In this document: piece by piece, positions 1 through 64,000 of the stretch | Numbering within the stretch: position 1 is the stretch's first letter | Layout: the number at the start of each line of letters is the position of its first letter | NCBI GenBank assembly: GCA_029251405.1 | Contig: JAQXDK010000013.1 | Location: forward strand, 1 to 64,000 | Direction of reading: 5' to 3' | DNA: 64,000 nucleotides | Origin: Flavobacteriales bacterium | GTDB lineage: Bacteria; Bacteroidota; Bacteroidia; Flavobacteriales_D; Parvicellaceae | Position numbers and translations under genes: made by a program | The notes under the pieces: generated by a model | The model's database searches: none | Told to the model about the DNA's origin: nothing | The model's input: only the letters and a program-made list of their open reading frames with translations

Positions 1-791
1 CAATCTTGGCCAATTTGACTGGTATATTCAAACTCGAGTTGTACAACTTCTCCTAAAAAAGCCGATAAATCAACTGTTACATTCTGCCAAGGGGCTGAAC
101 TGGATGTTTGTTGTTGCCCAGATAATGTATAAACTGTTGTATAACCTAGGCTACTTGAGCCTACTTTTACATTAAGAGTCCCCATTTTAGCTCCGTAGGC
201 GTGAAAATAAAATGATAGTTCTGAAGAATCAGATGTTGTTAAGTCTATAGCAGGTGAGTACATTGATCCATGGTAGGGTACCGAATGATAGTCCCCAGGA
301 ATTGATGTTTCGTAATAACGATATTTACTTCCAGATTGAGCACCGTTAGGTCCTGTTCCAACACTGGGTGTTGCTCCAGAATGCCTAACCCATTTATCAT
401 ATTGAACGGTAAAACTAAGATTTCCACCCCAATAATTAATAGATTCAAAATCTTCTTCAAATGCTGGAGATGCTGGAAGTTGAGTTAATGTCGGATTAAC
501 CCAAAAGGAAAAAGTAAATTCATTATTTGGAAAAGACAAAAGATCATCGTCATTTACTAAAATATAATCATCAATGCCATCAAAATTGAATGCAGAAGAT
601 GAGTTTCCAAAGCGGTCCTCGGTTAAAACAGCGCCGTTAACGGTTCCATTTAAATTGTTTCCACTTGAATCGTTAGCATTTCCACTGAATGGCCAGTAGC
701 CAACAAGTCCATTGGTGGGTATTTGCGATAGTGATGAGTTGCTAATTACAATTATTACGATTACAAAAAGAAGTTTTAGTTTATAATGCAT
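1..791 (-). CDS. Secreted LamG-like/MAM-domain protein, C-terminal part cut by window edge
   Basis: Reading the minus strand from an ATG at 791 gives 263 uninterrupted codons running off the left edge. The N-terminus has a signal peptide: a basic start (MHYKLK), a long hydrophobic stretch rich in I and V, and cleavage near SLSQ. Next comes the start of a concanavalin/LamG jelly-roll domain (GLVGYWPFSGNANDSSGN, then FDGIDDY and FTFSFWVNPT, about residues 26-105). After only about 80 residues of LamG the sequence changes to a MAM-like domain (FEEDFES, SPAIDL, LSFYFHAYG, WQNVTVDLSAF, VQLEFEY, about residues 112-260). Such surface proteins of Bacteroidota usually end in a T9SS sorting domain, which would lie outside the window. 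It is probably an extracellular adhesin or glycan-binding protein; ligand unknown. Confidence 0.75.
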   Translation of the reverse strand, partial: MHYKLKLLFVIVIIVISNSSLSQIPTNGLVGYWPFSGNANDSSGNNLNGTVNGAVLTEDRFGNSSSAFNFDGIDDYILVNDDDLLSFPNNEFTFSFWVNPTLTQLPASPAFEEDFESINYWGGNLSFTVQYDKWVRHSGATPSVGTGPNGAQSGSKYRYYETSIPGDYHSVPYHGSMYSPAIDLTTSDSSELSFYFHAYGAKMGTLNVKVGSSSLGYTTVYTLSGQQQTSSSAPWQNVTVDLSAFLGEVVQLEFEYTSQIGQD

Positions 792-888
792 TTTGTATTA
801 ATAGATTTAAATCTGAATTATTTTATGGATGAAACAAAAATAGAATTAACATCTAAGATTAAATTTAACAATTGGTAAAAACATCAAA

Positions 889-1094
889 TTATTTATAAGA
901 CGCTCTTATTCTACTCAAGCTTTGTTGAGTAATTCCTAGATAGTATGCAATATGGTGGTTTAAAACATATTTTTCAATTTCAGGATGTTGTTTTAAAAAG
1001 ATTTTGTATCTATCCAATGATGTTAGCTGTAATTGGTTTAAAATTCTTTTTTGTAAGCTGACAAAATTCCGTTCTAAGTTTTTTATTTATGAAC
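889..1094 (-). pseudogene. Decayed Crp/Fnr regulator, C-terminal fragment
   Basis: The minus strand here encodes about 65 residues closely matching the C-terminus of the intact Crp/Fnr gene at 2452-3030: VSLQKRILNQLQLTSLDRY, then KQHPEIEKYVLNHHIAYYLG and ITQQSLSR, ending at a TAA at 889-891. That covers the last dimerisation-helix residues and the helix-turn-helix. An in-frame TAA at 1087-1089 interrupts the reading frame just upstream, at the point matching the HRKNLQRH stretch of the intact copy. Further upstream I cannot align a cNMP-binding domain in any frame. Nucleotide similarity to 2460-2660 is obvious by eye. This is a broken paralogue, probably left by a tandem duplication. Confidence 0.8.
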
Positions 1095-1342
1095 ATGAAA
1101 TTATGTTTTCCTCTTTTTTTCATAAAACTATTTAGCTGGTGATTGAATATATCTCGCAGATATTTTTCTTTTTTGTAACTAATGTATTAGCTAAGCTCAG
1201 TAATATGAGTTTGGTAAGGAAGTGTTATGTTGCTTCGCTTTTGAAGCTACTGAATTATCAGTTTTTGTGTTTCTATTAAAATTTCAGAACAATAGTTATA
1301 ATTAAAAAGCAACTAAAATAGATAAGAGAATGTTATTATAGA
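1095..1342. other. Non-coding stretch between pseudogene and TPR gene
   Basis: No convincing gene. It may contain the fully decayed N-terminal half of the Crp/Fnr fragment. The only structure I see is a weak hairpin, GCTTC/GAAGC with a 6-nt loop at 1232-1247, without a T-tract on either side. The stretch 792-888 on the other side of the pseudogene is AT-rich spacer with nothing recognisable. Confidence 0.5.
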
Positions 1343-2455
1343 TTATTCCCTATCAATTAAAAATTCATCAAACTTTTCTTTAGTACTTGAAAAGGATAGT
1401 TGTTCTCTAAGTTGATACATCTTTTCTGGATTCTCCGAATATTTGTACATATACTTTAGCATTTCAAGCTTATCACTATCCATACTAAAAACAGTGATCA
1501 TTTTTTTAAACTGATCTATAGATAAACAATTTTTTGAAATTTGATTTTTAGCCATTTCTTTTTTGTCATCTGAAAATGATTTTGCTTCAACTGTATTCAT
1601 AATATGAAGGAATTTAGATTCTTCCGTAATACATGGAACATCTATAACTTCAACTATTTCAATTTCTTCTACTTTTTCTTGCTCTTTTTTTGATTCTTCC
1701 ATTCTTCTACTAGCTTCCTTTATTCGGTTATAAGCAGTTTGATCTCCTGCTTTTAGAGGCATTGCTTTTTCATAAGAGATTATAGCTTCATTAAACAGAT
1801 TGTATGCAAGTAAATGATCTCCTTGTTGTATTAATGATTCATGTCTAATATTATTCTCTTTTTTTTCATTATTTATTTTGGAAAATTCACTTTGCCATTT
1901 AACAGCATCTTTAATTTTAATGTTTGGTAAAGTATTTTCAGGTTTTAATTCCATAGCCTGCTGATATGTTTTTATTGCATCCTCAAATTTATTTACTGTT
2001 AAAAACATATCTCCTTTGTCAATTAGAAGATCAAACTTATTGTTTTCGTCTTTTTCAACATTTAATTTTTGATTGTTCTGAAAAGTTAACAGTTCGTCCT
2101 TGGCCTCAGTATCTCTAAAAAGTTTTATGGCATTAGAAAAAGACGAAAATGAGTCATAAATATTAATGAAGTTATTTTTATCAATAATATTTGGATATGC
2201 TGCAGAACATAATTTATATTTTTCTTGATCATTATTTAAATAAAAACAAGCATCCTGAAGTTGCTTGGTCGTTGCATGCGTATTGGAAAAATATTTTAGA
2301 GCATTGTTAAACCTTGCTTGTTGATTGTTGGTTGTTTGTATGGTTATAATCGTATTTGAAAACACGTCTGTATTGGACCATGAAATATTTTGGGCACAAA
2401 AATCTTGTACAAAAGTTATAGCAAAAAGTATAATTGTAATTTTTATTTTCTTCAT
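1343..2455 (-). CDS. Exported TPR protein with DUF4476-like domains
   Basis: 370 aa. A signal peptide (MKKIKITIILFAITFVQ, cleavage around FCAQ) sends it to the periplasm or surface. Residues about 50-120 resemble a DUF4476 unit (ACFYLNNDQEKYKLCSAAYP, FINIYDSFSSFSNAIKLF). Two TPR-type helical hairpins follow, near 143-186 (GDMFLTVNKFEDAIKTYQQA) and 206-255 (GDHLLAYNLFNEAIISYEKA), then an acidic linker. A second, canonical DUF4476 unit ends the protein (about 285-368; CLSIDQFKKMITVFSMDSDK, LREQLSFSSTKEKFDEFL). DUF4476 is of unknown function and common in Bacteroidota. The ATG overlaps the stop of the Crp/Fnr gene upstream (ATGA), so the two are translationally coupled and this is a probable partner or target of that regulator. 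Confidence 0.8.
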   Translation of the reverse strand: MKKIKITIILFAITFVQDFCAQNISWSNTDVFSNTIITIQTTNNQQARFNNALKYFSNTHATTKQLQDACFYLNNDQEKYKLCSAAYPNIIDKNNFINIYDSFSSFSNAIKLFRDTEAKDELLTFQNNQKLNVEKDENNKFDLLIDKGDMFLTVNKFEDAIKTYQQAMELKPENTLPNIKIKDAVKWQSEFSKINNEKKENNIRHESLIQQGDHLLAYNLFNEAIISYEKAMPLKAGDQTAYNRIKEASRRMEESKKEQEKVEEIEIVEVIDVPCITEESKFLHIMNTVEAKSFSDDKKEMAKNQISKNCLSIDQFKKMITVFSMDSDKLEMLKYMYKYSENPEKMYQLREQLSFSSTKEKFDEFLIDRE

Positions 2456-3030
2456 TTTTTTATTTTTTCTGATCTCAGTCTACTTAGACTCTGTTGGGTA
2501 ATCCCTAAATAAGATGCAATATGATAATTTAAAGCATATTTTTCTATGTTAGGATATTGTTTTAGAAATAAAAGATATCTATCTAATGAAGAGAGTTGAA
2601 GCTGATTTAATATTCTTGTCTGTAAGCTAACAATGTGACGTTGTAAGTTTTTTCTATGAAGAGATTCTAATTCTGAGAACCTAGAAAAAATATTTTCAAG
2701 ACCGTCTTCTATTGACGATTCTATAACAATAGAGTCAGTTACACATTCTACTACTTGAGAAGCTTTTGCATTATTGAAAATAGCTATATAATCACTAATC
2801 CAATTATCTTTTAGAGCAAATTGAAGTGTATGCTCTTTACCTTTATTATCGAAGACAAATGACCTGAGACATCCTTCTACTACAAAATAGGTCTTTGTAA
2901 CTGATTGATTTTCTAAAATTAATGTGCTTCCCTTTGTATAATTTCTAACTCTACAAACAGACTTTGTAAATTCTTTAGCTTCTTTACTTAAAGCTATCCT
3001 CTTAGAAATGTAATTGAATAATTGCTTCAT
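2452..3030 (-). CDS. Crp/Fnr family transcriptional regulator
   Basis: 192 aa from the ATG at 3030; a GTG at 3054 would add eight residues but has no better context. The N-terminal half is a cNMP-binding-type beta-roll (KGSTLILENQSVTKTYFVVE, GCLRSFVFDNKGKEHTLQFA). It is followed by the long dimerisation helix (LESLHRKNLQRHIVSLQTRI) and a C-terminal helix-turn-helix (YHIASYLGITQQSLSRLRSE). The length is normal for the short Bacteroidota Crp/Fnr type. I see no cysteine cluster for an Fe-S centre, so an Fnr-like oxygen sensor is unlikely. It overlaps the TPR/DUF4476 gene by 4 nt. A decayed copy of its C-terminus lies at 889-1094. Effector and regulon are unknown. Confidence 0.88.
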   Translation of the reverse strand: MKQLFNYISKRIALSKEAKEFTKSVCRVRNYTKGSTLILENQSVTKTYFVVEGCLRSFVFDNKGKEHTLQFALKDNWISDYIAIFNNAKASQVVECVTDSIVIESSIEDGLENIFSRFSELESLHRKNLQRHIVSLQTRILNQLQLSSLDRYLLFLKQYPNIEKYALNYHIASYLGITQQSLSRLRSEKIKK

Positions 3031-3235
3031 AAAATTAAAGTCTAAATTAAACACTAAAATAAATACTAAACAACAGATATAGAGTTAATATTTTATAATT
3101 TGTTGAATTTTTATAATCAATATATTTAATTCAAAGATTTAGCAATTTAATTATTGATTAGTAATTCCAAATCAAATCATTAAATTTTGGTGGAATAGTT
3201 ATAATATATTTTACATTTAATAATATTTTGTAATA

Positions 3236-3844
3236 ATGATCAAAAAACTTTTTTTACTCAAACTTCTTATTTTTCAAATCATATTTATTTCTTGTCAAAA
3301 ACATCAAATTAAATGGGTAAAAGAAGATTATACTAAATATAATCATAATACTTTTAAAAAAATAGATCAAATTTATGATACAATTAACACAGAAAATATT
3401 AATTATAAATTGTTAAATGCTGCTATTTTTTACTTGACAAATAAGCAGAGAGTTAAGTACAAAAGAAAACCTTTTATTTATTCTGCTTCTTTAGAAAAGG
3501 CTGCTCAAGAACATTCTCAAGACATGGTTAAATACAATTTTTATTCTCACACCAGCAAAGTGAAAGGAAAGAAAACCATGTCTAATAGACTAAATTTAGT
3601 TGGAATTTCTAATGCCTACATGGCAGAAAATATAAATAATTTCCCTACCCTTAATCCCACATATTTTAATGTTGCAAAGGGTTTGGTTGATGGTTGGATG
3701 AATTCTAAAGGACATAAAGCAAATATTTTGAATAAAGAATATGTTTATTTGGGCTGCGGAACTTTTTACTATTACGATAGTAAATGGCCAAATTATTTCA
3801 ATTTAAAATCCACACAAAATTTTTCTTCTAAAATGGGAGAATAA
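3236..3844 (+). CDS. CAP/SCP-domain lipoprotein
   Basis: 202 aa. The N-terminus is a lipoprotein signal with lipobox FIS-C at Cys20, so it should be membrane-anchored. Residues about 58-195 form a CAP (SCP/PR-1-like) domain: an alpha helix with NAAIFYLTNKQRVKYKRKP, then AAQEHSQDMVKYNFYSHTS carrying the first conserved His, MAENIN carrying the conserved Glu, GLVDGWMNSKGHKANILN with the second His, and LGCGTFYYY. This is the bacterial YkwD-like arrangement of the His/Glu/His cavity. Bacterial CAP proteins have no uniformly established activity. It is a single gene, with no operon partner overlapping it. Confidence 0.88.
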   Translation: MIKKLFLLKLLIFQIIFISCQKHQIKWVKEDYTKYNHNTFKKIDQIYDTINTENINYKLLNAAIFYLTNKQRVKYKRKPFIYSASLEKAAQEHSQDMVKYNFYSHTSKVKGKKTMSNRLNLVGISNAYMAENINNFPTLNPTYFNVAKGLVDGWMNSKGHKANILNKEYVYLGCGTFYYYDSKWPNYFNLKSTQNFSSKMGE

Positions 3845-3904
3845 TTTTAATCTTTTTTTTCAAAGTACCTATATCTATTCAGTAAGTTTTAATTAAGTTT
3901 AAAT

Positions 3905-4618
3905 ATGATTTTAAAACAAATTTTAATAGATGACATAAAAATTAATTTTAAAAAAAGTAATAGAGCCAAAAACATTTCAATTAGAATTAAATCTAAAGAC
4001 GGTGTAACAGTAATCATACCAAGATTATCATCCATTAAAACCGCTGAAAAATTTGTGCATCAAAAATTAAATTGGATTAAAAAACATTATGAAAAAATCC
4101 AAAAATCTCTAGCATCAAACACTGTATTTGATACAAACACCAATTATTCAACCAAATTTCATTTAGTGAAAATTACATTGTCCTCTAACATGTTTTCGTT
4201 CAACATGACCAATGAAGTAGTGAATATAAATTTCCCATTAAAAACCATGCTCCACTCAGAAGAAGTTCAAAATAAAATACAAACCCTTATTATTGATGTT
4301 TACAGATACGAAGCAAAAAAATATTTACCAAAACAAACACAACTTTTAGCTAATCGAACCAATCTTAAATTTCAAAATATTTCTGTTAGAAACACCAAAA
4401 CCAGATGGGGGAGTTGTTCCTATAATAACAATATAAGTTTATCGTTACACTTAATGAGACTTCCTAATCATCTTATAGACTATGTCATATTTCATGAATT
4501 AGCTCATACACTGGTCAAGAATCACAGTCATGAATTTTGGAATACGCTTGAGAGTTTATGTCCAGACTCTAAAAAACTAGACAAAGAATTAAAGAACTAT
4601 GACCTTGAAATTTTTTAA
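3905..4618 (+). CDS. YgjP-like (DUF45/WLM) metallopeptidase-fold protein
   Basis: 237 aa, standard for the YgjP/DUF45 family. The N-terminal half has the family's SNRAKNISIRIKSKDGVTVIIP beta-strand region. The C-terminal half carries NTKTRWGSCSYNNNISL and the zinc site HELAH at 197-201 followed by NHS at 206-208, so His197, His201 and His207 are the predicted metal ligands with Glu198 as general base. It is probably cytoplasmic, with no signal peptide. E. coli YgjP has been reported to hydrolyse UTP, but the substrate here cannot be told from sequence. It converges on mgsA with a shared 4-nt TTAA stop overlap. Confidence 0.87.
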   Translation: MILKQILIDDIKINFKKSNRAKNISIRIKSKDGVTVIIPRLSSIKTAEKFVHQKLNWIKKHYEKIQKSLASNTVFDTNTNYSTKFHLVKITLSSNMFSFNMTNEVVNINFPLKTMLHSEEVQNKIQTLIIDVYRYEAKKYLPKQTQLLANRTNLKFQNISVRNTKTRWGSCSYNNNISLSLHLMRLPNHLIDYVIFHELAHTLVKNHSHEFWNTLESLCPDSKKLDKELKNYDLEIF

Positions 4619-4986
4619 TTGGAATAATATCCTTTTAGTAGAAGTCCAGCACTTGAAGGGTTAGTAGCCAAAGGAACATCATGAACATCACAAAGTCTCA
4701 TAAGCATAGATATATCTGGTTCGTGAGGATGTTTTTCTAATGGGTCTCGAAAGAAAATAACCATATTACAACTCCCGTCTGCTACTCTAGAAGCAATTTG
4801 TGCATCACCTCCTAATGGACCTGAGAGTAGAGGAGTGACCTCAAAACCTGCTTTTGAAACTTTTTTGCCTGTTGTTCCTGTAGAAATTAGTTGAATTTCG
4901 TTTTTATGAAGTACGTCAGCTTGTTCATTTAAAAACTGAACCATCTCAGCTTTTTTACCGTCATGTGCTATAATTGCTATTACCAT
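4615..4986 (-). CDS. mgsA: Methylglyoxal synthase
   Basis: 123 aa, the compact form of the family. It converts dihydroxyacetone phosphate to methylglyoxal and phosphate, a glycolytic overflow bypass in the cytoplasm. Visible motifs are IIAHDGKK at the N-terminus, LISTGTTGKK for phosphate binding, LSGPLGGDAQ containing the catalytic Asp, and FFRDPLEKHPHEPD containing the conserved His and second Asp of the active site. The C-terminal extension of the E. coli enzyme is missing, leaving only NPSSAGLLLKGYYSN after the last core strand. It is a monocistronic minus-strand gene. Confidence 0.95.
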   Translation of the reverse strand: MVIAIIAHDGKKAEMVQFLNEQADVLHKNEIQLISTGTTGKKVSKAGFEVTPLLSGPLGGDAQIASRVADGSCNMVIFFRDPLEKHPHEPDISMLMRLCDVHDVPLATNPSSAGLLLKGYYSN

Positions 4987-5057
4987 TTACATCTATTTAT
5001 AATTCATAAAATTAATATTCTTATCGAATAATAATTTAAAATAAATGTTAACTAATA

Positions 5058-5666
5058 CTAAATAATACCTGCTCCTTGACGAATTATTTGAGGTTCGTTT
5101 TTAGTACAATCTATAACAGTAGAAGCAACATTTTTTCCATAACCACAATCAATAACAGCATCTACATCATTTTCGTAATTTTCAAAAATTATTTTAGGGT
5201 CAGTTGTGTATTCGACTATTTCATCCTGATCATTAACACTTGAACAAATTAGTGGATGACTAATTTCTTGTGCTAATTTTTTTATAAAATTATGATCGGG
5301 CACTCTTATACCAACTTCTTTTTTATTAGTACCAAATACTTTTGAAACAGAATTTGTTGCGTTTAATATAAATGTGAATGGTCCTGGAAGACTGTTTTTC
5401 ATCAACCTAAAAATATTTCTGTCAATAGATTTTGTGTAAGTTGATATATCTCCTAAATCTTTACAAATCAATGAGAAGTTAGCTTTTTTAAGCTTGACGT
5501 TCTTAATTTTAGCCAGTCTATTAATTGCCTTTTTACTTTTTATACTAGCTGCAAATGTATAAATGGTGTCAGTAGGAATTACAATTAATCCGTCATTTTC
5601 AAGAATATTTTTGATTTTAAGAATTTTTCTTAAGTCAGGATTTTCTGAAACAACTTCAATAATCAT
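5058..5666 (-). CDS. YciO-like Sua5/YrdC-family protein
   Basis: 202 aa of the Sua5/YrdC/YciO fold. The nucleotide/threonine pocket begins with IVIPTDTIYTF, and the KxR-type loop is present in altered form (KIKNVKLKKANFSLICKD). LPGPFTFILNAT and GIRVPDHNF fit the family. The SxxAN signature of true TsaC/Sua5 enzymes reads SSVND here, which places the protein closer to YciO than to the t6A-forming enzyme. A more canonical TsaC copy lies at 21150-21731, so this one may have a different, unidentified role. It lies 6 nt downstream of the transaldolase gene and is surely co-transcribed with it. Confidence 0.82.
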   Translation of the reverse strand: MIIEVVSENPDLRKILKIKNILENDGLIVIPTDTIYTFAASIKSKKAINRLAKIKNVKLKKANFSLICKDLGDISTYTKSIDRNIFRLMKNSLPGPFTFILNATNSVSKVFGTNKKEVGIRVPDHNFIKKLAQEISHPLICSSVNDQDEIVEYTTDPKIIFENYENDVDAVIDCGYGKNVASTVIDCTKNEPQIIRQGAGII

Positions 5667-5672
5667 GATTGT

Positions 5673-6329
5673 TTACCCATTGACTTTCTTGAAATCGGCT
5701 AAAAATTTAGCCAATCCAATGTCGGTGAGTGGATGGTTTAGTAGAGCAGTAATGGCACTTAATGGTCCAGTCATTACATCTGCTCCAATTTCAGCACATT
5801 GAATGATGTGCATTGGATGTCTTACAGATGCAGCAAGAATTTCAGTATCAAACATGTAATTATCATAGATATCTCTTATTTGTGCAATTAAATCCATTCC
5901 ATCAGTGCTAACATCGTCTAATCTTCCTATAAAAGGGGAAACATAAGTGGCACCTGCTTTAGCTGCTAAAAGAGCTTGTCCCGCAGAAAAAATCAATGTG
6001 CAATTAGTTTTTATTCCATTATCAGAAAAATATTTTATGGCCTTTATTCCATCCTTAATTATAGGTACTTTTACAACAATATTAGAATGTAGTTTTGCCA
6101 AAGCTTCACCTTCTCTTATCATACCTTCAAAGTCAGTTGATATGACTTCTGCACTTACATCTCCATCGACAATTTCACAAATCTTTTTATAGTGATTAAT
6201 GATATTTTCGTTTCCAGAAATACCTTCCTTAGCCATAAGTGAGGGATTGGTTGTTACTCCGTCAAGAATACCTAAGTCTTGAGCCTCTTGAATCATTTCT
6301 AAATTTGCTGTATCTATAAAAAATTTCAT
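5673..6329 (-). CDS. fsa: Transaldolase / fructose-6-phosphate aldolase (small TalC/MipB type)
   Basis: 218 aa, the length of the short single-domain transaldolase family. It is a TIM barrel with [11 protein letters not shown] on strand 1, [14 protein letters not shown] on strand 2, the Schiff-base lysine in IVVKVPI (Lys87), [19 protein letters not shown] and SPFIGRLDD. The phosphate-binding end is GADVMTGP. It would exchange dihydroxyacetone units between sugar phosphates in the non-oxidative pentose phosphate pathway. Sequence alone does not separate transaldolase from F6P aldolase activity. The transketolase partner is the split enzyme at 47913-51114. It is first in an operon with the YciO-like gene. 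Confidence 0.93.
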
Positions 6330-6410
6330 TTTAAATATTTGTTTTAATTTTCGTGAAAATAATGATATTTAAAAAGTTCTCTCTATAATTTTGTTAGTAG
6401 TTGCTAACAA

Positions 6411-6893
6411 TTAATTAGAATAAAGAACGCATTCACATTGACATGTGTTTTTAAACTGAATACATTGGAAGGACTTATTGCATTCTTCTTTCCATATTTT
6501 GCCCAAATTTTCTACTTTTTTTAGTCCAAATTTCAGATTTAGATTATTTGCAGGAATTTGATTATCAACTTTCCATGCATAAGCAACTAATTTATCTTTA
6601 GGATTTACAATGTTTTTAAAGAAATACTCAAGAAACAAAGTTCCAATTTTTTTTCTCTGCCATTTATTATCTACTGCAATACAATCAATAACAGTTTTAT
6701 TTTTACTTATTATGTAAGTGAAAAAACCAACAATTTCATCTTCATTTAAAGCAATTACTATGATAAGATTTTTTTCTAGAAAATAATTCTTAGAATGATA
6801 ATGAATTCCAAATAAGTTGTTAGAAATATGTAGACATTGGGATATTTCAATGTCGTTAATTAACTTTTTTTCTTCTATCCTAATTGGATTCAC
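6411..6893 (-). CDS. GNAT-family N-acetyltransferase
   Basis: About 160 aa. The acetyl-CoA signature is visible: IALNEDEIVGFFTY (strand 4), then DCIAVDNKWQRKKIGTLFLE, the beta-4/P-loop/alpha-3 motif A, and NNLNLKFGLKKVENLG near the end. The tail is cysteine-rich (CNKSFQC, TCQCEC), hinting at metal binding or a structural role. No ATG exists at the N-terminus. I chose the GTG at 6893 because the alternative TTG at 6908 lies inside the T-tract of the SRP RNA terminator. Substrate unknown. Transcription probably starts separately or by read-through from the SRP RNA. Confidence 0.75.
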   Translation of the reverse strand: MNPIRIEEKKLINDIEISQCLHISNNLFGIHYHSKNYFLEKNLIIVIALNEDEIVGFFTYIISKNKTVIDCIAVDNKWQRKKIGTLFLEYFFKNIVNPKDKLVAYAWKVDNQIPANNLNLKFGLKKVENLGKIWKEECNKSFQCIQFKNTCQCECVLYSN

Positions 6894-6906
6894 AAATAAA
6901 AGATAC

Positions 6907-6920
6907 AAAAAAAGGGCAAG
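6907..6920 (-). terminator. SRP RNA intrinsic terminator
   Basis: On the minus strand the closing helix strand CUUGCCC at 6920-6914 is followed at once by seven U residues (6913-6907). The terminal helix of the RNA itself, pairing with GGGCAAG at 7009-7003, therefore doubles as the terminator stem. Confidence 0.7.
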
Positions 6921-7009
6921 CTACTCATATCGCACCGCTACAACCGTTTACCCTTGCTATGTTCCCATCCTGGGGGATTCAACAGGAGCTGGTCGTATGA
7001 GACTTGCCC
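6914..7009 (-). ncRNA. ffs: Small signal recognition particle RNA (4.5S-like)
   Basis: A 96-nt minus-strand RNA. Its ends pair as GGGCAAG (7009-7003) with CUUGCCC (6920-6914), and the stem continues with UCUCAUACG against CGAUAUGAG. The apical half carries the SRP helix-8 signature: CCCCCAGGA, a GGAA-containing loop (UGGGAACA), then UAGCAAGGG, matching the Ffh-binding symmetric and asymmetric internal loops (CAGG...AGCA). It is the scaffold of SRP with Ffh for co-translational membrane targeting. A perfect -7 box precedes it by 4 nt and a T-tract follows. I recognised this from conserved motifs; no covariance model was run. Confidence 0.88.
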
Positions 7010-7013
7010 ACTG

Positions 7014-7021
7014 CAAATGTA
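7014..7021 (-). promoter_or_regulatory. -7 promoter element of the SRP RNA
   Basis: TACATTTG on the minus strand matches the Bacteroidota TAnnTTTG consensus exactly and ends 4 nt before the predicted RNA 5' end at 7009. The -33 region is weak (TTT about 22 nt further upstream). It lies in the short gap before the end of the dihydroorotase-like gene. Confidence 0.7.
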
Positions 7022-7033
7022 AAATATTATTTA

Positions 7034-8314
7034 TTAATCTGGTAAATTTTTGTGATAATTACTCCCAACAATAGTTCCGTAAACAAATCCTGTAAGTTCT
7101 GAACCAAATAGTGGGGTATTGCTACTCTTAGAATTGTTGTTTTCTATATTGTAAGTCCATTTTTTTGAAGGATTAAATAATGTAACATCTACTTTATGTC
7201 CAATCTCAATTATAGGTACTTCACATTGTAAAATTGTTCTTGGGTTTATGGACATGCATTGAATAATCTTTTCCAATCCTAAATAATCTTTTAAGTGAGT
7301 CATTGCAAGTGGAAAGCAAACTTGAGTTCCAATTATCCCAAAAGGGGACTCACTAAACTCAACTTCATTAATCTCGTTTTCGTGAGGTTGATGGTTAGAA
7401 GTAATTACATCAATTACACCATTTTTAACTCCTTCTAAAAGTGCATTTCTATCGTTTATTGTTCTAAAAGGAGGTAGTGTTTTAAAACTGTTGTCAAACT
7501 CATTTAATTGACCATCGTCGAAAAGTAAATGAAATATGGAAGTACCACAGCTAATATTATTTTGGTACTTTTTAGCATTAGCTAATGCGTCTACACTATT
7601 TTTAGAGCTTATTATATTAAAATGTAACCTACTCATATGGTATTGATTAATTAATAAATCTCTATTAATCATAATTTCTTCAGAAAGACCAGGAATTCCT
7701 TCAAGTCCAATTTTTGTAGAAATAATGCCTTCATTCATTTGACCATTTGGAGAAATACTTTTATCAAATGGAAAAGAAATAATTAAACCGTTAAAGTTTT
7801 TAGCATATAATAAAGCTCTTGAGAAAAGACCTGCATGCATTACAGGTTCTGTGTTATCCGTAAAGGCAAGAGCTCCAGAAGTAAACATATCATACATTTC
7901 AGATAATTGCTCTCCCTTGAGCCCCTTTGATATTGCTCCATAAGGAACAACATTTAATCCAAATTCGTTAGAAGAATTTATGCAAAATAGAATATCACTT
8001 TTCTTATCCCTTGCTGGTTCTTTTGTGGGTTGAAGCCCTACACCAGTAAATCCACCAGAAATAGAAGATTGTATTCCAGAATGGAGCGTTTCTTTTTGTT
8101 CATTACCTGGTTCAGGAAAATTTACAGAAAAATCAAATAAACCAGGACATATAAATAAATTCTCTTTCTTGATAATTTCTACATTATCAATATTGATTTT
8201 GTCTTTTATATCAATAATGACTCCGTCTTTAATAAGAATATCTTTTTTAAGTTTATTGTATTTAGAATTGGGATCTATAATTGATACGCCCTTAATTAAA
8301 ATGGAGGAAATCAT
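7034..8314 (-). CDS. Dihydroorotase homologue lacking the HxH metal ligands
   Basis: 426 aa, amidohydrolase fold, annotatable as multifunctional-complex-type dihydroorotase (pyrimidine synthesis, carbamoyl-aspartate to dihydroorotate). The domain order is right: a beta-sandwich N-terminus (DPNSKYNKLKKDILIKDG), the barrel start FICPGLFDFSVNFPEPG, GGFTGVGLQPT, AFTDNTEPVM, TSNHQPHE, and the C-terminal sandwich. But the zinc motif that normally reads DxHxHxRxPG here reads DFSVNFPEPG (residues 61-70), with Ser63 and Asn65 in place of both histidines and Pro67 in place of the substrate-binding Arg. The later His position also looks changed (ISFPFDKS). It is either a non-catalytic partner or a repurposed enzyme. 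It overlaps the BatA-like gene by 4 nt. Confidence 0.85.
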   Translation of the reverse strand: MISSILIKGVSIIDPNSKYNKLKKDILIKDGVIIDIKDKINIDNVEIIKKENLFICPGLFDFSVNFPEPGNEQKETLHSGIQSSISGGFTGVGLQPTKEPARDKKSDILFCINSSNEFGLNVVPYGAISKGLKGEQLSEMYDMFTSGALAFTDNTEPVMHAGLFSRALLYAKNFNGLIISFPFDKSISPNGQMNEGIISTKIGLEGIPGLSEEIMINRDLLINQYHMSRLHFNIISSKNSVDALANAKKYQNNISCGTSIFHLLFDDGQLNEFDNSFKTLPPFRTINDRNALLEGVKNGVIDVITSNHQPHENEINEVEFSESPFGIIGTQVCFPLAMTHLKDYLGLEKIIQCMSINPRTILQCEVPIIEIGHKVDVTLFNPSKKWTYNIENNNSKSSNTPLFGSELTGFVYGTIVGSNYHKNLPD

Positions 8315-10347
8315 GCTGTTTTTTTAATGATTATCATTTCTAAAATTAGAAATATTATAGCTAAAAGAATAAAATATTTCCAATATTGTGTTGTTTTATA
8401 ATCCTGAGAAACAATGTTTTGGTACTTATGGTTAGCAATACTCCAAAGTTTTAAGGATTTCTCTAATCCAAAATTTTTAACAGTAGTATTAATTTCATCT
8501 TCTAAAACAAAATTCATTATGGATTCATTTTTCACTCCATTTACAGATATTACATCTATTAAACTATCATTTTTAAGAATGAAATAGTGTCCAACATCTT
8601 CTATTTGATTTTCTAAGAAGACTTTAGAAGCGTCTTCATTTTGAGAAATATTTGGGAAAAAAGACAAGGTTGGTTGTTTTAGACTATTCACAATTTTAAC
8701 ATCACCTTTTTGTTGAACTTTGGTACTTAAATTAACAAAGTTTAGGTTGTCGACTGTAAACTGTTTTAAGATGTCTTTTGATGATTCTTCTTTTATTCTT
8801 AACATCACTGGAACAAAAAGCGCGTGTTTTTTTAAATTAGATATTTTGGTGTTAAGATTAGAAGTAAATAAATAAATATTTTTGTTAAAAGTTTTAAATT
8901 TTAGCAGAAGTGGATCTCCATTGGTTAAACTTATTAGATTTTGATAATTTCTTAACATATTAAAATGAATATGAGATTTAAAAAATGGCAAATCAATATT
9001 TTTATTTTTCTTAGAAAAAATATTTTTAAAATACATTAAATCCATCGACGAAAAATCAAGTTCTACATTTGAACTGTCAAGTGAAACGGCATTAATTTTA
9101 AAAAGCTTAAATAAATTTAGGTAACTAGAGTAGTTGGTAAGATCAGGGAAAATTAAGAGATTTTTATTGGTCGATTTTAGTATATTATCCAATAGTTTTT
9201 CATCTAAAAATTTTAGCTCGTTTAGGATAAGTAAATCTGCTTTTAGATCGTACTCATTGTAGCCGTTTTTTAAATCAACGTCTAAATATTTAGTTTTTTC
9301 AACGCTCCTAAAAAGTCCATCTAAATATGTATTTGAATTGTTTTTCCCGTTATGAATATTTACAACTTTATATTCCTCATTTAAATTGTAAGAAAAGTAG
9401 TACAAGTCGTCATTTTTAATACAATTCATTTCGTTTGAAACAAGTGTTATTAATCCAGTCTTAATTCCTTTAGAGTTCACTGCAAATAAGAATGTTACTT
9501 CTTTACATTCTAATGATTTAATTTTATTATAAGATTGATTTAGAACTTCTCCAGAATTGATATTTAATTTAATCTGAAAATCTACTTCGTTTTCTGAATG
9601 ATTAGTAATTCTCACTTTAAGTGTTTCATTTTCATTTATCTTTCTATTACTTTCAGTAAACCATACGGAATCAATAGAGATGTTCTGTTTTTGATCAGAA
9701 TCATATTTCAAGATGTTAATTCGGTCATTTTTGGTAACATCTATCTCTTTTAAATTGAACATATTTCGTTGTAAGTCTGTCAGTATAAATGATTGGATTG
9801 ATTGCTTTTTGAATTGCTCTTTTTGAATTTCTGTTATTTCTTGAAATGTTAAACTATTGGGGTAGTACTGAGTTTTAATAACATCTTCTATCAACTCGCT
9901 TTTGTTGATACTGAATTGCTTGTTGCTTTTTAAATTGTTAGTGGTGTAAAAAAATTGGGTTTTTTCTGGCAAATCATTAACTATGTTAATTATATCAACC
10001 TTAGCAGCTTCTAGTAAAGATTGGTTGTTTTTGATTCTACTCATCGAAAAAGAATTGTCTAAATAGATTCCAATCTTACTTTGATTTTGATCGTTAGTGA
10101 TTTTATTTGCTTTTCTATAGGGTAAGCAAAAAGCAAAAATGACAGAAGATAAGATCATCATCCTAGAAATCAGTACTAAGAGATTCTTAAGCTGAGATCT
10201 CTTCTTAGTTTTTTCTTCAATATTTTTAAATAAAGTTATATCAGAAAAGTAAATTGTTTCGTGCTTTTGATAGTTGAATAAGTGAATAAATATTGGAACA
10301 ATATTTAAAAGCAATGCCCAGAGAAAATCAGGATATAATAGGCTCAT
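8311..10347 (-). CDS. BatA-like membrane protein with VWA-type domain
   Basis: 678 aa. Two N-terminal membrane segments (about residues 5-22 and 53-78) match the aerotolerance-regulator/BatA N-terminal double-transmembrane module: FLWALLLNIVPIFIHLFNYQ, then a basic loop and LLVLISRMMILSSVIFAFCL. A von Willebrand factor A-like region follows, with a MIDAS-type DNSFSMS near residue 97 and ILTDLQRN further on. A large periplasmic beta-rich portion leads to a final membrane helix (YFILLAIIFLILEMIIIKK). Function is unknown; Bat-type proteins are linked to stress tolerance in some Bacteroidota. It is co-transcribed with the dihydroorotase homologue (ATGA overlap) and the TIGR02757 gene. A protein of similar architecture lies at 17139-19202. 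Confidence 0.83.
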   Translation of the reverse strand: MSLLYPDFLWALLLNIVPIFIHLFNYQKHETIYFSDITLFKNIEEKTKKRSQLKNLLVLISRMMILSSVIFAFCLPYRKANKITNDQNQSKIGIYLDNSFSMSRIKNNQSLLEAAKVDIINIVNDLPEKTQFFYTTNNLKSNKQFSINKSELIEDVIKTQYYPNSLTFQEITEIQKEQFKKQSIQSFILTDLQRNMFNLKEIDVTKNDRINILKYDSDQKQNISIDSVWFTESNRKINENETLKVRITNHSENEVDFQIKLNINSGEVLNQSYNKIKSLECKEVTFLFAVNSKGIKTGLITLVSNEMNCIKNDDLYYFSYNLNEEYKVVNIHNGKNNSNTYLDGLFRSVEKTKYLDVDLKNGYNEYDLKADLLILNELKFLDEKLLDNILKSTNKNLLIFPDLTNYSSYLNLFKLFKINAVSLDSSNVELDFSSMDLMYFKNIFSKKNKNIDLPFFKSHIHFNMLRNYQNLISLTNGDPLLLKFKTFNKNIYLFTSNLNTKISNLKKHALFVPVMLRIKEESSKDILKQFTVDNLNFVNLSTKVQQKGDVKIVNSLKQPTLSFFPNISQNEDASKVFLENQIEDVGHYFILKNDSLIDVISVNGVKNESIMNFVLEDEINTTVKNFGLEKSLKLWSIANHKYQNIVSQDYKTTQYWKYFILLAIIFLILEMIIIKKTA

Positions 10348-10367
10348 TAAAAAACAAAATTAATTAA

Positions 10368-11150
10368 TTAAACGGAACTTTTGATTTTATTTTCGATTCC
10401 TAGTCCGAATAAAGCAAAATCATATTTCACTGGATCTTCTGGATCTAATTTTAAAAGTGCTTTATCGAGCTCTACCACCGCTTTATGATCGTTTTGTTTT
10501 CTTTTAATTAAATTATAAGATCTTGCTGTTCTTCCGCTATGAATATCAAGCGGACATGAAAGAAAAGATGTGGAAATATCCTTCCACAACCCAAAATCAA
10601 CCTTGTTATTATCTCTTCTCACCATCCATCTTAAGAACATATTTATTCTTTTAGCTGCTGAACCATTTAATGGATTAGCTACATGTTTTTGGGTTCTTAT
10701 TCCAGAAAATTCTACAGGTATAAAACATTTTCTAAAATAATTAATGGCTTGATCAGCCTTATTACTTATTTTGAAACCATCAGTAAAAACTTTTTCCAGA
10801 CCTCCTTGATTCCTATAAATTTCTTGCGTTCTAAGAATAAAAAAATGTAAGTCAAAGCAATTGAATGTTCTGTGCTTAAATTTTTTTAAACAGTTAATTT
10901 CACTCTCCTTATAATTCATTACAAACTCAAAAGGTTGATGATTCATTATTTTTAAAAGATGTAAACCATTATTTATTATGGACTTTCTATTACCCCAAGA
11001 AATTGTAGCTATTAAAAGCCCTATTATTTCAATATCTATTTTTCTAGAAAACTGGTGAACTATTGAGATGGGGTCATTCTCAATAAATTCATACGTATTA
11101 TATTTCAATGCGTAGTAATCTAGCTCTTCTTTAATTTCTTTTTTAGTCAA
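10368..11150 (-). CDS. TIGR02757/DUF2400 family protein
   Basis: 260 aa. It matches the conserved TIGR02757 family by DPISIVHQFSRKIDIEIIGL, LIATISWGNRKSIINNGLHL, NPLNGSAAKRINMFLRWMVR, FGLWKDIS and LDIHSGRTARSYNLIKRKQ, ending with DPVKYDFALFGLGIE. The family is related in fold to HhH-GPD DNA glycosylases, and the conserved basic RxNMFLRWM segment resembles a nucleic-acid-contacting region. The biochemical activity is unknown to me. It is cytoplasmic, 20 nt upstream of the BatA-like gene and 31 nt downstream of the subtilase, in the same minus-strand run. Confidence 0.85.
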   Translation of the reverse strand: MTKKEIKEELDYYALKYNTYEFIENDPISIVHQFSRKIDIEIIGLLIATISWGNRKSIINNGLHLLKIMNHQPFEFVMNYKESEINCLKKFKHRTFNCFDLHFFILRTQEIYRNQGGLEKVFTDGFKISNKADQAINYFRKCFIPVEFSGIRTQKHVANPLNGSAAKRINMFLRWMVRRDNNKVDFGLWKDISTSFLSCPLDIHSGRTARSYNLIKRKQNDHKAVVELDKALLKLDPEDPVKYDFALFGLGIENKIKSSV

Positions 11151-11181
11151 TTATTTAATGGTTTTTGTAATTCTAACCATA

Positions 11182-13785
11182 CTACCATTTCATAAATGAT
11201 TTAGTTATCTTTCGACCGTCTTTTGAAAGCATTATGAAATAAATTCCTGAAGGTAATTTTTCTGTAGATAGTGTAATTGTTTTTTTATTTAGTTGTGAAT
11301 TAAACAAAAGTTCACCAAAAGAATTGTATAAATTTATTTTAAGATTTTTAAAATTAGGTGCATCACAACTTATGTTTACTAATGATGAAGATGGATTAGG
11401 ATAGAGTTCAAAATCTAGTTCTGATATACTTTGAATCACAGTTGGAGCATTTATTCCTTCAAATACTTTAACGTTATCTAAGTAAATGTTATTTCCACCT
11501 CGGTTTGTAGTTTCAAATTTTATTAAGATGTTTTCATTAGCAAAAGATGATAAATCTACAGTATCATTTCTCCAGTGTGTAAAATATTCTGGTGTAAAAT
11601 TATATGAAAACGTGTCTAAAGTACTTAATACATCTCCATGTTTTTCATAAATTAAATAATCATAAGATTCTCCACAATTGGTAGAAACAAATATTTTTAA
11701 AGTATCAATAAATAAAGCATTTGAGATTCTTTTTTGGTAAGCTAAATCAAAAGTTAATGAATAGTTAGTAAATCCATTTAAGTTAATTTTTGGAGAAATG
11801 AGTCCATCTTTCTGACTATTTCTAGGAGCGTAAGAAAATAGTTGGACTGTTGCAGATTTATGGCTCCATTGTAAACCGCTTGTAGAATCAATTTCCCAAG
11901 TTTTGTCTAGATTTTGATTTTCAATAATCCAATTAGCATCAACTGTTTCGTATTCAAAGTCCTCAATGAATGGAAGAGACGTTATTTCTTTTATTTTAGA
12001 AAACCTAGTAATAGTACTGTTATTTACATAATCTATTTCATTAAATCCCTGTCCCAATTTCGCTATTACTTGAATTTCAATTAAACCTGAACTTAAGTTA
12101 GATATTAAAGGTAATGTAAAACTAGAACTAGAGTTTGAACCAATGTTTCCACTCCAAAATAGCGTATTTACGCTGTCTCCGTTTACTTTTAATTCAAATT
12201 CAATATTGTTGATAGTGGAGTCACTATGATTAGAAAAATATACAGTTGGCTCAAAAGAACTCAAACAAGTATATTTTTTATAATTGGGTATGGTAACTGA
12301 GTCTAAATGAATGTCGTAAGTTAAACTATTTGGGGCTACAGGAATGTTAGTCTGACTTAATAATTGATAAGCTGCAAAAACATCTATCATTCCCATACCA
12401 TAGGTATTGTCTTCTCCAGTAGTGCCTAAGTCAATTGCCGAAAGATATAGAGCTCTTAATAGATCTTCACCAGATAAATACGGAAATGCTTCTTTAAGTA
12501 GCAATACCGCTCCAGAAACGTGAGGTGCTGCCATGCTGGTTCCAGAAATTGTATTGTAACTATTTTGATCCCATGCTGACCTAACATTTTGTCCAGGAGC
12601 AACAACTTCAGGATGTATTGAAAGTGATGTGCTACCAGGACATTGAGTAGGGCCTCTAGTAGAGAAATTAGAAATAGAGTAAGGAAAGGCAGTATTCCCA
12701 TTTACACTTCCCACACAAAAGGTATTAACCTCAGACGTGTTTATTCTTTGTGGAGAGTTAACTGTTGAGTTATTGGGTCCTGAATTTCCTCCTGAAAATA
12801 TATTAGCTATTCCTACTGCTTCAATTGCATTCATTAAATTCACTACAAATCCACCACAGTGTATGGTATCATTCCCATCGTACCAACGCCAACTATTGTT
12901 GATAACATCTGGTATATCACTTGTGGTTGCTGTATCATCGTCTGGGTTTAATGCCCATTCAAATGCTTCGATCATATTTACAATTGGAGGTAGTCCTTGA
13001 ACAGTAGATGTCACAAAATCATTTGCAATCCAATAAGATCCAAATGCAACACCGATAGTATCGTTAGTTGATTTTACAAGTCCAGCAATAGTTCCAAGTG
13101 TATGGGTTCCGTGATTTTGGATAGATCCATTTGGAAAATCATTAAAATACCCAATCCAACTTTGTTTCAGGGGATATCTTTCTCCTATAAAGCGATCATT
13201 AAAAGCTGGATGACTTGGCCAAACACCTGTATCGTAGTTATACACTAATCTTCCTCTACCCGTATAGCCTAAATTCCACATTGCTGGTGCATTTATAGCA
13301 ACTAATCCATTCTCCACACCATTAGGTGTTCTGTAGTTATTTGATGAAATATTAAATTCAGGATGAGGGATAAATTGACTTTCTTCAATTTCAATGGAAT
13401 TAATAGTAGAAATTTCATATAATTCTCTAATGTTATTTAAATCCACAAGAGCAAATACAATATTTACGATCCAAAAAGATCGGTATTCACAAGAAGGGCA
13501 GGAGTTGCTATTTAAGAAATCTAGAACAGGTTTTTGAGACTTATTGGATTGTTGTAAAAGCAGCTTATTTATAATTTTTGACCTCTTATCTAAAGGAGTG
13601 TATTCAGCTTTAAATTGCTGATTAATTTGAAAACAATCTATGTTTTCATTAAACTCTATTCGAATTGGAATTAATTTTCCTGGATTTTTCTCTGTCCAAT
13701 TTGTAAATTTATCAATATTAAATCCTTGATTATAAGCACTTAAGGTAGGTAATATAATAATCAAAAATAAATATATATTTTTCAT
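11182..13785 (-). CDS. Secreted subtilisin-like serine protease (S8) with T9SS type A sorting domain
   Basis: 867 aa. A signal peptide (cleavage around SAYNQ) precedes an I9-like propeptide (about 80-145) and a peptidase S8 domain with the full triad: Asp185 in NYDTGVWPSHP, His228 in NHGTHTLGTIAG and Ser417 in GTSMAAPHVSG, with the oxyanion Asn334 in GGNSGPNN. A CARDB-like beta domain (about 495-600) and a MAM/jelly-roll-like domain (IEDFEYETVDANW onward, about 610-770) follow. The C-terminal roughly 80 residues are a T9SS type A domain (LYPNPSSSLVNIS, NLYNSFGELLF, LPSGIYFIMLSKDGRKI). It is predicted to be an extracellular or cell-surface protease. It starts 3 nt after the E1 fusion gene ends, an odd operon partner. 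Confidence 0.93.
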   Translation of the reverse strand: MKNIYLFLIIILPTLSAYNQGFNIDKFTNWTEKNPGKLIPIRIEFNENIDCFQINQQFKAEYTPLDKRSKIINKLLLQQSNKSQKPVLDFLNSNSCPSCEYRSFWIVNIVFALVDLNNIRELYEISTINSIEIEESQFIPHPEFNISSNNYRTPNGVENGLVAINAPAMWNLGYTGRGRLVYNYDTGVWPSHPAFNDRFIGERYPLKQSWIGYFNDFPNGSIQNHGTHTLGTIAGLVKSTNDTIGVAFGSYWIANDFVTSTVQGLPPIVNMIEAFEWALNPDDDTATTSDIPDVINNSWRWYDGNDTIHCGGFVVNLMNAIEAVGIANIFSGGNSGPNNSTVNSPQRINTSEVNTFCVGSVNGNTAFPYSISNFSTRGPTQCPGSTSLSIHPEVVAPGQNVRSAWDQNSYNTISGTSMAAPHVSGAVLLLKEAFPYLSGEDLLRALYLSAIDLGTTGEDNTYGMGMIDVFAAYQLLSQTNIPVAPNSLTYDIHLDSVTIPNYKKYTCLSSFEPTVYFSNHSDSTINNIEFELKVNGDSVNTLFWSGNIGSNSSSSFTLPLISNLSSGLIEIQVIAKLGQGFNEIDYVNNSTITRFSKIKEITSLPFIEDFEYETVDANWIIENQNLDKTWEIDSTSGLQWSHKSATVQLFSYAPRNSQKDGLISPKINLNGFTNYSLTFDLAYQKRISNALFIDTLKIFVSTNCGESYDYLIYEKHGDVLSTLDTFSYNFTPEYFTHWRNDTVDLSSFANENILIKFETTNRGGNNIYLDNVKVFEGINAPTVIQSISELDFELYPNPSSSLVNISCDAPNFKNLKINLYNSFGELLFNSQLNKKTITLSTEKLPSGIYFIMLSKDGRKITKSFMKW

Positions 13786-13788
13786 AAA

Positions 13789-16218
13789 TTATATAATTCT
13801 TGGAAAGTTAGATGGGTTATTTTCACTCATTATTGCATAAATAGCTTCTACAATATCATTGATACTTGGCTTAGAAAAATAATCACCATCAGTACCATAG
13901 GCAGGTCTATGATCTTTTGCACTTAAAGTTACTGGCTGAGAATCTAAATGAAAATAGCCTTTCTGTTTATTTATTACTTGATCCATCATATACGCAGTTG
14001 CTCCTCCAGGAACATCTTCATCAATAAATATAATCTTATTAGTTTTGGATAAAGATTTAACTATTTCTTTGTTTACATCAAATGGTATAAGTGTTTGAAC
14101 ATCAATTAGTTCACATGATATATTTAATTGTTCTAGTTCTTTGCTAGCTTCAATACATAAATTGAAAGTAGAACCATAGCTTACAACAGTAACATCGTTT
14201 CCTTTTTTAACGATTTCAGGAATTCCAATTGGGGTTGTGAATTCACCATAATTAGAAGGTTCATTTTCTTTAATCCTATATCCATTTAAACATTCAATAA
14301 CTAAAGCAGGATCATCAGACTTCATGAGGGTATTATAAAAACCAGCTGCCTTGGTCATATTTCGAGGCACACAGACAACAATACCCTTTAACAGATTAAT
14401 TATTCCACCTAAAGGTGATCCCGCATGCCAAATGCCCTCTAACCTATGTCCACGAGTTCTAATAATTAGAGGACATTTTTGAGTCCCTTTTGTTCTGTAA
14501 GATAATGTAGCTAAGTCGTCACTCATTATTTGTATGCAGTAGAGTAGGTAATCCAAATATTGTATTTCAGCTATGGGTCTTAAACCTCTTAGAGCTAATC
14601 CAATTCCTTGACCGATTATTGTTGTTTCTCTAATACCAGTATCAAAAACTCTTATCTCTCCAAATTCTTCTTGAAGCCCTTCCATGACTTGATTTACACC
14701 ACCAATTATCCCAGTATCTTCCCCAAAAGTTAAAAGTTCTGGATACTGTTCAAAAAGTTTTTTGAAATTATTTCTAAGTATTATTCTCCCATCTACATTT
14801 GAATCAGAAGGAATAGGATTTACAACGTTAGTATTTTGAGATAAAGAACTGTTTTCAGTATAAAGATTGGAATTGTAGTTTCCAAATTGAATTTCTTGTT
14901 GTTTTTTGAACCATTCGATAGCAGCATCTTTAGCTGCATTTTTTTCTTTTCTAGTAATTATTAAGGTCTTCCTAAAACTTGAAAAGACTTCTTTTTTAAT
15001 CGGTTCTTTTATTTTTTTTAGTTTTTCAAGAATTTTTGATAGTTCATTTTTTTCAGAACTATTTATCATAATTTTCTCTAAATGAATGCAGCATTCATTC
15101 TGCAATAATTTATTAGGTTCCAAAAATTCTTTCCAAGCCAATTTTGCTTGTTCTTTGACTTCTTTTTTTGCAGATTGCTCAATTTCATTTAAAGTATCTA
15201 TATCTGCAATTGGATGATTCGTAGCATTATTAGAGCTCATAATCCAATCTTTAAACTGTTTTACGCAGTCAAATTCAATTTCCCATTCCAATCTATCTTT
15301 GGACTTATATCGTTCGTGAGAGCCAGAAGTTGAGTGGCCTTGAGGTTGAGTGATTTCTTCAACATGTACCAATGAAGGTTTGTGATGCTCTCTTGAAAAA
15401 TTTACTGCTTTTTTGTAAGTTGAAAAGAGTTCTGAATAATTCCAGCCTTTACATTTAAATATCTTAAATCCATTTGAATTATTATCAATCTCAAATCCTG
15501 ACAATGCTTCAGATATACTTTCTTTGGTAGTCTGGTATTTTTTTGGAACGGAAATACCATAACCATCGTCCCAAACAGACATAACAACAGGAACTTCTAA
15601 TACTGCAGCAGCATTTATAGATTCCCAAAAGACACCTTCAGAAGTACTTGCATCCCCAATAGTACCAAATGCTACTTCATTGCCATTATTTGAAAATTTT
15701 TCAAAATTTTTCAAATCCTTATTATTTCTGTAAATCTTAGAAGCCAATCCAAGACCTACTAATCTTGGCATTTGTGCTGCAGTACAAGATATGTCAGACG
15801 AGGAATTTTTTTTATTAGAAAGGTTTAGCCAATTGCCATCTTTATCAATTGTTTTAGTAGAGAAATGTCCTCCCATTTGTCTTCCACCAGAATTGGGTTC
15901 TTTTTCGATGTCTGTATGGGCATATAATCCAGCAAAAAATTGTTTTACGGTCAACTCATCAATCGCCATCATAAATGTTTGGTCTCTATAATAACCCGAT
16001 CTAAAATCACCATTTTTAAAGAACTTAGACATCACAAGTTGTGCTAATTCTTTACCATCACCAAAAATTCCAAATTTTGCTTTCCCAGTTAAAACTTCTT
16101 TTCTTCCTAACAAAGAAGCCTCTCTACTAATACAGATAAGTCTGTAGTCGTTTAAAATTTCCTTAATAAAATCACTTTTATTTACTTTTTGATTGGATAA
16201 AGTAGTTGGTTCTAGCAT
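13789..16218 (-). CDS. Branched-chain 2-oxoacid dehydrogenase E1, fused alpha and beta subunits
   Basis: 809 aa. The N-terminal part (about 1-440) is the thiamine-diphosphate-binding E1 alpha: RQMGGHFSTK, GDASTSEGVFWESINAAAVL and DDGYGISVP forming the TPP motif, and GHSTSGSHERY. After a linker, the C-terminal part (about 475-805) is E1 beta: RNNFKKLFEQYPELLTFGED, GQGIGLALRGLRPIAEIQYL, RTRGHRLEGIWHAGSP, VVSYGSTFNLC and FIDEDVPGGATA. The enzyme decarboxylates 2-oxoacids from Leu, Ile and Val and passes the acyl group to lipoyl-E2, feeding branched-chain fatty acid primers. Lipoyl E2 and E3 are not in the window. The fused form is common in Bacteroidota. A -7 box lies 17 nt upstream of the ATG. 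Confidence 0.92.
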   Translation of the reverse strand: MLEPTTLSNQKVNKSDFIKEILNDYRLICISREASLLGRKEVLTGKAKFGIFGDGKELAQLVMSKFFKNGDFRSGYYRDQTFMMAIDELTVKQFFAGLYAHTDIEKEPNSGGRQMGGHFSTKTIDKDGNWLNLSNKKNSSSDISCTAAQMPRLVGLGLASKIYRNNKDLKNFEKFSNNGNEVAFGTIGDASTSEGVFWESINAAAVLEVPVVMSVWDDGYGISVPKKYQTTKESISEALSGFEIDNNSNGFKIFKCKGWNYSELFSTYKKAVNFSREHHKPSLVHVEEITQPQGHSTSGSHERYKSKDRLEWEIEFDCVKQFKDWIMSSNNATNHPIADIDTLNEIEQSAKKEVKEQAKLAWKEFLEPNKLLQNECCIHLEKIMINSSEKNELSKILEKLKKIKEPIKKEVFSSFRKTLIITRKEKNAAKDAAIEWFKKQQEIQFGNYNSNLYTENSSLSQNTNVVNPIPSDSNVDGRIILRNNFKKLFEQYPELLTFGEDTGIIGGVNQVMEGLQEEFGEIRVFDTGIRETTIIGQGIGLALRGLRPIAEIQYLDYLLYCIQIMSDDLATLSYRTKGTQKCPLIIRTRGHRLEGIWHAGSPLGGIINLLKGIVVCVPRNMTKAAGFYNTLMKSDDPALVIECLNGYRIKENEPSNYGEFTTPIGIPEIVKKGNDVTVVSYGSTFNLCIEASKELEQLNISCELIDVQTLIPFDVNKEIVKSLSKTNKIIFIDEDVPGGATAYMMDQVINKQKGYFHLDSQPVTLSAKDHRPAYGTDGDYFSKPSINDIVEAIYAIMSENNPSNFPRII

Positions 16219-16235
16219 AGAATTTTAGATTACTG

Positions 16236-16243
16236 CAAAATTA
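16236..16243 (-). promoter_or_regulatory. -7 promoter element for the E1 gene run
   Basis: TAATTTTG on the minus strand fits TAnnTTTG and ends 17 nt before the E1 ATG at 16218. It is the likely promoter for the long minus-strand run down to the dihydroorotase-like gene. Confidence 0.5.
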
Positions 16244-16351
16244 ATACTATTAAACGAATTAAAAAGCTGTAGTTAAATAATATAATTCTTTAACCATATT
16301 TTCACTGTGAAATATATAACAATCCATAATTTATTGTTAATGAATAATACC

Positions 16352-16359
16352 TATATTTG
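16352..16359 (+). promoter_or_regulatory. -7 promoter element of fabG
   Basis: TATATTTG, an exact TAnnTTTG match, 23 nt upstream of the fabG ATG. A TTG at 16334-16336 is a possible -33 element, though the 15-nt spacing is slightly short. Confidence 0.55.
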
Positions 16360-16382
16360 AGCCCTCAATTTAGTTATATTAA

Positions 16383-17129
16383 ATGAAATTATTAGAAGGA
16401 AAAACAGCTATTATCACAGGAGCTAGCCGTGGTATTGGTCGAGGAGTTGCATTAGTTTTTGCTCAATATGGAGCAAATGTTGCATTTACCTACAGCTCAT
16501 CTGTAGATGCTGCAAATGAGTTAGAAAAAGAACTTAATTCTCAAGGAATTAAAGCAAAAGGTTTTCAAAGTAATGCCGCTAACTTTGACGAATCCCAACA
16601 ACTTGCAGCTGACGTGCTGGATCAGTTTGGTTCTATTGATATTCTAATTAATAATGCAGGAATAACTAAGGATAATTTGTTAATGCGAATGGGTGAAGAA
16701 GATTTTGATAAGGTTATTGAAATCAACCTTAAATCAGTTTTTAATATGACAAAAGCTGTTCAAAAGACCATGCTTAAACAGAGAAAAGGTTCAATCATAA
16801 ACATGAGTTCTGTAGTTGGAGTCAAAGGTAACGCAGGTCAAACTAATTATGCAGCATCAAAAGCAGGAATTATAGGTTTTTCGAAGTCTGTTGCTCTTGA
16901 GTTAGGTTCAAGAAATATTAGGAGTAATGTAATTGCACCAGGATTTATTGAAACAGAGATGACCGCTAAATTAGACGATAAAAAGGTAGCAGAATGGAGA
17001 AGTGCTATTCCTCTAAAAAGAGGAGGATCTCCAGAAGATATTGCTAACGCGTGTGTGTTTTTAGCTAGTGATTTAAGTGCTTATGTTACTGGACAGACTT
17101 TAAATGTTGATGGTGGAATGTTAACATAA
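16383..17129 (+). CDS. fabG: 3-oxoacyl-[acyl-carrier-protein] reductase
   Basis: 248 aa short-chain dehydrogenase/reductase. The N-terminal Rossmann motif TGASRGIGRG (12-21) and TYSSS suggest NADPH preference. NNAGIT (90-95) is followed by the catalytic Ser at 142/143 (NMSSVVGVKG), Tyr156 and Lys160 (NYAASKAG), then the flexible substrate loop (APGFIETEMTAKL) and the C-terminal VTGQTLNVDGGM typical of FabG. It catalyses the first reduction of fatty acid elongation in the cytoplasm. A -7 box lies upstream and the next gene starts 9 nt after its stop. Confidence 0.95.
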   Translation: MKLLEGKTAIITGASRGIGRGVALVFAQYGANVAFTYSSSVDAANELEKELNSQGIKAKGFQSNAANFDESQQLAADVLDQFGSIDILINNAGITKDNLLMRMGEEDFDKVIEINLKSVFNMTKAVQKTMLKQRKGSIINMSSVVGVKGNAGQTNYAASKAGIIGFSKSVALELGSRNIRSNVIAPGFIETEMTAKLDDKKVAEWRSAIPLKRGGSPEDIANACVFLASDLSAYVTGQTLNVDGGMLT

Positions 17130-17138
17130 TACTACAAC

Positions 17139-19202
17139 TTGAATCAGCTTCATTTTGATTTCCCTACCTATATTTTTTTCATTTTTATTGTAATTGGTTT
17201 TTTTCTAACCTGGTTATTTTACAAAAGAGATGAAAACCAAGACTATTTATCTAAAAAAGTAATTTATTTACTTTTTGTCCTTAGGTTCTTAACTTTTATT
17301 TTTCTTGCTTTTCTAATTATGAATCCAAAGCTTACAAAATCCCAAAAGGTTTTAGAAAAACCTATTTTAGTATTCGCTCAAGACAATTCAAAAAGTATCA
17401 TTGCCAATGCTGACTCTACATATTTCAAAGATTTTTTTAAAGACTCAATTTTTAAAAAGCTTTCATATTTAAATAACCAATACGATGTAAGAACTATTGG
17501 TTTTGGGGAGGAAATAACCATGGATAGTGTATTTGATTTTGATAATGATGAAACAAATTTTGAAAAATTATATGATTATTTAAATAATAAATTCCATTCT
17601 GTAAATTTTACAGATCTCGTGATTGTGTCGGATGGAATTGTAAACAGTGGAGTAGACTTACCTTATTTAAATTTGTCTCCGAATATTTCTGTAAACTCAA
17701 TTTTAATTGGAGATACAAACCAATACCATGACCTTATTGTGAAATCTATTAAAAATAATAAATATGCACTATCAGGAAATAAATATCCAATTGAAATTTC
17801 AATTTATAGCAATGCAAATTTTAAAAATGTTGAAGTCCATCTAAATTCAAAAAACAAATTATTGGAAAAGAAATATGTAAAAAACCTTAAAAAAGGGCTT
17901 ACTAAATTTACATTTATTCAAAATGCTAATGAAAAGGGATATAAAAGGTTTAATATTTCTGTAAAGTCTAATTCAATTGAAAAAAACATTTCAAATAACA
18001 ACGGGAATACTACTGTTGAGGTTATAGATTATTCACAGAAAATTTTGATTTTATCATCTTCAATTCATCCTGACATAAGTGCTCTAAATTGGGCATTAGA
18101 AGATCAATTAAAATCAAAAATTACAACAAGTACTATTGAAAAATTTGATAGAAAAATAAGTGAATTTGACTTACTGATTTTTTACAAACCTTCTGAAAGT
18201 TCCGATTTAATGGATGTTCTTGAAAAGAGTAGAAGTCAAAATATTCCATCTTTATCTATTTTGGGTAATAATTTAGAGGGTGAAAAAATTGATTACTCTC
18301 TTTTAGGATTGAAAAACAGTAATTTCAAAGGCCAAAACGAGGTTTCAGCAATTTTAAACGATGAGTTTAATTCTTTTGGTCTGGAAAAGGATTGGAGAAG
18401 TATTTTTTCTTCATTTCCGCCGCTTTCTATTCCCTTTTCGGTAGAATACAAACTATTAAAAAATTCAAATATTTTATTAAATCAGTCTATTAACGGCATT
18501 GAAATAGATGCTCCTCTATTATATTTTTTTAATAGTGATAATACCAAGCATGGTGTTCTTATTGGTGAAGGAATTTGGAAATGGAAGATGTACGAGTTCA
18601 ATCAAAATAATAATGCCGTGAATTTTAAAAAATTCGTCAAAAAAATAGTACAGTATTTAAAGAAAATAGAAAATAAAACAAGACTAAATGTATCAATAGA
18701 TAATGAGAATTTCATTAACCGTCCTGTGAGTGTATACGCAGAATATTACAATGAATTGATGGAGTTAAATAACGATGTTGAATTAGTTTTTTCTTACGAG
18801 AAAGAGGATGAAAAATTTTCTAAAACGTTAATATCAAAAGACAAATATTACGAATTAAATTTGGATGGTCTTTCAATTGGAGAATATAGTTATGCTGTAG
18901 CTGTAAAGAGCTCTAATAATATTTTTAAAAAAGGCACGTTTTCTGTTGTTAAATCTCAAAAAGAAATTAATAGCACTGTCGCAAATCATTTAAAAATTAG
19001 AAATCTTAACAACAAAGGCAAGAGCTACTATTTAAATCAAATTAATGATTTAATTAATCAATTAAAAAATTTAGGAGAATTGAAACAAAAGAGTCACTTT
19101 GAACTAAAAGAAAAAGCTCTTATAAACAATAAATGGTTGTTAATTTTATTGTTGTTTCCAATAGTTGAGTGGGTGGTTCGTAAAAACCAAGGACTTAAGT
19201 AG
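17139..19202 (+). CDS. Membrane protein with VWA/BatA-like architecture
   Basis: 687 aa from a TTG at 17139; no in-frame ATG precedes the first membrane helix, so the TTG is required. Two N-terminal membrane segments (about 10-28 and 42-62, ending FLAFLIMNP) are followed by a VWA-like region with a MIDAS-type DNSKSI near 83 and VIVSDGIVNSG near 155. A large extracytoplasmic portion includes ILILSSSIHPDISALNWALE, a glutamine-amidotransferase-like strand pattern. A final membrane helix (WLLILLLFPIVEWVV) ends the protein. The topology mirrors the BatA-like gene at 8311-10347. Function unknown. It is probably co-transcribed with fabG (9-nt gap) and converges on the PRiA4-type gene. Confidence 0.72.
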   Translation: MNQLHFDFPTYIFFIFIVIGFFLTWLFYKRDENQDYLSKKVIYLLFVLRFLTFIFLAFLIMNPKLTKSQKVLEKPILVFAQDNSKSIIANADSTYFKDFFKDSIFKKLSYLNNQYDVRTIGFGEEITMDSVFDFDNDETNFEKLYDYLNNKFHSVNFTDLVIVSDGIVNSGVDLPYLNLSPNISVNSILIGDTNQYHDLIVKSIKNNKYALSGNKYPIEISIYSNANFKNVEVHLNSKNKLLEKKYVKNLKKGLTKFTFIQNANEKGYKRFNISVKSNSIEKNISNNNGNTTVEVIDYSQKILILSSSIHPDISALNWALEDQLKSKITTSTIEKFDRKISEFDLLIFYKPSESSDLMDVLEKSRSQNIPSLSILGNNLEGEKIDYSLLGLKNSNFKGQNEVSAILNDEFNSFGLEKDWRSIFSSFPPLSIPFSVEYKLLKNSNILLNQSINGIEIDAPLLYFFNSDNTKHGVLIGEGIWKWKMYEFNQNNNAVNFKKFVKKIVQYLKKIENKTRLNVSIDNENFINRPVSVYAEYYNELMELNNDVELVFSYEKEDEKFSKTLISKDKYYELNLDGLSIGEYSYAVAVKSSNNIFKKGTFSVVKSQKEINSTVANHLKIRNLNNKGKSYYLNQINDLINQLKNLGELKQKSHFELKEKALINNKWLLILLLFPIVEWVVRKNQGLK

Positions 19203-19209
19203 ATGTAGT

Positions 19210-19749
19210 TTAGTATAAGTCCTCATCTAGTTCTTCAAATTTATTTAAATCGTCTTCGTTATATTCGTTTAGAATATCTTCTATTTCGTTAGTTTTAGAA
19301 GTATTTACGTCATTAGATACTTCATCATTTACATTTCCAATATTGGGTGTGTAGTTCCCTAATTCGTGCAGCACTGCTACTATGTCGTTATTGTTTATAT
19401 TGGACTCTTTAAGAATTTCAACATAAAATATATTCATATTTAGAAAATCATTTACATATAGAAATTTGAAATTTCCCTCCTCAAAAACAGCTTTTAGTAA
19501 CGTAGCCTCCATGAATTTAATAGTATTTTCATTTTCAAAATTCATGTTCATTAAAGTAATTTCTTCTCCTTTATCCCATTGATCGTTACTGTAATAAAAT
19601 GATGACATTTCTAATTCATCTAAGTTGAATTTAGTAATTAAAAAATCATGTATGTTTTTAAAACTACAATCTTTATTAATATTAAAATCTACAAAAATAT
19701 CTTCTTGCGTGTCCGCAACTATTCTAATATTTAACGCGTTATTACTCAT
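19210..19749 (-). CDS. PRiA4 ORF3-like (IS1096 TnpR passenger-type) protein
   Basis: 179 aa from the ATG at 19749. It resembles the Bacteroidota proteins annotated with the plasmid pRiA4b ORF-3-like domain: NIRIVADTQEDIFVDFNIN, a short helix with FKNIHDFLITKFNLDELEM, SSFYYSNDQWDKGEEITLMN, then KFLYVNDFLNMNIFYVEIL. The C-terminal third is acidic and low-complexity (EIEDILNEYNEDDLNKFEEL). Despite the transposon-derived family name it is a chromosomal single-copy-type gene here, with no transposase or inverted repeats nearby. It overlaps the end of cca by 8 nt, so it is the last gene of the dapD operon. Function unknown. Confidence 0.75.
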   Translation of the reverse strand: MSNNALNIRIVADTQEDIFVDFNINKDCSFKNIHDFLITKFNLDELEMSSFYYSNDQWDKGEEITLMNMNFENENTIKFMEATLLKAVFEEGNFKFLYVNDFLNMNIFYVEILKESNINNNDIVAVLHELGNYTPNIGNVNDEVSNDVNTSKTNEIEDILNEYNEDDLNKFEELDEDLY

Positions 19750-21169
19750 GTATTCCAAGTTCTTTAGATTTTATAATCATGTAGGCTTTAGCTTCTTTGT
19801 AGTTGTTTTTTATTTCACCATCTAAAATAGCATTTTTAATCATTTCTTTTAAAACACCTACTTCTTTGCATGGCTTAAGATTAAATGTTGTCATAATTTC
19901 TTTACCATCTATTGGAGGCTGCCAATTTTTTATTTTATCTCTTTTCTCAACATCTATTAATTTTTCTTTAACAGTCTGAAATCTTTTTAAGTACTTAATT
20001 TTTTTTTCTTTATTCTTAGAAGTTATATCTGATTTACAAAGAGACATCAAGTCGTCCAAGTCTTTCCCAGCGTCAAACAATAACCTTCTTAAAGCAGAAT
20101 CTGTAATACTACTGTTGGTAAGAGAAATTGGTCTTAAATGAAGTAAAACTAATTTTTGTACGTATTTCATTTTATCATCCAATGGAAGTTTTAAATTCCT
20201 AAAAATAGTGGGTACCATTCTTGCTCCTTTATCTTCATGACCATGAAAAGTCCATCCTTGTTTCTTATTAAACCTCTTAGTGCTTGGTTTTGCAATATCG
20301 TGTAAAAGAGCTGCCCATCTTAACCATAATTTATTTTTACTGAATGGTAATAGATTTTCCAAGACTTGTAGAGTATGATAAAAATTATCTTTATGGCCCT
20401 TCCCATCTATTACATCTATACCTTTCAATAGTTGAAATTCTGGAAATATGATTTTTAATAATCCAGATTTTTCAAGTAATTTAAAACCTATTGAAGGATG
20501 ATTACTTAAGATAATTTTATTTAATTCTTCGGTAATTCTTTCTTGAGCAACAATTTTAATTCTTTCTATATTTTCACAAATTGCCTTGAATGTATTTTCC
20601 TCTATCTGAAAGTTTAGTTGAGAAGCAAATCTAATGGCTCTCATCATTCTTAAAGGATCGTCTGTAAATGTAATTACTGGGTTAAGAGGTGTTTTTAATA
20701 ATTGGTTATTCAAATCGCTTAATCCACCAAATGGATCAGTAAAATCACCATAAGTTGAGTTATTTAACGAAATTGCGAGAGCATTTATAGTGAAATCTCT
20801 TCTGTTTTGATCCTCTTCAATAGTACCGTTTTCTACAATAGGATTTCTAGAGTCTGATCGATAACTCTCTTTTCTTGCGCCAACAAACTGAATTTCTAAA
20901 TCATTTACCATAATCATGGCAGTTCCAAAATTTTTAAAAACTTTAACAGAGCTTGTTTTTAATTCTTTGGCAATTTTTTCAGCCAACTCTATACCGCTAC
21001 CTAAAGTAACAATATCTATATCCTTAGTACTACGTTTTAAAATTTGATCACGAACAAATCCTCCAATAACATAAGCTTCTTGATTCATTTGGCCAGCAAT
21101 GGAAGATATGGTTCTAAAAATAGAATTTGGTTTTAAAAATTGGATATGTTTATCTTCTAAGGTATTCAA
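19742..21169 (-). CDS. cca: CCA tRNA nucleotidyltransferase / poly(A) polymerase family with HD domain
   Basis: 475 aa, class II nucleotidyltransferase. Residues about 34-60 hold YVIGGFVRDQILKRSTKDID with the catalytic carboxylates in DIDIV. RRDFTINALAI and DPFGGLSDL mark the neck. DPLRMMRAIRFASQL is the conserved template region. A C-terminal HD domain (LRWAALLHDIAKPSTKRF) is present. It adds or repairs the CCA end of tRNAs. It overlaps tsaC upstream by 20 nt and the PRiA4-type gene downstream. Confidence 0.93.
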   Translation of the reverse strand: MNTLEDKHIQFLKPNSIFRTISSIAGQMNQEAYVIGGFVRDQILKRSTKDIDIVTLGSGIELAEKIAKELKTSSVKVFKNFGTAMIMVNDLEIQFVGARKESYRSDSRNPIVENGTIEEDQNRRDFTINALAISLNNSTYGDFTDPFGGLSDLNNQLLKTPLNPVITFTDDPLRMMRAIRFASQLNFQIEENTFKAICENIERIKIVAQERITEELNKIILSNHPSIGFKLLEKSGLLKIIFPEFQLLKGIDVIDGKGHKDNFYHTLQVLENLLPFSKNKLWLRWAALLHDIAKPSTKRFNKKQGWTFHGHEDKGARMVPTIFRNLKLPLDDKMKYVQKLVLLHLRPISLTNSSITDSALRRLLFDAGKDLDDLMSLCKSDITSKNKEKKIKYLKRFQTVKEKLIDVEKRDKIKNWQPPIDGKEIMTTFNLKPCKEVGVLKEMIKNAILDGEIKNNYKEAKAYMIIKSKELGIHE

Positions 21170-21731
21170 TTTGACCGTTATTTATTTTTATAATTGATGA
21201 TGGATTCCCTGTAGATTCAACCTCAAAATTAAGAATTACATCTACTGAATTTAATAAATCAGAAGAAATTTTGTCAAAACTTTTAGCAAAAGGCTCTCCA
21301 CTTATATTTGCAGATGTAGAAATCAAAGGTTTATCTATCATTTCCATTATTTCTTTAAGGTTTGATAGTGGAGTTACTCTAAATGCTATTTCATTATTGT
21401 TATTTGCTAAATAATAATATGGTTTCTTGCAATTGGGATATATGATAGTATGGTCGCTTTTATTTTCTTTGATTAAATTAAATAATTCTTCATCAATTGG
21501 ATCTACATAGTTATCTATTTTAGAAAAATCGTCAATAATATTTATAAAAGGAGCATCTTTTTTTCTTTTTTTTAACTTATAAATTTTATCTACACTTTTT
21601 GGATTGGTTGATATACATCCTATTGCCCAAATAGTTTCAGTTGGATAGATCATTAATCCACCATTGTTAAGTATTTCAGAAATGGATTCTAAGTTATTAT
21701 TACTTAATTCAGAGTAAATTTTTGTAAACAT
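21150..21731 (-). CDS. tsaC: L-threonylcarbamoyladenylate synthase (TsaC/Sua5 family)
   Basis: 193 aa from the ATG at 21731, which I prefer to a site at 21776 because the family fold begins there (MFTKIYSELSNNN). The signature residues of the t6A enzyme are present: LMIYPTETIWAIGCIS, KLKKRKKDAPF (the KxRxxxxP loop) and PLISTSANISGEPF. It uses threonine, bicarbonate and ATP to make threonylcarbamoyl-AMP for tRNA A37 modification. It overlaps the glycosyltransferase upstream by 23 nt and cca downstream by 20 nt; tRNA maturation with cca is a sensible pairing. The partner proteins TsaB, TsaD and TsaE are not in the window. Confidence 0.88.
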   Translation of the reverse strand: MFTKIYSELSNNNLESISEILNNGGLMIYPTETIWAIGCISTNPKSVDKIYKLKKRKKDAPFINIIDDFSKIDNYVDPIDEELFNLIKENKSDHTIIYPNCKKPYYYLANNNNEIAFRVTPLSNLKEIMEMIDKPLISTSANISGEPFAKSFDKISSDLLNSVDVILNFEVESTGNPSSIIKINNGQIEYLRR

Positions 21732-22836
21732 TATTAAGCTGATTAGAAAGTGTTTTTGGTTCAAAATTTCTAGCATGTTCTAAACCCATCTTAGACATGG
21801 TTTTTCTAAGTTCGGTATTAACTAAACATTCTTCTATTTGAAATGCAAATTCTTCAATATTATTAGGATCTACATATTTACTATGAGCTCCTCCTGCTTC
21901 ACTAAAACAGCTGCCTTTACTGCTTATTACTGGAGTCCCACTGCACAAAGACTCTAAAATTGGTATTCCAAAACCTTCAAAAATTGAAGGAAAAACAAAT
22001 AACGATGCGAGTTTATAAATCACAGGTAATTCTTCAATAGAGACATCGTTTAAAAATATGATTTTATTAATATCAAATTTCAATTTCTTAGCTTGAATTT
22101 TAATAAAGTTCATGTAAGCTGTTTTTCTGCCAATTACAACAAGAGGAATATCAGTTTTCATAACATGAAGTGCATTAACAACTGCTATTAAATTTTTTCT
22201 TGTTTCAATAGTCCCAACATTTAACAAAAAACTACTTGGAAGATTGAATTTCTTTTTAATTCTAGACATTTCATCAGTAGAGTGATTTTTTCTAAAGTTT
22301 TTGTGACAACTTTGGTAGATAACTTTGATTCTTTCAGGTGGAATTTTGTAAAATTCTATAATGTCTTTTTTAGTTTGCTCACTAATAGCAATCGTTAAAT
22401 CACAATGTTTAACAGCGTACTTATACTTGGTATTATATACTTTCCTGTCAATGGTTCTGTAATTTCTAGGAAATCTTTTAAAAATTAAGTCATGAATAGT
22501 AACAACGTAGGGAATGTTTTTATTTTTTATTCTAGGTATTTCATTGCTTAAACCATGGTATAAATCTATTTCATTTTTAATAATTGATTTTTCCATATTT
22601 ATGGTTCTCCAAAGTCCCTTAAAAGTTTTATTGAGTTTATTTTCTGGAAAAATTGAACTTACATTTTGGTGCTCAAGTAAGAATTCAAGTCTGGGACTGT
22701 CAATATCTTTTGGAGCAAATAATGCATATTTATTTTCTGGATAATCTGTGATTAAATTTTCTATTAAATCTCTGCTGTAATTTCCTAACCCTGTAAAATT
22801 TTGATATGCTCTCTTAGCATCGAAACCTATTTTCAT
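21709..22836 (-). CDS. Glycosyltransferase family 4 protein
   Basis: 375 aa with the GT-B fold. The N-terminus reads IGFDAKRAYQNFTGLGNYSR, typical of GT4 enzymes with a GLG acceptor loop. YVVTIHDLIFKRFP, TIAISEQTKKDIIEFY and LNVGTIETRKNL follow in order. The donor site is IFEGFGIPILESLCSGTPVI, with the E-x7-E motif. It transfers a sugar from a nucleotide donor to an unknown envelope glycan. It lies 26 nt after dapD and overlaps tsaC, so it belongs to an operon of otherwise housekeeping genes. Confidence 0.9.
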   Translation of the reverse strand: MKIGFDAKRAYQNFTGLGNYSRDLIENLITDYPENKYALFAPKDIDSPRLEFLLEHQNVSSIFPENKLNKTFKGLWRTINMEKSIIKNEIDLYHGLSNEIPRIKNKNIPYVVTIHDLIFKRFPRNYRTIDRKVYNTKYKYAVKHCDLTIAISEQTKKDIIEFYKIPPERIKVIYQSCHKNFRKNHSTDEMSRIKKKFNLPSSFLLNVGTIETRKNLIAVVNALHVMKTDIPLVVIGRKTAYMNFIKIQAKKLKFDINKIIFLNDVSIEELPVIYKLASLFVFPSIFEGFGIPILESLCSGTPVISSKGSCFSEAGGAHSKYVDPNNIEEFAFQIEECLVNTELRKTMSKMGLEHARNFEPKTLSNQLNNVYKNLL

Positions 22837-22862
22837 CGAACAATAATATCTAAAATTTATAA

Positions 22863-23675
22863 CTAAACTGTTATTTCGTGTTCTCTTAAAACTTGATTCA
22901 AAGATGTTTTAAGATCAGTACTTTGTTTTCTCTCACCAATTATAAGTGCACATGGAACTTGATAAGTACCACTTTTAAATTTCTTATTGTAAGATCCAGG
23001 AATAACAACTTTTCTTTCTGGAACATGCCCTCTGTACTCAACAGGATTGTCATTAGTAACATCAATAATTTTTGTAGACTTTGTTATCACAACATTGGCT
23101 CCTAAAACTGCCTCTTTTCCTATTCTTGCTCCTTCAACTACAATACATCGAGATCCAATAAAGGCGTTATCTTCGATAATAACTGGTGCAGCTTGTAAAG
23201 GTTCTAAAACACCTCCAATACCAACACCACCACTCAAATGAACATTTTTACCTATTTGAGCACAGGAACCAACAGTTGCCCAAGTATCTACCATAGTGCC
23301 AGAATCTACATAAGCACCAATATTAATGTAAGATGGCATCATAATAACGTTACCTCCTATGTAAGAGCCGTATCTAGCTATAGCATGAGGAACAACTCGT
23401 ATGTTTTTTGCAGCATATTTTGATTTAAGTTTCATTTTATCGTGAAACTCAAAAGGACCGGTTTCAATAGTTTCCATTTTTCTAATTGGAAAATACAATA
23501 CGACTGCTTTTTTTATCCATTCATGAGTGGTCCAATTATCATTTATTTTTTCGGCAACTCTTATTTCCCCGCTATCCAATAAATCAATAACTTTTTCGAT
23601 GGCTTTAATGCTATTGGTTTCTTTTAATAAAGATCTGTCTTCCCAAGTGTCATTTATAATGTTTTCCAAATTCAT
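22863..23675 (-). CDS. dapD: 2,3,4,5-tetrahydropyridine-2,6-dicarboxylate N-succinyltransferase
   Basis: 270 aa, the usual DapD length. An N-terminal helical domain (MNLENIINDTWEDRSLLKET) precedes a left-handed beta-helix of hexapeptide repeats (IARYGSYIGGNVIMMPSYIN, then IGAYVDSGTMVDTWATVGSC, IGKNVHLSGGVGIGGVLEPL). The C-terminal strand has SGTYQVPCALIIGERKQST. It transfers succinyl from succinyl-CoA in lysine and meso-diaminopimelate synthesis. It is first in the minus operon with the GT4, tsaC, cca and PRiA4-type genes. Confidence 0.96.
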   Translation of the reverse strand: MNLENIINDTWEDRSLLKETNSIKAIEKVIDLLDSGEIRVAEKINDNWTTHEWIKKAVVLYFPIRKMETIETGPFEFHDKMKLKSKYAAKNIRVVPHAIARYGSYIGGNVIMMPSYINIGAYVDSGTMVDTWATVGSCAQIGKNVHLSGGVGIGGVLEPLQAAPVIIEDNAFIGSRCIVVEGARIGKEAVLGANVVITKSTKIIDVTNDNPVEYRGHVPERKVVIPGSYNKKFKSGTYQVPCALIIGERKQSTDLKTSLNQVLREHEITV

Positions 23676-23765
23676 AAAACAAATATCATAATAAATTTAA
23701 TGGTATATTTATATAACCTAATTATTTATCCATAGTATCTATATTGATTGAATTGTTAAAACTGT

Positions 23766-25277
23766 ATGAGTTCGTTATTGTTTTTAATATATTTTTCTTT
23801 TTTTTCTTACTTAATATTCAAGATTAAACTAGAAAAATATAAGTTTTTTAATCGCAAATATTTACTCTCCATCTTTATAATAAAAATTGCAGTTGGGATA
23901 TCTTTAAATTTCCTTTATTCAAACTATTACAAAGAAAAAGGAAAGGCGGACATATATAAATATTATGATGATAGTAAGTTTATTTACAATTCTTTATGGG
24001 AAAATCCCCAACATTTTTTTCAATTAATTAGTGGTTATAAAAATGACGATATTGATCTAAACATTTATCTAGACAGCACTATGAACTGGAAGTATCAAAC
24101 TTCTAACTTTAAAGAAATTACCAATACTTCTAATATTACGCTATCCAACCATCGCACAGTAACTAAGTTTAATGCCTTGGTTAGAATCTTTTCATTTGGA
24201 AATATTAATATTCACGTCCTATTTATGTCCTTTATTTCTTTGTTGGGTTGTTTGTTGATATTTAAAGCCTATTACAAATTTATTGACGAAACTAATCTAA
24301 AATTATTCATTCCCATAGTATTCTTAACCCCTTCAGTTTTAGTCTGGTCATCTGGTATTTTAAAGGAAGGTTTAATAATTTTTGGTTTTGGTGTTTTCAT
24401 ATATGCAATGGTGAATTTGTCAAAGAATATTTATAAGTATATATTTTGGATAGCGTTATCGATTTTATTAATTTCTTTCACAAAATACTATTTAGTATTA
24501 ATATTAATCCCTCCAACAATTCTATATTTAACACCTTTTAAAAGTAAAATTTTAATAGTATTAAAATATAGTCTTTTCATACTATCTTTCTTATTTGTAT
24601 TTAATTCGTTCAACTCTGTAAGTACTTTATTATTTGAAAAAATTAAGACCAAAAGATCCGAACAAATTAGAACTTCAATTGGAGGGTTTTACTACATACA
24701 AATTAATAAAGATAATTTTCAAAGAATTGTAAGGTTTGAAGAAGAATTGAATACAATAGGAAATTCTTCAGATCCAAAAAATAATTCATTATTCCTCAAT
24801 GCTGAAAAGGGGTTGAAATATCAAGTGTATGATGGTGGATTAAATAAAGAATTTTTAAAAACAAATTCAAAATACAGATATTATTTTTTAGATGCTTTTA
24901 ATAAAGCAGGTAGTTATTACATTTTACCTGAATTGAATGAAACAACACTAGGCTTAACAAATTCTAGTTTCAAGGCATTAATTAATGTTTTCAGCAAACC
25001 TTTTAACTTCTTGAAGGGCTCATTACTTTTAAGACTAGGATCCTTAGAAAATTTAATTATTATTTGCCTAATATGTTTTTTATTTTTCAAAAGAAAACTA
25101 AAAATATCCAACTTAAATCTTCTACTATTCAATATCTTATTTATCTCTCTTTTGTATGTGGTCATAGGGCTAACCATACCTGTTATTGGAGGTCTGGTAA
25201 GATATAAAATGATGGGATTACTTTTACTTCTAATTTCTCTATTAATGACATTCAAAGAAAAAAAAACTGAATATTAA
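23766..25277 (+). CDS. Polytopic membrane protein, possibly an envelope polysaccharide enzyme
   Basis: 503 aa with about ten hydrophobic segments. N-terminal: SLLFLIYFSFFSYLIF. Mid: VLFMSFISLLGCLLIF, LFIPIVFLTPSVLVWSSGIL and YIFWIALSILLISF. C-terminal: LIIICLICFLFF and ILFISLLYVVIGLTIPVIGG. A soluble loop of about 120 residues lies between the mid and late segments. The LTPSVLVWSSGILKEGLIIF stretch recalls polysaccharide polymerase/EpsG-like or GT-C proteins, but I see no decisive motif, so the function is unassigned. It is followed 3 nt later by ruvX. Confidence 0.6.
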   Translation: MSSLLFLIYFSFFSYLIFKIKLEKYKFFNRKYLLSIFIIKIAVGISLNFLYSNYYKEKGKADIYKYYDDSKFIYNSLWENPQHFFQLISGYKNDDIDLNIYLDSTMNWKYQTSNFKEITNTSNITLSNHRTVTKFNALVRIFSFGNINIHVLFMSFISLLGCLLIFKAYYKFIDETNLKLFIPIVFLTPSVLVWSSGILKEGLIIFGFGVFIYAMVNLSKNIYKYIFWIALSILLISFTKYYLVLILIPPTILYLTPFKSKILIVLKYSLFILSFLFVFNSFNSVSTLLFEKIKTKRSEQIRTSIGGFYYIQINKDNFQRIVRFEEELNTIGNSSDPKNNSLFLNAEKGLKYQVYDGGLNKEFLKTNSKYRYYFLDAFNKAGSYYILPELNETTLGLTNSSFKALINVFSKPFNFLKGSLLLRLGSLENLIIICLICFLFFKRKLKISNLNLLLFNILFISLLYVVIGLTIPVIGGLVRYKMMGLLLLLISLLMTFKEKKTEY

Positions 25278-25280
25278 ATT

Positions 25281-25697
25281 ATGGATAAAATTTTAGCAAT
25301 AGACTATGGATTAAAAAGGACAGGTTTTGCTTATGCTGAAAAACCTCTAAATATCGCGATGGGACTTTGCACCGTTCCAACTAATGAAATCTATGTTTTT
25401 TTAGATAAATATCTAATAGATAATACAGTTGTTAAAATTATCATTGGGGAACCTAAATCATTAAATGGAAGAGAAACAAACTCTAGTGAAATTGTTAAGA
25501 ATTTCCACAAAAAAATAACTAAAAAATATAATTATATTTCAATTGAATTGTACGACGAGCGGTTTACTTCTAAAATGGCTAAAAGTATAATGATAGCAAG
25601 TGGAATTAATAAAAATAAAAGAAAAAACAAAGACACTGTCGATAAAATTTCTGCTATAATTATCTTACAAGATTATTTAAAATCAATAGAAATTTAA
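25281..25697 (+). CDS. ruvX: RuvX/YqgF-type Holliday junction resolvase-like protein
   Basis: 138 aa with an RNase H-like fold. The N-terminal strand reads ILAIDYGLKRTGFAYAE (family consensus DxGxKRIGxA). IIGEPKSLNGRETNSSE, ELYDERFTSKMA and KDTVDKISAIIILQDYL supply the remaining conserved acidic residues. The family acts in rRNA processing or Holliday-junction-type nucleic acid cleavage; the precise role here is inferred. It follows the membrane protein by 3 nt and shares a 4-nt TTAA stop overlap with the convergent DivIC/FtsB-like gene. Confidence 0.88.
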   Translation: MDKILAIDYGLKRTGFAYAEKPLNIAMGLCTVPTNEIYVFLDKYLIDNTVVKIIIGEPKSLNGRETNSSEIVKNFHKKITKKYNYISIELYDERFTSKMAKSIMIASGINKNKRKNKDTVDKISAIIILQDYLKSIEI

Positions 25698-25978
25698 AGA
25701 TCTTCAAATACATAAATCACTTCATCTTTTTTCTTCATTAAATAATGTTCTCTTGCAAATTTTTCAAGAGCAATTTTACTGGTTGTGAGTTGTTTTGTTT
25801 TTTCTTTAATTAGAGAAATTTCTTTGATTTTTTTTCTATTTTCTATTTTTAGAGATTTCAACTCATTTTTCATTTTAAATAGTTTAAAAATAGTAGTATC
25901 ATCAATAATTAGAAGGGTAAATATTAGAATAATTGCAGAGTAAAAATATCTATTCTTTAATATGCTAAGTGTTTTCAC
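25694..25978 (-). CDS. Septum formation initiator (FtsB/DivIC-like)
   Basis: 94 aa. One N-terminal membrane helix (FYSAIILIFTLLIIDDTTIF) is followed by a periplasmic coiled coil (MKNELKSLKIENRKKIKEIS, LIKEKTKQL) and the conserved end EKFAREHYLMKKKDEVIYVFE, which matches the ExxARExyxmkkpgE pattern of FtsB/DivIC. It would act in the divisome with FtsL and FtsQ. A near-consensus -7 box (TACATTTC, minus strand 26017-26010) precedes it. It is divergent from htpG across a palindrome-rich spacer. Confidence 0.85.
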   Translation of the reverse strand: MKTLSILKNRYFYSAIILIFTLLIIDDTTIFKLFKMKNELKSLKIENRKKIKEISLIKEKTKQLTTSKIALEKFAREHYLMKKKDEVIYVFEDL

Positions 25979-26033
25979 ATTACAATTTTAAATAAAGTTA
26001 ACGACTATCGAAATGTAACTTTATATCTTTATG

Positions 26034-26047
26034 AACATTATAATGTT
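26034..26047. promoter_or_regulatory. 14-bp perfect palindrome upstream of htpG
   Basis: AACATTATAATGTT is perfectly self-complementary. It lies 139 nt before the htpG ATG and 56 nt before the DivIC/FtsB-like ATG on the other strand, and shares CATTATAA with the element at 26076-26083. It is a candidate operator; no regulator is assigned. Confidence 0.45.
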
Positions 26048-26068
26048 GGTCTTGTTTATACCCAAATT

Positions 26069-26129
26069 ATTATGACATTATAACAAATTCAAGAATGTTT
26101 TGTGGTTCCTTAAGACATATTGTCATAAT
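26069..26129. repeat. 9-bp inverted repeat flanking the htpG promoter region
   Basis: ATTATGACA at 26069-26077 is the exact reverse complement of TGTCATAAT at 26121-26129, with 43 nt between. The right arm overlaps a shorter inverted repeat, GACA-TAT-TGTC (26114-26124), and GGCA/TGCC arms lie at 26149-26163. The arrangement suggests a repressor or activator acting on htpG. Confidence 0.45.
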
Positions 26130-26185
26130 TTTCCCAGTATAATGAAATGGCATATTGTTTGCCTTAATTGAGTAAAATTAATAAA

Positions 26186-28072
26186 ATGCAAAAAGGATCT
26201 ATTAACGTACAAAGTGAAAATATTTTTCCAATCATTAAAAAATTTCTTTATTCAGATACTGAAATCTTTTTAAGAGAATTGGTCTCAAATGCAGTTGATG
26301 CATCTCAAAAATTAATGACATTATCTGCTGCAGGTGAAGTGAAACAAGAAGTTGGAAAATTAAAAGTAGAGGTGATATTAGATGTGAAAAAGAAGACTTT
26401 AACAATCAGAGACCACGGTATCGGAATGACTCAAGATGAGGTGAACAAATACATTAATGAAGTTGCATTTTCTGGTGCAGAAGAGTTCTTAGAACAATAT
26501 AAAGATAAAGATCCCAAATCTATTATCGGTCACTTCGGTTTAGGTTTCTATTCCTCTTTTATGGTTTCGTCTAAGGTTCAAATTCAGACACTCTCTTATA
26601 AAGAGGGGTCTAAAGCTGTACAATGGGAGTCCAATGGTGATCCAACTTATGAATTAAAAGAAATTAAAAAAGCAACTCGAGGTACAGACATCATTCTTCA
26701 TATAGATAAAGATTCTAAAGAATTTTTAGAAGAAAACAGAATTTCTGGTATTCTAAACAAGTACTGTAAATTTTTACCTGTTGATATTGAATTTGGAACT
26801 AAACAAGAACAAATTGACGACCCTAAAGGTAAAAAAGACAAAGATGGTAATATTGAAAAAGTAAGTGTTGATGTACCTAATATTGTAAACAATACACACC
26901 CTGCTTGGATCAAAAAACCAGTAGATCTTAAACCAGAAGACTACAAATCATTTTATAATGAGCTATATCCATTTACTGAAGAGCCTTTATTTCACATTCA
27001 CTTAAACGTCGATTATCCATTTAACTTAACAGGAATTCTGTATTTCCCAAAGCTTAAAAATCAGATTGAAATACAAAAAAATAAAATTCAATTATATAGC
27101 AATCAGGTTTTCATAACCGACTCTGTTGAAAATATTGTTCCTGAATTTTTAACACTCCTTCATGGAGTTATAGATTCTCCAGACATTCCTTTAAATGTTT
27201 CAAGATCATATTTGCAGAGTGATAGCAATGTTAGAAAAATCTCTAATCATATTACAAAAAAAGTAGCTGATAAATTAGCTGGTATGTTTAAAAAAGATAG
27301 AAAAGATTTTGAGAACAAATGGGACGATATTAACGTTTTTATTCAGTATGGAATTTTGACTGATGAAAAATTTAATGAAAAAGCTAAAGCATTTAGCATG
27401 GTTAAAAATGCTAAAAACGAATATTTCACAGTTGATGAATACAAAGAAAAAGTTAAAGTTGCCCAAACTGATAAAAATGATAAGTTGGTATTCTTGTATA
27501 CTCACGATAAAGATGAACATCATTCCTTAATTGAAACGGCACATTCTAAGGGCTATGATGTACTTTTAATGGATGGACCATTGTCATCTCACTACATCTC
27601 AAAAGCTGAACAGGATTTAGGAGTTTCTTTTGCAAGAGTAGATGCAGATACAATTGACAAAATTATTGCAAAAGACGAAAACATACCTTCTAAGCTATCT
27701 AAAGAGCAAGAAGATTTATTAAAACCTATTTTTGAAGCTATTGCTGAAAAAGATAAATACACCGTACAAGTCGAAAGTTTAAGTGAATCTGAAAAGCCAG
27801 TTCTAATTACTCAAAGTGAATTCATGAGAAGAATGAAAGAACAACAAGCCGTTGGTGGAGGTGGAGGTATGAATATGATGGGTGTCATGCCAGAAATGTA
27901 TAATTTAGTTGTAAATGCAAACCATCCTTTAATCATGAAGATTATTGAATCGAAAGGCAAAAAACAAAAAAATCTAGCTAAACAATCTTTAGACCTAGCC
28001 CTATTATCTCACGGAATGTTAAAAGGGAAAGATTTAACTGATTTTGTTGATAGAAGTTTTGATTTAATATAA
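26186..28072 (+). CDS. htpG: Hsp90 family molecular chaperone
   Basis: 628 aa from the ATG at 26186 (MQKGSINVQSENIFPIIKKF), which matches the normal HtpG start; a TTG at 26168 would add six residues. The GHKL ATPase motifs are clear: FLRELVSNAVDAS, TIRDHGIGMT and GHFGLGFYSSFMVS. The middle domain has the catalytic-loop segment FNLTGILYFPKL and PLNVSRSYLQSDSNVRKI, and the C-terminal dimerisation part ends with LLSHGMLKGKDLTDFVDRSF. It is a cytoplasmic ATP-dependent chaperone. The upstream region carries several palindromes. A J-domain gene starts 1 nt after its stop. Confidence 0.96.
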   Translation: MQKGSINVQSENIFPIIKKFLYSDTEIFLRELVSNAVDASQKLMTLSAAGEVKQEVGKLKVEVILDVKKKTLTIRDHGIGMTQDEVNKYINEVAFSGAEEFLEQYKDKDPKSIIGHFGLGFYSSFMVSSKVQIQTLSYKEGSKAVQWESNGDPTYELKEIKKATRGTDIILHIDKDSKEFLEENRISGILNKYCKFLPVDIEFGTKQEQIDDPKGKKDKDGNIEKVSVDVPNIVNNTHPAWIKKPVDLKPEDYKSFYNELYPFTEEPLFHIHLNVDYPFNLTGILYFPKLKNQIEIQKNKIQLYSNQVFITDSVENIVPEFLTLLHGVIDSPDIPLNVSRSYLQSDSNVRKISNHITKKVADKLAGMFKKDRKDFENKWDDINVFIQYGILTDEKFNEKAKAFSMVKNAKNEYFTVDEYKEKVKVAQTDKNDKLVFLYTHDKDEHHSLIETAHSKGYDVLLMDGPLSSHYISKAEQDLGVSFARVDADTIDKIIAKDENIPSKLSKEQEDLLKPIFEAIAEKDKYTVQVESLSESEKPVLITQSEFMRRMKEQQAVGGGGGMNMMGVMPEMYNLVVNANHPLIMKIIESKGKKQKNLAKQSLDLALLSHGMLKGKDLTDFVDRSFDLI

Positions 28073-28073
28073 G

Positions 28074-28850
28074 GTGTCAATAGGAATTGGAGGTTTAATA
28101 GGAGGAATACTTGGCTTTTTTGCTACAAGAAGTTTTTTTGGTGCCTTCCTAGGTTATTTTATTGGATCCACATTTGATAGGTTTAATTCCAATAATGTAA
28201 ATACCAATAGTTTTAGGAATTCAAACAGATCTACTTCCTATGACGCTAGTTATTATTCACAACGACTTACACAAAGTGATTTTGCTACAGCTCTTTTAGT
28301 CTTATCTGCTGCTGTCATGAAAGCAGATGGTAAAATATTGAAATCGGAACTGGATTATGTAAAGCAGTTTTTCAAACAGCAATTTTCTGCCCACATATCT
28401 GCTAAATACATTAGAGATTTTAAAGATATTTTAAGAAAAGATTTTGTTTTAAGCGATGTGTGTCAAACTATTAATGGCAGCATGCCCATTAGACAAAGAT
28501 CCTTATTGATACAGTATTTGTTTGGTATTGCTCAAGCTGACGGTTTAGTTTCAGATTCTGAAATGAAAGTCATCCGAAAAATAGCTTCTTACTTCAGGAT
28601 TTCTAATGTTGAATTTGAACAAATAAAATCACTTTTTTATAAAGATGTTTCTAGTTTCTATAAAGTATTGGGTATCGAAGAATCGGCAACAAATGACGAG
28701 ATAAAAAAAGCTTATAGAAAGATGGCTGTAAAACACCATCCAGATAAATTCAGTCAACTAGGAGAAGAACAACAGATAGCTGCAAAAAATAAGTTTCAAA
28801 AAATTCAAGAAGCCTACGAGCATATTAAAAAAGAAAGAGCTATTAAATAG
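28074..28850 (+). CDS. DjlA-like protein: glycine-rich membrane segment, TerB-like domain, J domain
   Basis: 258 aa from a GTG at 28074. The N-terminus is glycine-rich and hydrophobic (GIGGLIGGILGFFATRSFFG, FLGYFIGSTFDRF), like the membrane anchor of DjlA. The middle (about 70-190) is a TerB-like helical domain (FATALLVLSAAVMKADGKIL, GIAQADGLVSDSEMKVIRKI). The C-terminal J domain (about 195-255) has the HPD motif in AVKHHPDKF, needed to stimulate DnaK. It is probably a membrane-tethered co-chaperone. It sits 1 nt after htpG and directly abuts the rhomboid gene, so the three form one operon. Confidence 0.9.
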   Translation: MSIGIGGLIGGILGFFATRSFFGAFLGYFIGSTFDRFNSNNVNTNSFRNSNRSTSYDASYYSQRLTQSDFATALLVLSAAVMKADGKILKSELDYVKQFFKQQFSAHISAKYIRDFKDILRKDFVLSDVCQTINGSMPIRQRSLLIQYLFGIAQADGLVSDSEMKVIRKIASYFRISNVEFEQIKSLFYKDVSSFYKVLGIEESATNDEIKKAYRKMAVKHHPDKFSQLGEEQQIAAKNKFQKIQEAYEHIKKERAIK

Positions 28851-29510
28851 ATGAAAGATCTATATGATATCTTTTTAAAGCATTTTTGGATTTTACTATT
28901 TGTTTTATTTATTTGGACTATTCATTTATTAAATAATAATTTTCATTTAAATTTATTTGAACTTGGTATATTACCAAGAACTATTGATGGATTGCCTGGA
29001 ATATTTTTTGCACCACTTATTCATTCTGCTTCTGACCACAATCATATAATTAACAACACTGTACCTTTTTTAATACTTTGCTGGGCTCTTTTTTATTTTT
29101 ATCATCCAATATCTTGGAGAGTTTTATTCTTCTCTTGGATTTTCACTGGGGTATTTGTCTGGATTTTTGGTAGAAGCTCCTATCACATTGGTTTAAGCGG
29201 TGTTATCTACAGTTTATTGTTTTTTATTTTCTTTAGTGGTGTCTTTAGAACAGATACTAGATTATTAACTGTTGCTATGCTAGTTGTTTTTATCTACGGT
29301 AGTATGGTTTGGGGAATTTTTCCTTACGATTGGAAAATAAGTTATGAAAGCCATCTTTCGGGAGCTCTTACAGGTTTTATACTTTCCATTATTTTTAAAA
29401 AACATAAGGCTACTTTTAAACTACCTAAAACACAGTGGGAAATAGAGGAGGAGTTGGGTATTGAAAATAACGATTTAGATGGTATCTGGGATGAAGAAAT
29501 TAAAGAATGA
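28851..29510 (+). CDS. Rhomboid-family intramembrane serine protease
   Basis: 219 aa with about six membrane helices. The catalytic dyad is visible: Ser116 in HIGLSGVIYS and His168 in YESHLSGALTG, whose HxxG-type packing fits the rhomboid fold. An upstream SDHNHIINNTVPF offers the His/Asn oxyanion residues of helix 2. The C-terminal cytoplasmic tail (WEIEEELGIENNDLDGIWDE) is short and acidic. Rhomboids cleave transmembrane substrates within the bilayer; the substrate here is unknown. Its start codon directly follows the J-domain gene stop, and it ends 1 nt from the convergent clpC stop. Confidence 0.9.
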   Translation: MKDLYDIFLKHFWILLFVLFIWTIHLLNNNFHLNLFELGILPRTIDGLPGIFFAPLIHSASDHNHIINNTVPFLILCWALFYFYHPISWRVLFFSWIFTGVFVWIFGRSSYHIGLSGVIYSLLFFIFFSGVFRTDTRLLTVAMLVVFIYGSMVWGIFPYDWKISYESHLSGALTGFILSIIFKKHKATFKLPKTQWEIEEELGIENNDLDGIWDEEIKE

Positions 29511-29511
29511 T

Positions 29512-32058
29512 TTATTTTTCTTTGTTTTGTTTTTTCTTCTTAGACTCAACATTAACTAGGATTTTCTCTTTTTTAGAATCTAAATCAATTTTAATTAAAT
29601 CACCTTCCTTAACGTTTTTTTGAATAATTTCTTCTGCTAAAGGGTCTTCAATGTATTTTTGTATGGCTCTATTTAGTGGTCTTGCTCCATATTTTTCATC
29701 ATAACCTTTATCTGCTACAAATATTTTCGCTTTTTTGGTAAGTTCAACTTTAAATCCTAAAGAATTAATTCTTTTAAATAATTTATCTAATTCAATATCA
29801 ATTATTTTAACGATATCATCTTTAATAAGAGAGTTAAATATGACTACATCATCAATTCTATTAAGAAATTCTGGAGCAAATGATTTTTTTAATGCATTTT
29901 GTATAACACTTTTAGTGTTATTTTGATCATTTTCAGTTCTGTTTTTAGTTCCAAATCCAACACCAGCACCAAAATCTTGTAATTGACGAGCTCCGATATT
30001 AGAAGTCATAATGATTATGGTGTTTTTAAAATCTATATTTCTTCCTAAACTATCAGTCATTTTACCATCGTCTAAAGCTTGTAAAAGTAAATTAAAAACA
30101 TCTGGGTGGGCTTTTTCAATCTCGTCAAGTAATATGATTGAATAAGGTTTTCTTCTTACTTTTTCCGTAAGTTGCCCTCCTTCTTCGTATCCAACATATC
30201 CTGGAGGTGCTCCTATAAGTCTTGATACTGCAAATTTTTCCATGTATTCACTCATGTCTATTCTTATCAAAGCTTCTTCACTGTCAAATAAGTATTTTGC
30301 GAGCACTTTACAAAGTTGTGTTTTACCAACTCCGGTTGGTCCTAGAAAAATAAATGATCCAACTGGCTTGTTTGGATCTTTTAATCCAGCTCTGTTTCTT
30401 TGAATGGCTTTAACTACTTTAGTAATCGCTTCATTTTGTCCAATTACTGTGTTATTCATGGAGTCAACCATTTTCATAAGTTTACCGCTTTCCTTTTCAG
30501 CAACTTTTTGAACTGGAATACCAGTCATCATGGCAACAACTTCTGCAACATCTTCTTCAGAAACCTTTTGGCGATGAGTTTTACTTTCATCTTCCCATTT
30601 TTTCTTTGCTGTCTCTAGTTCTTCGTTTAGTTTTCTTTCTGTATCTCTTAATCGAGCAGCTTCTTCATATTGTTGACTTCTTACAACTTGATTTTTTAAT
30701 TCTTTAACGTCTTCAATTTTCTTTTCTACATCTATTATAGATTCTGGAACATTTATGTTGGTTATGTGAACTCTTGATCCAACTTCATCTAAGGCATCAA
30801 TAGCTTTATCAGGTAAATGTCTGTCAGAAATATATCTTTCTGTTAAATACACGCAAGATTTTATAGCATCTTCAGTGTAAGTTACATTGTGGTGATCTTC
30901 GTATTTTTCTTTAATATTATTTAGTATTTGTAACGTTTCATCCACAGAAGTTGGCTCAACAATTACCTTTTGAAAACGTCTTTCCAAAGCACCATCTTTT
31001 TCAATAAATTGTCGGTATTCATCTAATGTAGTAGCTCCGATACACTGAATTTCTCCTCTAGCTAAAGCTGGTTTAAACATATTAGAAGCATCTAAGGAAC
31101 CTGAGGCGCCACCTGCACCTACAATTGTATGAATTTCGTCAATAAACAATATAATATCAGGTGATTTTTCCAACTCGTTCATCACGGCTTTCATTCTTTC
31201 TTCAAACTGACCTCTGTATTTAGTTCCAGCTACAAGGGAAGCGAGGTCTAAAGAAATTATCCTTTTATTGAAAAGAACTCTAGAGACTTTTCTTTGTGTT
31301 ATTCTAAGAGCTAAACCTTCAGCAATGGCAGATTTACCAACACCTGGTTCACCAATTAGTAAGGGGTTGTTTTTTTTTCTTCTGGAAAGAATTTGCGACA
31401 CTCTTTCTATTTCTTTTTCTCTACCTACAATAGGATCTAGTTTATCGTCTTCAGCAAATTTAGTTAAATCTCTACCAAAATTGTCTAAAACTGGTGTCTT
31501 AGATTTGCTATTTGAAGGTTTTTTTGAAGAACTGGAAAAACTGTCTTGTTTTTCATCGTCATTTTCACTAGTCGATTCTGGAATTTTTGATTCTGGTAAA
31601 GTATCTTGTTGGTATCCAGAGTCCATCATGATATCTAATTCTTCTTTTACAGATTCGTAGTTTAAATTATACTCTTTCAATAACGAAGAAGCTATGTTGT
31701 TATCTTCTTTTAATATAGAAAGTAATAAATGCTCTGTTCCTATCATATTACTTTTAAATAATTTGGCCTCTAGATAGGTAATTTTAAGAACTTTTTCAGC
31801 TTGTTTTAATAAAGGTATGTTGCCGGAGTTTTTTATTTCTGATAATTGTCCTGAATCTAATTTTGATTCCAATTTTTTTCTAAGGTCTTTAGAACTAACT
31901 CCAGATGATGTAATCATTTTCATCGCAACTCCTTCACCCTCTCTAATAATACCCAATAAGAGATGTTCTACTCCAATATAATCGTGACCCAATCTTAGTG
32001 CTTCTTCTCGGCTGTAACTAATTACTTCTTTAACTCTGGGTGAAAATTTAGCGTCCAT
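29512..32058 (-). CDS. clpC: ATP-dependent Clp protease ATP-binding subunit ClpC
   Basis: 848 aa from the ATG at 32058; a TTG 9 nt upstream is less likely. Two Clp N repeats (about 4-145; KEVISYSREEALRLGHDYIG, EHLLLGIIREGEG) precede a Ser/Lys-rich linker. AAA+ domain 1 has GEPGVGKSAIAEG and the Walker B FIDEIHTIVG. A UVR-like helical insertion is present (QYEEAARLRDTERKL). Domain 2 has GPTGVGKTQLCKVL and LDEIEKAHPDVFN, with the arginine finger in APEFLNRID. The protein unfolds substrates for ClpP, which is not in the window. It is divergent from gyrA; a -7 box at 32104-32111 serves it. Confidence 0.95.
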   Translation of the reverse strand: MDAKFSPRVKEVISYSREEALRLGHDYIGVEHLLLGIIREGEGVAMKMITSSGVSSKDLRKKLESKLDSGQLSEIKNSGNIPLLKQAEKVLKITYLEAKLFKSNMIGTEHLLLSILKEDNNIASSLLKEYNLNYESVKEELDIMMDSGYQQDTLPESKIPESTSENDDEKQDSFSSSSKKPSNSKSKTPVLDNFGRDLTKFAEDDKLDPIVGREKEIERVSQILSRRKKNNPLLIGEPGVGKSAIAEGLALRITQRKVSRVLFNKRIISLDLASLVAGTKYRGQFEERMKAVMNELEKSPDIILFIDEIHTIVGAGGASGSLDASNMFKPALARGEIQCIGATTLDEYRQFIEKDGALERRFQKVIVEPTSVDETLQILNNIKEKYEDHHNVTYTEDAIKSCVYLTERYISDRHLPDKAIDALDEVGSRVHITNINVPESIIDVEKKIEDVKELKNQVVRSQQYEEAARLRDTERKLNEELETAKKKWEDESKTHRQKVSEEDVAEVVAMMTGIPVQKVAEKESGKLMKMVDSMNNTVIGQNEAITKVVKAIQRNRAGLKDPNKPVGSFIFLGPTGVGKTQLCKVLAKYLFDSEEALIRIDMSEYMEKFAVSRLIGAPPGYVGYEEGGQLTEKVRRKPYSIILLDEIEKAHPDVFNLLLQALDDGKMTDSLGRNIDFKNTIIIMTSNIGARQLQDFGAGVGFGTKNRTENDQNNTKSVIQNALKKSFAPEFLNRIDDVVIFNSLIKDDIVKIIDIELDKLFKRINSLGFKVELTKKAKIFVADKGYDEKYGARPLNRAIQKYIEDPLAEEIIQKNVKEGDLIKIDLDSKKEKILVNVESKKKKQNKEK

Positions 32059-32103
32059 ATATTCCAAATTTAGTATTGTTTTTAATATTTAAAGCAACTG
32101 TTT

Positions 32104-32111
32104 CAAATATA
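32104..32111 (-). promoter_or_regulatory. -7 promoter element of clpC
   Basis: TATATTTG on the minus strand, an exact TAnnTTTG match, 45 nt upstream of the clpC ATG. No clear TTG -33 is placed at standard spacing. Confidence 0.5.
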
Positions 32112-32213
32112 ATCAACAACAAAATTGTTAATTGTTCATAATATTTCTATTTCGCACACATCTTTGTGGATAAAACTTCACTAATTAAGGTAATTTTATC
32201 ACTAAAGAAATGA

Positions 32214-32221
32214 TACTTTCG
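32214..32221 (+). promoter_or_regulatory. -7 promoter element of gyrA
   Basis: TACTTTCG, one base from TAnnTTTG, 35 nt upstream of the gyrA ATG, with a T-rich TTTTA about 17 nt upstream as a possible -33 element. Confidence 0.45.
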
Positions 32222-32256
32222 TGGTATTAAATTTATTTGATTAAAAATCTGATTTT

Positions 32257-34782
32257 ATGAGTGAAAAAAGCGGTGAAAGAATAGTACCTGTAAGTATTGA
32301 AGATGAAATGAAAACAGCATACATTGATTATTCAATGTCTGTAATAGTATCTAGAGCACTACCTGACGTAAGAGACGGATTAAAACCTGTTCACAGAAGA
32401 GTGTTATTTGGAATGCAAGAATTAGGAGTTAGGTCAAATAGTTCTTTTAGAAAATCTGCAAGAATTGTTGGTGATGTTTTAGGAAAATACCATCCTCATG
32501 GTGACTCTTCAGTATATGATACCATGGTCAGAATGGCCCAACATTGGTCTTTAAGATATCCTTTAGTAGACGGCCAAGGTAATTTCGGATCTGTTGATGG
32601 TGACAGTCCTGCAGCAATGAGGTATACAGAAGCAAGGTTGAAAAAAGCTGCTGAAGAATTATTATCAGATTTAGATAAAGATACAGTAGACTTTTCAGCA
32701 AACTTTGACGATTCGCTAACTGAACCAACCGTATTACCTACAAGAATACCTAACTTATTAGTTAACGGATCTTCAGGTATAGCCGTTGGTATGGCAACTA
32801 ATATGGCTCCCCACAATTTATCAGAAGTAATTGATGGGACGATCGCTTACATCAACAATAGAGATATTGATGTTGATGGATTAATGGAATTTATAAAAGC
32901 TCCAGATTTTCCAACGGGTGGTACAATTTATGGTTATGAGGGCGTTAAAAATGCCTTTCATGAAGGAAGAGGTAGAATTGTAATGAGAGCAAAAGCTACC
33001 ATCGAAGAAATTAGAGAAAATAGAGAGGCAATAATCGTTACAGAAATACCTTACCAAGTTAATAAAGCAGACATGATTCAAAAAACTGCTTCGTTAGTTA
33101 ATGAAGGTAAGGTTGAAGGTATTTCTGAAATTAGAGACGAATCTGATAGAAAGGGTATGCGTATAGTTTATGAAATTAAACGTGATGCAATACCAAACGT
33201 AGTTTTAAATAAATTATTTAAATACACTTCTTTACAGACCTCATTTTCAGTAAATAACATTGCACTTGTAAAAGGCAGGCCAGTTGTTTTAAACCTAAAA
33301 GATTTAATTATTCATTTTGTAGATCACAGACATGAAGTTGTAATTAGAAGAGCAAAGTTTGAACTGAGAAAAGCAGAAGACCGTGCTCACATCTTGGAGG
33401 GGTTAATCATAGCATCTGATAATATAGATGAAGTTATTGCTCTAATTAGAGGTTCAAAAAGCCCTGATGAAGCAAGAGAAAAATTAATGAAAAAATTCAA
33501 GCTTAGTGAGGTGCAATCAAAAGCTATAGTTGAAATGAGGCTAAGACAGCTTACTGGTTTAGAACAAAACAAGTTAAGAGCAGAGTACGATGAGTTATTA
33601 AAAATTATTGAAGATCTTAAGGATATACTAGACAAGGAATCTCGTAGAATGGAAATCATAAAAACAGAACTTCTTGAGGTTAAAGATAAATATGGTGATG
33701 AAAGAAGGTCTATAATTGAATATTCTGCAAATGAAATGAGAATAGAAGACTTGATTCCAAACGAAGAAGTTGCCATTACTATTTCTCATGCTGGTTACAT
33801 TAAAAGAACCAGTCTAAACGAATATAAAGTTCAAAACAGAGGTGGAGTTGGATCAAAAGGTTCTGCTACTAGAGATAAAGATTTTTTACAGGAATTATTT
33901 GTTGCAACCAATCACAATTGGCTTTTAATATTTACTGAGAAAGGGAAATGTTTTTGGATGAGAATATTTGAAGTTCCAGAAGGAAACAAGGCTGCAAAGG
34001 GAAGAGCTATTCAAAACCTAATTAATATTGAGCAAGATGATAAGGTGAAAGCATACGTCGTTGTAAAGGATATTAAAGATGAAGAATACACCTCCAATAA
34101 TTATATAATCATGTGCACCAAAAAAGGGGTGATTAAAAAAACAAGTTTGGAAGCATATTCGAGACCAAGAACCAACGGTATAAACGCCATTGGTATTAGA
34201 GAAGGAGATGAATTATTAGAAGCAAAACTAACAAATGGTGAAAGTGAAATTTTGATGGCTATAAATTCAGGTAGAGCAATTAGATTCAATGAATCCAAAG
34301 TTCGATCAATGGGTAGAACTGCCTCTGGAGTTAGAGGAATAACCTTAGGAGCAACTGATGAAGTAATTGGTATGGTATGTGCTCAAGATTTCTCAAGAAC
34401 AATCATGGTAGTATCTGAAAATGGATATGGGAAAAGAACTTTATTGAATGATCCTGAGACAAACGAACCAATTTACAGAGTAACTAACAGAGGAGGTAAG
34501 GGAGTGAAAACTTTAAATGTAACTGAAAAAACAGGTAATTTAATTGCCATTAAGTCAGTTACAGACGAAGATGATTTAATGATTATCAATAAATCGGGTT
34601 TAACAATAAGAATGCACGTTGCTGACATAAGGACTCAAGGTAGAGCAACACAAGGAGTAAAATTGATTAATTTAAAAGGAAAAGATCAAATAGCAGCAGT
34701 TGCTAAAGTTGAAAAGGACGATGAAGAGCATGAAGCTAATGAATCTGATACCGAAACAAACGAAAATATAACTAACGATTAA
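32257..34782 (+). CDS. gyrA: DNA gyrase subunit A
   Basis: 841 aa. The catalytic tyrosine is Tyr123 ([10 protein letters not shown]). The quinolone-determining region reads [20 protein letters not shown] and keeps Ser84 and Asp88 (E. coli 83 and 87), the sensitive-type residues. The C-terminal beta-pinwheel has repeats such as [13 protein letters not shown], with the GyrA box as [10 protein letters not shown], and ends in an acidic tail ([18 protein letters not shown]), a gyrase C-tail feature. With GyrB, not in the window, it introduces negative supercoils. It leads a plus-strand run; the TPR gene starts 10 nt after it. Confidence 0.97.
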
Positions 34783-34792
34783 TACAACTTTC

Positions 34793-36091
34793 ATGAAGAA
34801 ACTTCAAATTATTGGGCTTGTAAGCTTATTTATGTTACAAAATCCTGCTTTTGGGCAAAAGCTACAGCTGACAGAAGCAGCTACAGAATTTAGAAATAAT
34901 TATAATGGTTCTTGGGTATCTATTCCAGATTCCACTTTAAGATCTCTGCAGATTTCTAAAAATAAACCGGTTCTTTTGAAAGCAAAAAATGCAATTGATG
35001 AATCTTTCAATAAACAATTAACCAGTCCTTTTACCAAACCTAAAGATGAAACTAAAATGTACTTTTATCGTGGTGCTGTTTACTTAGACTTATGGACTAT
35101 GTCGAATTACGATGTTGAAATTTCTAAACAATTAGGCAGTTTAACCGAAGAAGAGATGAATGAAATTACATTTGGATCTTTTATTAAATGTTTAGAATTA
35201 GATGTAAAAAACCAATGGAAATCTGACATTAGATCAAAGGTAAATACCTACAGAAATCTTTCAATAAATAGTGGAGTAGATTATTTTCAAAAAAGTAATT
35301 TTAACAATGCATTTAATTCTTTTAAAATGGCTTTTGAAATGTATAAGGTTTTAAACCTAACTGACACTTTAGCTATTATAAACGCTGCTCTATCTGCTGA
35401 AAAGATGAAAAGTTTCGATGATGCTTATAATTATTATAAAATGTGTGCAGATTTAGATTATGGTAAAGGAGCAGAAATGTATCAATCCATGATAAGAGTT
35501 CTTAACTCTGATGAAAATAAGGATGAAGAAAAAATACTAAATGTAATTGCTGAAGGAAAGAATAAATTCCCTAAGGATTATGTCTTAAATATTGAAGAAT
35601 TTAATTATTGGTACGCCAAAGGAGATAATGAGAAAGCACAACAGGCTCTAGAAAACGCAATTGAATCCGATCCTACAAATAAAATACTTCATTTTAATGT
35701 TGGTGTAACTTACGATAATATTTCTAATAAATATCACAAAGAAAACAAGCATGATGTAGCTTTTACATATATGAGTAAAGCAATAAGTGGATATAAAAAA
35801 GCTCTTGAGTTAGATGATAAATATGTAGATGCTTTTTACAATTTGGGAGCTCTATATTATAATCAATCAATCACAACAAAATCAGTTGCTGGAGATTATT
35901 CAGGAGAGAAATACGATTCTGAGATGAAAAGAGCTGATGAAATGCTAAAGAAAGCCATACCGTTGCTGGAAAGAGTATTGATTTTATCACCGTCTGATAA
36001 ATCGACGCTAACAGTTCTAAAAAGTTTATATTTTAATTTAGACGACATGGATAACTACAAAAGAATTAAAACTAAAATTGATTCTTTATAA
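34793..36091 (+). CDS. Exported tetratricopeptide-repeat protein
   Basis: 432 aa. The signal peptide (MKKLQIIGLVSLFMLQNPAFG, cleavage before QK) marks export. Helical TPR-like repeats start near residue 165 (YFQKSNFNNAFNSFKMAFEM), continue with SAEKMKSFDDAYNYYKMCAD, YAKGDNEKAQQALENAIESD, and YVDAFYNLGALYYNQSITTK, and end near 425. The order is a plain TPR solenoid with no enzymatic domain, so it probably scaffolds a periplasmic complex. It lies 10 nt after gyrA; I recall a gyrA-TPR arrangement in related bacteria, but the functional link is unknown. Confidence 0.82.
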   Translation: MKKLQIIGLVSLFMLQNPAFGQKLQLTEAATEFRNNYNGSWVSIPDSTLRSLQISKNKPVLLKAKNAIDESFNKQLTSPFTKPKDETKMYFYRGAVYLDLWTMSNYDVEISKQLGSLTEEEMNEITFGSFIKCLELDVKNQWKSDIRSKVNTYRNLSINSGVDYFQKSNFNNAFNSFKMAFEMYKVLNLTDTLAIINAALSAEKMKSFDDAYNYYKMCADLDYGKGAEMYQSMIRVLNSDENKDEEKILNVIAEGKNKFPKDYVLNIEEFNYWYAKGDNEKAQQALENAIESDPTNKILHFNVGVTYDNISNKYHKENKHDVAFTYMSKAISGYKKALELDDKYVDAFYNLGALYYNQSITTKSVAGDYSGEKYDSEMKRADEMLKKAIPLLERVLILSPSDKSTLTVLKSLYFNLDDMDNYKRIKTKIDSL

Positions 36092-36106
36092 ATTATTTAT
36101 TCTCCT

Positions 36107-36919
36107 ATGGTCTTTAAAGGAAATCTTAGGAAAATGTATTCTATTTTAAATGAGGAAGTTTCTTACACTTTACCATTTTATAACTTAACAGAACCTAATA
36201 CACAGTTAGAATTAAATCAACTTATAGGATCTACTATAAGAATCAATTTTTCAGGTGTCATAAATTGTTCAGTCACAGGAAAGAAAATTCGCAAAACTTA
36301 TGGTGATGGAATGTCCTACGATGCTTTTAGGTCGTCTCCTTTAGCAGTAGAAAGTATTATAAGACCCGAACTAAGTAAAATTCATGAAGGGGTTGCTTTA
36401 AGAGATTACGATTGGGAAATGAAACATCATATGCAACCTCATGTTGTATACCTATCCAAAACAGCGGGTAATAAAGTTGGTGTAACTAAAGATTCTCAAA
36501 TTCCTACAAGGTGGATAGATCAAGGAGCTTCAGAGGCTTTAATCATCGCAAGAACTCCATATAGGCAAGCTGCAGGTTTAATAGAAATAGAGCTTAAAAA
36601 GTATATTAGTGATAAAACTAATTGGAGAAAAATGCTTCAAAACGAACTAAATGAAGAATCTTTAGAAGTGCTACGAAACGAATTAGCTTATAAATTGAAT
36701 AGTGATTTAAAACAATACATAGTTTTGGACGAAAATGTTCAAAAAATAAATTTTCCAGTTATTAGATATCCAGCTAAAGTGAAATCCACAAACTTAGATA
36801 AGGTTTCATATATTGAGGAGAAATTAGTTGGCATTAAAGGACAATATTTAATTTTTGATAACGATACTGTTTTTAATGTAAGAAGGCATTCTGGATATTT
36901 AATTGAATTTACGTATTGA
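36107..36919 (+). CDS. DUF2797 family protein
   Basis: 270 aa. It matches the DUF2797 family by HHMQPHVVYLSKTAGNKVGV, then IPTRWIDQGASEALIIARTP, RQAAGLIEIELKKYISDKTN and LVGIKGQYLIFDNDTVFNVR. The segment NCSVTGKKIRKTYGDGMSYD occupies the place where I would expect a Cys-rich zinc ribbon, but it has one Cys only, so a metal site is unlikely. The TKDSQIPTRWIDQGAS region recalls GIY-YIG-like folds. It is 15 nt after the TPR gene. Function unknown. Confidence 0.8.
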   Translation: MVFKGNLRKMYSILNEEVSYTLPFYNLTEPNTQLELNQLIGSTIRINFSGVINCSVTGKKIRKTYGDGMSYDAFRSSPLAVESIIRPELSKIHEGVALRDYDWEMKHHMQPHVVYLSKTAGNKVGVTKDSQIPTRWIDQGASEALIIARTPYRQAAGLIEIELKKYISDKTNWRKMLQNELNEESLEVLRNELAYKLNSDLKQYIVLDENVQKINFPVIRYPAKVKSTNLDKVSYIEEKLVGIKGQYLIFDNDTVFNVRRHSGYLIEFTY

Positions 36920-36982
36920 AATAATTAAATTCTTACAACTATATTCATTTAACTTTTTATATATTTAAGAAAATATTTGATT

Positions 36983-37495
36983 ATGTCCTACCTAGTAAAA
37001 CTTCAAAACTTTTTCATGAAAAACGATCCAGATCGTCTTTACCTAGCCAAAAGAATTGCTAGATCTTTTAGAAATGATGAAGACACTGTTTTAAATAGGC
37101 TAGAAGAAATTTACGCTAAGGGTGGACCAAAAAAACTAAAAGTTAAAGAAATTACTGCCCCAACTAAAAATGACAGTTCAAATTCATCTAAAAAACATGA
37201 AAATGTTTCAAATGACGAACTAAAAAACAATCTTGATGACATACAACCTCAAAAAAGTAAAAAGAAATTATTTATTGTATTAGGTATTGTCTTGTCATTA
37301 GCTGGTGGCGGAATTGGTTTTTTCATGTCAATGGATAGCACTCCCAATCAAGAAACTGTTAAAACACACACTTCCGATTCAACTCATGTAGAAAAATCTA
37401 TAGAAGAAATAGAAGCAGAAATTGATCAAGCTGCAAAAGATTCTGTTGCCAAAGATTTAATAGAAGCTGGTGAAGTATTAGAAATTCTACATTAA
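36983..37495 (+). CDS. Small single-pass membrane protein of unknown function
   Basis: 170 aa from the ATG at 36983; a TTG two codons upstream is weaker. The N-terminal 45 residues are basic and helical (LAKRIARSFRNDEDTVLNRL), followed by a Lys/Asn/Ser-rich linker, a single membrane helix near 96-116 (LFIVLGIVLSLAGGGIGFFM) and an acidic C-terminal helix (SIEEIEAEIDQAAKDSVAKD). The sidedness suggests an N-terminal cytoplasmic basic part and a periplasmic acidic tail. I recognise no family. It converges on the hypothetical gene at 37500, leaving 4 nt between stops. Confidence 0.65.
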   Translation: MSYLVKLQNFFMKNDPDRLYLAKRIARSFRNDEDTVLNRLEEIYAKGGPKKLKVKEITAPTKNDSSNSSKKHENVSNDELKNNLDDIQPQKSKKKLFIVLGIVLSLAGGGIGFFMSMDSTPNQETVKTHTSDSTHVEKSIEEIEAEIDQAAKDSVAKDLIEAGEVLEILH

Positions 37496-37499
37496 CTCA

Positions 37500-37940
37500 C
37501 TAGGGGTTGATTTTGTGAGGATCTTCATTAATTAGATCTATTTGATCTTTTACATATTCGATTTTTAAAGAAATAGCATAAAGCAGTTTATCTTTTTTTT
37601 GTAACCACACTTGTGAATCTTTCCAAGAATCCGCACTTCTTGCAAAATGAAAAAGTAAATCGAATCCATTTTTTTTCAACCAAATTAATGCGGCATCTTT
37701 TCCTTCAATTCCTTCGATAGTTGCTAAAAGATGTGCGTATTTATTGTCTATTAACCATTTCCTAGATTTTCTTTCATTTAGTAAAGCGTAACAAAAAAAA
37801 CCAAGTTCCTTGTGGGCACTTCTCATTAAAAAATCTCTAATTTCTAAATTACCACCAATTGCTTCTCGCCAAGCAATTAGTATTTTATCAGGATAATTTA
37901 ATGGATTTAAAATTATATTATTTGGCTTTTTGTTACTCAT
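37500..37940 (-). CDS. Hypothetical protein downstream of mutB
   Basis: 146 aa, soluble, rich in Trp, Lys and Leu; I recognise no family. Segments such as [39 protein letters not shown] and [20 protein letters not shown] look like a compact all-helical domain. Its ATG overlaps the mutB stop by 8 nt, so it is translated as the last gene of the miaA-mutA-mutB run. A role with the mutase or its cofactor is possible but not shown. Confidence 0.7.
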
Positions 37941-39999
37941 TAATTTTTAAGCCTTGAATCATGATTTGGATAATCTCCTGAGCTGCTTTAGAAATTATAG
38001 TACCAGGACCAAATACAGCTGCTACACCCATATTAAATAAAGTTTCATAATCCTTTTTTGGGACAACCCCTCCAACAATAACCATGACGTCATCTCTTTT
38101 TAAATTCTTTAATTCATTAAAAAGTTCTGGTATTAAACTTAAGTGTCCTGCAGCTAAAGAAGAAACTCCAATAATATGAACATCATTTTCTACAGCACTT
38201 TTAGCAACTTCTTTTGGAGTTTGAAATAAAGGTCCAATATCCACATCAAAACCTATATCTGCAAAAGATGTGGCAACTACTTTTGCACCTCTATCGTGAC
38301 CGTCCTGACCCATCTTTGAAACCATAATACGTGGTCTTCTTCCAACAATAGACTCAAATTCTTCAGCTAATCCAATTGCCTTTATATATTCTTTATCATC
38401 CATAATTTCAGTTGAATATACACCAGAAATTGTCTTTATACTAGCTTTATATCTACCAAATTCTTTTTCTAATGCATTGGATATTTCGCCTAAAGTTGCT
38501 CTTTCTCTCGCTGCCTGAACAGCCAACTCTAATAAATTTCCAGTATCATTTTTAGCAGCCTTGGTTAAATTTAATAACGATTCATTTACATTTTCAGAAT
38601 TACGATTAAGCTTTATTTTTTTTAGTCTATTGATTTGATTTAGTTTGACTTTTTCATTATCGATTACTAAAGTGTCAATATCTCTATCTTCAGAAGATAA
38701 ATAAGCGTTAAGGCCGATAATTTTTTCTTTGCCGCTATCAATATTAGCTTGTCTTTTTGCTGCAGCCTGTTCAATTTTCATTTTTGGAATACCTAATTCT
38801 ATTGCTTTTATCATCCCACCTTGATTTTCAACTTCTTCTATAAGATTCCAAGATTTTTGAACTAAATTATTGGTTAATTTTTCTAAATAGAGTGATCCTC
38901 CTAGTGGATCTATAGAATTACAAATATTGGTTTCATTTTGAATAAATAATTGTGTGTTTCTTGCAATTTTTGCAGCATTTTCGCTTGGTAAAGCAATAGC
39001 TTCGTCTAATGAATTGGTATGAAGCGATTGAGTTCCCCCTAAAACAGCAGCCATAGCTTCTATGTAAGTTCTCGAAACATTGTTGTAAGGATCTTTCTCA
39101 GATAGACTCCATCCAGAAGTCTGACAATGTGCTCTTAACATCATAGATTTAGGGTTCTGAGGATTAAATTTCTTTACAATTTTTGCCCATAGGATTCTAC
39201 CTGCTCTCATTTTTGCAATTTCTTCAATATGGTTCATTCCAATTCCCCAAAAAAATGATAATCTTGGTGCAAAATCATCAATTTTCATGCCCACTTCTAT
39301 ACCTTTTTTTATGTATTCTAAACCATTAGCTAACGTATAAGCTAGTTCAATTTCTGCATTAGCTCCAGCTTCATGCATATGATATCCAGATATACTTATT
39401 GGATTAAATTTGGGCATTTTTAGTGAAGTATATTTGAAAATATCTCCTATAATTCTCATACTTTCCTTTGGAGGATATATATAAGTATTTCTAACCATAA
39501 ACTCTTTAAGAATGTCATTTTGAATGGTTCCTGAAAGTTGATTTATAGAAACACCTTGCTCTTGAGCAGCAACAATATAAAATGCCATTATAGGTAAAAC
39601 AGCACCGTTCATTGTCATTGAAACAGACATTTTATCTAAAGGTATTTTATCAAATAAAATCTTCATGTCCTCTACAGTATCTATTGCTACACCAGCTTTG
39701 CCTACATCTGCAGCAACTCTAGGGTGGTCGGAGTCATATCCTCTATGGGTAGCTAGATCGAAAGCTACTGACAAACCTTTTTGACCTGCTTTGAGATTAC
39801 TTCTGTAAAACTTATTGGACTTTTCTGCAGTAGAAAATCCTGCATATTGTCTTATAGTCCATGGTCTTGTTAAATACATAGTAGAGTAGGGACCTTTTAG
39901 AAATGGAGGAATGCCAGCGTGAAATTTTTCATGACCATAGTTACTGCCACTATTTGCAACAGTTTCTAATTCTATGTTTTCAAAAGATTTCCTACTCAT
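37933..39999 (-). CDS. mutB: Methylmalonyl-CoA mutase, large (catalytic) subunit
   Basis: 688 aa. The N-terminal TIM barrel holds [20 protein letters not shown], then [32 protein letters not shown] and the substrate-pocket [20 protein letters not shown]. The C-terminal cobalamin domain has the DxHxxG motif in [13 protein letters not shown], the lower axial His, with GVSSLAAGH and VIVGGVVP. It converts (R)-methylmalonyl-CoA and succinyl-CoA using adenosylcobalamin. It overlaps mutA by 4 nt upstream and the hypothetical gene by 8 nt downstream. Confidence 0.96.
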
Positions 40000-41117
40000 T
40001 TAATAAAATTAGAAAATTGATTAGTCTTTAATAATTGTAATAACCCATTTTGAGTTTCAATACTTTTAAACAGACTCCAAGATTTATGAGCCATTTTAGA
40101 TGCCATTTCTTCTATTACATGTGCCCCTTCAGACATGTGATTGTTTAGATAACTTTCTTCTGTTAATATAAGAGGAATATTAACAATTATTTTCTTCCAA
40201 TATTCATCATTACTTTCTATTAAGTCGTCTGATAATTCAAATGAATTTGCACCACCTAATAATGAGGCCATACCGATACTAGTTATAGACATTAGTCTAA
40301 AATCAAATTCTTTATTTTGTAATATTTCTGGGCTGATTACGGTCTCTATTTCTATATTAATATTTAGTTGGTGAGCATTTGAAATACGATGTATTAATGT
40401 TCTTATAGCTATAATTTTTGAAACAGATTCTAGATAACTGTTATTAATTGCAATGGAAACAATAAACCGCGGAGGTATTTCTATTTTCTTAGACTTATGG
40501 AATTCAATAATTTCATTCAAATGAGCAGCTGTAACCGCTATTTCAAGTCCATAATTATTCAAATAAGATTCGTGTGATGTGCAGTCGACATAAATACAAT
40601 TTAAATTTGGGTTATTTAATGTTTTTTTAAAGTTTAAGTAAGAATCTAACTGAACTTTTAGTTGGTGGTCATCGTAATTTTCTAACATATCTTCTAAAGG
40701 ATCCATTCTAAGAGTTCCGCTAGCAATAGATATTCCCCAATTATTCCAAAGTTGTAAATCATTACCATTCCACTTTGGACTTAATTTAATGTGATTGTTA
40801 ATTATATCACACATCACATTTTTAAATATTGTTTTTTCAAATTTTATTCCACTTAAATAAATACTATTTACCCCATTATTTAAGCGATTTAAAATAGCTT
40901 TATTTAAGTTCTTTTGTGATGAGAACTTCCATCTTATTTCCTTAAGAATTTCATTTCTAGATATATTTAATGAATTTACGTTTTTAGAAAACGGATTGAT
41001 ATTTCCGTAGTCTGTTTTAAATATAAAATCTTCCTTAACTTTAGTTTTAAAATCTTTTAAAACTTTTTGTTCCCATTCTTTGGGATTAGTTACAACAAAA
41101 TCAGACCAAAAACTCAT
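39996..41117 (-). CDS. mutA: Methylmalonyl-CoA mutase, small subunit
   Basis: 373 aa, homologous to the mutase barrel: [60 protein letters not shown] and [20 protein letters not shown]. It ends about where the barrel ends, so the C-terminal degenerate B12-binding domain usual in small subunits is absent. It pairs with MutB as the heterodimer; the small subunit itself is non-catalytic. It lies 18 nt after miaA and overlaps mutB by ATGA. Confidence 0.88.
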
Positions 41118-41135
41118 TTATTTTAAATATACATA

Positions 41136-42059
41136 TCAATCATTAATAAATTGATTTATTTTATTTTTAATACTATTCAATACATTTTCTTTCATATTGT
41201 TTTTTACCCAAATATAATCTTGATCTTTTTTAAACCAAGTCATTTGTCTTTTAGCATATTTTTTAGTGTTAATTTTAATTTGATTAATAGCTGTTTCTTT
41301 ATTTATTCCACCCTTTAAGTATTCAAAAACTTCTTTATAACCAACGGTGTTTAAGGAATTTAAATGTTTTTTGGATGACAAATTCTTAACTTCTTCAATT
41401 AAGCCACTTTCTATCATATGATCCACTCTAACGTTAATATTTTCTATCAATTGATTTTGATCTAAATGTAATAGAAATTTTAAAGTTTTAAAGTTTCTTT
41501 TTTTTGGAGCATTGGAAAGAAAAGAAGAATAAGGTTTTCCAGAAATTAAAGAGACTTCTAAAGCTCTAATAATTCTTTGAGGATTTAAAATGTCAATTTT
41601 ATTATAATGAGATGGGTCTAGTTTGTAGAGTTGTTCTTGAATATGTTTAATTCCATATTCTTTAAAATCTAAATTCAATTTTGATCTAACTTCTTTATTT
41701 TTAGGTAGATGATCTAAACCTTTACATACTGCATCAATATACATTCCTGAACCCCCAACTAAAAAAGCTATTTTATTTACCTTAAAATACTCTTTAAGTT
41801 CAGCAATTAATTCTTTTTCATAATCTCCTGCAGAATAAGGTTCAGTAATAGATTTATTATTGATGAAAAAATGATTTACTTCATTAAGTTCAATTAAAGA
41901 AGGTTTTGCAGTACCAATATTTAATTCTTTATAGAACTGTCTACTATCACATGAGAAAATACTCGATTTGTACTCCTTTGCAAGTTGTATTGATAAATTA
42001 GTTTTTCCAACTGCAGTTGGTCCAGCAATAATGATTAATAATGATTTATTTTTATCCAT
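41136..42059 (-). CDS. miaA: tRNA dimethylallyltransferase
   Basis: 307 aa, the standard length. The P-loop AGPTAVGKTNLSIQ is at the N-terminus, followed by FSCDSRQFYKELNIGTAKPS, the conserved DSRQ/Y-K active-site loop, then FLVGGSGMYIDAV, NPQRIIRALEVSL and the C-terminal KKYAKRQMTWFKKD. It transfers dimethylallyl to N6 of A37 in tRNAs that read UNN codons. It is first in the run that continues to mutA and mutB, although the pathways are unrelated. Confidence 0.95.
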   Translation of the reverse strand: MDKNKSLLIIIAGPTAVGKTNLSIQLAKEYKSSIFSCDSRQFYKELNIGTAKPSLIELNEVNHFFINNKSITEPYSAGDYEKELIAELKEYFKVNKIAFLVGGSGMYIDAVCKGLDHLPKNKEVRSKLNLDFKEYGIKHIQEQLYKLDPSHYNKIDILNPQRIIRALEVSLISGKPYSSFLSNAPKKRNFKTLKFLLHLDQNQLIENINVRVDHMIESGLIEEVKNLSSKKHLNSLNTVGYKEVFEYLKGGINKETAINQIKINTKKYAKRQMTWFKKDQDYIWVKNNMKENVLNSIKNKINQFIND

Positions 42060-42127
42060 TATTATTAATTAACAAAATAAATTAAATATTTAATCAAAGT
42101 AATCATTAACTTTTGAATAGGTATGAT

Positions 42128-42135
42128 TAAATTTG
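42128..42135 (+). promoter_or_regulatory. -7-like box abutting the guaA start
   Basis: TAAATTTG is an exact TAnnTTTG match ending only 3 nt before the guaA ATG at 42139. If functional, transcription would begin at or inside the start codon, giving a leaderless mRNA. The -33 region has TTTTG at 42111-42115, but the spacing is short. Confidence 0.35.
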
Positions 42136-42138
42136 TGT

Positions 42139-43665
42139 ATGAGTAAAAACTTATTAATACTTGATTTTGGTTCTCAATATACACAATTGATTGCAAGAAG
42201 AGTTAGAGAATTAAATGTATATTGTGAAATTCACCCTTACAACAAAATTCCAAGTAATTTTAAATTTAATTCTGTAATTCTTTCTGGAAGCCCCTGCTCG
42301 GTTAATCAAGTTGATGCACCATGTCCAGATTTAAATTCTTTAAATCCTTCCGTTCCGATACTTGGAATATGTTATGGCGCCCAATACTTAGTTAAAAATG
42401 AAGGTGGTTTAGTAGAAGCATCTAAAACCAGAGAATACGGTAGAGCCAATTTATCTTTTATTGATAATAATGATTTGTTATTTCAAGACGTAAAGTCCAA
42501 TTCTCAAGTATGGATGTCTCATGGAGATACTATTAAGAATTTAGCTTCAAATATGCAGAATATCGCAAGTACTATCGATGTTGAAAATGCTGCTTTTAAA
42601 ATTATAGATAAAACCATTTACGGTATTCAGTTTCATCCTGAAGTTTTTCACTCAGAAGATGGTTTGAAAATAATTAAAAATTTTGTAATTGGTATTTCAA
42701 ATTGTACTCCAAATTGGACACCCGATTCCTTTGTAGACACTACTATTAAAAATATAAAAAGTACTGTAGAAAATCAGAAAGTAGTTTTAGGACTATCTGG
42801 TGGTGTGGATTCAAGTGTTGCTGCAATTCTTTTACATCGATCTATAGGAGAAAATCTACATTGTATTTTTGTAGATAATGGTCTTTTAAGAAAAGATGAA
42901 TTTGACGAAGTTTTGAAGCAGTATGAATCTCTTGGTTTAAATATTAAAGGAGTTAATGCAAAGCATGATTTTTACAAAGCTTTAAAAGGACTAACAGATC
43001 CTGAAGAAAAAAGAAAAGCAATTGGAAAAACATTTATTGAAGTATTTGATAAAGAAGCAAATGCAATTAAGGATGTAAATTGGCTAGCTCAAGGGACAAT
43101 TTATCCAGACATTATTGAATCTGTTTCTGTAAATGGACCCTCGGTAACAATTAAATCTCACCACAACGTTGGCGGATTACCTGATTACATGAAGCTTAAA
43201 ATAATTGAACCTCTTAAATCTCTATTTAAAGATGAAGTTAGAAGAGTTGGGCAATCTTTGGATTTACCTGCCAATATTTTAAACAGACATCCTTTTCCAG
43301 GTCCTGGACTAGGAATTAGAATTTTAGGAGAAGTAACAGCTGAAAAGGTTCATATACTTCAACAAGTAGATCATATATTTATAAATGGTCTCAAAGAATT
43401 TAATCTTTATGAAAATGTTTGGCAAGCCGGAGCCATATTTTTACCAATTCAGTCTGTTGGGGTTATGGGCGATGAACGCACCTATGAAAATGCAGTTGCC
43501 TTAAGAGCAGTTTCTTCAACGGATGGAATGACAGCAGACTGGTGCCATTTACCCTATGATTTTTTATCAAAAGTTTCGAATAGAATAATTAATAATGTAA
43601 AGGGTATTAATAGAGTTACTTATGATATAAGTTCAAAACCTCCTGCAACTATAGAATGGGAATAA
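42139..43665 (+). CDS. guaA: GMP synthase (glutamine-hydrolysing)
   Basis: 508 aa from the ATG at 42139; the TTG two codons upstream is not needed, since the family begins with [20 protein letters not shown]. The glutamine amidotransferase has the nucleophile in [10 protein letters not shown] and the His/Glu pair in [11 protein letters not shown]. The ATP-pyrophosphatase P-loop is [13 protein letters not shown], and the C-terminal dimerisation domain ends KPPATIEWE. It makes GMP from XMP. It overlaps the LysM/PBP gene by 10 nt. Confidence 0.97.
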
Positions 43666-45482
43666 TTAAATATACTAATATAATATTGATGTCACTTTGC
43701 CTATTTTTAGGTGAATCTTCTATTTACTCTCAAGATTCTTCAGCCATTAATTTTAAAGCTCACGAGGTTACAAAAGGTGAAACCAGTTATGGAATTGCAA
43801 AAAAATACCAAATAAACTTGAATGATTTTTTTAACGCTAATCCTCAGGCGGCTAACGGTTTAAGTAAAGGAGAAATTGTGAAAATTCCAATTCCCATTTT
43901 CTTCAATAATGATTCTATTGTTAAAAAGCATGTAGTAAAACAAGGTGAAACTTTGTGGACTATAGCTAAAATTTATGGTGTCCAATTTTCATCAATCAAA
44001 TCATTTAATCTCCTAAACACCAATGAATTATTTAAAGATCAGGTTCTTTTAATACCTAATATAATAGCAGACACGATTAATGAAATAAAACCCTTAGTTA
44101 AGCATGTAGATCATCCTTTACTTAAAGTTTGTGATACACTTGTTTTACATAAAGTAAAGAAAAAAGAAACTCTGTATTCTATATCCAAAAATTACGGTAT
44201 TCCTTTAGATAAAATAATTAAAAATAATATCTTCCTAGAAAACGAAGGATTAAAAAAAGGACAAGAACTAAAAATTATTTATAGAATAAAAGATTGCATT
44301 GAAGACTCTATCCAAACCATCCCTAAAAAATTATTCAGGGATTCTAATTCAGTAAAAGACAATGTCCTGAATATTTCTCTATTGGCCCCTTTCTTTTTCA
44401 AAGAATCGGATTCTATTGTTAAAAACTGTCCTGAAGATTCAAAATGTGAACTCAATAAATTAGCTGTAAAATCATTTTCCTTATATAACGGTATAAAAAT
44501 AGCACTAAACGAATTAAAAAAAGAGGGATATAACTTAGAATTAACTATTTACGATACACGTTTTGACACGAGTATTGTTAAAGATATTCTTGAGGATTCT
44601 ACATTTAAAAATACAGACCTTATAATAGGTCCTATTTATTCTAAAAATGTAAAGCTACTTAGAAAATATTCAAAAGGCTTTCACATTCCACTAATACCGC
44701 TTTTTAATATTCCAAGTCAAGCTCTTTTTAACTACCCAGATATCTACAAACACAAAGCGTCAAGATCTACTCAATCTAAGGAAATGGCTAATTATTTGAA
44801 AGTTCATAATACGGACGATAATATATTATTAATTGCAGATATTGACGATAGAAAAAGTAAAGTATACGAGTCCATTTTTACTGATAGTTATAATGATTCA
44901 ATATTAGTTAATGATTCTTTAGTTGCTCAACCAGACTCAATATTTCCATTGTTTTTAAAAAGAGGAGATGAGTGGGAGGAACTGCATTCAAAACTATCGA
45001 AAAGAAAGAATAATTTAATAGTAGTTTGCTCTAATCAAATTCCATTTTTAACCTACGCATTTAATCAATTAATAGAATTTTCTAATTCACAAAATCATTA
45101 TAAATCTAAATATACCATTTTTGGTTTTGAAGAACTTTATAGAATGAATACCATTGATGTAAAGTATAAAAATAAATTTAATTTACATTTCACATCTGTT
45201 GGTTTAACAAACTACGATTCTAAAGAAGTTGTAAAGTTTATAGATCACTATAAAAGTGTTTTTTCTTCAGAACCAACACAGTTAGCGTTTGATGGATATG
45301 ACATAACACAATCTATTATTCTGAGATTATTTCCTAAAGAAAATATAGATAACTATTTTTTTAAAGGATTAAAAACAGATGTTGATTTTAATAAAATAGA
45401 TATTAATAGTGGATCAGAAAATACCATTATAAAATTCTACAAACTCTCCTACTACAACCTAATAGAACTTTCAGAAAATTGA
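43656..45482 (+). CDS. LysM repeats fused to a periplasmic-binding-protein-like domain
   Basis: 608 aa. A signal peptide ([19 protein letters not shown], cleavage around SIYSQ) precedes three LysM repeats at about 35-78 ([20 protein letters not shown]), 88-132 ([20 protein letters not shown]) and 164-209 ([20 protein letters not shown]). These bind peptidoglycan N-acetylglucosamine. Residues about 237-600 resemble a type 1 periplasmic binding fold ([54 protein letters not shown]-like [10 protein letters not shown]). The gene overlaps guaA by 10 nt and mltG by 4 nt. The context suggests a peptidoglycan-anchored regulator rather than a transport receptor. No catalytic motif is visible. Confidence 0.82.
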
Positions 45483-46522
45483 AAAAAATACTATTATTTT
45501 TCTTATTGGTTGTTAGTATATCCATTTTATATTTCACCAAACCATTAATCTCGTTATACTTTTCAAAAGACAAAAAAGAGATCATATCAGAAGAGGAAAG
45601 AATTGTTTTAACTCTAAAAAAGGATTTACTTTTTGAAGAATTAGGAACCCTTTTAATTAAAAAAAAATTAATAAATAATTCAAAAAATATTGACGGATTA
45701 ATTTCATACAAAGGATTTTCTAAGGAATATTTAAAACGTGGAAAATATACTTTTTATAAAAGTTGGTCCACTAATAAATTAGTTAATCAGTTGTATATTA
45801 TGAGAAAGCAAAATATAATTGATTTATATATACCATCTTCAAGAAATCTAGAATTAATTGTTAGAAAAATTAACAGTCAACTGACCATTGATACACTAAA
45901 ACTATTGGATTTATTTAAAGATCCTGATCTAGCTAAGAAATATGGTTTTACAAACAGTAATTTTAGAACTTTTATAATACCCAATACTTATGAGGTATAT
46001 TCCTCATTAGATGAAAATGGAATTATTGAATTAATTAGAAAAGAATACAAAAAATTCTGGAATCTAAAAAGAATTAAAAAGGCCAATGACTTAGGCTTAT
46101 CTCAATCAGAGGTAACCATACTTGCTTCAATTGTTCAAATGGAACAGCAAATTAAATTTGATGAACATTCTAAAATTGCAGGATTGTACATTAACAGGTT
46201 AAAAAGAGGAATGAAATTGCAAGCAGATCCAACCGTTAAATATGCCTTAAATAAACCCAACTTAAAAAGACTCTATTATTCTCATCTTAAAGAAGACTCA
46301 CCTTACAATACTTACATGTATAAAGGATTGCCTCCAGGTCCGATTTGTATACCTGATTCTAGGGTGATTGATGCTGTATTGAATCATTCTAAACACAATT
46401 ATATTTTTATGTGTGCTGAACCCTCTTACTCAGGTTATCATAACTTTTCCTCAACTAATAAAGAACACGAGAAATTCAAAAAACTATATACAGATTGGTT
46501 AGCTAAAGAAGGTATTCGATAA
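45479..46522 (+). CDS. mltG: Endolytic peptidoglycan transglycosylase MltG
   Basis: 347 aa from a TTG at 45479 that overlaps the previous stop (TTGA); no better ATG is close. One N-terminal membrane helix (LLFFLLVVSISILYFTKPLI) anchors it. The YceG domain has FRTFIIPNTYEVYSS, then the catalytic segment LASIVQMEQQIKFDEH, where the second Glu of the usual VxxE motif is kept, AGLYINRLKRGMKLQADPT, and the end SYSGYHNFSSTNKEHEKF. It cuts nascent glycan strands in the periplasm and sets their length. It is translationally coupled to the LysM/PBP gene and converges on menA with a 24-nt overlap. Confidence 0.92.
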   Translation: MKKILLFFLLVVSISILYFTKPLISLYFSKDKKEIISEEERIVLTLKKDLLFEELGTLLIKKKLINNSKNIDGLISYKGFSKEYLKRGKYTFYKSWSTNKLVNQLYIMRKQNIIDLYIPSSRNLELIVRKINSQLTIDTLKLLDLFKDPDLAKKYGFTNSNFRTFIIPNTYEVYSSLDENGIIELIRKEYKKFWNLKRIKKANDLGLSQSEVTILASIVQMEQQIKFDEHSKIAGLYINRLKRGMKLQADPTVKYALNKPNLKRLYYSHLKEDSPYNTYMYKGLPPGPICIPDSRVIDAVLNHSKHNYIFMCAEPSYSGYHNFSSTNKEHEKFKKLYTDWLAKEGIR

Positions 46523-47404
46523 GCTAATTATAAAATAAGTAAGCGTAGATGAAAAACATGTAAGAGCTACAATTTTCAACTGTCCATCTAAGTTTCTTAA
46601 ATTACTTTCATTTTTAACCATTACAAGATGTTTTATCAAAACAAACAAAGGAATGGCACCTAGTATATATATTAATGAAGTATATGCCAAGAGAATTGAA
46701 AATGAAGAAACTGCTAATAAAATTAGAAAAAAATGATAATTTTTAGCCCTTTTAACCCCAATTTTCACTACTAAAGTTACCTTGTTATTTGATTTATCAT
46801 TATGGTAATCTCTCATATTATTAAGATTTAAAACACTGCAACTTAAAAATCCTGTAAATAGCGAGGCTGGTAGTGTAATCCAATTAAATGAATGAGTGAA
46901 TATGTAATAACTACCTATAACTCCAATTAATCCGAAGAATATGAATACTGAGAAATCCCCATAAGCTTTATAACCGTAAGCAGACTTGCCAACAGTATAC
47001 TTAATTGCTGCTGTAATTGCACCAATTCCAAGACAAAGAAAAATCAAGATATTAAAAAAGTTATCTGGAAAAGCACTAAAAGTGAGGACAGAACCAAAAA
47101 TAAAAGATAAAAATCCAAAAATTATTATAGCAAATTTCATTTGATTTTTTGAAATTTTACCAGATTCAACCATTCTTGGTTCACCAATTCTATTTTTATC
47201 TGCACCTTTAATAGCATCTCCATAATCATTAGCAAAATTGGAAAGGATTTGTAATAAAAGGGTAGTGGTAAGAGTAAGAAAAAGAAGTTTAAAAGAAATG
47301 GTGTTTTGTGCTATTACAGCTAAAGCTGCAGAAATCAATATGCATGAAAAAGCAAGAGGTAATGTTCTTAGTCTAGCTGCTTTTATCCAATATTTGATGT
47401 TCAC
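46499..47404 (-). CDS. menA: 1,4-dihydroxy-2-naphthoate polyprenyltransferase
   Basis: 301 aa UbiA-family membrane protein with about eight helices. The first prenyl-diphosphate motif is FANDYGDAIKGAD (NDxxDxxxD), followed by EPRMVESGKIS, and the second is NNMRDYHNDKSNN. GKSAYGYKAYGDFSVFIFFG also fits. It attaches the isoprenoid tail in menaquinone synthesis, so menaquinone is the likely respiratory quinone. Its C-terminal coding overlaps the convergent mltG end. It lies 12 nt after the small secreted protein gene. Confidence 0.94.
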   Translation of the reverse strand: MNIKYWIKAARLRTLPLAFSCILISAALAVIAQNTISFKLLFLTLTTTLLLQILSNFANDYGDAIKGADKNRIGEPRMVESGKISKNQMKFAIIIFGFLSFIFGSVLTFSAFPDNFFNILIFLCLGIGAITAAIKYTVGKSAYGYKAYGDFSVFIFFGLIGVIGSYYIFTHSFNWITLPASLFTGFLSCSVLNLNNMRDYHNDKSNNKVTLVVKIGVKRAKNYHFFLILLAVSSFSILLAYTSLIYILGAIPLFVLIKHLVMVKNESNLRNLDGQLKIVALTCFSSTLTYFIISLSNTFFS

Positions 47405-47416
47405 ATTATAAATGTA

Positions 47417-47881
47417 TTATCTTTTTCTTTCTGCTGGATTGCTATGTTGCTTTTTTCTTTCCGATTGTATTTTTTTAAACTCTTTTGCTGATTGGTAGTA
47501 TTTAGCTACTTTTTGAATAGAAAGAATTTCTTTGAATTTTTCATGATATTTTATTTTAATATCCATTAAATCTTTTCCCATTTTCAGCTTAGAATCAAGA
47601 ATTTCTTCTAACTCATAGTCAGACAATTCTAAATATTTTTTATTGATAAGAATCATTTTACCGTGAGCATTCTTACTTTTAAGAGCTTTTATTTCATTTT
47701 CCATTTCATTATAAACAGCCCAAAAATGTTTAGATTCTTCAACAGTAAGCTCTATTTTTGAAGTGTAAAATGCAATTTTCTGCGAATCTAAGTTAGTTTT
47801 ACCTTTTGATGCTTGAGCATAAATTGATTGTTGAGATAGACAGAATATAATTATAAAACATAATTTACAGGTAATTTTCAT
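47417..47881 (-). CDS. Small exported protein, sensor-of-ECF-sigma-like
   Basis: 154 aa from the ATG at 47881, which gives a normal signal peptide (MKITCKLCFIIIFCLSQQSI, cleavage near YAQ); the longer TTG start at 47911 is unlikely. The mature part is helical and charged: KIAFYTSKIELTVEESKHFW, AVYNEMENEIKALKSKN and YHEKFKEILSIQKVAKYYQS. This resembles the short Bacteroidota proteins annotated as sensor of ECF-type sigma factor, which recall the LTxxQ/CpxP-Spy helical folds. No sigma factor gene is nearby. Function inferred only loosely. Confidence 0.7.
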   Translation of the reverse strand: MKITCKLCFIIIFCLSQQSIYAQASKGKTNLDSQKIAFYTSKIELTVEESKHFWAVYNEMENEIKALKSKNAHGKMILINKKYLELSDYELEEILDSKLKMGKDLMDIKIKYHEKFKEILSIQKVAKYYQSAKEFKKIQSERKKQHSNPAERKR

Positions 47882-47912
47882 AGTTGATGAGTTAACAAAT
47901 TTATAATTCAAT

Positions 47913-48863
47913 TTATTTTCTTTTAAGTACTTTATGTACAGCTTTTATTATGTCAGATGAATGAAGTCCGTATTTTTTCATTAAGTCTGAAGGTTTACCA
48001 CTTTCTCCAAACTTATCATTAACAGCTACAAACTCGATAGGAAGTGGTTGGTTAGTAGCTAGTAATTGAGCTATCGATTCTCCCATTCCACCTGCTATTT
48101 GATGTTCTTCAGCTGTAACTACACATTTTGTTTTAGCTACTGACCTCAAAATACTTTCATTATCCAACGGCTTAATAGTATGGATATTTATTAATTCGAC
48201 AGAAAGTCCCTCATTGGCTAAAGCTTGTGCAGCTTCTACCGCTTCCCAAACTAAATGACCAGTTGCGAAAATTGAGACATCTGTTCCTTCTTGGAGCATT
48301 AAAGCTTTTCCAATTTCAAAAGGAGTATCTTCTGGGATGAAAATTGGAACCTTAGGTCGTCCAAATCTTAAGTAAACAGGGCCTTTATGATCAGCAATAG
48401 CTATAGTAGCAGCTTTTGTCTGGTTGTAATCACAAGGATTTATAACAGTCATTCCTGGTAACATCTTCATCATTCCAATATCTTCCAATACTTGATGAGT
48501 TGCTCCGTCTTCACCCAAAGTTAGTCCAGCATGAGAAGCACATATTTTTACATTTTTATTAGAATAAGCTATTGATTGTCTTACTTGATCATAAACTCTA
48601 CTTGTAGAAAAGTTTGCAAAAGTACCAGTAAACGGTATTTTTCCACCGATGGTCATTCCTGCTGCAATACCCATCATATTAGCTTCTGCAATTCCAACTT
48701 GAAAAAATCTATCAGGAAATCGATCTTTAAAATCATTCATTTTTAAGGATCCCGTTAAATCTGCGCAAAGAGCTACTACGTCAGGGTTATCTTTTCCCAG
48801 TTGTGATAGTCCGGCTCCAAACCCAGATCTTGTATCACTATTTCCTAAAATTTCGATTTTCAT
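47913..48863 (-). CDS. Transketolase, C-terminal subunit
   Basis: 316 aa, the C-terminal half of a split transketolase: the pyrimidine-binding and C-terminal domains. GIAEANMMGIAAGMTIGGKI carries the catalytic Glu that activates thiamine diphosphate. SHAGLTLGEDGATHQVLEDI, VINPCDYNQTKAA, YLRFGRPKVPIF and VTAEEHQIAGGMGESIAQLL complete the fold. It works with the N-terminal subunit at 50275-51114 in the non-oxidative pentose phosphate pathway. A VWA-domain gene separates the two halves; the spacing to that gene is 2 nt. Confidence 0.92.
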   Translation of the reverse strand: MKIEILGNSDTRSGFGAGLSQLGKDNPDVVALCADLTGSLKMNDFKDRFPDRFFQVGIAEANMMGIAAGMTIGGKIPFTGTFANFSTSRVYDQVRQSIAYSNKNVKICASHAGLTLGEDGATHQVLEDIGMMKMLPGMTVINPCDYNQTKAATIAIADHKGPVYLRFGRPKVPIFIPEDTPFEIGKALMLQEGTDVSIFATGHLVWEAVEAAQALANEGLSVELINIHTIKPLDNESILRSVAKTKCVVTAEEHQIAGGMGESIAQLLATNQPLPIEFVAVNDKFGESGKPSDLMKKYGLHSSDIIKAVHKVLKRK

Positions 48864-48865
48864 TT

Positions 48866-50245
48866 TTATAGTTTAAAATTTATGTTCTGTGCTGATGTTA
48901 TTTTAAAATCTTTTAAAATAGTATGTGCAATACTATTAGATCTATTACTTCTAAAACAAATAAAATAATTACCGGGCTGGATATTTAAATTTTCAATAGA
49001 TCTTTCTTCATTAAAATCATAGACCCAAATATTTTTCCCCTTGTCTTTTAAAAAAAGGGCAGCTGGACCATCCGATTTATTAACTTGAATAGAACCATAT
49101 AGAGGAATTACTATATCGGTCATTTTACTTTGGTTGATTTTTACATCTTTAAATTTGATTCTTGGAATTGACAATACCTCTAAATCATAACTACCTACAA
49201 GATATTGTTTATTAGTATTCATTTTTTGGACATTTAAAATAGAGTTTTGATTTGTACTTTTCACAATACAATTAATTCCATTATAAGGATTATCGTTTCC
49301 ACTTATTCTTAAGTTTAACTTACCTAGAGGAGATTTAATATTGATTACGGTATGTTTACCAGGTATTAATTTAATGCTGTCTAAAACAACTTCTGGAACA
49401 CTATGGACTACAACTTTGTAAGTATACAAAGGGTCTAAAGATAAAGTATCAGGATTCTGAAACCTATTTAAAGTGTGCATGTATGTATGCATTAATTTAC
49501 CATTATAAGAATTATACAAACTCATGGATAAATTTGTTTCTTTAGGAAGGTTATTAATATTATTAAGATTGATTTGTGCAGTTGTATTGTTTAGAGCCTG
49601 GCTTATGACAAATTTCAGTACACTTTTGAAAGCATCTTCATTTTCAGCACTTAAAAACTCTCCTACGCATTCAAATTGGCTTAAGTAAGAAGTGTCCAGG
49701 CCAAGACCGATTACAAATGGTTTGAGTTTAATATTTTTTTCTTTTAGCGCTATGGCAACTGCACAAGGATCTTCATCACATGCTTCTATTCCGTCTGTTA
49801 TTAAAATGATAATATTTCGGCAATCATCACATGGAGGAAAATCTTCAGCAGAATATTCTAAAGATCTTGCTATTGGAGTTGTTCCTTTTGGTTCTAATCT
49901 TCTAATTTCATTGATGATTTTTTGATAATTATCATTAGCACTAGCGAAAGGAACTTCTAATTTAGTATCTGAGCAGTCTTGTTTTCCTGGTAGAATTTTA
50001 CTTTGATGACCATATATTCTGAGAGCTAATTCAACATTCTCTAATCCTCTCAAACTGTCCATGGTTTGAGTCATTAGCCTTTTGGCAATTGCTATTTTAC
50101 TACTTTTTTCCCATTGCGCATTCATACTGTTAGAGCCGTCAAAAATGAAAAGTATCCTTATTTTACCGTCATTTTCCTGGCCAAGCATAATACTTGAAAA
50201 AAAACCAAGACATAAAAAAATGAATATTTTAAAATATTTAATCAT
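48866..50245 (-). CDS. Exported VWA-domain protein lying between the transketolase halves
   Basis: 459 aa. A signal peptide (MIKYFKIFIFLCLGFFSSIM, cleavage near GQE) sends it outside the cytoplasm. The von Willebrand factor A domain (about 28-215) has an intact MIDAS: DGSNSMN, GTTPIARSLEY and LITDGIEACDEDPC. The remaining 240 residues are beta-rich, possibly Ig-like repeats (LSMSLYNSYNGKLMHTYMHT, KLNLRISGNDNPYNGINCIV). No sorting domain or membrane helix follows. It is a metal-dependent adhesion or scaffold candidate. It is 29 nt after the N-terminal transketolase gene and 2 nt before the C-terminal one, so it is co-transcribed with a cytoplasmic enzyme it cannot touch. Confidence 0.85.
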   Translation of the reverse strand: MIKYFKIFIFLCLGFFSSIMLGQENDGKIRILFIFDGSNSMNAQWEKSSKIAIAKRLMTQTMDSLRGLENVELALRIYGHQSKILPGKQDCSDTKLEVPFASANDNYQKIINEIRRLEPKGTTPIARSLEYSAEDFPPCDDCRNIIILITDGIEACDEDPCAVAIALKEKNIKLKPFVIGLGLDTSYLSQFECVGEFLSAENEDAFKSVLKFVISQALNNTTAQINLNNINNLPKETNLSMSLYNSYNGKLMHTYMHTLNRFQNPDTLSLDPLYTYKVVVHSVPEVVLDSIKLIPGKHTVINIKSPLGKLNLRISGNDNPYNGINCIVKSTNQNSILNVQKMNTNKQYLVGSYDLEVLSIPRIKFKDVKINQSKMTDIVIPLYGSIQVNKSDGPAALFLKDKGKNIWVYDFNEERSIENLNIQPGNYFICFRSNRSNSIAHTILKDFKITSAQNINFKL

Positions 50246-50274
50246 CCAATTCCTGTTTGTAAAAATGGATCATA

Positions 50275-51114
50275 TTAATAATCACCTAAAGTTTCTTTGT
50301 TTTGACTTAAAGCATCTTGAAGCTGCTCATCATTTGGAGCAACCCCATGCCATTTATGAGAACCCATCATAAAATCCACTCCATTACCCATTTCAGTAGT
50401 CATAATAATCATAACAGGTTTATCTTTACCTGTAAGTTCTTTAGCTTTCTCTAAAGTTTTGTATACTTCTTTAATATTATTACCATTACAAGATAAAGTA
50501 ACCCAACCGAAAGCTTTCCACTTTTCTTCTAAATTTCCAAGAGAAATAACATCATCAACATCACCATCAATTTGTCTTCCGTTGTAGTCAATCGTAGAAA
50601 TTAGGTTGTCAATTTTTTTTGCAGATGCATAAAGTGCAGCTTCCCAAATTTGACCTTCTTGTAACTCGCCGTCTCCATGAAGAGTAAATACTAAACTTGG
50701 ATCGTTGTTTAATTTTTTTGTTGTTGCTGCTCCAATAGCCACACTAAGTCCTTGTCCTAAAGAACCACTAGCAATTCTAACACCAGGTAAACCTTCGTGT
50801 GTTGTAGGGTGTCCTTGCAGACGAGAATCAATTTTTCTAAAAGTACTTAGTTCTTCGATAGGAAAATATCCAGTTCTTGCTAAAGTCGCATAATATACTG
50901 GGGAAATATGTCCATTTGAAAGAAAAAATAAATCTTCCCCTTTTCCATCCATAGAAAAATCCGTGTTGTGATTTAAAAAGCTATTAAAAAGCACTGTAAA
51001 ATACTCGACACATCCTAAAGACCCTCCAGGGTGACCTGAATTTTGCGCATTTACCATTCTTACTATATCTCTTCTTATTTGAGTAGCAAATTCTATTAAA
51101 TAATCTTCTTTCAT
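50275..51114 (-). CDS. Transketolase, N-terminal subunit
   Basis: 279 aa, the thiamine-diphosphate-binding half of a split transketolase: MVNAQNSGHPGGSLGCVEYF, FFLSNGHISPVYYATLARTG and RIASGSLGQGLSVAIGAATT. The TPP motif runs from HGDGELQEGQIWEAALYAS to STIDYNGRQ. KWHGVAPNDEQLQDALS ends the domain. It transfers two-carbon ketol units together with the C-terminal subunit at 47913-48863. A -7 box precedes it at 51132-51139. Confidence 0.93.
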   Translation of the reverse strand: MKEDYLIEFATQIRRDIVRMVNAQNSGHPGGSLGCVEYFTVLFNSFLNHNTDFSMDGKGEDLFFLSNGHISPVYYATLARTGYFPIEELSTFRKIDSRLQGHPTTHEGLPGVRIASGSLGQGLSVAIGAATTKKLNNDPSLVFTLHGDGELQEGQIWEAALYASAKKIDNLISTIDYNGRQIDGDVDDVISLGNLEEKWKAFGWVTLSCNGNNIKEVYKTLEKAKELTGKDKPVMIIMTTEMGNGVDFMMGSHKWHGVAPNDEQLQDALSQNKETLGDY

Positions 51115-51131
51115 TAATTTATTTTATAAAA

Positions 51132-51139
51132 CAAAAATA
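51132..51139 (-). promoter_or_regulatory. -7 promoter element of the split transketolase run
   Basis: TATTTTTG on the minus strand fits TAnnTTTG and ends 17 nt before the ATG at 51114. Confidence 0.5.
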
Positions 51140-51216
51140 AGCATATAGTTATTGTACTAATGCAGTGTTAACAACTTTCAGTAACTATTTTAAAATAATT
51201 AATTTAAAATAAATCG

Positions 51217-51224
51217 TATTTTCG
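51217..51224 (+). promoter_or_regulatory. -7-like box before the small secreted protein gene
   Basis: TATTTTCG, one base from TAnnTTTG, ends 7 nt before the ATG at 51232, so the transcript would have almost no leader. Confidence 0.35.
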
Positions 51225-51231
51225 GTTTTTT

Positions 51232-51564
51232 ATGAAAATAATTTTACCATTTTTTTTAATAATTAGTTTTGTTTCTTTTGGTCAAGATATTGATAATCAA
51301 ATTATTGACTTCTTTAAAAAGAAAGAAAACCAACTATTTGTAAATACGCACGGTTATTATTTTATAGATGTTCCTAATGAAAAATCATATAACAATAGGG
51401 TTTCTGGGTCACTATCAAATATTGATACTTCTAATTTAGATTTCAAAAATATTGATGTTCAATTTGACTATGATCAATACAAATATTATTTATTATCAGA
51501 TTTAAATATTCTAATGGTATTAAAATCAATCAAACATCTTAAAGAAGAAATTGATTCCAAATGA
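51232..51564 (+). CDS. Small exported protein of unknown function
   Basis: 110 aa. A clear signal peptide (MKIILPFFLIISFVSFG, cleavage before QD) is followed by a short mature domain (NQIIDFFKKKENQLFVNTHG, DVPNEKSYNNRVSGSLSNID, YYLLSDLNILMVLKSIKHLK). I recognise no family. Its stop overlaps the next gene's ATG by 4 nt, so it is translationally coupled to the large T9SS cargo protein and may be needed for it. Confidence 0.7.
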   Translation: MKIILPFFLIISFVSFGQDIDNQIIDFFKKKENQLFVNTHGYYFIDVPNEKSYNNRVSGSLSNIDTSNLDFKNIDVQFDYDQYKYYLLSDLNILMVLKSIKHLKEEIDSK

Positions 51565-54062
51565 GAAAATTAATTTGTACTGTTAATGTTATCTTTTGTT
51601 TCATTACTTTTAAAAGTTGGTCACAACCACTTGTTCAAGTAAACGATACTGATTGGACATCTTCCACTGTAAATGGTGCTTGTAATTGTTCCAACGATTT
51701 TAACAACGGTTCATTTTTAAACTTTTTTGATACTGGAGGTTCATCTGGATCTTACAACTCAAATGAAAATGAAGTAATTACCTTATGTCCAGACGCTACA
51801 GGTTCTAAAATGGTGGCAGTTTTCGGGATAAATGCTGGATATACATTAAATATTCACTACACCGATACGCTTTATATTTATGATGGAAATTCTGTAAATT
51901 CACCTTTATTAGCTGCTATTAATGATAGTACTTATCCTAATGGAGTAAATATTCCAGCTTCTTGGAGTAATGTATCAGGTTGTTTGACTTTTAAATTTGT
52001 GAGTGATGCTGTTTCAGAAGGAACAGGCTGGGATGCCAATTTATCTTGTGCGAATTTAATTCAACCTTTTAGCAATCACATAAGCGCTTATATTACTGGT
52101 AATGCAATTGGAGGAACTGACACACTAAATGACCTTTATCCTATAGACACTGGATATGTAGATATTTGTTTCGGAGATGTTATTGAGTTTGTTGCTGAAC
52201 CGTATTTCCCCTACGAGCCTGGTGGTGATTCTGCAGCACTTAGTGGAGGTGGTTACATGCAGTCGAATAACTACACAGTAACTTGGGAATTAAGTAATGG
52301 AACATCTTTAAATACCAATTCATTTCTTTTTACACCAACTTCAAGAAATGGATACTTTTTAACTTTGAAAATTGAAGATTCTCTAGGACAATTTCAATAT
52401 AGTTTTTGTAAAATAAGAGTATCTACAGAGCCAAGTTTCGCTACATGTGCACCTGCACAATCACCAATTTGTTTGGGGAGATCTACACAACTTTTTGGAG
52501 GAGTTACTGGTGCTGATACTGTTGGTGTTGACCCCATTTCTACAAACTTTCCAATCGGTGGTGTTTTTGGATCTCAAACATATCTTCCTGATGGATCAGG
52601 AATTAATTATACTACTACCATAAATATTTCTGGTTTTACACCTGGAACAACTATTCAAAACCCAACTGATATTGATAAAATGTGTGTTAAAATTGAGCAT
52701 TCATATTTAGGAGATTTAGAGATGATGTTAACTTGTCCAAATGGTCAAAACGTCAATATTTTCAACAGCTACTCTAGTAGTGGTTTATTTCCTGGTGGAT
52801 TTGGAGGAGGAAGTACTTTTTTAGGTGGAGCATTTGATAATAATACTGGAAATATTGGATATTGCGAAGAATATTGTTTCTCTAACGATGGCTCATCACT
52901 ACCGCCTTGGGTCAATGGTTACAACACAACAGCAGCTACTGGACCAAGTATTGGTCAGATGGTTGTTCCTGGACAATATAATCCAGAACAAAACTATGTT
53001 CCTGCATTGCAAGGTTGTCCAATTAATGGAACGTGGACTTTAACAGTAAGAGATAATATTGGAATAGACGATGGATATATTTGCGAATGGGGTATTTATT
53101 TCAACAGTACTTTACATCCTAACAGTGAAACTTATGCACCACTTATTACATCTCATAACTGGTTGCCCGATAGCACAATAATATCAAGTGAAGACACCAA
53201 TATCATCGTGCAACCTAATTCATTAGGACCTTCGAGTTACACCTTTGTAGTTGAAGACGAATACGGTTGTTCGTACGATACTGTTATTACTGTGCAAACA
53301 GTCCAAGGTGGTTCCATCATTGGTGATACTACAACATGTGACGATTTTTTCGAATATTCAACAAATTATTTACCACCTGTTGGAGGAAATTGGTTGTATT
53401 ACAGTGACGACGGAAATATTACATTCGATCCTAACAACAATGTTGCGAATCCTACAATAACAGTTTCGAGCCCAGGAATTTATTATATGGGGCTACATGA
53501 TGTTTTTTGTAATGATACTTTATTGCATACCATAGAATTTAAAGAATTACCAGAACCTTATACTTTTAACTTAGATACATTTTGTATTGGTGAAGATATT
53601 TTAAAAGTGATTGACAACACCAAAAGTGAATTTACTTATGAATGGATAAATGACTTAGATAGTCTAATTTCTTCCGGAGATTCTCTTATTCTAAATAGTA
53701 ATAATTATACTATTGGGGAGCATGAAATTAATCTTAGAGTTTCCAATGAATGTGGAGAAGAAATAACAACCAATCAGCTAATAATTGAAAAATGTGAAAT
53801 CCCCAATGTTATTACTCCAAATGGTGACGGTGTAAATGATTATTTCTACACACACTTTGCTGCTATTTATGATGATGTTAATCTAATTGTTTATAACAGA
53901 TGGGGCAATATTGTATTTGAATCATTTGGTTACAATAATAATTGGAATGGTGTGAATAAAAATGGAAATTCTCTTTCACAAGGCTCTTATTATTTTTTTA
54001 TTACGTTTGACGAGGGACGAGAAAAAAATCAAGGAATCCTTCAAATTATAAATTCTAATTAG
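51561..54062 (+). CDS. Secreted CUB/P-domain protein with T9SS type B sorting domain
   Basis: 833 aa. After a signal peptide (CTVNVIFCFITFKSWSQ) comes a CUB-like domain (about 30-168; YTLNIHYTDTLYIYDGNSVN, SGCLTFKFVSDAVSEGTGWD). A PKD/Ig-like segment is followed by a proprotein-convertase P domain (about 345-515; DIDKMCVKIEHSYLGDLEMM, LTCPNGQNVNIF, NGTWTLTVRDNIGIDDGYIC). Further Ig-like repeats lead to a C-terminal gliding-motility/CHU_C-type T9SS domain (PNVITPNGDGVNDYF, LIVYNRWGNIVFES, NWNGVNKNGNSLSQGSYYFF). No catalytic domain is visible, so it is probably an adhesin or matrix protein on the surface. Confidence 0.9.
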   Translation: MRKLICTVNVIFCFITFKSWSQPLVQVNDTDWTSSTVNGACNCSNDFNNGSFLNFFDTGGSSGSYNSNENEVITLCPDATGSKMVAVFGINAGYTLNIHYTDTLYIYDGNSVNSPLLAAINDSTYPNGVNIPASWSNVSGCLTFKFVSDAVSEGTGWDANLSCANLIQPFSNHISAYITGNAIGGTDTLNDLYPIDTGYVDICFGDVIEFVAEPYFPYEPGGDSAALSGGGYMQSNNYTVTWELSNGTSLNTNSFLFTPTSRNGYFLTLKIEDSLGQFQYSFCKIRVSTEPSFATCAPAQSPICLGRSTQLFGGVTGADTVGVDPISTNFPIGGVFGSQTYLPDGSGINYTTTINISGFTPGTTIQNPTDIDKMCVKIEHSYLGDLEMMLTCPNGQNVNIFNSYSSSGLFPGGFGGGSTFLGGAFDNNTGNIGYCEEYCFSNDGSSLPPWVNGYNTTAATGPSIGQMVVPGQYNPEQNYVPALQGCPINGTWTLTVRDNIGIDDGYICEWGIYFNSTLHPNSETYAPLITSHNWLPDSTIISSEDTNIIVQPNSLGPSSYTFVVEDEYGCSYDTVITVQTVQGGSIIGDTTTCDDFFEYSTNYLPPVGGNWLYYSDDGNITFDPNNNVANPTITVSSPGIYYMGLHDVFCNDTLLHTIEFKELPEPYTFNLDTFCIGEDILKVIDNTKSEFTYEWINDLDSLISSGDSLILNSNNYTIGEHEINLRVSNECGEEITTNQLIIEKCEIPNVITPNGDGVNDYFYTHFAAIYDDVNLIVYNRWGNIVFESFGYNNNWNGVNKNGNSLSQGSYYFFITFDEGREKNQGILQIINSN

Positions 54063-54083
54063 CAACTAAATAAATTTTTATAA

Positions 54084-55181
54084 ATGGCTCTTAAATGTGG
54101 TATCGTTGGTTTACCAAATGTTGGAAAATCTACACTCTTCAACTGTCTTTCAAATGCAAAAGCACAATCCGCAAATTTCCCTTTCTGTACAATAGAACCT
54201 AATGTTGGAACTATTACAGTTCCTGATAGTAGGTTAAATAAACTAGAAATTCTTGTAAAACCTGAAAAAGTTGTTCCAACTACAATTGAAATTGTCGATA
54301 TAGCAGGTTTAGTAAAAGGTGCTCACAAAGGAGAAGGTTTAGGTAATCAGTTTTTAGCTAATATTCGTGAAGTAGATGCAATTATACATGTACTTAGATG
54401 TTTTGACAATGATAATGTAATTCATGTAGATGGAAAAGTAGACCCTGTTGCTGACAAAGAAATCATTGATTTAGAGCTTCAACTTAAAGATTTAGAAACA
54501 TTAGAAAAAAGAATCGGTGCAATTGAAAGAAAAGCTAAGTCTGGTGATAAAGAAGCAAACAAAGTGTTCTCAGTCTATGAAAGTGCTAAAAACCACCTAA
54601 GCTCTGGAAATTCAATAAGATCTTTAGAATTAGATGATAGTTTATTTAAATATTTAGAGGAATTGCAATTAATAACTGCCAAACCTGTAATGTATGTTTG
54701 TAATGTAGATGAAAAATCTGTTGTTGATGGTAATAAACATGTAAACGATTTAAAGTCAGCTATTTTAAATGAAGATTCAGAAACACTTATACTTGGTGCC
54801 GCTATAGAAGCTGATATTGCTGAATTAACAGACTATGAAGAAAGAAAATTATTTTTGGATGATTTGGGATTAAAAGAGGCAGGTGTAAGTAAACTTATAA
54901 AAAAAGCTTACCAGCTTTTAAAGTTACAAACCTATTTTACTGCTGGGGAAAAAGAAGTAAGAGCTTGGACTATTAAAAGAGGAATGACTGCTCCACAGGC
55001 AGCTGGAGTAATTCACACTGATTTTGAAAAAGGTTTCATTAAAGCAGAAGTTATTAAGTACGATGACTTTGTTGAATATGGATCAGAAAATGATGTTAAG
55101 GAAGCTGGGAAATTAATGATTCAAGGAAAGGAATATGTCTTGAGTGATGGAGATATTATGCATTTTAGGTTTAATGTTTGA
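54084..55181 (+). CDS. ychF: Redox-regulated ATPase YchF
   Basis: 365 aa, the standard length. The P-loop GLPNVGKSTLFNCLSNAKAQ is followed by NFPFCTIEPNVG (switch I) and VDIAGLVKGAHKGEGLGNQF (switch II). The specificity motif reads NVDE instead of the NKxD of GTPases, in line with the family's ATP preference. A helical insertion and the C-terminal TGS domain (TYFTAGEKEVRAWTIKRGMT) end with the family signature YVLSDGDIMHFRFNV. It binds ribosomes and influences translation and oxidative-stress responses. Confidence 0.96.
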   Translation: MALKCGIVGLPNVGKSTLFNCLSNAKAQSANFPFCTIEPNVGTITVPDSRLNKLEILVKPEKVVPTTIEIVDIAGLVKGAHKGEGLGNQFLANIREVDAIIHVLRCFDNDNVIHVDGKVDPVADKEIIDLELQLKDLETLEKRIGAIERKAKSGDKEANKVFSVYESAKNHLSSGNSIRSLELDDSLFKYLEELQLITAKPVMYVCNVDEKSVVDGNKHVNDLKSAILNEDSETLILGAAIEADIAELTDYEERKLFLDDLGLKEAGVSKLIKKAYQLLKLQTYFTAGEKEVRAWTIKRGMTAPQAAGVIHTDFEKGFIKAEVIKYDDFVEYGSENDVKEAGKLMIQGKEYVLSDGDIMHFRFNV

Positions 55182-55215
55182 GCAATAAACTCAATAAAAA
55201 TATGTTTTTACAGTA

Positions 55216-56232
55216 ATGAAATATTTTTCCCTCTTAATTTTAGTACTATTTTATCTTTTAGGATCTTCTCAACAACAAATACAATATTCCATATTAAATA
55301 ATAATTGTGCAGCAAGAAATTCTTCGTTAGGTGGTTATCCAATTGGGGTCATTGACGAAGATCCTTCACTTTCAATTTTTTTACCATCAAACCTATCAAA
55401 ATTAAGCGTTAATAAATTAGTTATTAATTATAACAATCATTTTGCAGATTCTGATTTTGGAATGATCAATTACAATTTTCTTATAAAAAAAAATAGTGTT
55501 TTTTCAGCTACATTGTTTTATAATAATTATGGGAGTTTTGAATATTATGATGCTTCTGGTAATTCTTACGGAAATAGTTTCAAAGCTGCGGATTGGGTTT
55601 TCCAAATAGGCCATTCTAGAAAACTATATGAAAATTTTCAAATAGGATTGAATTTCAAAGTAATTAACTCAAGATTAGAAGTTTACAATTCTATTGCCTT
55701 GGCTTCTGACATCAGCTTAACTTATTTCAATGATGAAAAAAGAATTGGAGGCTATTTTTTATTGAGTAATATTGGAACATCAATAACAAATTATAGTTCA
55801 TTTTCAAATGGTAAGTTACCAGCTAACTCAATAATTAGTTTTAACACTAAACTGAAATATGCTCCAGTACGATTTCATTTAACTTATAATCACTTAAATA
55901 AGTGGGATATATCTTCCACTAAGACAAATAGTAATTCCTTTAGTTTTAATGAATTTTCAAAACAATTTTTTAATCATTTTATCATAGCCTCTGAATTTTT
56001 ATTTTCTGATAATTTTAATTTTAGATTTGGATACGATCTTTTATCAAGAAATGAGCTCCAACCACAATCAAGACCAGGAACGACAGGGATTTCGTGGGGA
56101 ATAGGTTTAAAAATAAAAGATTTTAAAATAAATTATTCTAATTCCAAGTATCATTTTGCTGGAATTTCAAATAACCTAACTATTATTAAAAGCTTACGGT
56201 TTTTTAAACCAAAAGATTTGAGTCCTCAATAG
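55216..56232 (+). CDS. porQ: Type IX secretion system protein PorQ
   Basis: 338 aa. A signal peptide (cleavage near GSSQQ) precedes a beta-barrel-like outer membrane protein of the PorQ family: [20 protein letters not shown] (a GG..A.LG-type start), [20 protein letters not shown], and alternating aromatic strands ending [15 protein letters not shown]. PorQ, with PorU, PorV and PorZ, forms the attachment complex that processes T9SS cargo and anchors it to the surface. The cargo in this window includes 11182-13785 and 51561-54062. It is 34 nt after ychF and convergent with ttcA, overlapping by 29 nt. Confidence 0.83.
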
Positions 56233-57007
56233 GAGTTAAGTCTTTAAAATTATGAATTTCTCTATCTAATAAATGAGATGGCGAAATATTTTGTAAAGCT
56301 CTAAAAATAATAGCTTTTCTGTTGGGATAATCAATTTCCCACTCATTCAAAAGTGCCTTTACTTTCTTTCTTTGTAGGTTTGTTTGTGATCCGCAAAGTG
56401 TGCAAGGGATTATTGGGAAATCCATTAGTTTAGAATAAACTTCGATTTCAGATTCTTTACAATATGAAAGAGGTCTAAGCACCATTAAATCTCCACTATC
56501 AATTAAATATTTTGGTGGCATTGCTTCCATTTTACCACTAAAAAAAAGATTTAAGAAATAAGTTTCAATAATATCATCCATGTGATGACCTAAAGCAATT
56601 TTATTACACTTTAATTCTCTAGCAAAATCATATAAGGTCCCTCTTCTAAGTCTAGAACATAAACTGCACATAGTTTTACCTTCAGGGATTTTTTCTTTTA
56701 CAATACTGTAGGTATCCTTCTCAATAATTTTGTAATTCACCTTTAATGCACTTAAATATTTGGGTAAAACTTCTTCTGGAAAACCAGGTTGTTTTTGATC
56801 CATATTAACAGCTATAAAATTGAAATTGGTTTTACCATATTTTTGGAAATGAATCATCATATCTAACATCGTGTAACTGTCTTTTCCTCCAGATATACAA
56901 ACCATAATACTGTCGCCATCTTCAATCATTGAAAAGTCATCAATAGCTTTTTTAGTTGCGTTAATTATTTTTTTTCTTGATTTTAATAGCTCTTTTTTAT
57001 CCTTCAC
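56204..57007 (-). CDS. ttcA: tRNA 2-thiocytidine(32) synthetase-like protein (TtcA family)
   Basis: 267 aa. The PP-loop ATPase motif is [16 protein letters not shown]. Two CxxC pairs, [10 protein letters not shown] and CTLCGSQ, supply the [4Fe-4S] ligands. [20 protein letters not shown] and [13 protein letters not shown] are family features, and the end NISPSHLLD also matches TtcA. It thiolates cytidine 32 in some tRNAs. It is monocistronic, divergent from rocD across a 90-nt gap. Confidence 0.92.
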
Positions 57008-57078
57008 CTTACAAAGAAAATAATAAAACTTAATTAGGTACTTTATTAAAAAACATTTCTCTAAAAATTACTAATTAT

Positions 57079-57086
57079 TATATTTG
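57079..57086 (+). promoter_or_regulatory. -7 promoter element of rocD
   Basis: TATATTTG, an exact TAnnTTTG match, ends 14 nt before the rocD ATG. No clear TTG -33 is present. Confidence 0.5.
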
Positions 57087-57100
57087 ATGAAAATATAAAC

Positions 57101-58327
57101 ATGGACTCAAATACTTTAATAGATTTAGAAAATAATTTCGGTGCACATAATTACCATCCTTTACCTGTTGTCTTAGATAGAGGAGAGGGTGTATTTGTAT
57201 GGGATTCAGAAGGTAAAAAGTATTTTGATTTTTTATCTGCTTATTCAGCAGTAAACCAAGGACATTGTCACCCAAAAATTATTGAGGCTTTAGTAAATCA
57301 AGCTTCCAAATTAACTTTAACAAGTAGAGCATTTTTCAACAGCCAATTGGGACCTTATGAAAAGTTTATTTGCGAGCTATTTAATTATGATAAAGTATTG
57401 CCTATGAATACAGGCGTTGAAGGTGGTGAAACTGCTAACAAACTTGCAAGAAAATGGGGATATCTTAAAAAGAATATTCCAGAAAATAAAGCAAGAATTA
57501 TTTTTGCTAAAGGTAACTTTTGGGGAAGAACACTTGCTGCTATTTCTTCTTCTGATGATCCGCTATCTTATGAAGGGTTTGGACCTTACATGCCTGGATA
57601 CGATTTAATTCCTTATAATGATTTAGATGCTTTAGAAAATGAACTTAAAGATTCTAATGTTGCCGCTTTTATGGTTGAACCAATTCAAGGAGAAGCAGGA
57701 GTCGTTGTTCCAGACGAAGGTTATTTAAAAGGAGTTAGAGAGTTGTGTACTAAATATAATGTATTATTTATAGCAGATGAAGTTCAAACTGGAATTGGAA
57801 GAACTGGTAAATTATTAGCAACTGACTATGAAAATGCCAAACCAGATATATTAATTCTAGGAAAAGCATTGTCTGGTGGAGTGTTCCCTGTATCCGCTGT
57901 ATTAGCCAACAATGAAGTCATGATGTGTATTAAACCAGGTGAACATGGATCTACATTTGGTGGCAATCCATTAGCTTGTGTTGTTGCAAAGGCAGCTTTA
58001 GATGTAATAATAGATGAAAAACTTTCAGAAAATGCTTTTGAGTTGGGTAATTATTTCAGGAGTGAACTTAATAAATTTATTGAAAAATCTGATTTAGTTA
58101 AGTTAGTTAGGGGGAAAGGATTGTTAAATGCTATTGTGATTAATGATTTAGAAACTAGTGAGACAGCATGGAATCTTTGTGTAGAAATGAAAAATAACGG
58201 ATTATTAGCAAAACCAACTCATGGGAATATTATAAGATTTGCTCCTCCACTCACCATTACCAAAGAGCAATTAAAAACATGTACTGAAATTATTACAAAC
58301 ACTGTAGAGAACTATAGTGCTTCTTAG
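57101..58327 (+). CDS. rocD: Ornithine aminotransferase
   Basis: 408 aa class III PLP aminotransferase. [39 protein letters not shown] and [20 protein letters not shown] match ornithine aminotransferases, as does [10 protein letters not shown]. The PLP lysine is in [10 protein letters not shown] and the Asp in [27 protein letters not shown] follows. It converts ornithine and 2-oxoglutarate to glutamate semialdehyde, linking arginine and proline metabolism. A -7 box is upstream, and it converges on dnaN with a 4-nt stop overlap (TTAG). Confidence 0.95.
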
Positions 58328-59439
58328 GAATTTAGCATTACTGGCATAACCAGCATAAGAATATCTTCACCTTCATCACTATTATCAGGTATTAATATTC
58401 CAGCTCTATTGGGTGCACTTAGTTCAAAAATAACATTATCAGAGTCTATATTTTGTAACATCTCATTTAAAAATCTAGAATTAAATCCTATTTCCATAGA
58501 CTCTCCCTCATAAGAACAAGTTAGCCTTTCGTTAGCTTCATTGGAAAAATCAACATCTTCTGCGCTTATATTTAATTCACTTCCATTTATTTTAAGTCTT
58601 ACTTGATGAGTTGTTTTATTGGCAAAGATACTTACACGTTTTATAGATTGTGAAAAAGCATTTCTATCAACTGTGAGCCTATTTGGGTTCTCTTTGGGAA
58701 TAACAGCTTCATAGTTTGGATATTTTCCGTCTACAAGTCTACAAACCAATAGAATATCATTAAATGCTATACTAGCGTTGGATTCATTATATTGGATGGT
58801 CACATCCCCGTCATAACTTTGAAGTAATCCTTTCAATAAATTCATAGGCTTTTTAGGAACAATGAATGCTGATGGGGTAGCAGACTTTACATCGTTTCTC
58901 TTGTATCTTACTAGTTTGTGAGCATCAGTTGCAACAAAAGTTAGATGGTCTTCAGAAAGTTGAATAAAGATTCCACTCATAACAGGTCTTAAATCGTCAT
59001 TTCCAGAAGCGAATATTGTCTTTTCAATAGCTCTTTGAAAAATAAAACTACTTATTGAAACAGTAGATGGAGCTTCAATTATTGGAGATTTCGGGAATTC
59101 TTCACCATTGAAGCCACTTAATTTATACTTTCCGTAATCAGAAGAAATTTCAACACCCATCTTATCGTCGATAGAGAAGGTTAGAGGGTGATTGGGAAAA
59201 GTTTTCAAAATATCTAAAAGCATTTTTGCTGGTATAGCTACACTTCCTTCACTTTTAGCATCAATAGCTATTGTAGAAGTCATAGTAGACTCTAGATCGG
59301 AACAAGAAATTGTTAAATTTTGATCCTTAATTTCAAATAGAAAATTATCTAATATTGGTAGAGTATTAGAACTATTTAATACACCTCCAATAGCTTGTAA
59401 TTGTTTTAACAATACTTGACTAGAAACTATAAACTTCAT
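58324..59439 (-). CDS. dnaN: DNA polymerase III subunit beta (sliding clamp)
   Basis: 371 aa, standard for the three-domain clamp. The first domain starts [75 protein letters not shown] and the C-terminal [17 protein letters not shown] and LVMPVML are typical. It is the processivity factor of replication; the C-terminal domain pocket binds polymerase peptides. It is not next to dnaA here but lies 81 nt downstream of the DUF4340 gene that follows gldG. Confidence 0.97.
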
Positions 59440-59528
59440 ATATATTCAAATTAGATCATAAATATCTGAATTGTATTAATAATAAACTATTAGAATTAAT
59501 CTTATTTATTAACACCTAATTAATAATA

Positions 59529-60521
59529 TCATCTTGTAAAGAATGACAATGGTTTAAAGAGAATTTCCCAATTAAAATATTGTGCTCTTAGTAATTCATT
59601 ATTATTATTGACTCTAATATATCCATATTCAGCATCCCAACCATTGGGAGCATTTTCATCTTTTATTCTCCAAAAATCAACGTACGTAGATTGATTATCA
59701 ACATCTAACAAATTAAAAGATATAAATGGATCAGAATTAAATATTGAATCCATTATATTTTGATTTTCAAACATAATTTTATTGTAGGAAATATTGTTGA
59801 AATGTGTTAAATAATGCTTAACCTGAGAAGAATCATATTTTTTAATTTTTTCATTTTTAAAGTTTAAAAGAACAACATTGTTATTAGAATTTGAAATTGT
59901 AAAAGTTTCTTTACGATTTTGATAAAAATTAGTTGTTATTTTTTGAACACTTTTTGGGTTTTTATAAGAGAATATTCTAGGTGATCTCCACGCTTTCCAG
60001 TCTGTGAAAAATCTTACATCTAAAGTCCCATACATTCCTGGCTTATAGGTAATGTAGGGTTTTTCACCTTTTTCATCGTCTAGCTCTAAAAGCATGTAAG
60101 TCCCGGTGTGGTCTTGAGTTGGAGAACCGATATACCAAGATTTGTAAGGCAAATTTCTATCTAAAAATATGTCAACTTTTTTATGTCTTACTGAAAGTCT
60201 GTTAATTACAGTATTAAATGCCGATTTAGGGACGTCTTGTTTCACTCTAATTCTATAAAAAGTTTCCATTAATAAATCCACGCTAGGTTGACTTGCTTTA
60301 AAATCAGATCCTGCTATCATCCAAGTTCTGGAACTATTATCCCTAGTAATTAATATCTCGTCTCCCTCTGTATTAGATATTCTGAATTTAGAAATACTAG
60401 CAGTATCTTTAATTGCAAAATTTTTAAATATTTCAGTGTTTTTAGGATTTTCACATTGAAGACAAATGCTAACAGAAATAAATAAAATTAGAATACAGAA
60501 ATAGGTGTTTTTATTTAACAT
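59529..60521 (-). CDS. DUF4340-domain lipoprotein following gldG
   Basis: 330 aa from the ATG at 60521; a longer start at 60557 would put twelve extra residues before the signal. The N-terminus is a lipoprotein signal (MLNKNTYFCILILFISVSIC) with the lipobox Cys in LQCENP. The body matches DUF4340: FRISNTEGDEILITRDNSSR, TWMIAGSDFKASQPSVDLLM, ETFYRIRVKQDVP, SWYIGSPTQDHTGTYMLLEL, and FTDWKAWRSPRIFSY. The gene overlaps the gldG stop by 11 nt. DUF4340 proteins are, to my knowledge, often encoded beside GldG-like ABC proteins in other bacteria, so it is probably a third component of this complex. Confidence 0.85.
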   Translation of the reverse strand: MLNKNTYFCILILFISVSICLQCENPKNTEIFKNFAIKDTASISKFRISNTEGDEILITRDNSSRTWMIAGSDFKASQPSVDLLMETFYRIRVKQDVPKSAFNTVINRLSVRHKKVDIFLDRNLPYKSWYIGSPTQDHTGTYMLLELDDEKGEKPYITYKPGMYGTLDVRFFTDWKAWRSPRIFSYKNPKSVQKITTNFYQNRKETFTISNSNNNVVLLNFKNEKIKKYDSSQVKHYLTHFNNISYNKIMFENQNIMDSIFNSDPFISFNLLDVDNQSTYVDFWRIKDENAPNGWDAEYGYIRVNNNNELLRAQYFNWEILFKPLSFFTR

Positions 60522-62430
60522 ATTTATTTTTTCTAAAATATTGATTGAGTAGACCAAATACTATTATGAAAAGCAGGGGAAGAAGTATGTTTATTACTTG
60601 CCAGGTCTGTTTTTCATTAAATATTTCTTTTTTCAATAATCTTGGCATATTCATTTTAGATCTAAGTGGAATTAATTCGCTTTGTCCTAATAATTCATCT
60701 ACTAAATTTTGGAAAAACATACTGTTTCCATATCTAGGAAAAAATTCAGGTGTCCCATAATCTGCACTTTCAAATGATAATAAAACAGGTTTAATTTGAT
60801 CACTAATTTTAAGAAAATCATTTCTTATTAAATCACCATCTCCAATAAAAATCATTTTAGTTGGTACACTTGTTTCTTTAAATTTAACCAACGGATTACC
60901 AATAAATTTTTGAAATTCTTTACTTACAGCTCTATTTTGATAATTAGATTTGAAAACACCTTCAAAAAGCCATCCACATACTGGAGGTTTTGCTTCATTT
61001 TCGAAATTTTTAGGGTTGTAATTATAAAGATTTTGATAATTCACTGATGTTTGTCTCAATATTTTGTAATCTAATGAGGACTTTAGAAGTGCCGTCTTTA
61101 AAGTAGCATTATCACCTACAGTATCTATGGAACAAACGTATCTTGTTTTTACCGGACCTACATTTCTAAGGTATTTTGAAGGCTCGTCTAAATATAATAG
61201 TGGATAGAAATACCAATTAGGTATTCTTCCAAGACCATCTTCTCTAATTTTTGGAGAACATCTACTGTCATTTATCATGTTTACGTTAAATCTAGCTCCA
61301 TATTTAAAAAGAAATTGTTGTAATCCGTGATCAACTGCACTAGCATAAGTTATGTTGGTATCTTGGAGAATTGCTTCATTTACATCAAGCATATCTACTA
61401 ACCATATGATAGTACCACCATTCATTATATATTGATCAATTATAAAAAGTTCTTTTTCTGAAAATTTAGATCTTGGCTTTGCAACTATTAGCAAATCTGT
61501 TTTTTCAAGAACATTAAGATCTTCACTTACTTTGGAGGGATCTTCAAGAAAATTAGAAATGATTTTGTTTTGGAGATATTTTTTAATGTATCTCTTTGTA
61601 TTTTTATTGGGGTTATTAAGTTCATCAAAAATGGGGAACCCTCTTTTTCTTATAAAGATACTGTCAATAGAATTAGTTATTAAAGAATCGTATTTAGAAT
61701 TTGATAAGTCAATTGATTCATTGTAAAATTTTGTTTTCAATTGCTTAATTCTAAGAGTATCAACATCGTAATATTTAATAAGTTGGTCTCTAATAATCCA
61801 TGCATCAGCGTTGTCTATTTCTCCATGTCCTCTAAGAAATTTAATTTTTTTAGAATTGGGTTTTATAAGATTGTTTAGACCTAGAATAATATTGTATTCC
61901 AATTGATCGTTAAATTGGTTTATTATTGCTTGTGATATGGGAAACTTTCCTTTTTGGAGCAATTGTACGGGGGTAAACTGATCTCCCATTCTGAGGATTA
62001 TTCCACTCCAAATTCTAACAACTTCTTGTTTACTATCTCTAGATATTAAAATGTCTGTAAAGTCTATACCGTCTTTAAAAACTTGGTTTTTAAATTCTTT
62101 TGCTAACTCTGGATCTTCATCTAAATCAATATAATTTATTTGGAAATTTTCACCACCATAGGCTTTAAACTCGTCTAATTTCTCATTAAGTGATTTTTTT
62201 AATCTTTCAATTTCAGCTGGATAATCGCCAACTAAATAGACATCAGCAGTTATTATTTCAGAAAGATTTGATAAAGTTTCTTTAGAATTTTCAGATAAAG
62301 AATGGATTTTATCTTTGGATAAATCAAATCTGAAAAATGCAGTACTTGAAAATATATTAACCAAAAATATTAAAAGGATAACCAATATTAAATTTAACAA
62401 ACTACTGTATCGATTGTAAAAGGACATCAT
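60511..62430 (-). CDS. gldG: Gliding-associated ABC transporter substrate-binding protein GldG
   Basis: 639 aa. An N-terminal helix (SLLNLILVILLIFLVNIFSS) and a C-terminal helix (VINILLPLLFIIVFGLLNQY) anchor a large periplasmic region with LSKDKIHSLSENSKETLSNL, ITADVYLVGDYPAEIERLKK and INYIDLDEDPELAKEFKNQV, plus DUF4350/GldG-like LLIVAKPRSKFSEKELFIID and GGTIIWLVDML. Together with GldF and the ATPase GldA (not in this window) it forms an ABC complex linked to gliding motility in Flavobacterium. Its gene abuts gldF with a 1-nt overlap. Confidence 0.93.
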   Translation of the reverse strand: MMSFYNRYSSLLNLILVILLIFLVNIFSSTAFFRFDLSKDKIHSLSENSKETLSNLSEIITADVYLVGDYPAEIERLKKSLNEKLDEFKAYGGENFQINYIDLDEDPELAKEFKNQVFKDGIDFTDILISRDSKQEVVRIWSGIILRMGDQFTPVQLLQKGKFPISQAIINQFNDQLEYNIILGLNNLIKPNSKKIKFLRGHGEIDNADAWIIRDQLIKYYDVDTLRIKQLKTKFYNESIDLSNSKYDSLITNSIDSIFIRKRGFPIFDELNNPNKNTKRYIKKYLQNKIISNFLEDPSKVSEDLNVLEKTDLLIVAKPRSKFSEKELFIIDQYIMNGGTIIWLVDMLDVNEAILQDTNITYASAVDHGLQQFLFKYGARFNVNMINDSRCSPKIREDGLGRIPNWYFYPLLYLDEPSKYLRNVGPVKTRYVCSIDTVGDNATLKTALLKSSLDYKILRQTSVNYQNLYNYNPKNFENEAKPPVCGWLFEGVFKSNYQNRAVSKEFQKFIGNPLVKFKETSVPTKMIFIGDGDLIRNDFLKISDQIKPVLLSFESADYGTPEFFPRYGNSMFFQNLVDELLGQSELIPLRSKMNMPRLLKKEIFNEKQTWQVINILLPLLFIIVFGLLNQYFRKNKYVK

Positions 62431-63152
62431 TAGTTAGGTTTTAATACAGTTTTTGTAAGGAACAAAGCCAAAAATATTAAAGAAATAAAATAAATAAGGT
62501 CTCTTGAATCAATAATTCCTCTGTGTAAAGCATTGAAATGATCTAACATACTGAGTTTTATTAAATAATAGTCTAATGGATTTCCAACAAAAACAGCAAT
62601 ATATGAGATACCTAAATAAATAAAGAAATTAAAAAAAAGGCCTAGTAAAAAAGCTATTACTTGATTTTTCGAAAGACTGGATGCAAAAACACCAATAGCT
62701 ACAAAAGTTATACTTAATAAGATGAGACCTAAATAACCTCCAACAGTGGTAGGATGGTCTATGTTACCTACTATTTCTCCCATTTGATAAACACTTATGT
62801 AGTAAATCAAAGTAGGTAATATGGTAATTATAGCTAAAAAACTTGCGGCTAAAAATTTTGAAAAAATAATTTGAAAAATAGAAATCGGTTGGGTCATTAA
62901 AATTTCTAAAGTGCCAGTTTTTTTTTCTTCAGCAAAACATCTCATTGTAAAAGCGGGAAAAAGAAACATCAAAATTCCAGGTGCTTGACTGAAAAAAGTT
63001 TGTAAACTGGATTCACCCATATCAATAATGTTATTACTACCTGGGAAAATCCAAACAAAAAAACCAGAACTTATTAAAAATACTGCCATTGCAGTGTAGC
63101 CAATAATAGAACCTAGGTACGATCTTATTTCTTTTAAAAATAATGCTTTCAT
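62430..63152 (-). CDS. gldF: Gliding-associated ABC transporter permease GldF
   Basis: 240 aa with six membrane helices. KALFLKEIRSYLGSIIGYTA at the N-terminus, FPAFTMRCFAEEKKTGTLEI (the EKK-TGTLE coupling motif) and LLMTQPISIFQIIFSKFLAA are typical of GldF/ABC-2 permeases. SLSKNQVIAFLLGLFFNFFI and the DHFNALHRGIIDSRDLIYFI segment follow. It is the membrane subunit of the GldAFG complex. It is the first gene in the gldF-gldG-DUF4340-dnaN order, and a -7 box (TATATTCG, 63187-63194) precedes it. Confidence 0.94.
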   Translation of the reverse strand: MKALFLKEIRSYLGSIIGYTAMAVFLISSGFFVWIFPGSNNIIDMGESSLQTFFSQAPGILMFLFPAFTMRCFAEEKKTGTLEILMTQPISIFQIIFSKFLAASFLAIITILPTLIYYISVYQMGEIVGNIDHPTTVGGYLGLILLSITFVAIGVFASSLSKNQVIAFLLGLFFNFFIYLGISYIAVFVGNPLDYYLIKLSMLDHFNALHRGIIDSRDLIYFISLIFLALFLTKTVLKPN

Positions 63153-63186
63153 AATCGAAAAAACATAAGATTTTAAATTTAGATTT

Positions 63187-63194
63187 CGAATATA
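63187..63194 (-). promoter_or_regulatory. -7 promoter element of gldF
   Basis: TATATTCG on the minus strand, one base from TAnnTTTG, 34 nt upstream of the gldF ATG. Confidence 0.4.
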
Positions 63195-63263
63195 ATTCTA
63201 TTAATATTAGAAAATAATATTTTTAATTAAAAAGAATTAACAAAACCTATTGAGAAACTTCAA

Positions 63264-63271
63264 TATATTTG
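63264..63271 (+). promoter_or_regulatory. -7-like box abutting the GT2 start
   Basis: TATATTTG, an exact TAnnTTTG match, ends 4 nt before the ATG at 63276. As at guaA, the position would imply a leaderless transcript or a chance match. Confidence 0.35.
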
Positions 63272-63275
63272 TTAA

Positions 63276-64000
63276 ATGAAAGTAGATTTATCTATTGTAG
63301 TACCCCTATATAATGAATCAGAATCTTTGGAAGAACTAAGTTCGTGGATTGCTAAAGTTCTTGATAAATCTAGTCTTAATTATGAAATTATTTTTATTGA
63401 TGATGGGAGCAATGATAATTCTTGGGAGATCATAAAAACGTTACAACTTGATAACGCTAAAATTAAAGGTGTCTCTTTTAGGAGAAATTATGGAAAGTCA
63501 GCTGCTTTGAATGTTGGGTTCAGTATAGCTATTGGAGATGTTGTGGTAACCATGGATGCTGATTTACAAGATTCTCCAGATGAGTTACCAGAACTTTACA
63601 AAATGATAAAAAATGACGGTTTTGACATTGTCTCTGGGTGGAAGAAAAATAGAAAAGATCCTCTTTCTAAAACAATACCGACAAAACTTTACAATAGTGT
63701 AACTAGATGGGTTTCTGGAATTAAACTGCACGACATGAATTGTGGACTGAAAGCCTATAAAAATGAAGTGGTTAAAAATATTGAGGTATATGGTGAAATG
63801 CATCGTTATATTCCTTTAATTGCCAAATGGGCAGGCTTTCAAAATATAACTGAAAAGGTAGTACAGCATCAAGCTAGAAAATTTGGAGTAACTAAGTTTG
63901 GATTAGAAAGATTTGTATTTGGATTTTTAGATTTATTTAGCATCACTTTTATTGGTAAATATGGTAAAAGACCAATGCATCTATTCGGCACCCTAGGAAC
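63276..64000 (+). CDS. Glycosyltransferase family 2 protein (GtrB/DPM1-like), cut by right edge
   Basis: The ATG at 63276 opens 241 uninterrupted codons that run off the window. The GT2 fold is clear: LSIVVPLYNESESLEELSSW at the N-terminus, EIIFIDDGSNDNSWEII, RRNYGKSAALNVGFSIAIGD, the metal/nucleotide motif MDADLQDSPDELPELY, and SGIKLHDMNCGLKAYKNEVV. These fit the polyprenyl-phosphate glycosyltransferase branch (GtrB, DPM1, ArnC). The C-terminal membrane helices typical of some members would lie outside. The substrate is probably a UDP- or GDP-sugar transferred to undecaprenyl phosphate. Confidence 0.9.
   Translation, partial: MKVDLSIVVPLYNESESLEELSSWIAKVLDKSSLNYEIIFIDDGSNDNSWEIIKTLQLDNAKIKGVSFRRNYGKSAALNVGFSIAIGDVVVTMDADLQDSPDELPELYKMIKNDGFDIVSGWKKNRKDPLSKTIPTKLYNSVTRWVSGIKLHDMNCGLKAYKNEVVKNIEVYGEMHRYIPLIAKWAGFQNITEKVVQHQARKFGVTKFGLERFVFGFLDLFSITFIGKYGKRPMHLFGTLG

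Follow-up and report, generated by a model that had tools for sequence, protein, structure and literature searches.

In the window (the whole stretch of DNA analysed, 64,000 nucleotides long), gldF and gldG are followed by a third gene, and the product of this gene, a divergent DUF4340 homologue, is probably an accessory subunit of GldG-type ABC complexes that is ancestral and also optional, as GldFG persists without it.

The four genes of the locus lie in the order gldF-gldG-third gene-dnaN, all on the minus strand (58324-63152). The coordinates confirm both this order, as claimed in an earlier note on this DNA, and the overlaps it gave, 1 nt between gldF and gldG and 11 nt between gldG and the third gene. 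GldF (62430..63152, minus strand) is an ABC-2 type permease of 240 aa with a match to PF12679, and GldG (60511..62430, minus strand) is a 639-aa protein that matches PF09822 (1.2e-50) and PF23357. Both fall just below the NCBIfam equivalog cut-offs, GldF with 275.5 bits against 288.5 for TIGR03518 and GldG with 358.8 bits against 389.85 for TIGR03521. The third gene (59529..60521, minus strand) encodes 330 aa from an ATG at 60521, to which its homologues align, with a TTG at 60557 as a possible alternative start; a gap of 89 nt separates it from dnaN (58324..59439, minus strand; TIGR00663, 278.7 bits), the next gene downstream. SprA, GldJ and a homologue of GldA are encoded in the window's genome too, so that at least part of a T9SS/gliding gene set is present.

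The DUF4340 label that the earlier note gave to the third protein is right as a statement of homology, yet the window protein escapes a search with Pfam alone because its score is sub-threshold: PF14238 reaches 19.1 bits (E 0.0016) against a gathering cut-off of 25. Neither the window's own genome nor the three genomes of its order in the phylum sample (G000, G008 and G009) gave a PF14238 match at E 0.001, and 0 of 14 control genomes matched. Profile-profile comparison supports the homology (probability 99.7%, E 1.8e-25, 251 columns) between a set of 34 third proteins (the A1 profile: the window's own and 33 homologues from its order) and a set of 12 DUF4340-type proteins that belong to other lineages or to second systems (the A4 profile). 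Two homologues from families f18 and f19 pass the Pfam DUF4340 cut-off directly, with 39.2 and 39.9 bits. These comparisons support a divergent DUF4340 homologue that lies beyond the reach of the Pfam model.

Within the window's order, GldG was found in 114 of 120 genomes, the third protein in 111 and both in 109, and by match coordinates at least 101 of the 109 have the third gene directly downstream of gldG and on its strand. The other eight comprise three genomes with contig ends or an N run (G025, G053 and G065) and five of family f13 in which the third gene lies elsewhere; in one of these (G024) gldG runs off the end of its contig, and the remaining four (G017, G031, G037 and G042) keep the third gene away from gldG, so the coupling is not essential. 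Five genomes carry GldG without the third protein (G012, G013, G046, G047 and G078) and two the third protein without GldG (G005 and G111), a group that may mix incomplete genomes with real losses. Among the loci examined first, 39 of 42 have the third gene behind gldG (exceptions L028, L029 and L041). The distance between the two genes is at most 40 nt in 59 of the 67 loci with both, with an overlap in 26, in a count that takes the Met codon nearest the gldG end as the start, which favours small gaps, and that takes in a wrong-frame ORF (L087), a duplicate (L085, of L012) and loci of a second system. No fusion of GldG to the third protein occurs in the loci mapped; fusions of GldF to GldG occur in several. 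Taken as a whole, the neighbourhoods support the third gene as a conserved, closely coupled companion of gldG.

Across the phylum sample of 198 genomes, GldG is present in 87 and the third protein (by A1 or PF14238) in 51, and all 51 have GldG (Fisher p 5e-24, ignoring relatedness). In classes outside Bacteroidia, the third protein accompanies GldG in 39 of 40 genomes, the exception being a marginal GldG match (G273), and its gene lies directly downstream of gldG in 35 of the 39. In Bacteroidia outside the window's order it is found in nine of 44 GldG genomes, namely five of five in f18, three of six in f19 and one of f17 (G299), whose PF14238 protein, the only one in that family, adjoins a second GldG-type gene and belongs to a separate system. 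Beside the canonical gldG, the third gene is thus present in eight of the 44 and was not detected in 36; the A1 search gave no match in any of the 17 GldG genomes of f17. The genes that stand behind gldG in six f15/f17 loci (TerC twice, PAP2, pterin-binding, DUF2911 and aspartyl protease) are unrelated.

The T9SS marker SprA occurs in 154 of the 198 genomes, of which 67 have no GldG; the others are all 87 GldG genomes, and every one of the 51 genomes with the third protein is among them. These 51 of 51 genomes speak in favour of the link to gliding drawn in the earlier note; at the same time every GldG genome has SprA, so that the phylum sample cannot part the third gene from T9SS. GldJ matches were obtained in all 120 genomes of the window's order (71 over the cut-off) and in two of 14 controls, and the GldA search is unspecific, matching all 120 (86 over the cut-off) and all 14 controls.

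Lineages without the third gene came from a dnaN-anchored scan, of which the best 80 of 586 confirmed places were kept, so that these named loci are no even sample. As a conserved flank, dnaN shows cleanly where other lineages lack the third gene. In 67 of the best 80 loci gldG lies upstream of dnaN, and in 13 of the 67 the third gene stands between them; these 13 come from MAGs that carry the labels Flavobacteriales, Crocinitomicaceae or Bacteroidetes or, in one case, Chitinophaga pinensis. The other 54 have no third gene in the gldG-dnaN interval, to which the absence refers, and in 53 of them the gap measures 65-344 nt, too close for a third gene. They include titles such as Winogradskyella, Kordia and Muricauda, and most bear names that we take to be those of Flavobacteriaceae. 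All 11 loci titled Flavobacterium lack the third gene between gldG and dnaN, and neither the passage of an earlier paper that places gldG upstream of dnaN in F. psychrophilum (PMC5682007) nor that of another, which describes a gldFG operon in F. columnare (PMC5879114), speaks of a third gene. Flavobacterium is also the genus in which the gliding genetics of GldAFG was done.

The co-occurrence of DUF4340 with gldFG, which the earlier note had named as a way to check its proposal, therefore holds in the window's order (109 of 114 GldG genomes) and in part across the phylum (51 of 87), and breaks down in other Bacteroidia (beside canonical gldG in eight of 44) and in loci titled Flavobacterium (0 of 11). 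Within f19, one locus each of g62 and g78 reads gldF-gldG-third gene-dnaN and one of g66 reads gldF-gldG-dnaN, which looks like a second, independent loss. We infer that the third gene was ancestral and then lost, not gained, since it stands beside both types of GldG and is found outside the class.

Related units elsewhere bear on how old this pairing is. Some genomes of the window's order carry a second GldG-type system (L067) in which ATPase, permease, GldG and DUF4340 stand in a row with DUF4340 last; unlike the window's locus, it has an adjacent GldA-like ATPase, a GldG of 502 aa and a DUF4340 protein of 307 aa that PF14238 recognises with 42.4 bits. A search of a plasmid collection with the GldG found beside a distant DUF4340 protein returned one P. 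aeruginosa record, and the same search with that distant DUF4340 protein returned nothing. In the P. aeruginosa record CP109682.1, the public annotation places an ATPase, a permease, a GldG family protein and a DUF4340 protein in a row. This unit, whose last two genes stand 1 nt apart, shares with the window the order permease, GldG, DUF4340, and differs from it in having the ATPase within the operon and a DUF4340 protein over the Pfam cut-off (51.7 bits). The GldG-DUF4340 pairing thus reaches beyond the window's phylum, into a genus for which, to our knowledge, no T9SS is expected. Any independence of the third gene from T9SS and gliding rests on this record, because within the phylum the gene always occurs with SprA. 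The unit has the same flank, a mandelate racemase, as PA4040, which a passage of an earlier paper calls a DUF4340 protein adjoining the mandelate racemase PA4041 (PMC8088628).

The earlier note had called the subunit unrecognised. The public annotation of P. aeruginosa already shows the two genes side by side, and to that extent the word is too strong. The papers found that name DUF4340 hold, in the main text, no word beginning 'Gld'. No paper was found that names two or more of PA4037-PA4040 together, and 'ABC_transp_aux' did not occur in any of the papers listed.

The third protein could also be co-transcribed with gldFG because it serves the same envelope process, for instance the stability of lipoproteins of the GldJ/GldK type, with no contact to GldFG. 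The f13 genomes that keep the gene apart from gldFG would fit such a role, as would the statement in part of a 2023 review that GldAFG has no clear function and acts on secretion via GldK stabilisation (PMC10202324). We regard this as unlikely, given that the third gene is nested within the GldG genomes of the phylum sample and that the same pairing recurs in the Pseudomonas record.

A confident AlphaFold2 model of the third protein (mean pLDDT 93.8) has an N-terminal helix (4-21), Cys23 and two alpha/beta regions at about 40-161 and 181-325, boundaries that are our own reading of the model. By sequence no credible relative was found among solved structures (best E 0.12 and 0.94), and a Foldseek search gave no match at E <=0.001; the best VIA row of the fold search (Z 5.8, rmsd 3.8, 101 residues) covers the second region only, and on these results we call the fold neither known nor new. 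The predicted elements of the two halves follow a similar order, and the comparison of their profiles is weak (E 0.029, probability 1.7%), which leaves an internal duplication as a suspicion. The GldG model (mean pLDDT 84.9) comprises a helix at 2-30, taken from the model as a likely membrane helix, a long intervening part and a helix at 607-638. Its periplasmic part has the GIFT fold: by sequence GldG matches IFT52 among solved structures (E 0.0003), the IFT52 N-terminal domain superposes on the model with Z 21.1 and rmsd 2.6 over 216 residues, and chains of oligosaccharyltransferase entries, presumably OST48/Wbp1, score Z 16.5 to 18.3. The GIFT link between GldG, IFT52 and Wbp1 is already known (Beatson and Ponting 2004, as cited in a passage of PMC7226087). 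Judged from their anchors, the third protein, predicted to face the periplasm, and the mass of GldG would share one side of the inner membrane.

Six residues of the third protein are invariant in an alignment of 34 sequences from the order, and the stretch FAIxDT, just outside the anchor, is well conserved. Tree distances over 30 loci gave no co-evolution of the third protein with GldG beyond the species signal, with a partial r of 0.37 between these two and of 0.72 between the third protein and DnaN given GldG. Some GldG positions, A72, L217, M336 and R597 among them, show higher conservation in loci with the third protein than in loci lacking it (50 loci against 66), a lead only, as the comparison is confounded by relatedness. 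That the third gene might be an operon passenger without function, retained by chance, would agree with its repeated absence (in Flavobacterium and relatives, and in g66 as against g62 and g78 within f19); we consider this most improbable in view of the invariant residues, of the gene order behind gldG, which several classes and Pseudomonas share, and of the essential DUF4340 domain reported, in a passage of one paper, from Verrucomicrobium (PMC12283558).

The tether of the third protein differs between lineages. In the window, the putatively lipidated Cys23 (codon 60453..60455, minus strand) stands where the N-terminal helix ends and is preceded by the residues C-L-Q (C-L-Q-C). A lipobox usually has a small residue at -1 before the cysteine, and the window protein has Q there, which makes cleavage uncertain; a plain membrane anchor is possible for it. 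Several relatives in its clade have more regular lipoboxes (LFSC, LTSC and FTGC). The lipobox of the earlier note is accordingly real in its cysteine, which is kept in the clade, and irregular at -1. A cysteine at the window's place is found in 12 of 55 homologues over 120 bits. The N termini of three (L016, L042 and L087) could not be judged, three (L027, L053 and L123) have a cysteine at another position, and the other judgeable homologues have a longer hydrophobic N-terminal helix without that cysteine, which looks like an uncleaved anchor; in a few rows the motif search cut the N terminus wrongly, and the alignment was used there instead.

The cysteine form makes up one clade, with a support of 0.989 in the tree of the third protein (51 tips), 0.999 in that of GldG (51 tips) and 0.986 in that of DnaN (30 tips), and in the first of these the clade is nested among anchored forms. 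Lipoprotein character, as far as sequences can tell, looks like a late swap of the anchor, and the idea of a lipoprotein as the family trait falls with it, as most relatives have a membrane anchor and the cysteine signal is limited to the window's clade. The replacement of an anchor by a cysteine signal in one clade fits a protein that needs to stay tethered.

These tethers bear on whether the third gene encodes a lipoprotein subunit of the gliding ABC complex that is needed for gliding. Its place in one operon with gldF and gldG, the SprA, GldJ and GldA homologue of the window's genome and its occurrence only with SprA in the phylum sample speak for such a role. We nonetheless think it improbable: only one clade has the cysteine signal, the gene accompanies GldG in Pseudomonas, and it is absent next to gldG in all 11 loci titled Flavobacterium and in 53 of the 67 named loci. 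A passage of PMC9127263 reports loss of gliding in F. johnsoniae mutated in gldF or in gldG, and the sequence-level absences in Flavobacterium argue against a general requirement of the third protein for gliding. What survives of the third partner of GldF-GldG proposed earlier is a conserved companion with a predicted periplasmic side, and what does not is a general part of the gliding complex.

A conserved and coupled companion with a predicted periplasmic side is most economically read as an extracytoplasmic partner of GldFG, and the third protein most likely joins GldG as another part of the ABC complex on the periplasmic side. In the accessory subunit that we prefer, an ATPase, in Bacteroidia GldA encoded elsewhere in the genome, would drive the membrane permease GldF. 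GldG with its two membrane helices and the DUF4340-type protein with one N-terminal anchor would form the periplasmic part, sitting on the outer face of the inner membrane. We infer that the DUF4340-type protein binds there, most likely packing against GldG or GldF close to the membrane, where it would help to pass ATP-driven movement, or cargo, into the periplasm. In the window's clade the anchor would have become a cysteine signal, with only the tether changed. In F. johnsoniae, according to a passage of PMC9127263, GldJ and GldK depend on GldA for their stability, and GldK depends on GldF as well. The cargo is probably not specific to gliding, as the GldG-DUF4340 pair is also found in Pseudomonas, an argument by analogy that depends on that record.

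Wide companionship together with absence in Flavobacterium points to an old, optional transporter part that is not always needed for gliding. Compared with the window, the Flavobacterium GldA-GldF-GldG system has the same permease and GIFT-type GldG and the same gldF-gldG followed by dnaN, and differs in lacking the third gene before dnaN in the titled loci. More tentatively, the ATPase, permease, GIFT protein (GldG) and DUF4340 protein may be one envelope ABC machine older than gliding, with the DUF4340-type protein as its standard extracytoplasmic subunit, held by either of two kinds of tether, and the known GldAFG as a reduced form in the Flavobacterium lineage. If the subunit is standard outside that lineage, models based on F. 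johnsoniae may describe a reduced complex, and the function of GldAFG may be easier to find in bacteria that do not glide.

A GldF-GldG complex is naturally supported by single ORFs with matches to both proteins, which occur in several lineages (loci L026, L031, L038, L039, L051, L061, L094, L098, L100, L103, L115 and L149).

In seven Flavobacteriaceae-type loci (L090, L095, L104, L109, L128, L143 and L156), a gene for a protein of 161-167 aa lies between gldF and gldG, as at positions 3208-3702 of L095, and touches or overlaps both neighbours. Its product is an unrelated protein that has a hydrophobic N terminus; weak, sub-threshold BamE matches fall at the C-terminal end of two of these proteins. 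It is an accessory other than the third protein, the DUF4340 homologue encoded behind gldG in the window, and is found in operons that lack the third gene.

The DUF4340 homologue is retained, at a site apart from gldFG, in four genomes of family f13 (G017, G031, G037 and G042), and probably likewise in a fifth, G024. Some genomes of the window's order carry a second GldG-type gene (G060:C82, G001:C51, G066:C93 and G013:C378; loci L067 and L066), preceded at a short distance by a match to a GldA-like ATPase, and a DUF4340 protein gene is the last gene of this second system in L067.

The window's own genome (G000) encodes a GldA homologue (C11:6801-7703; 392.5 bits against a cut-off of 402.6), GldJ on the same contig (C11:24549-25709), and the T9SS marker SprA on another (C39:55408-62628); a T9SS/gliding gene set is therefore present there, at least in part.
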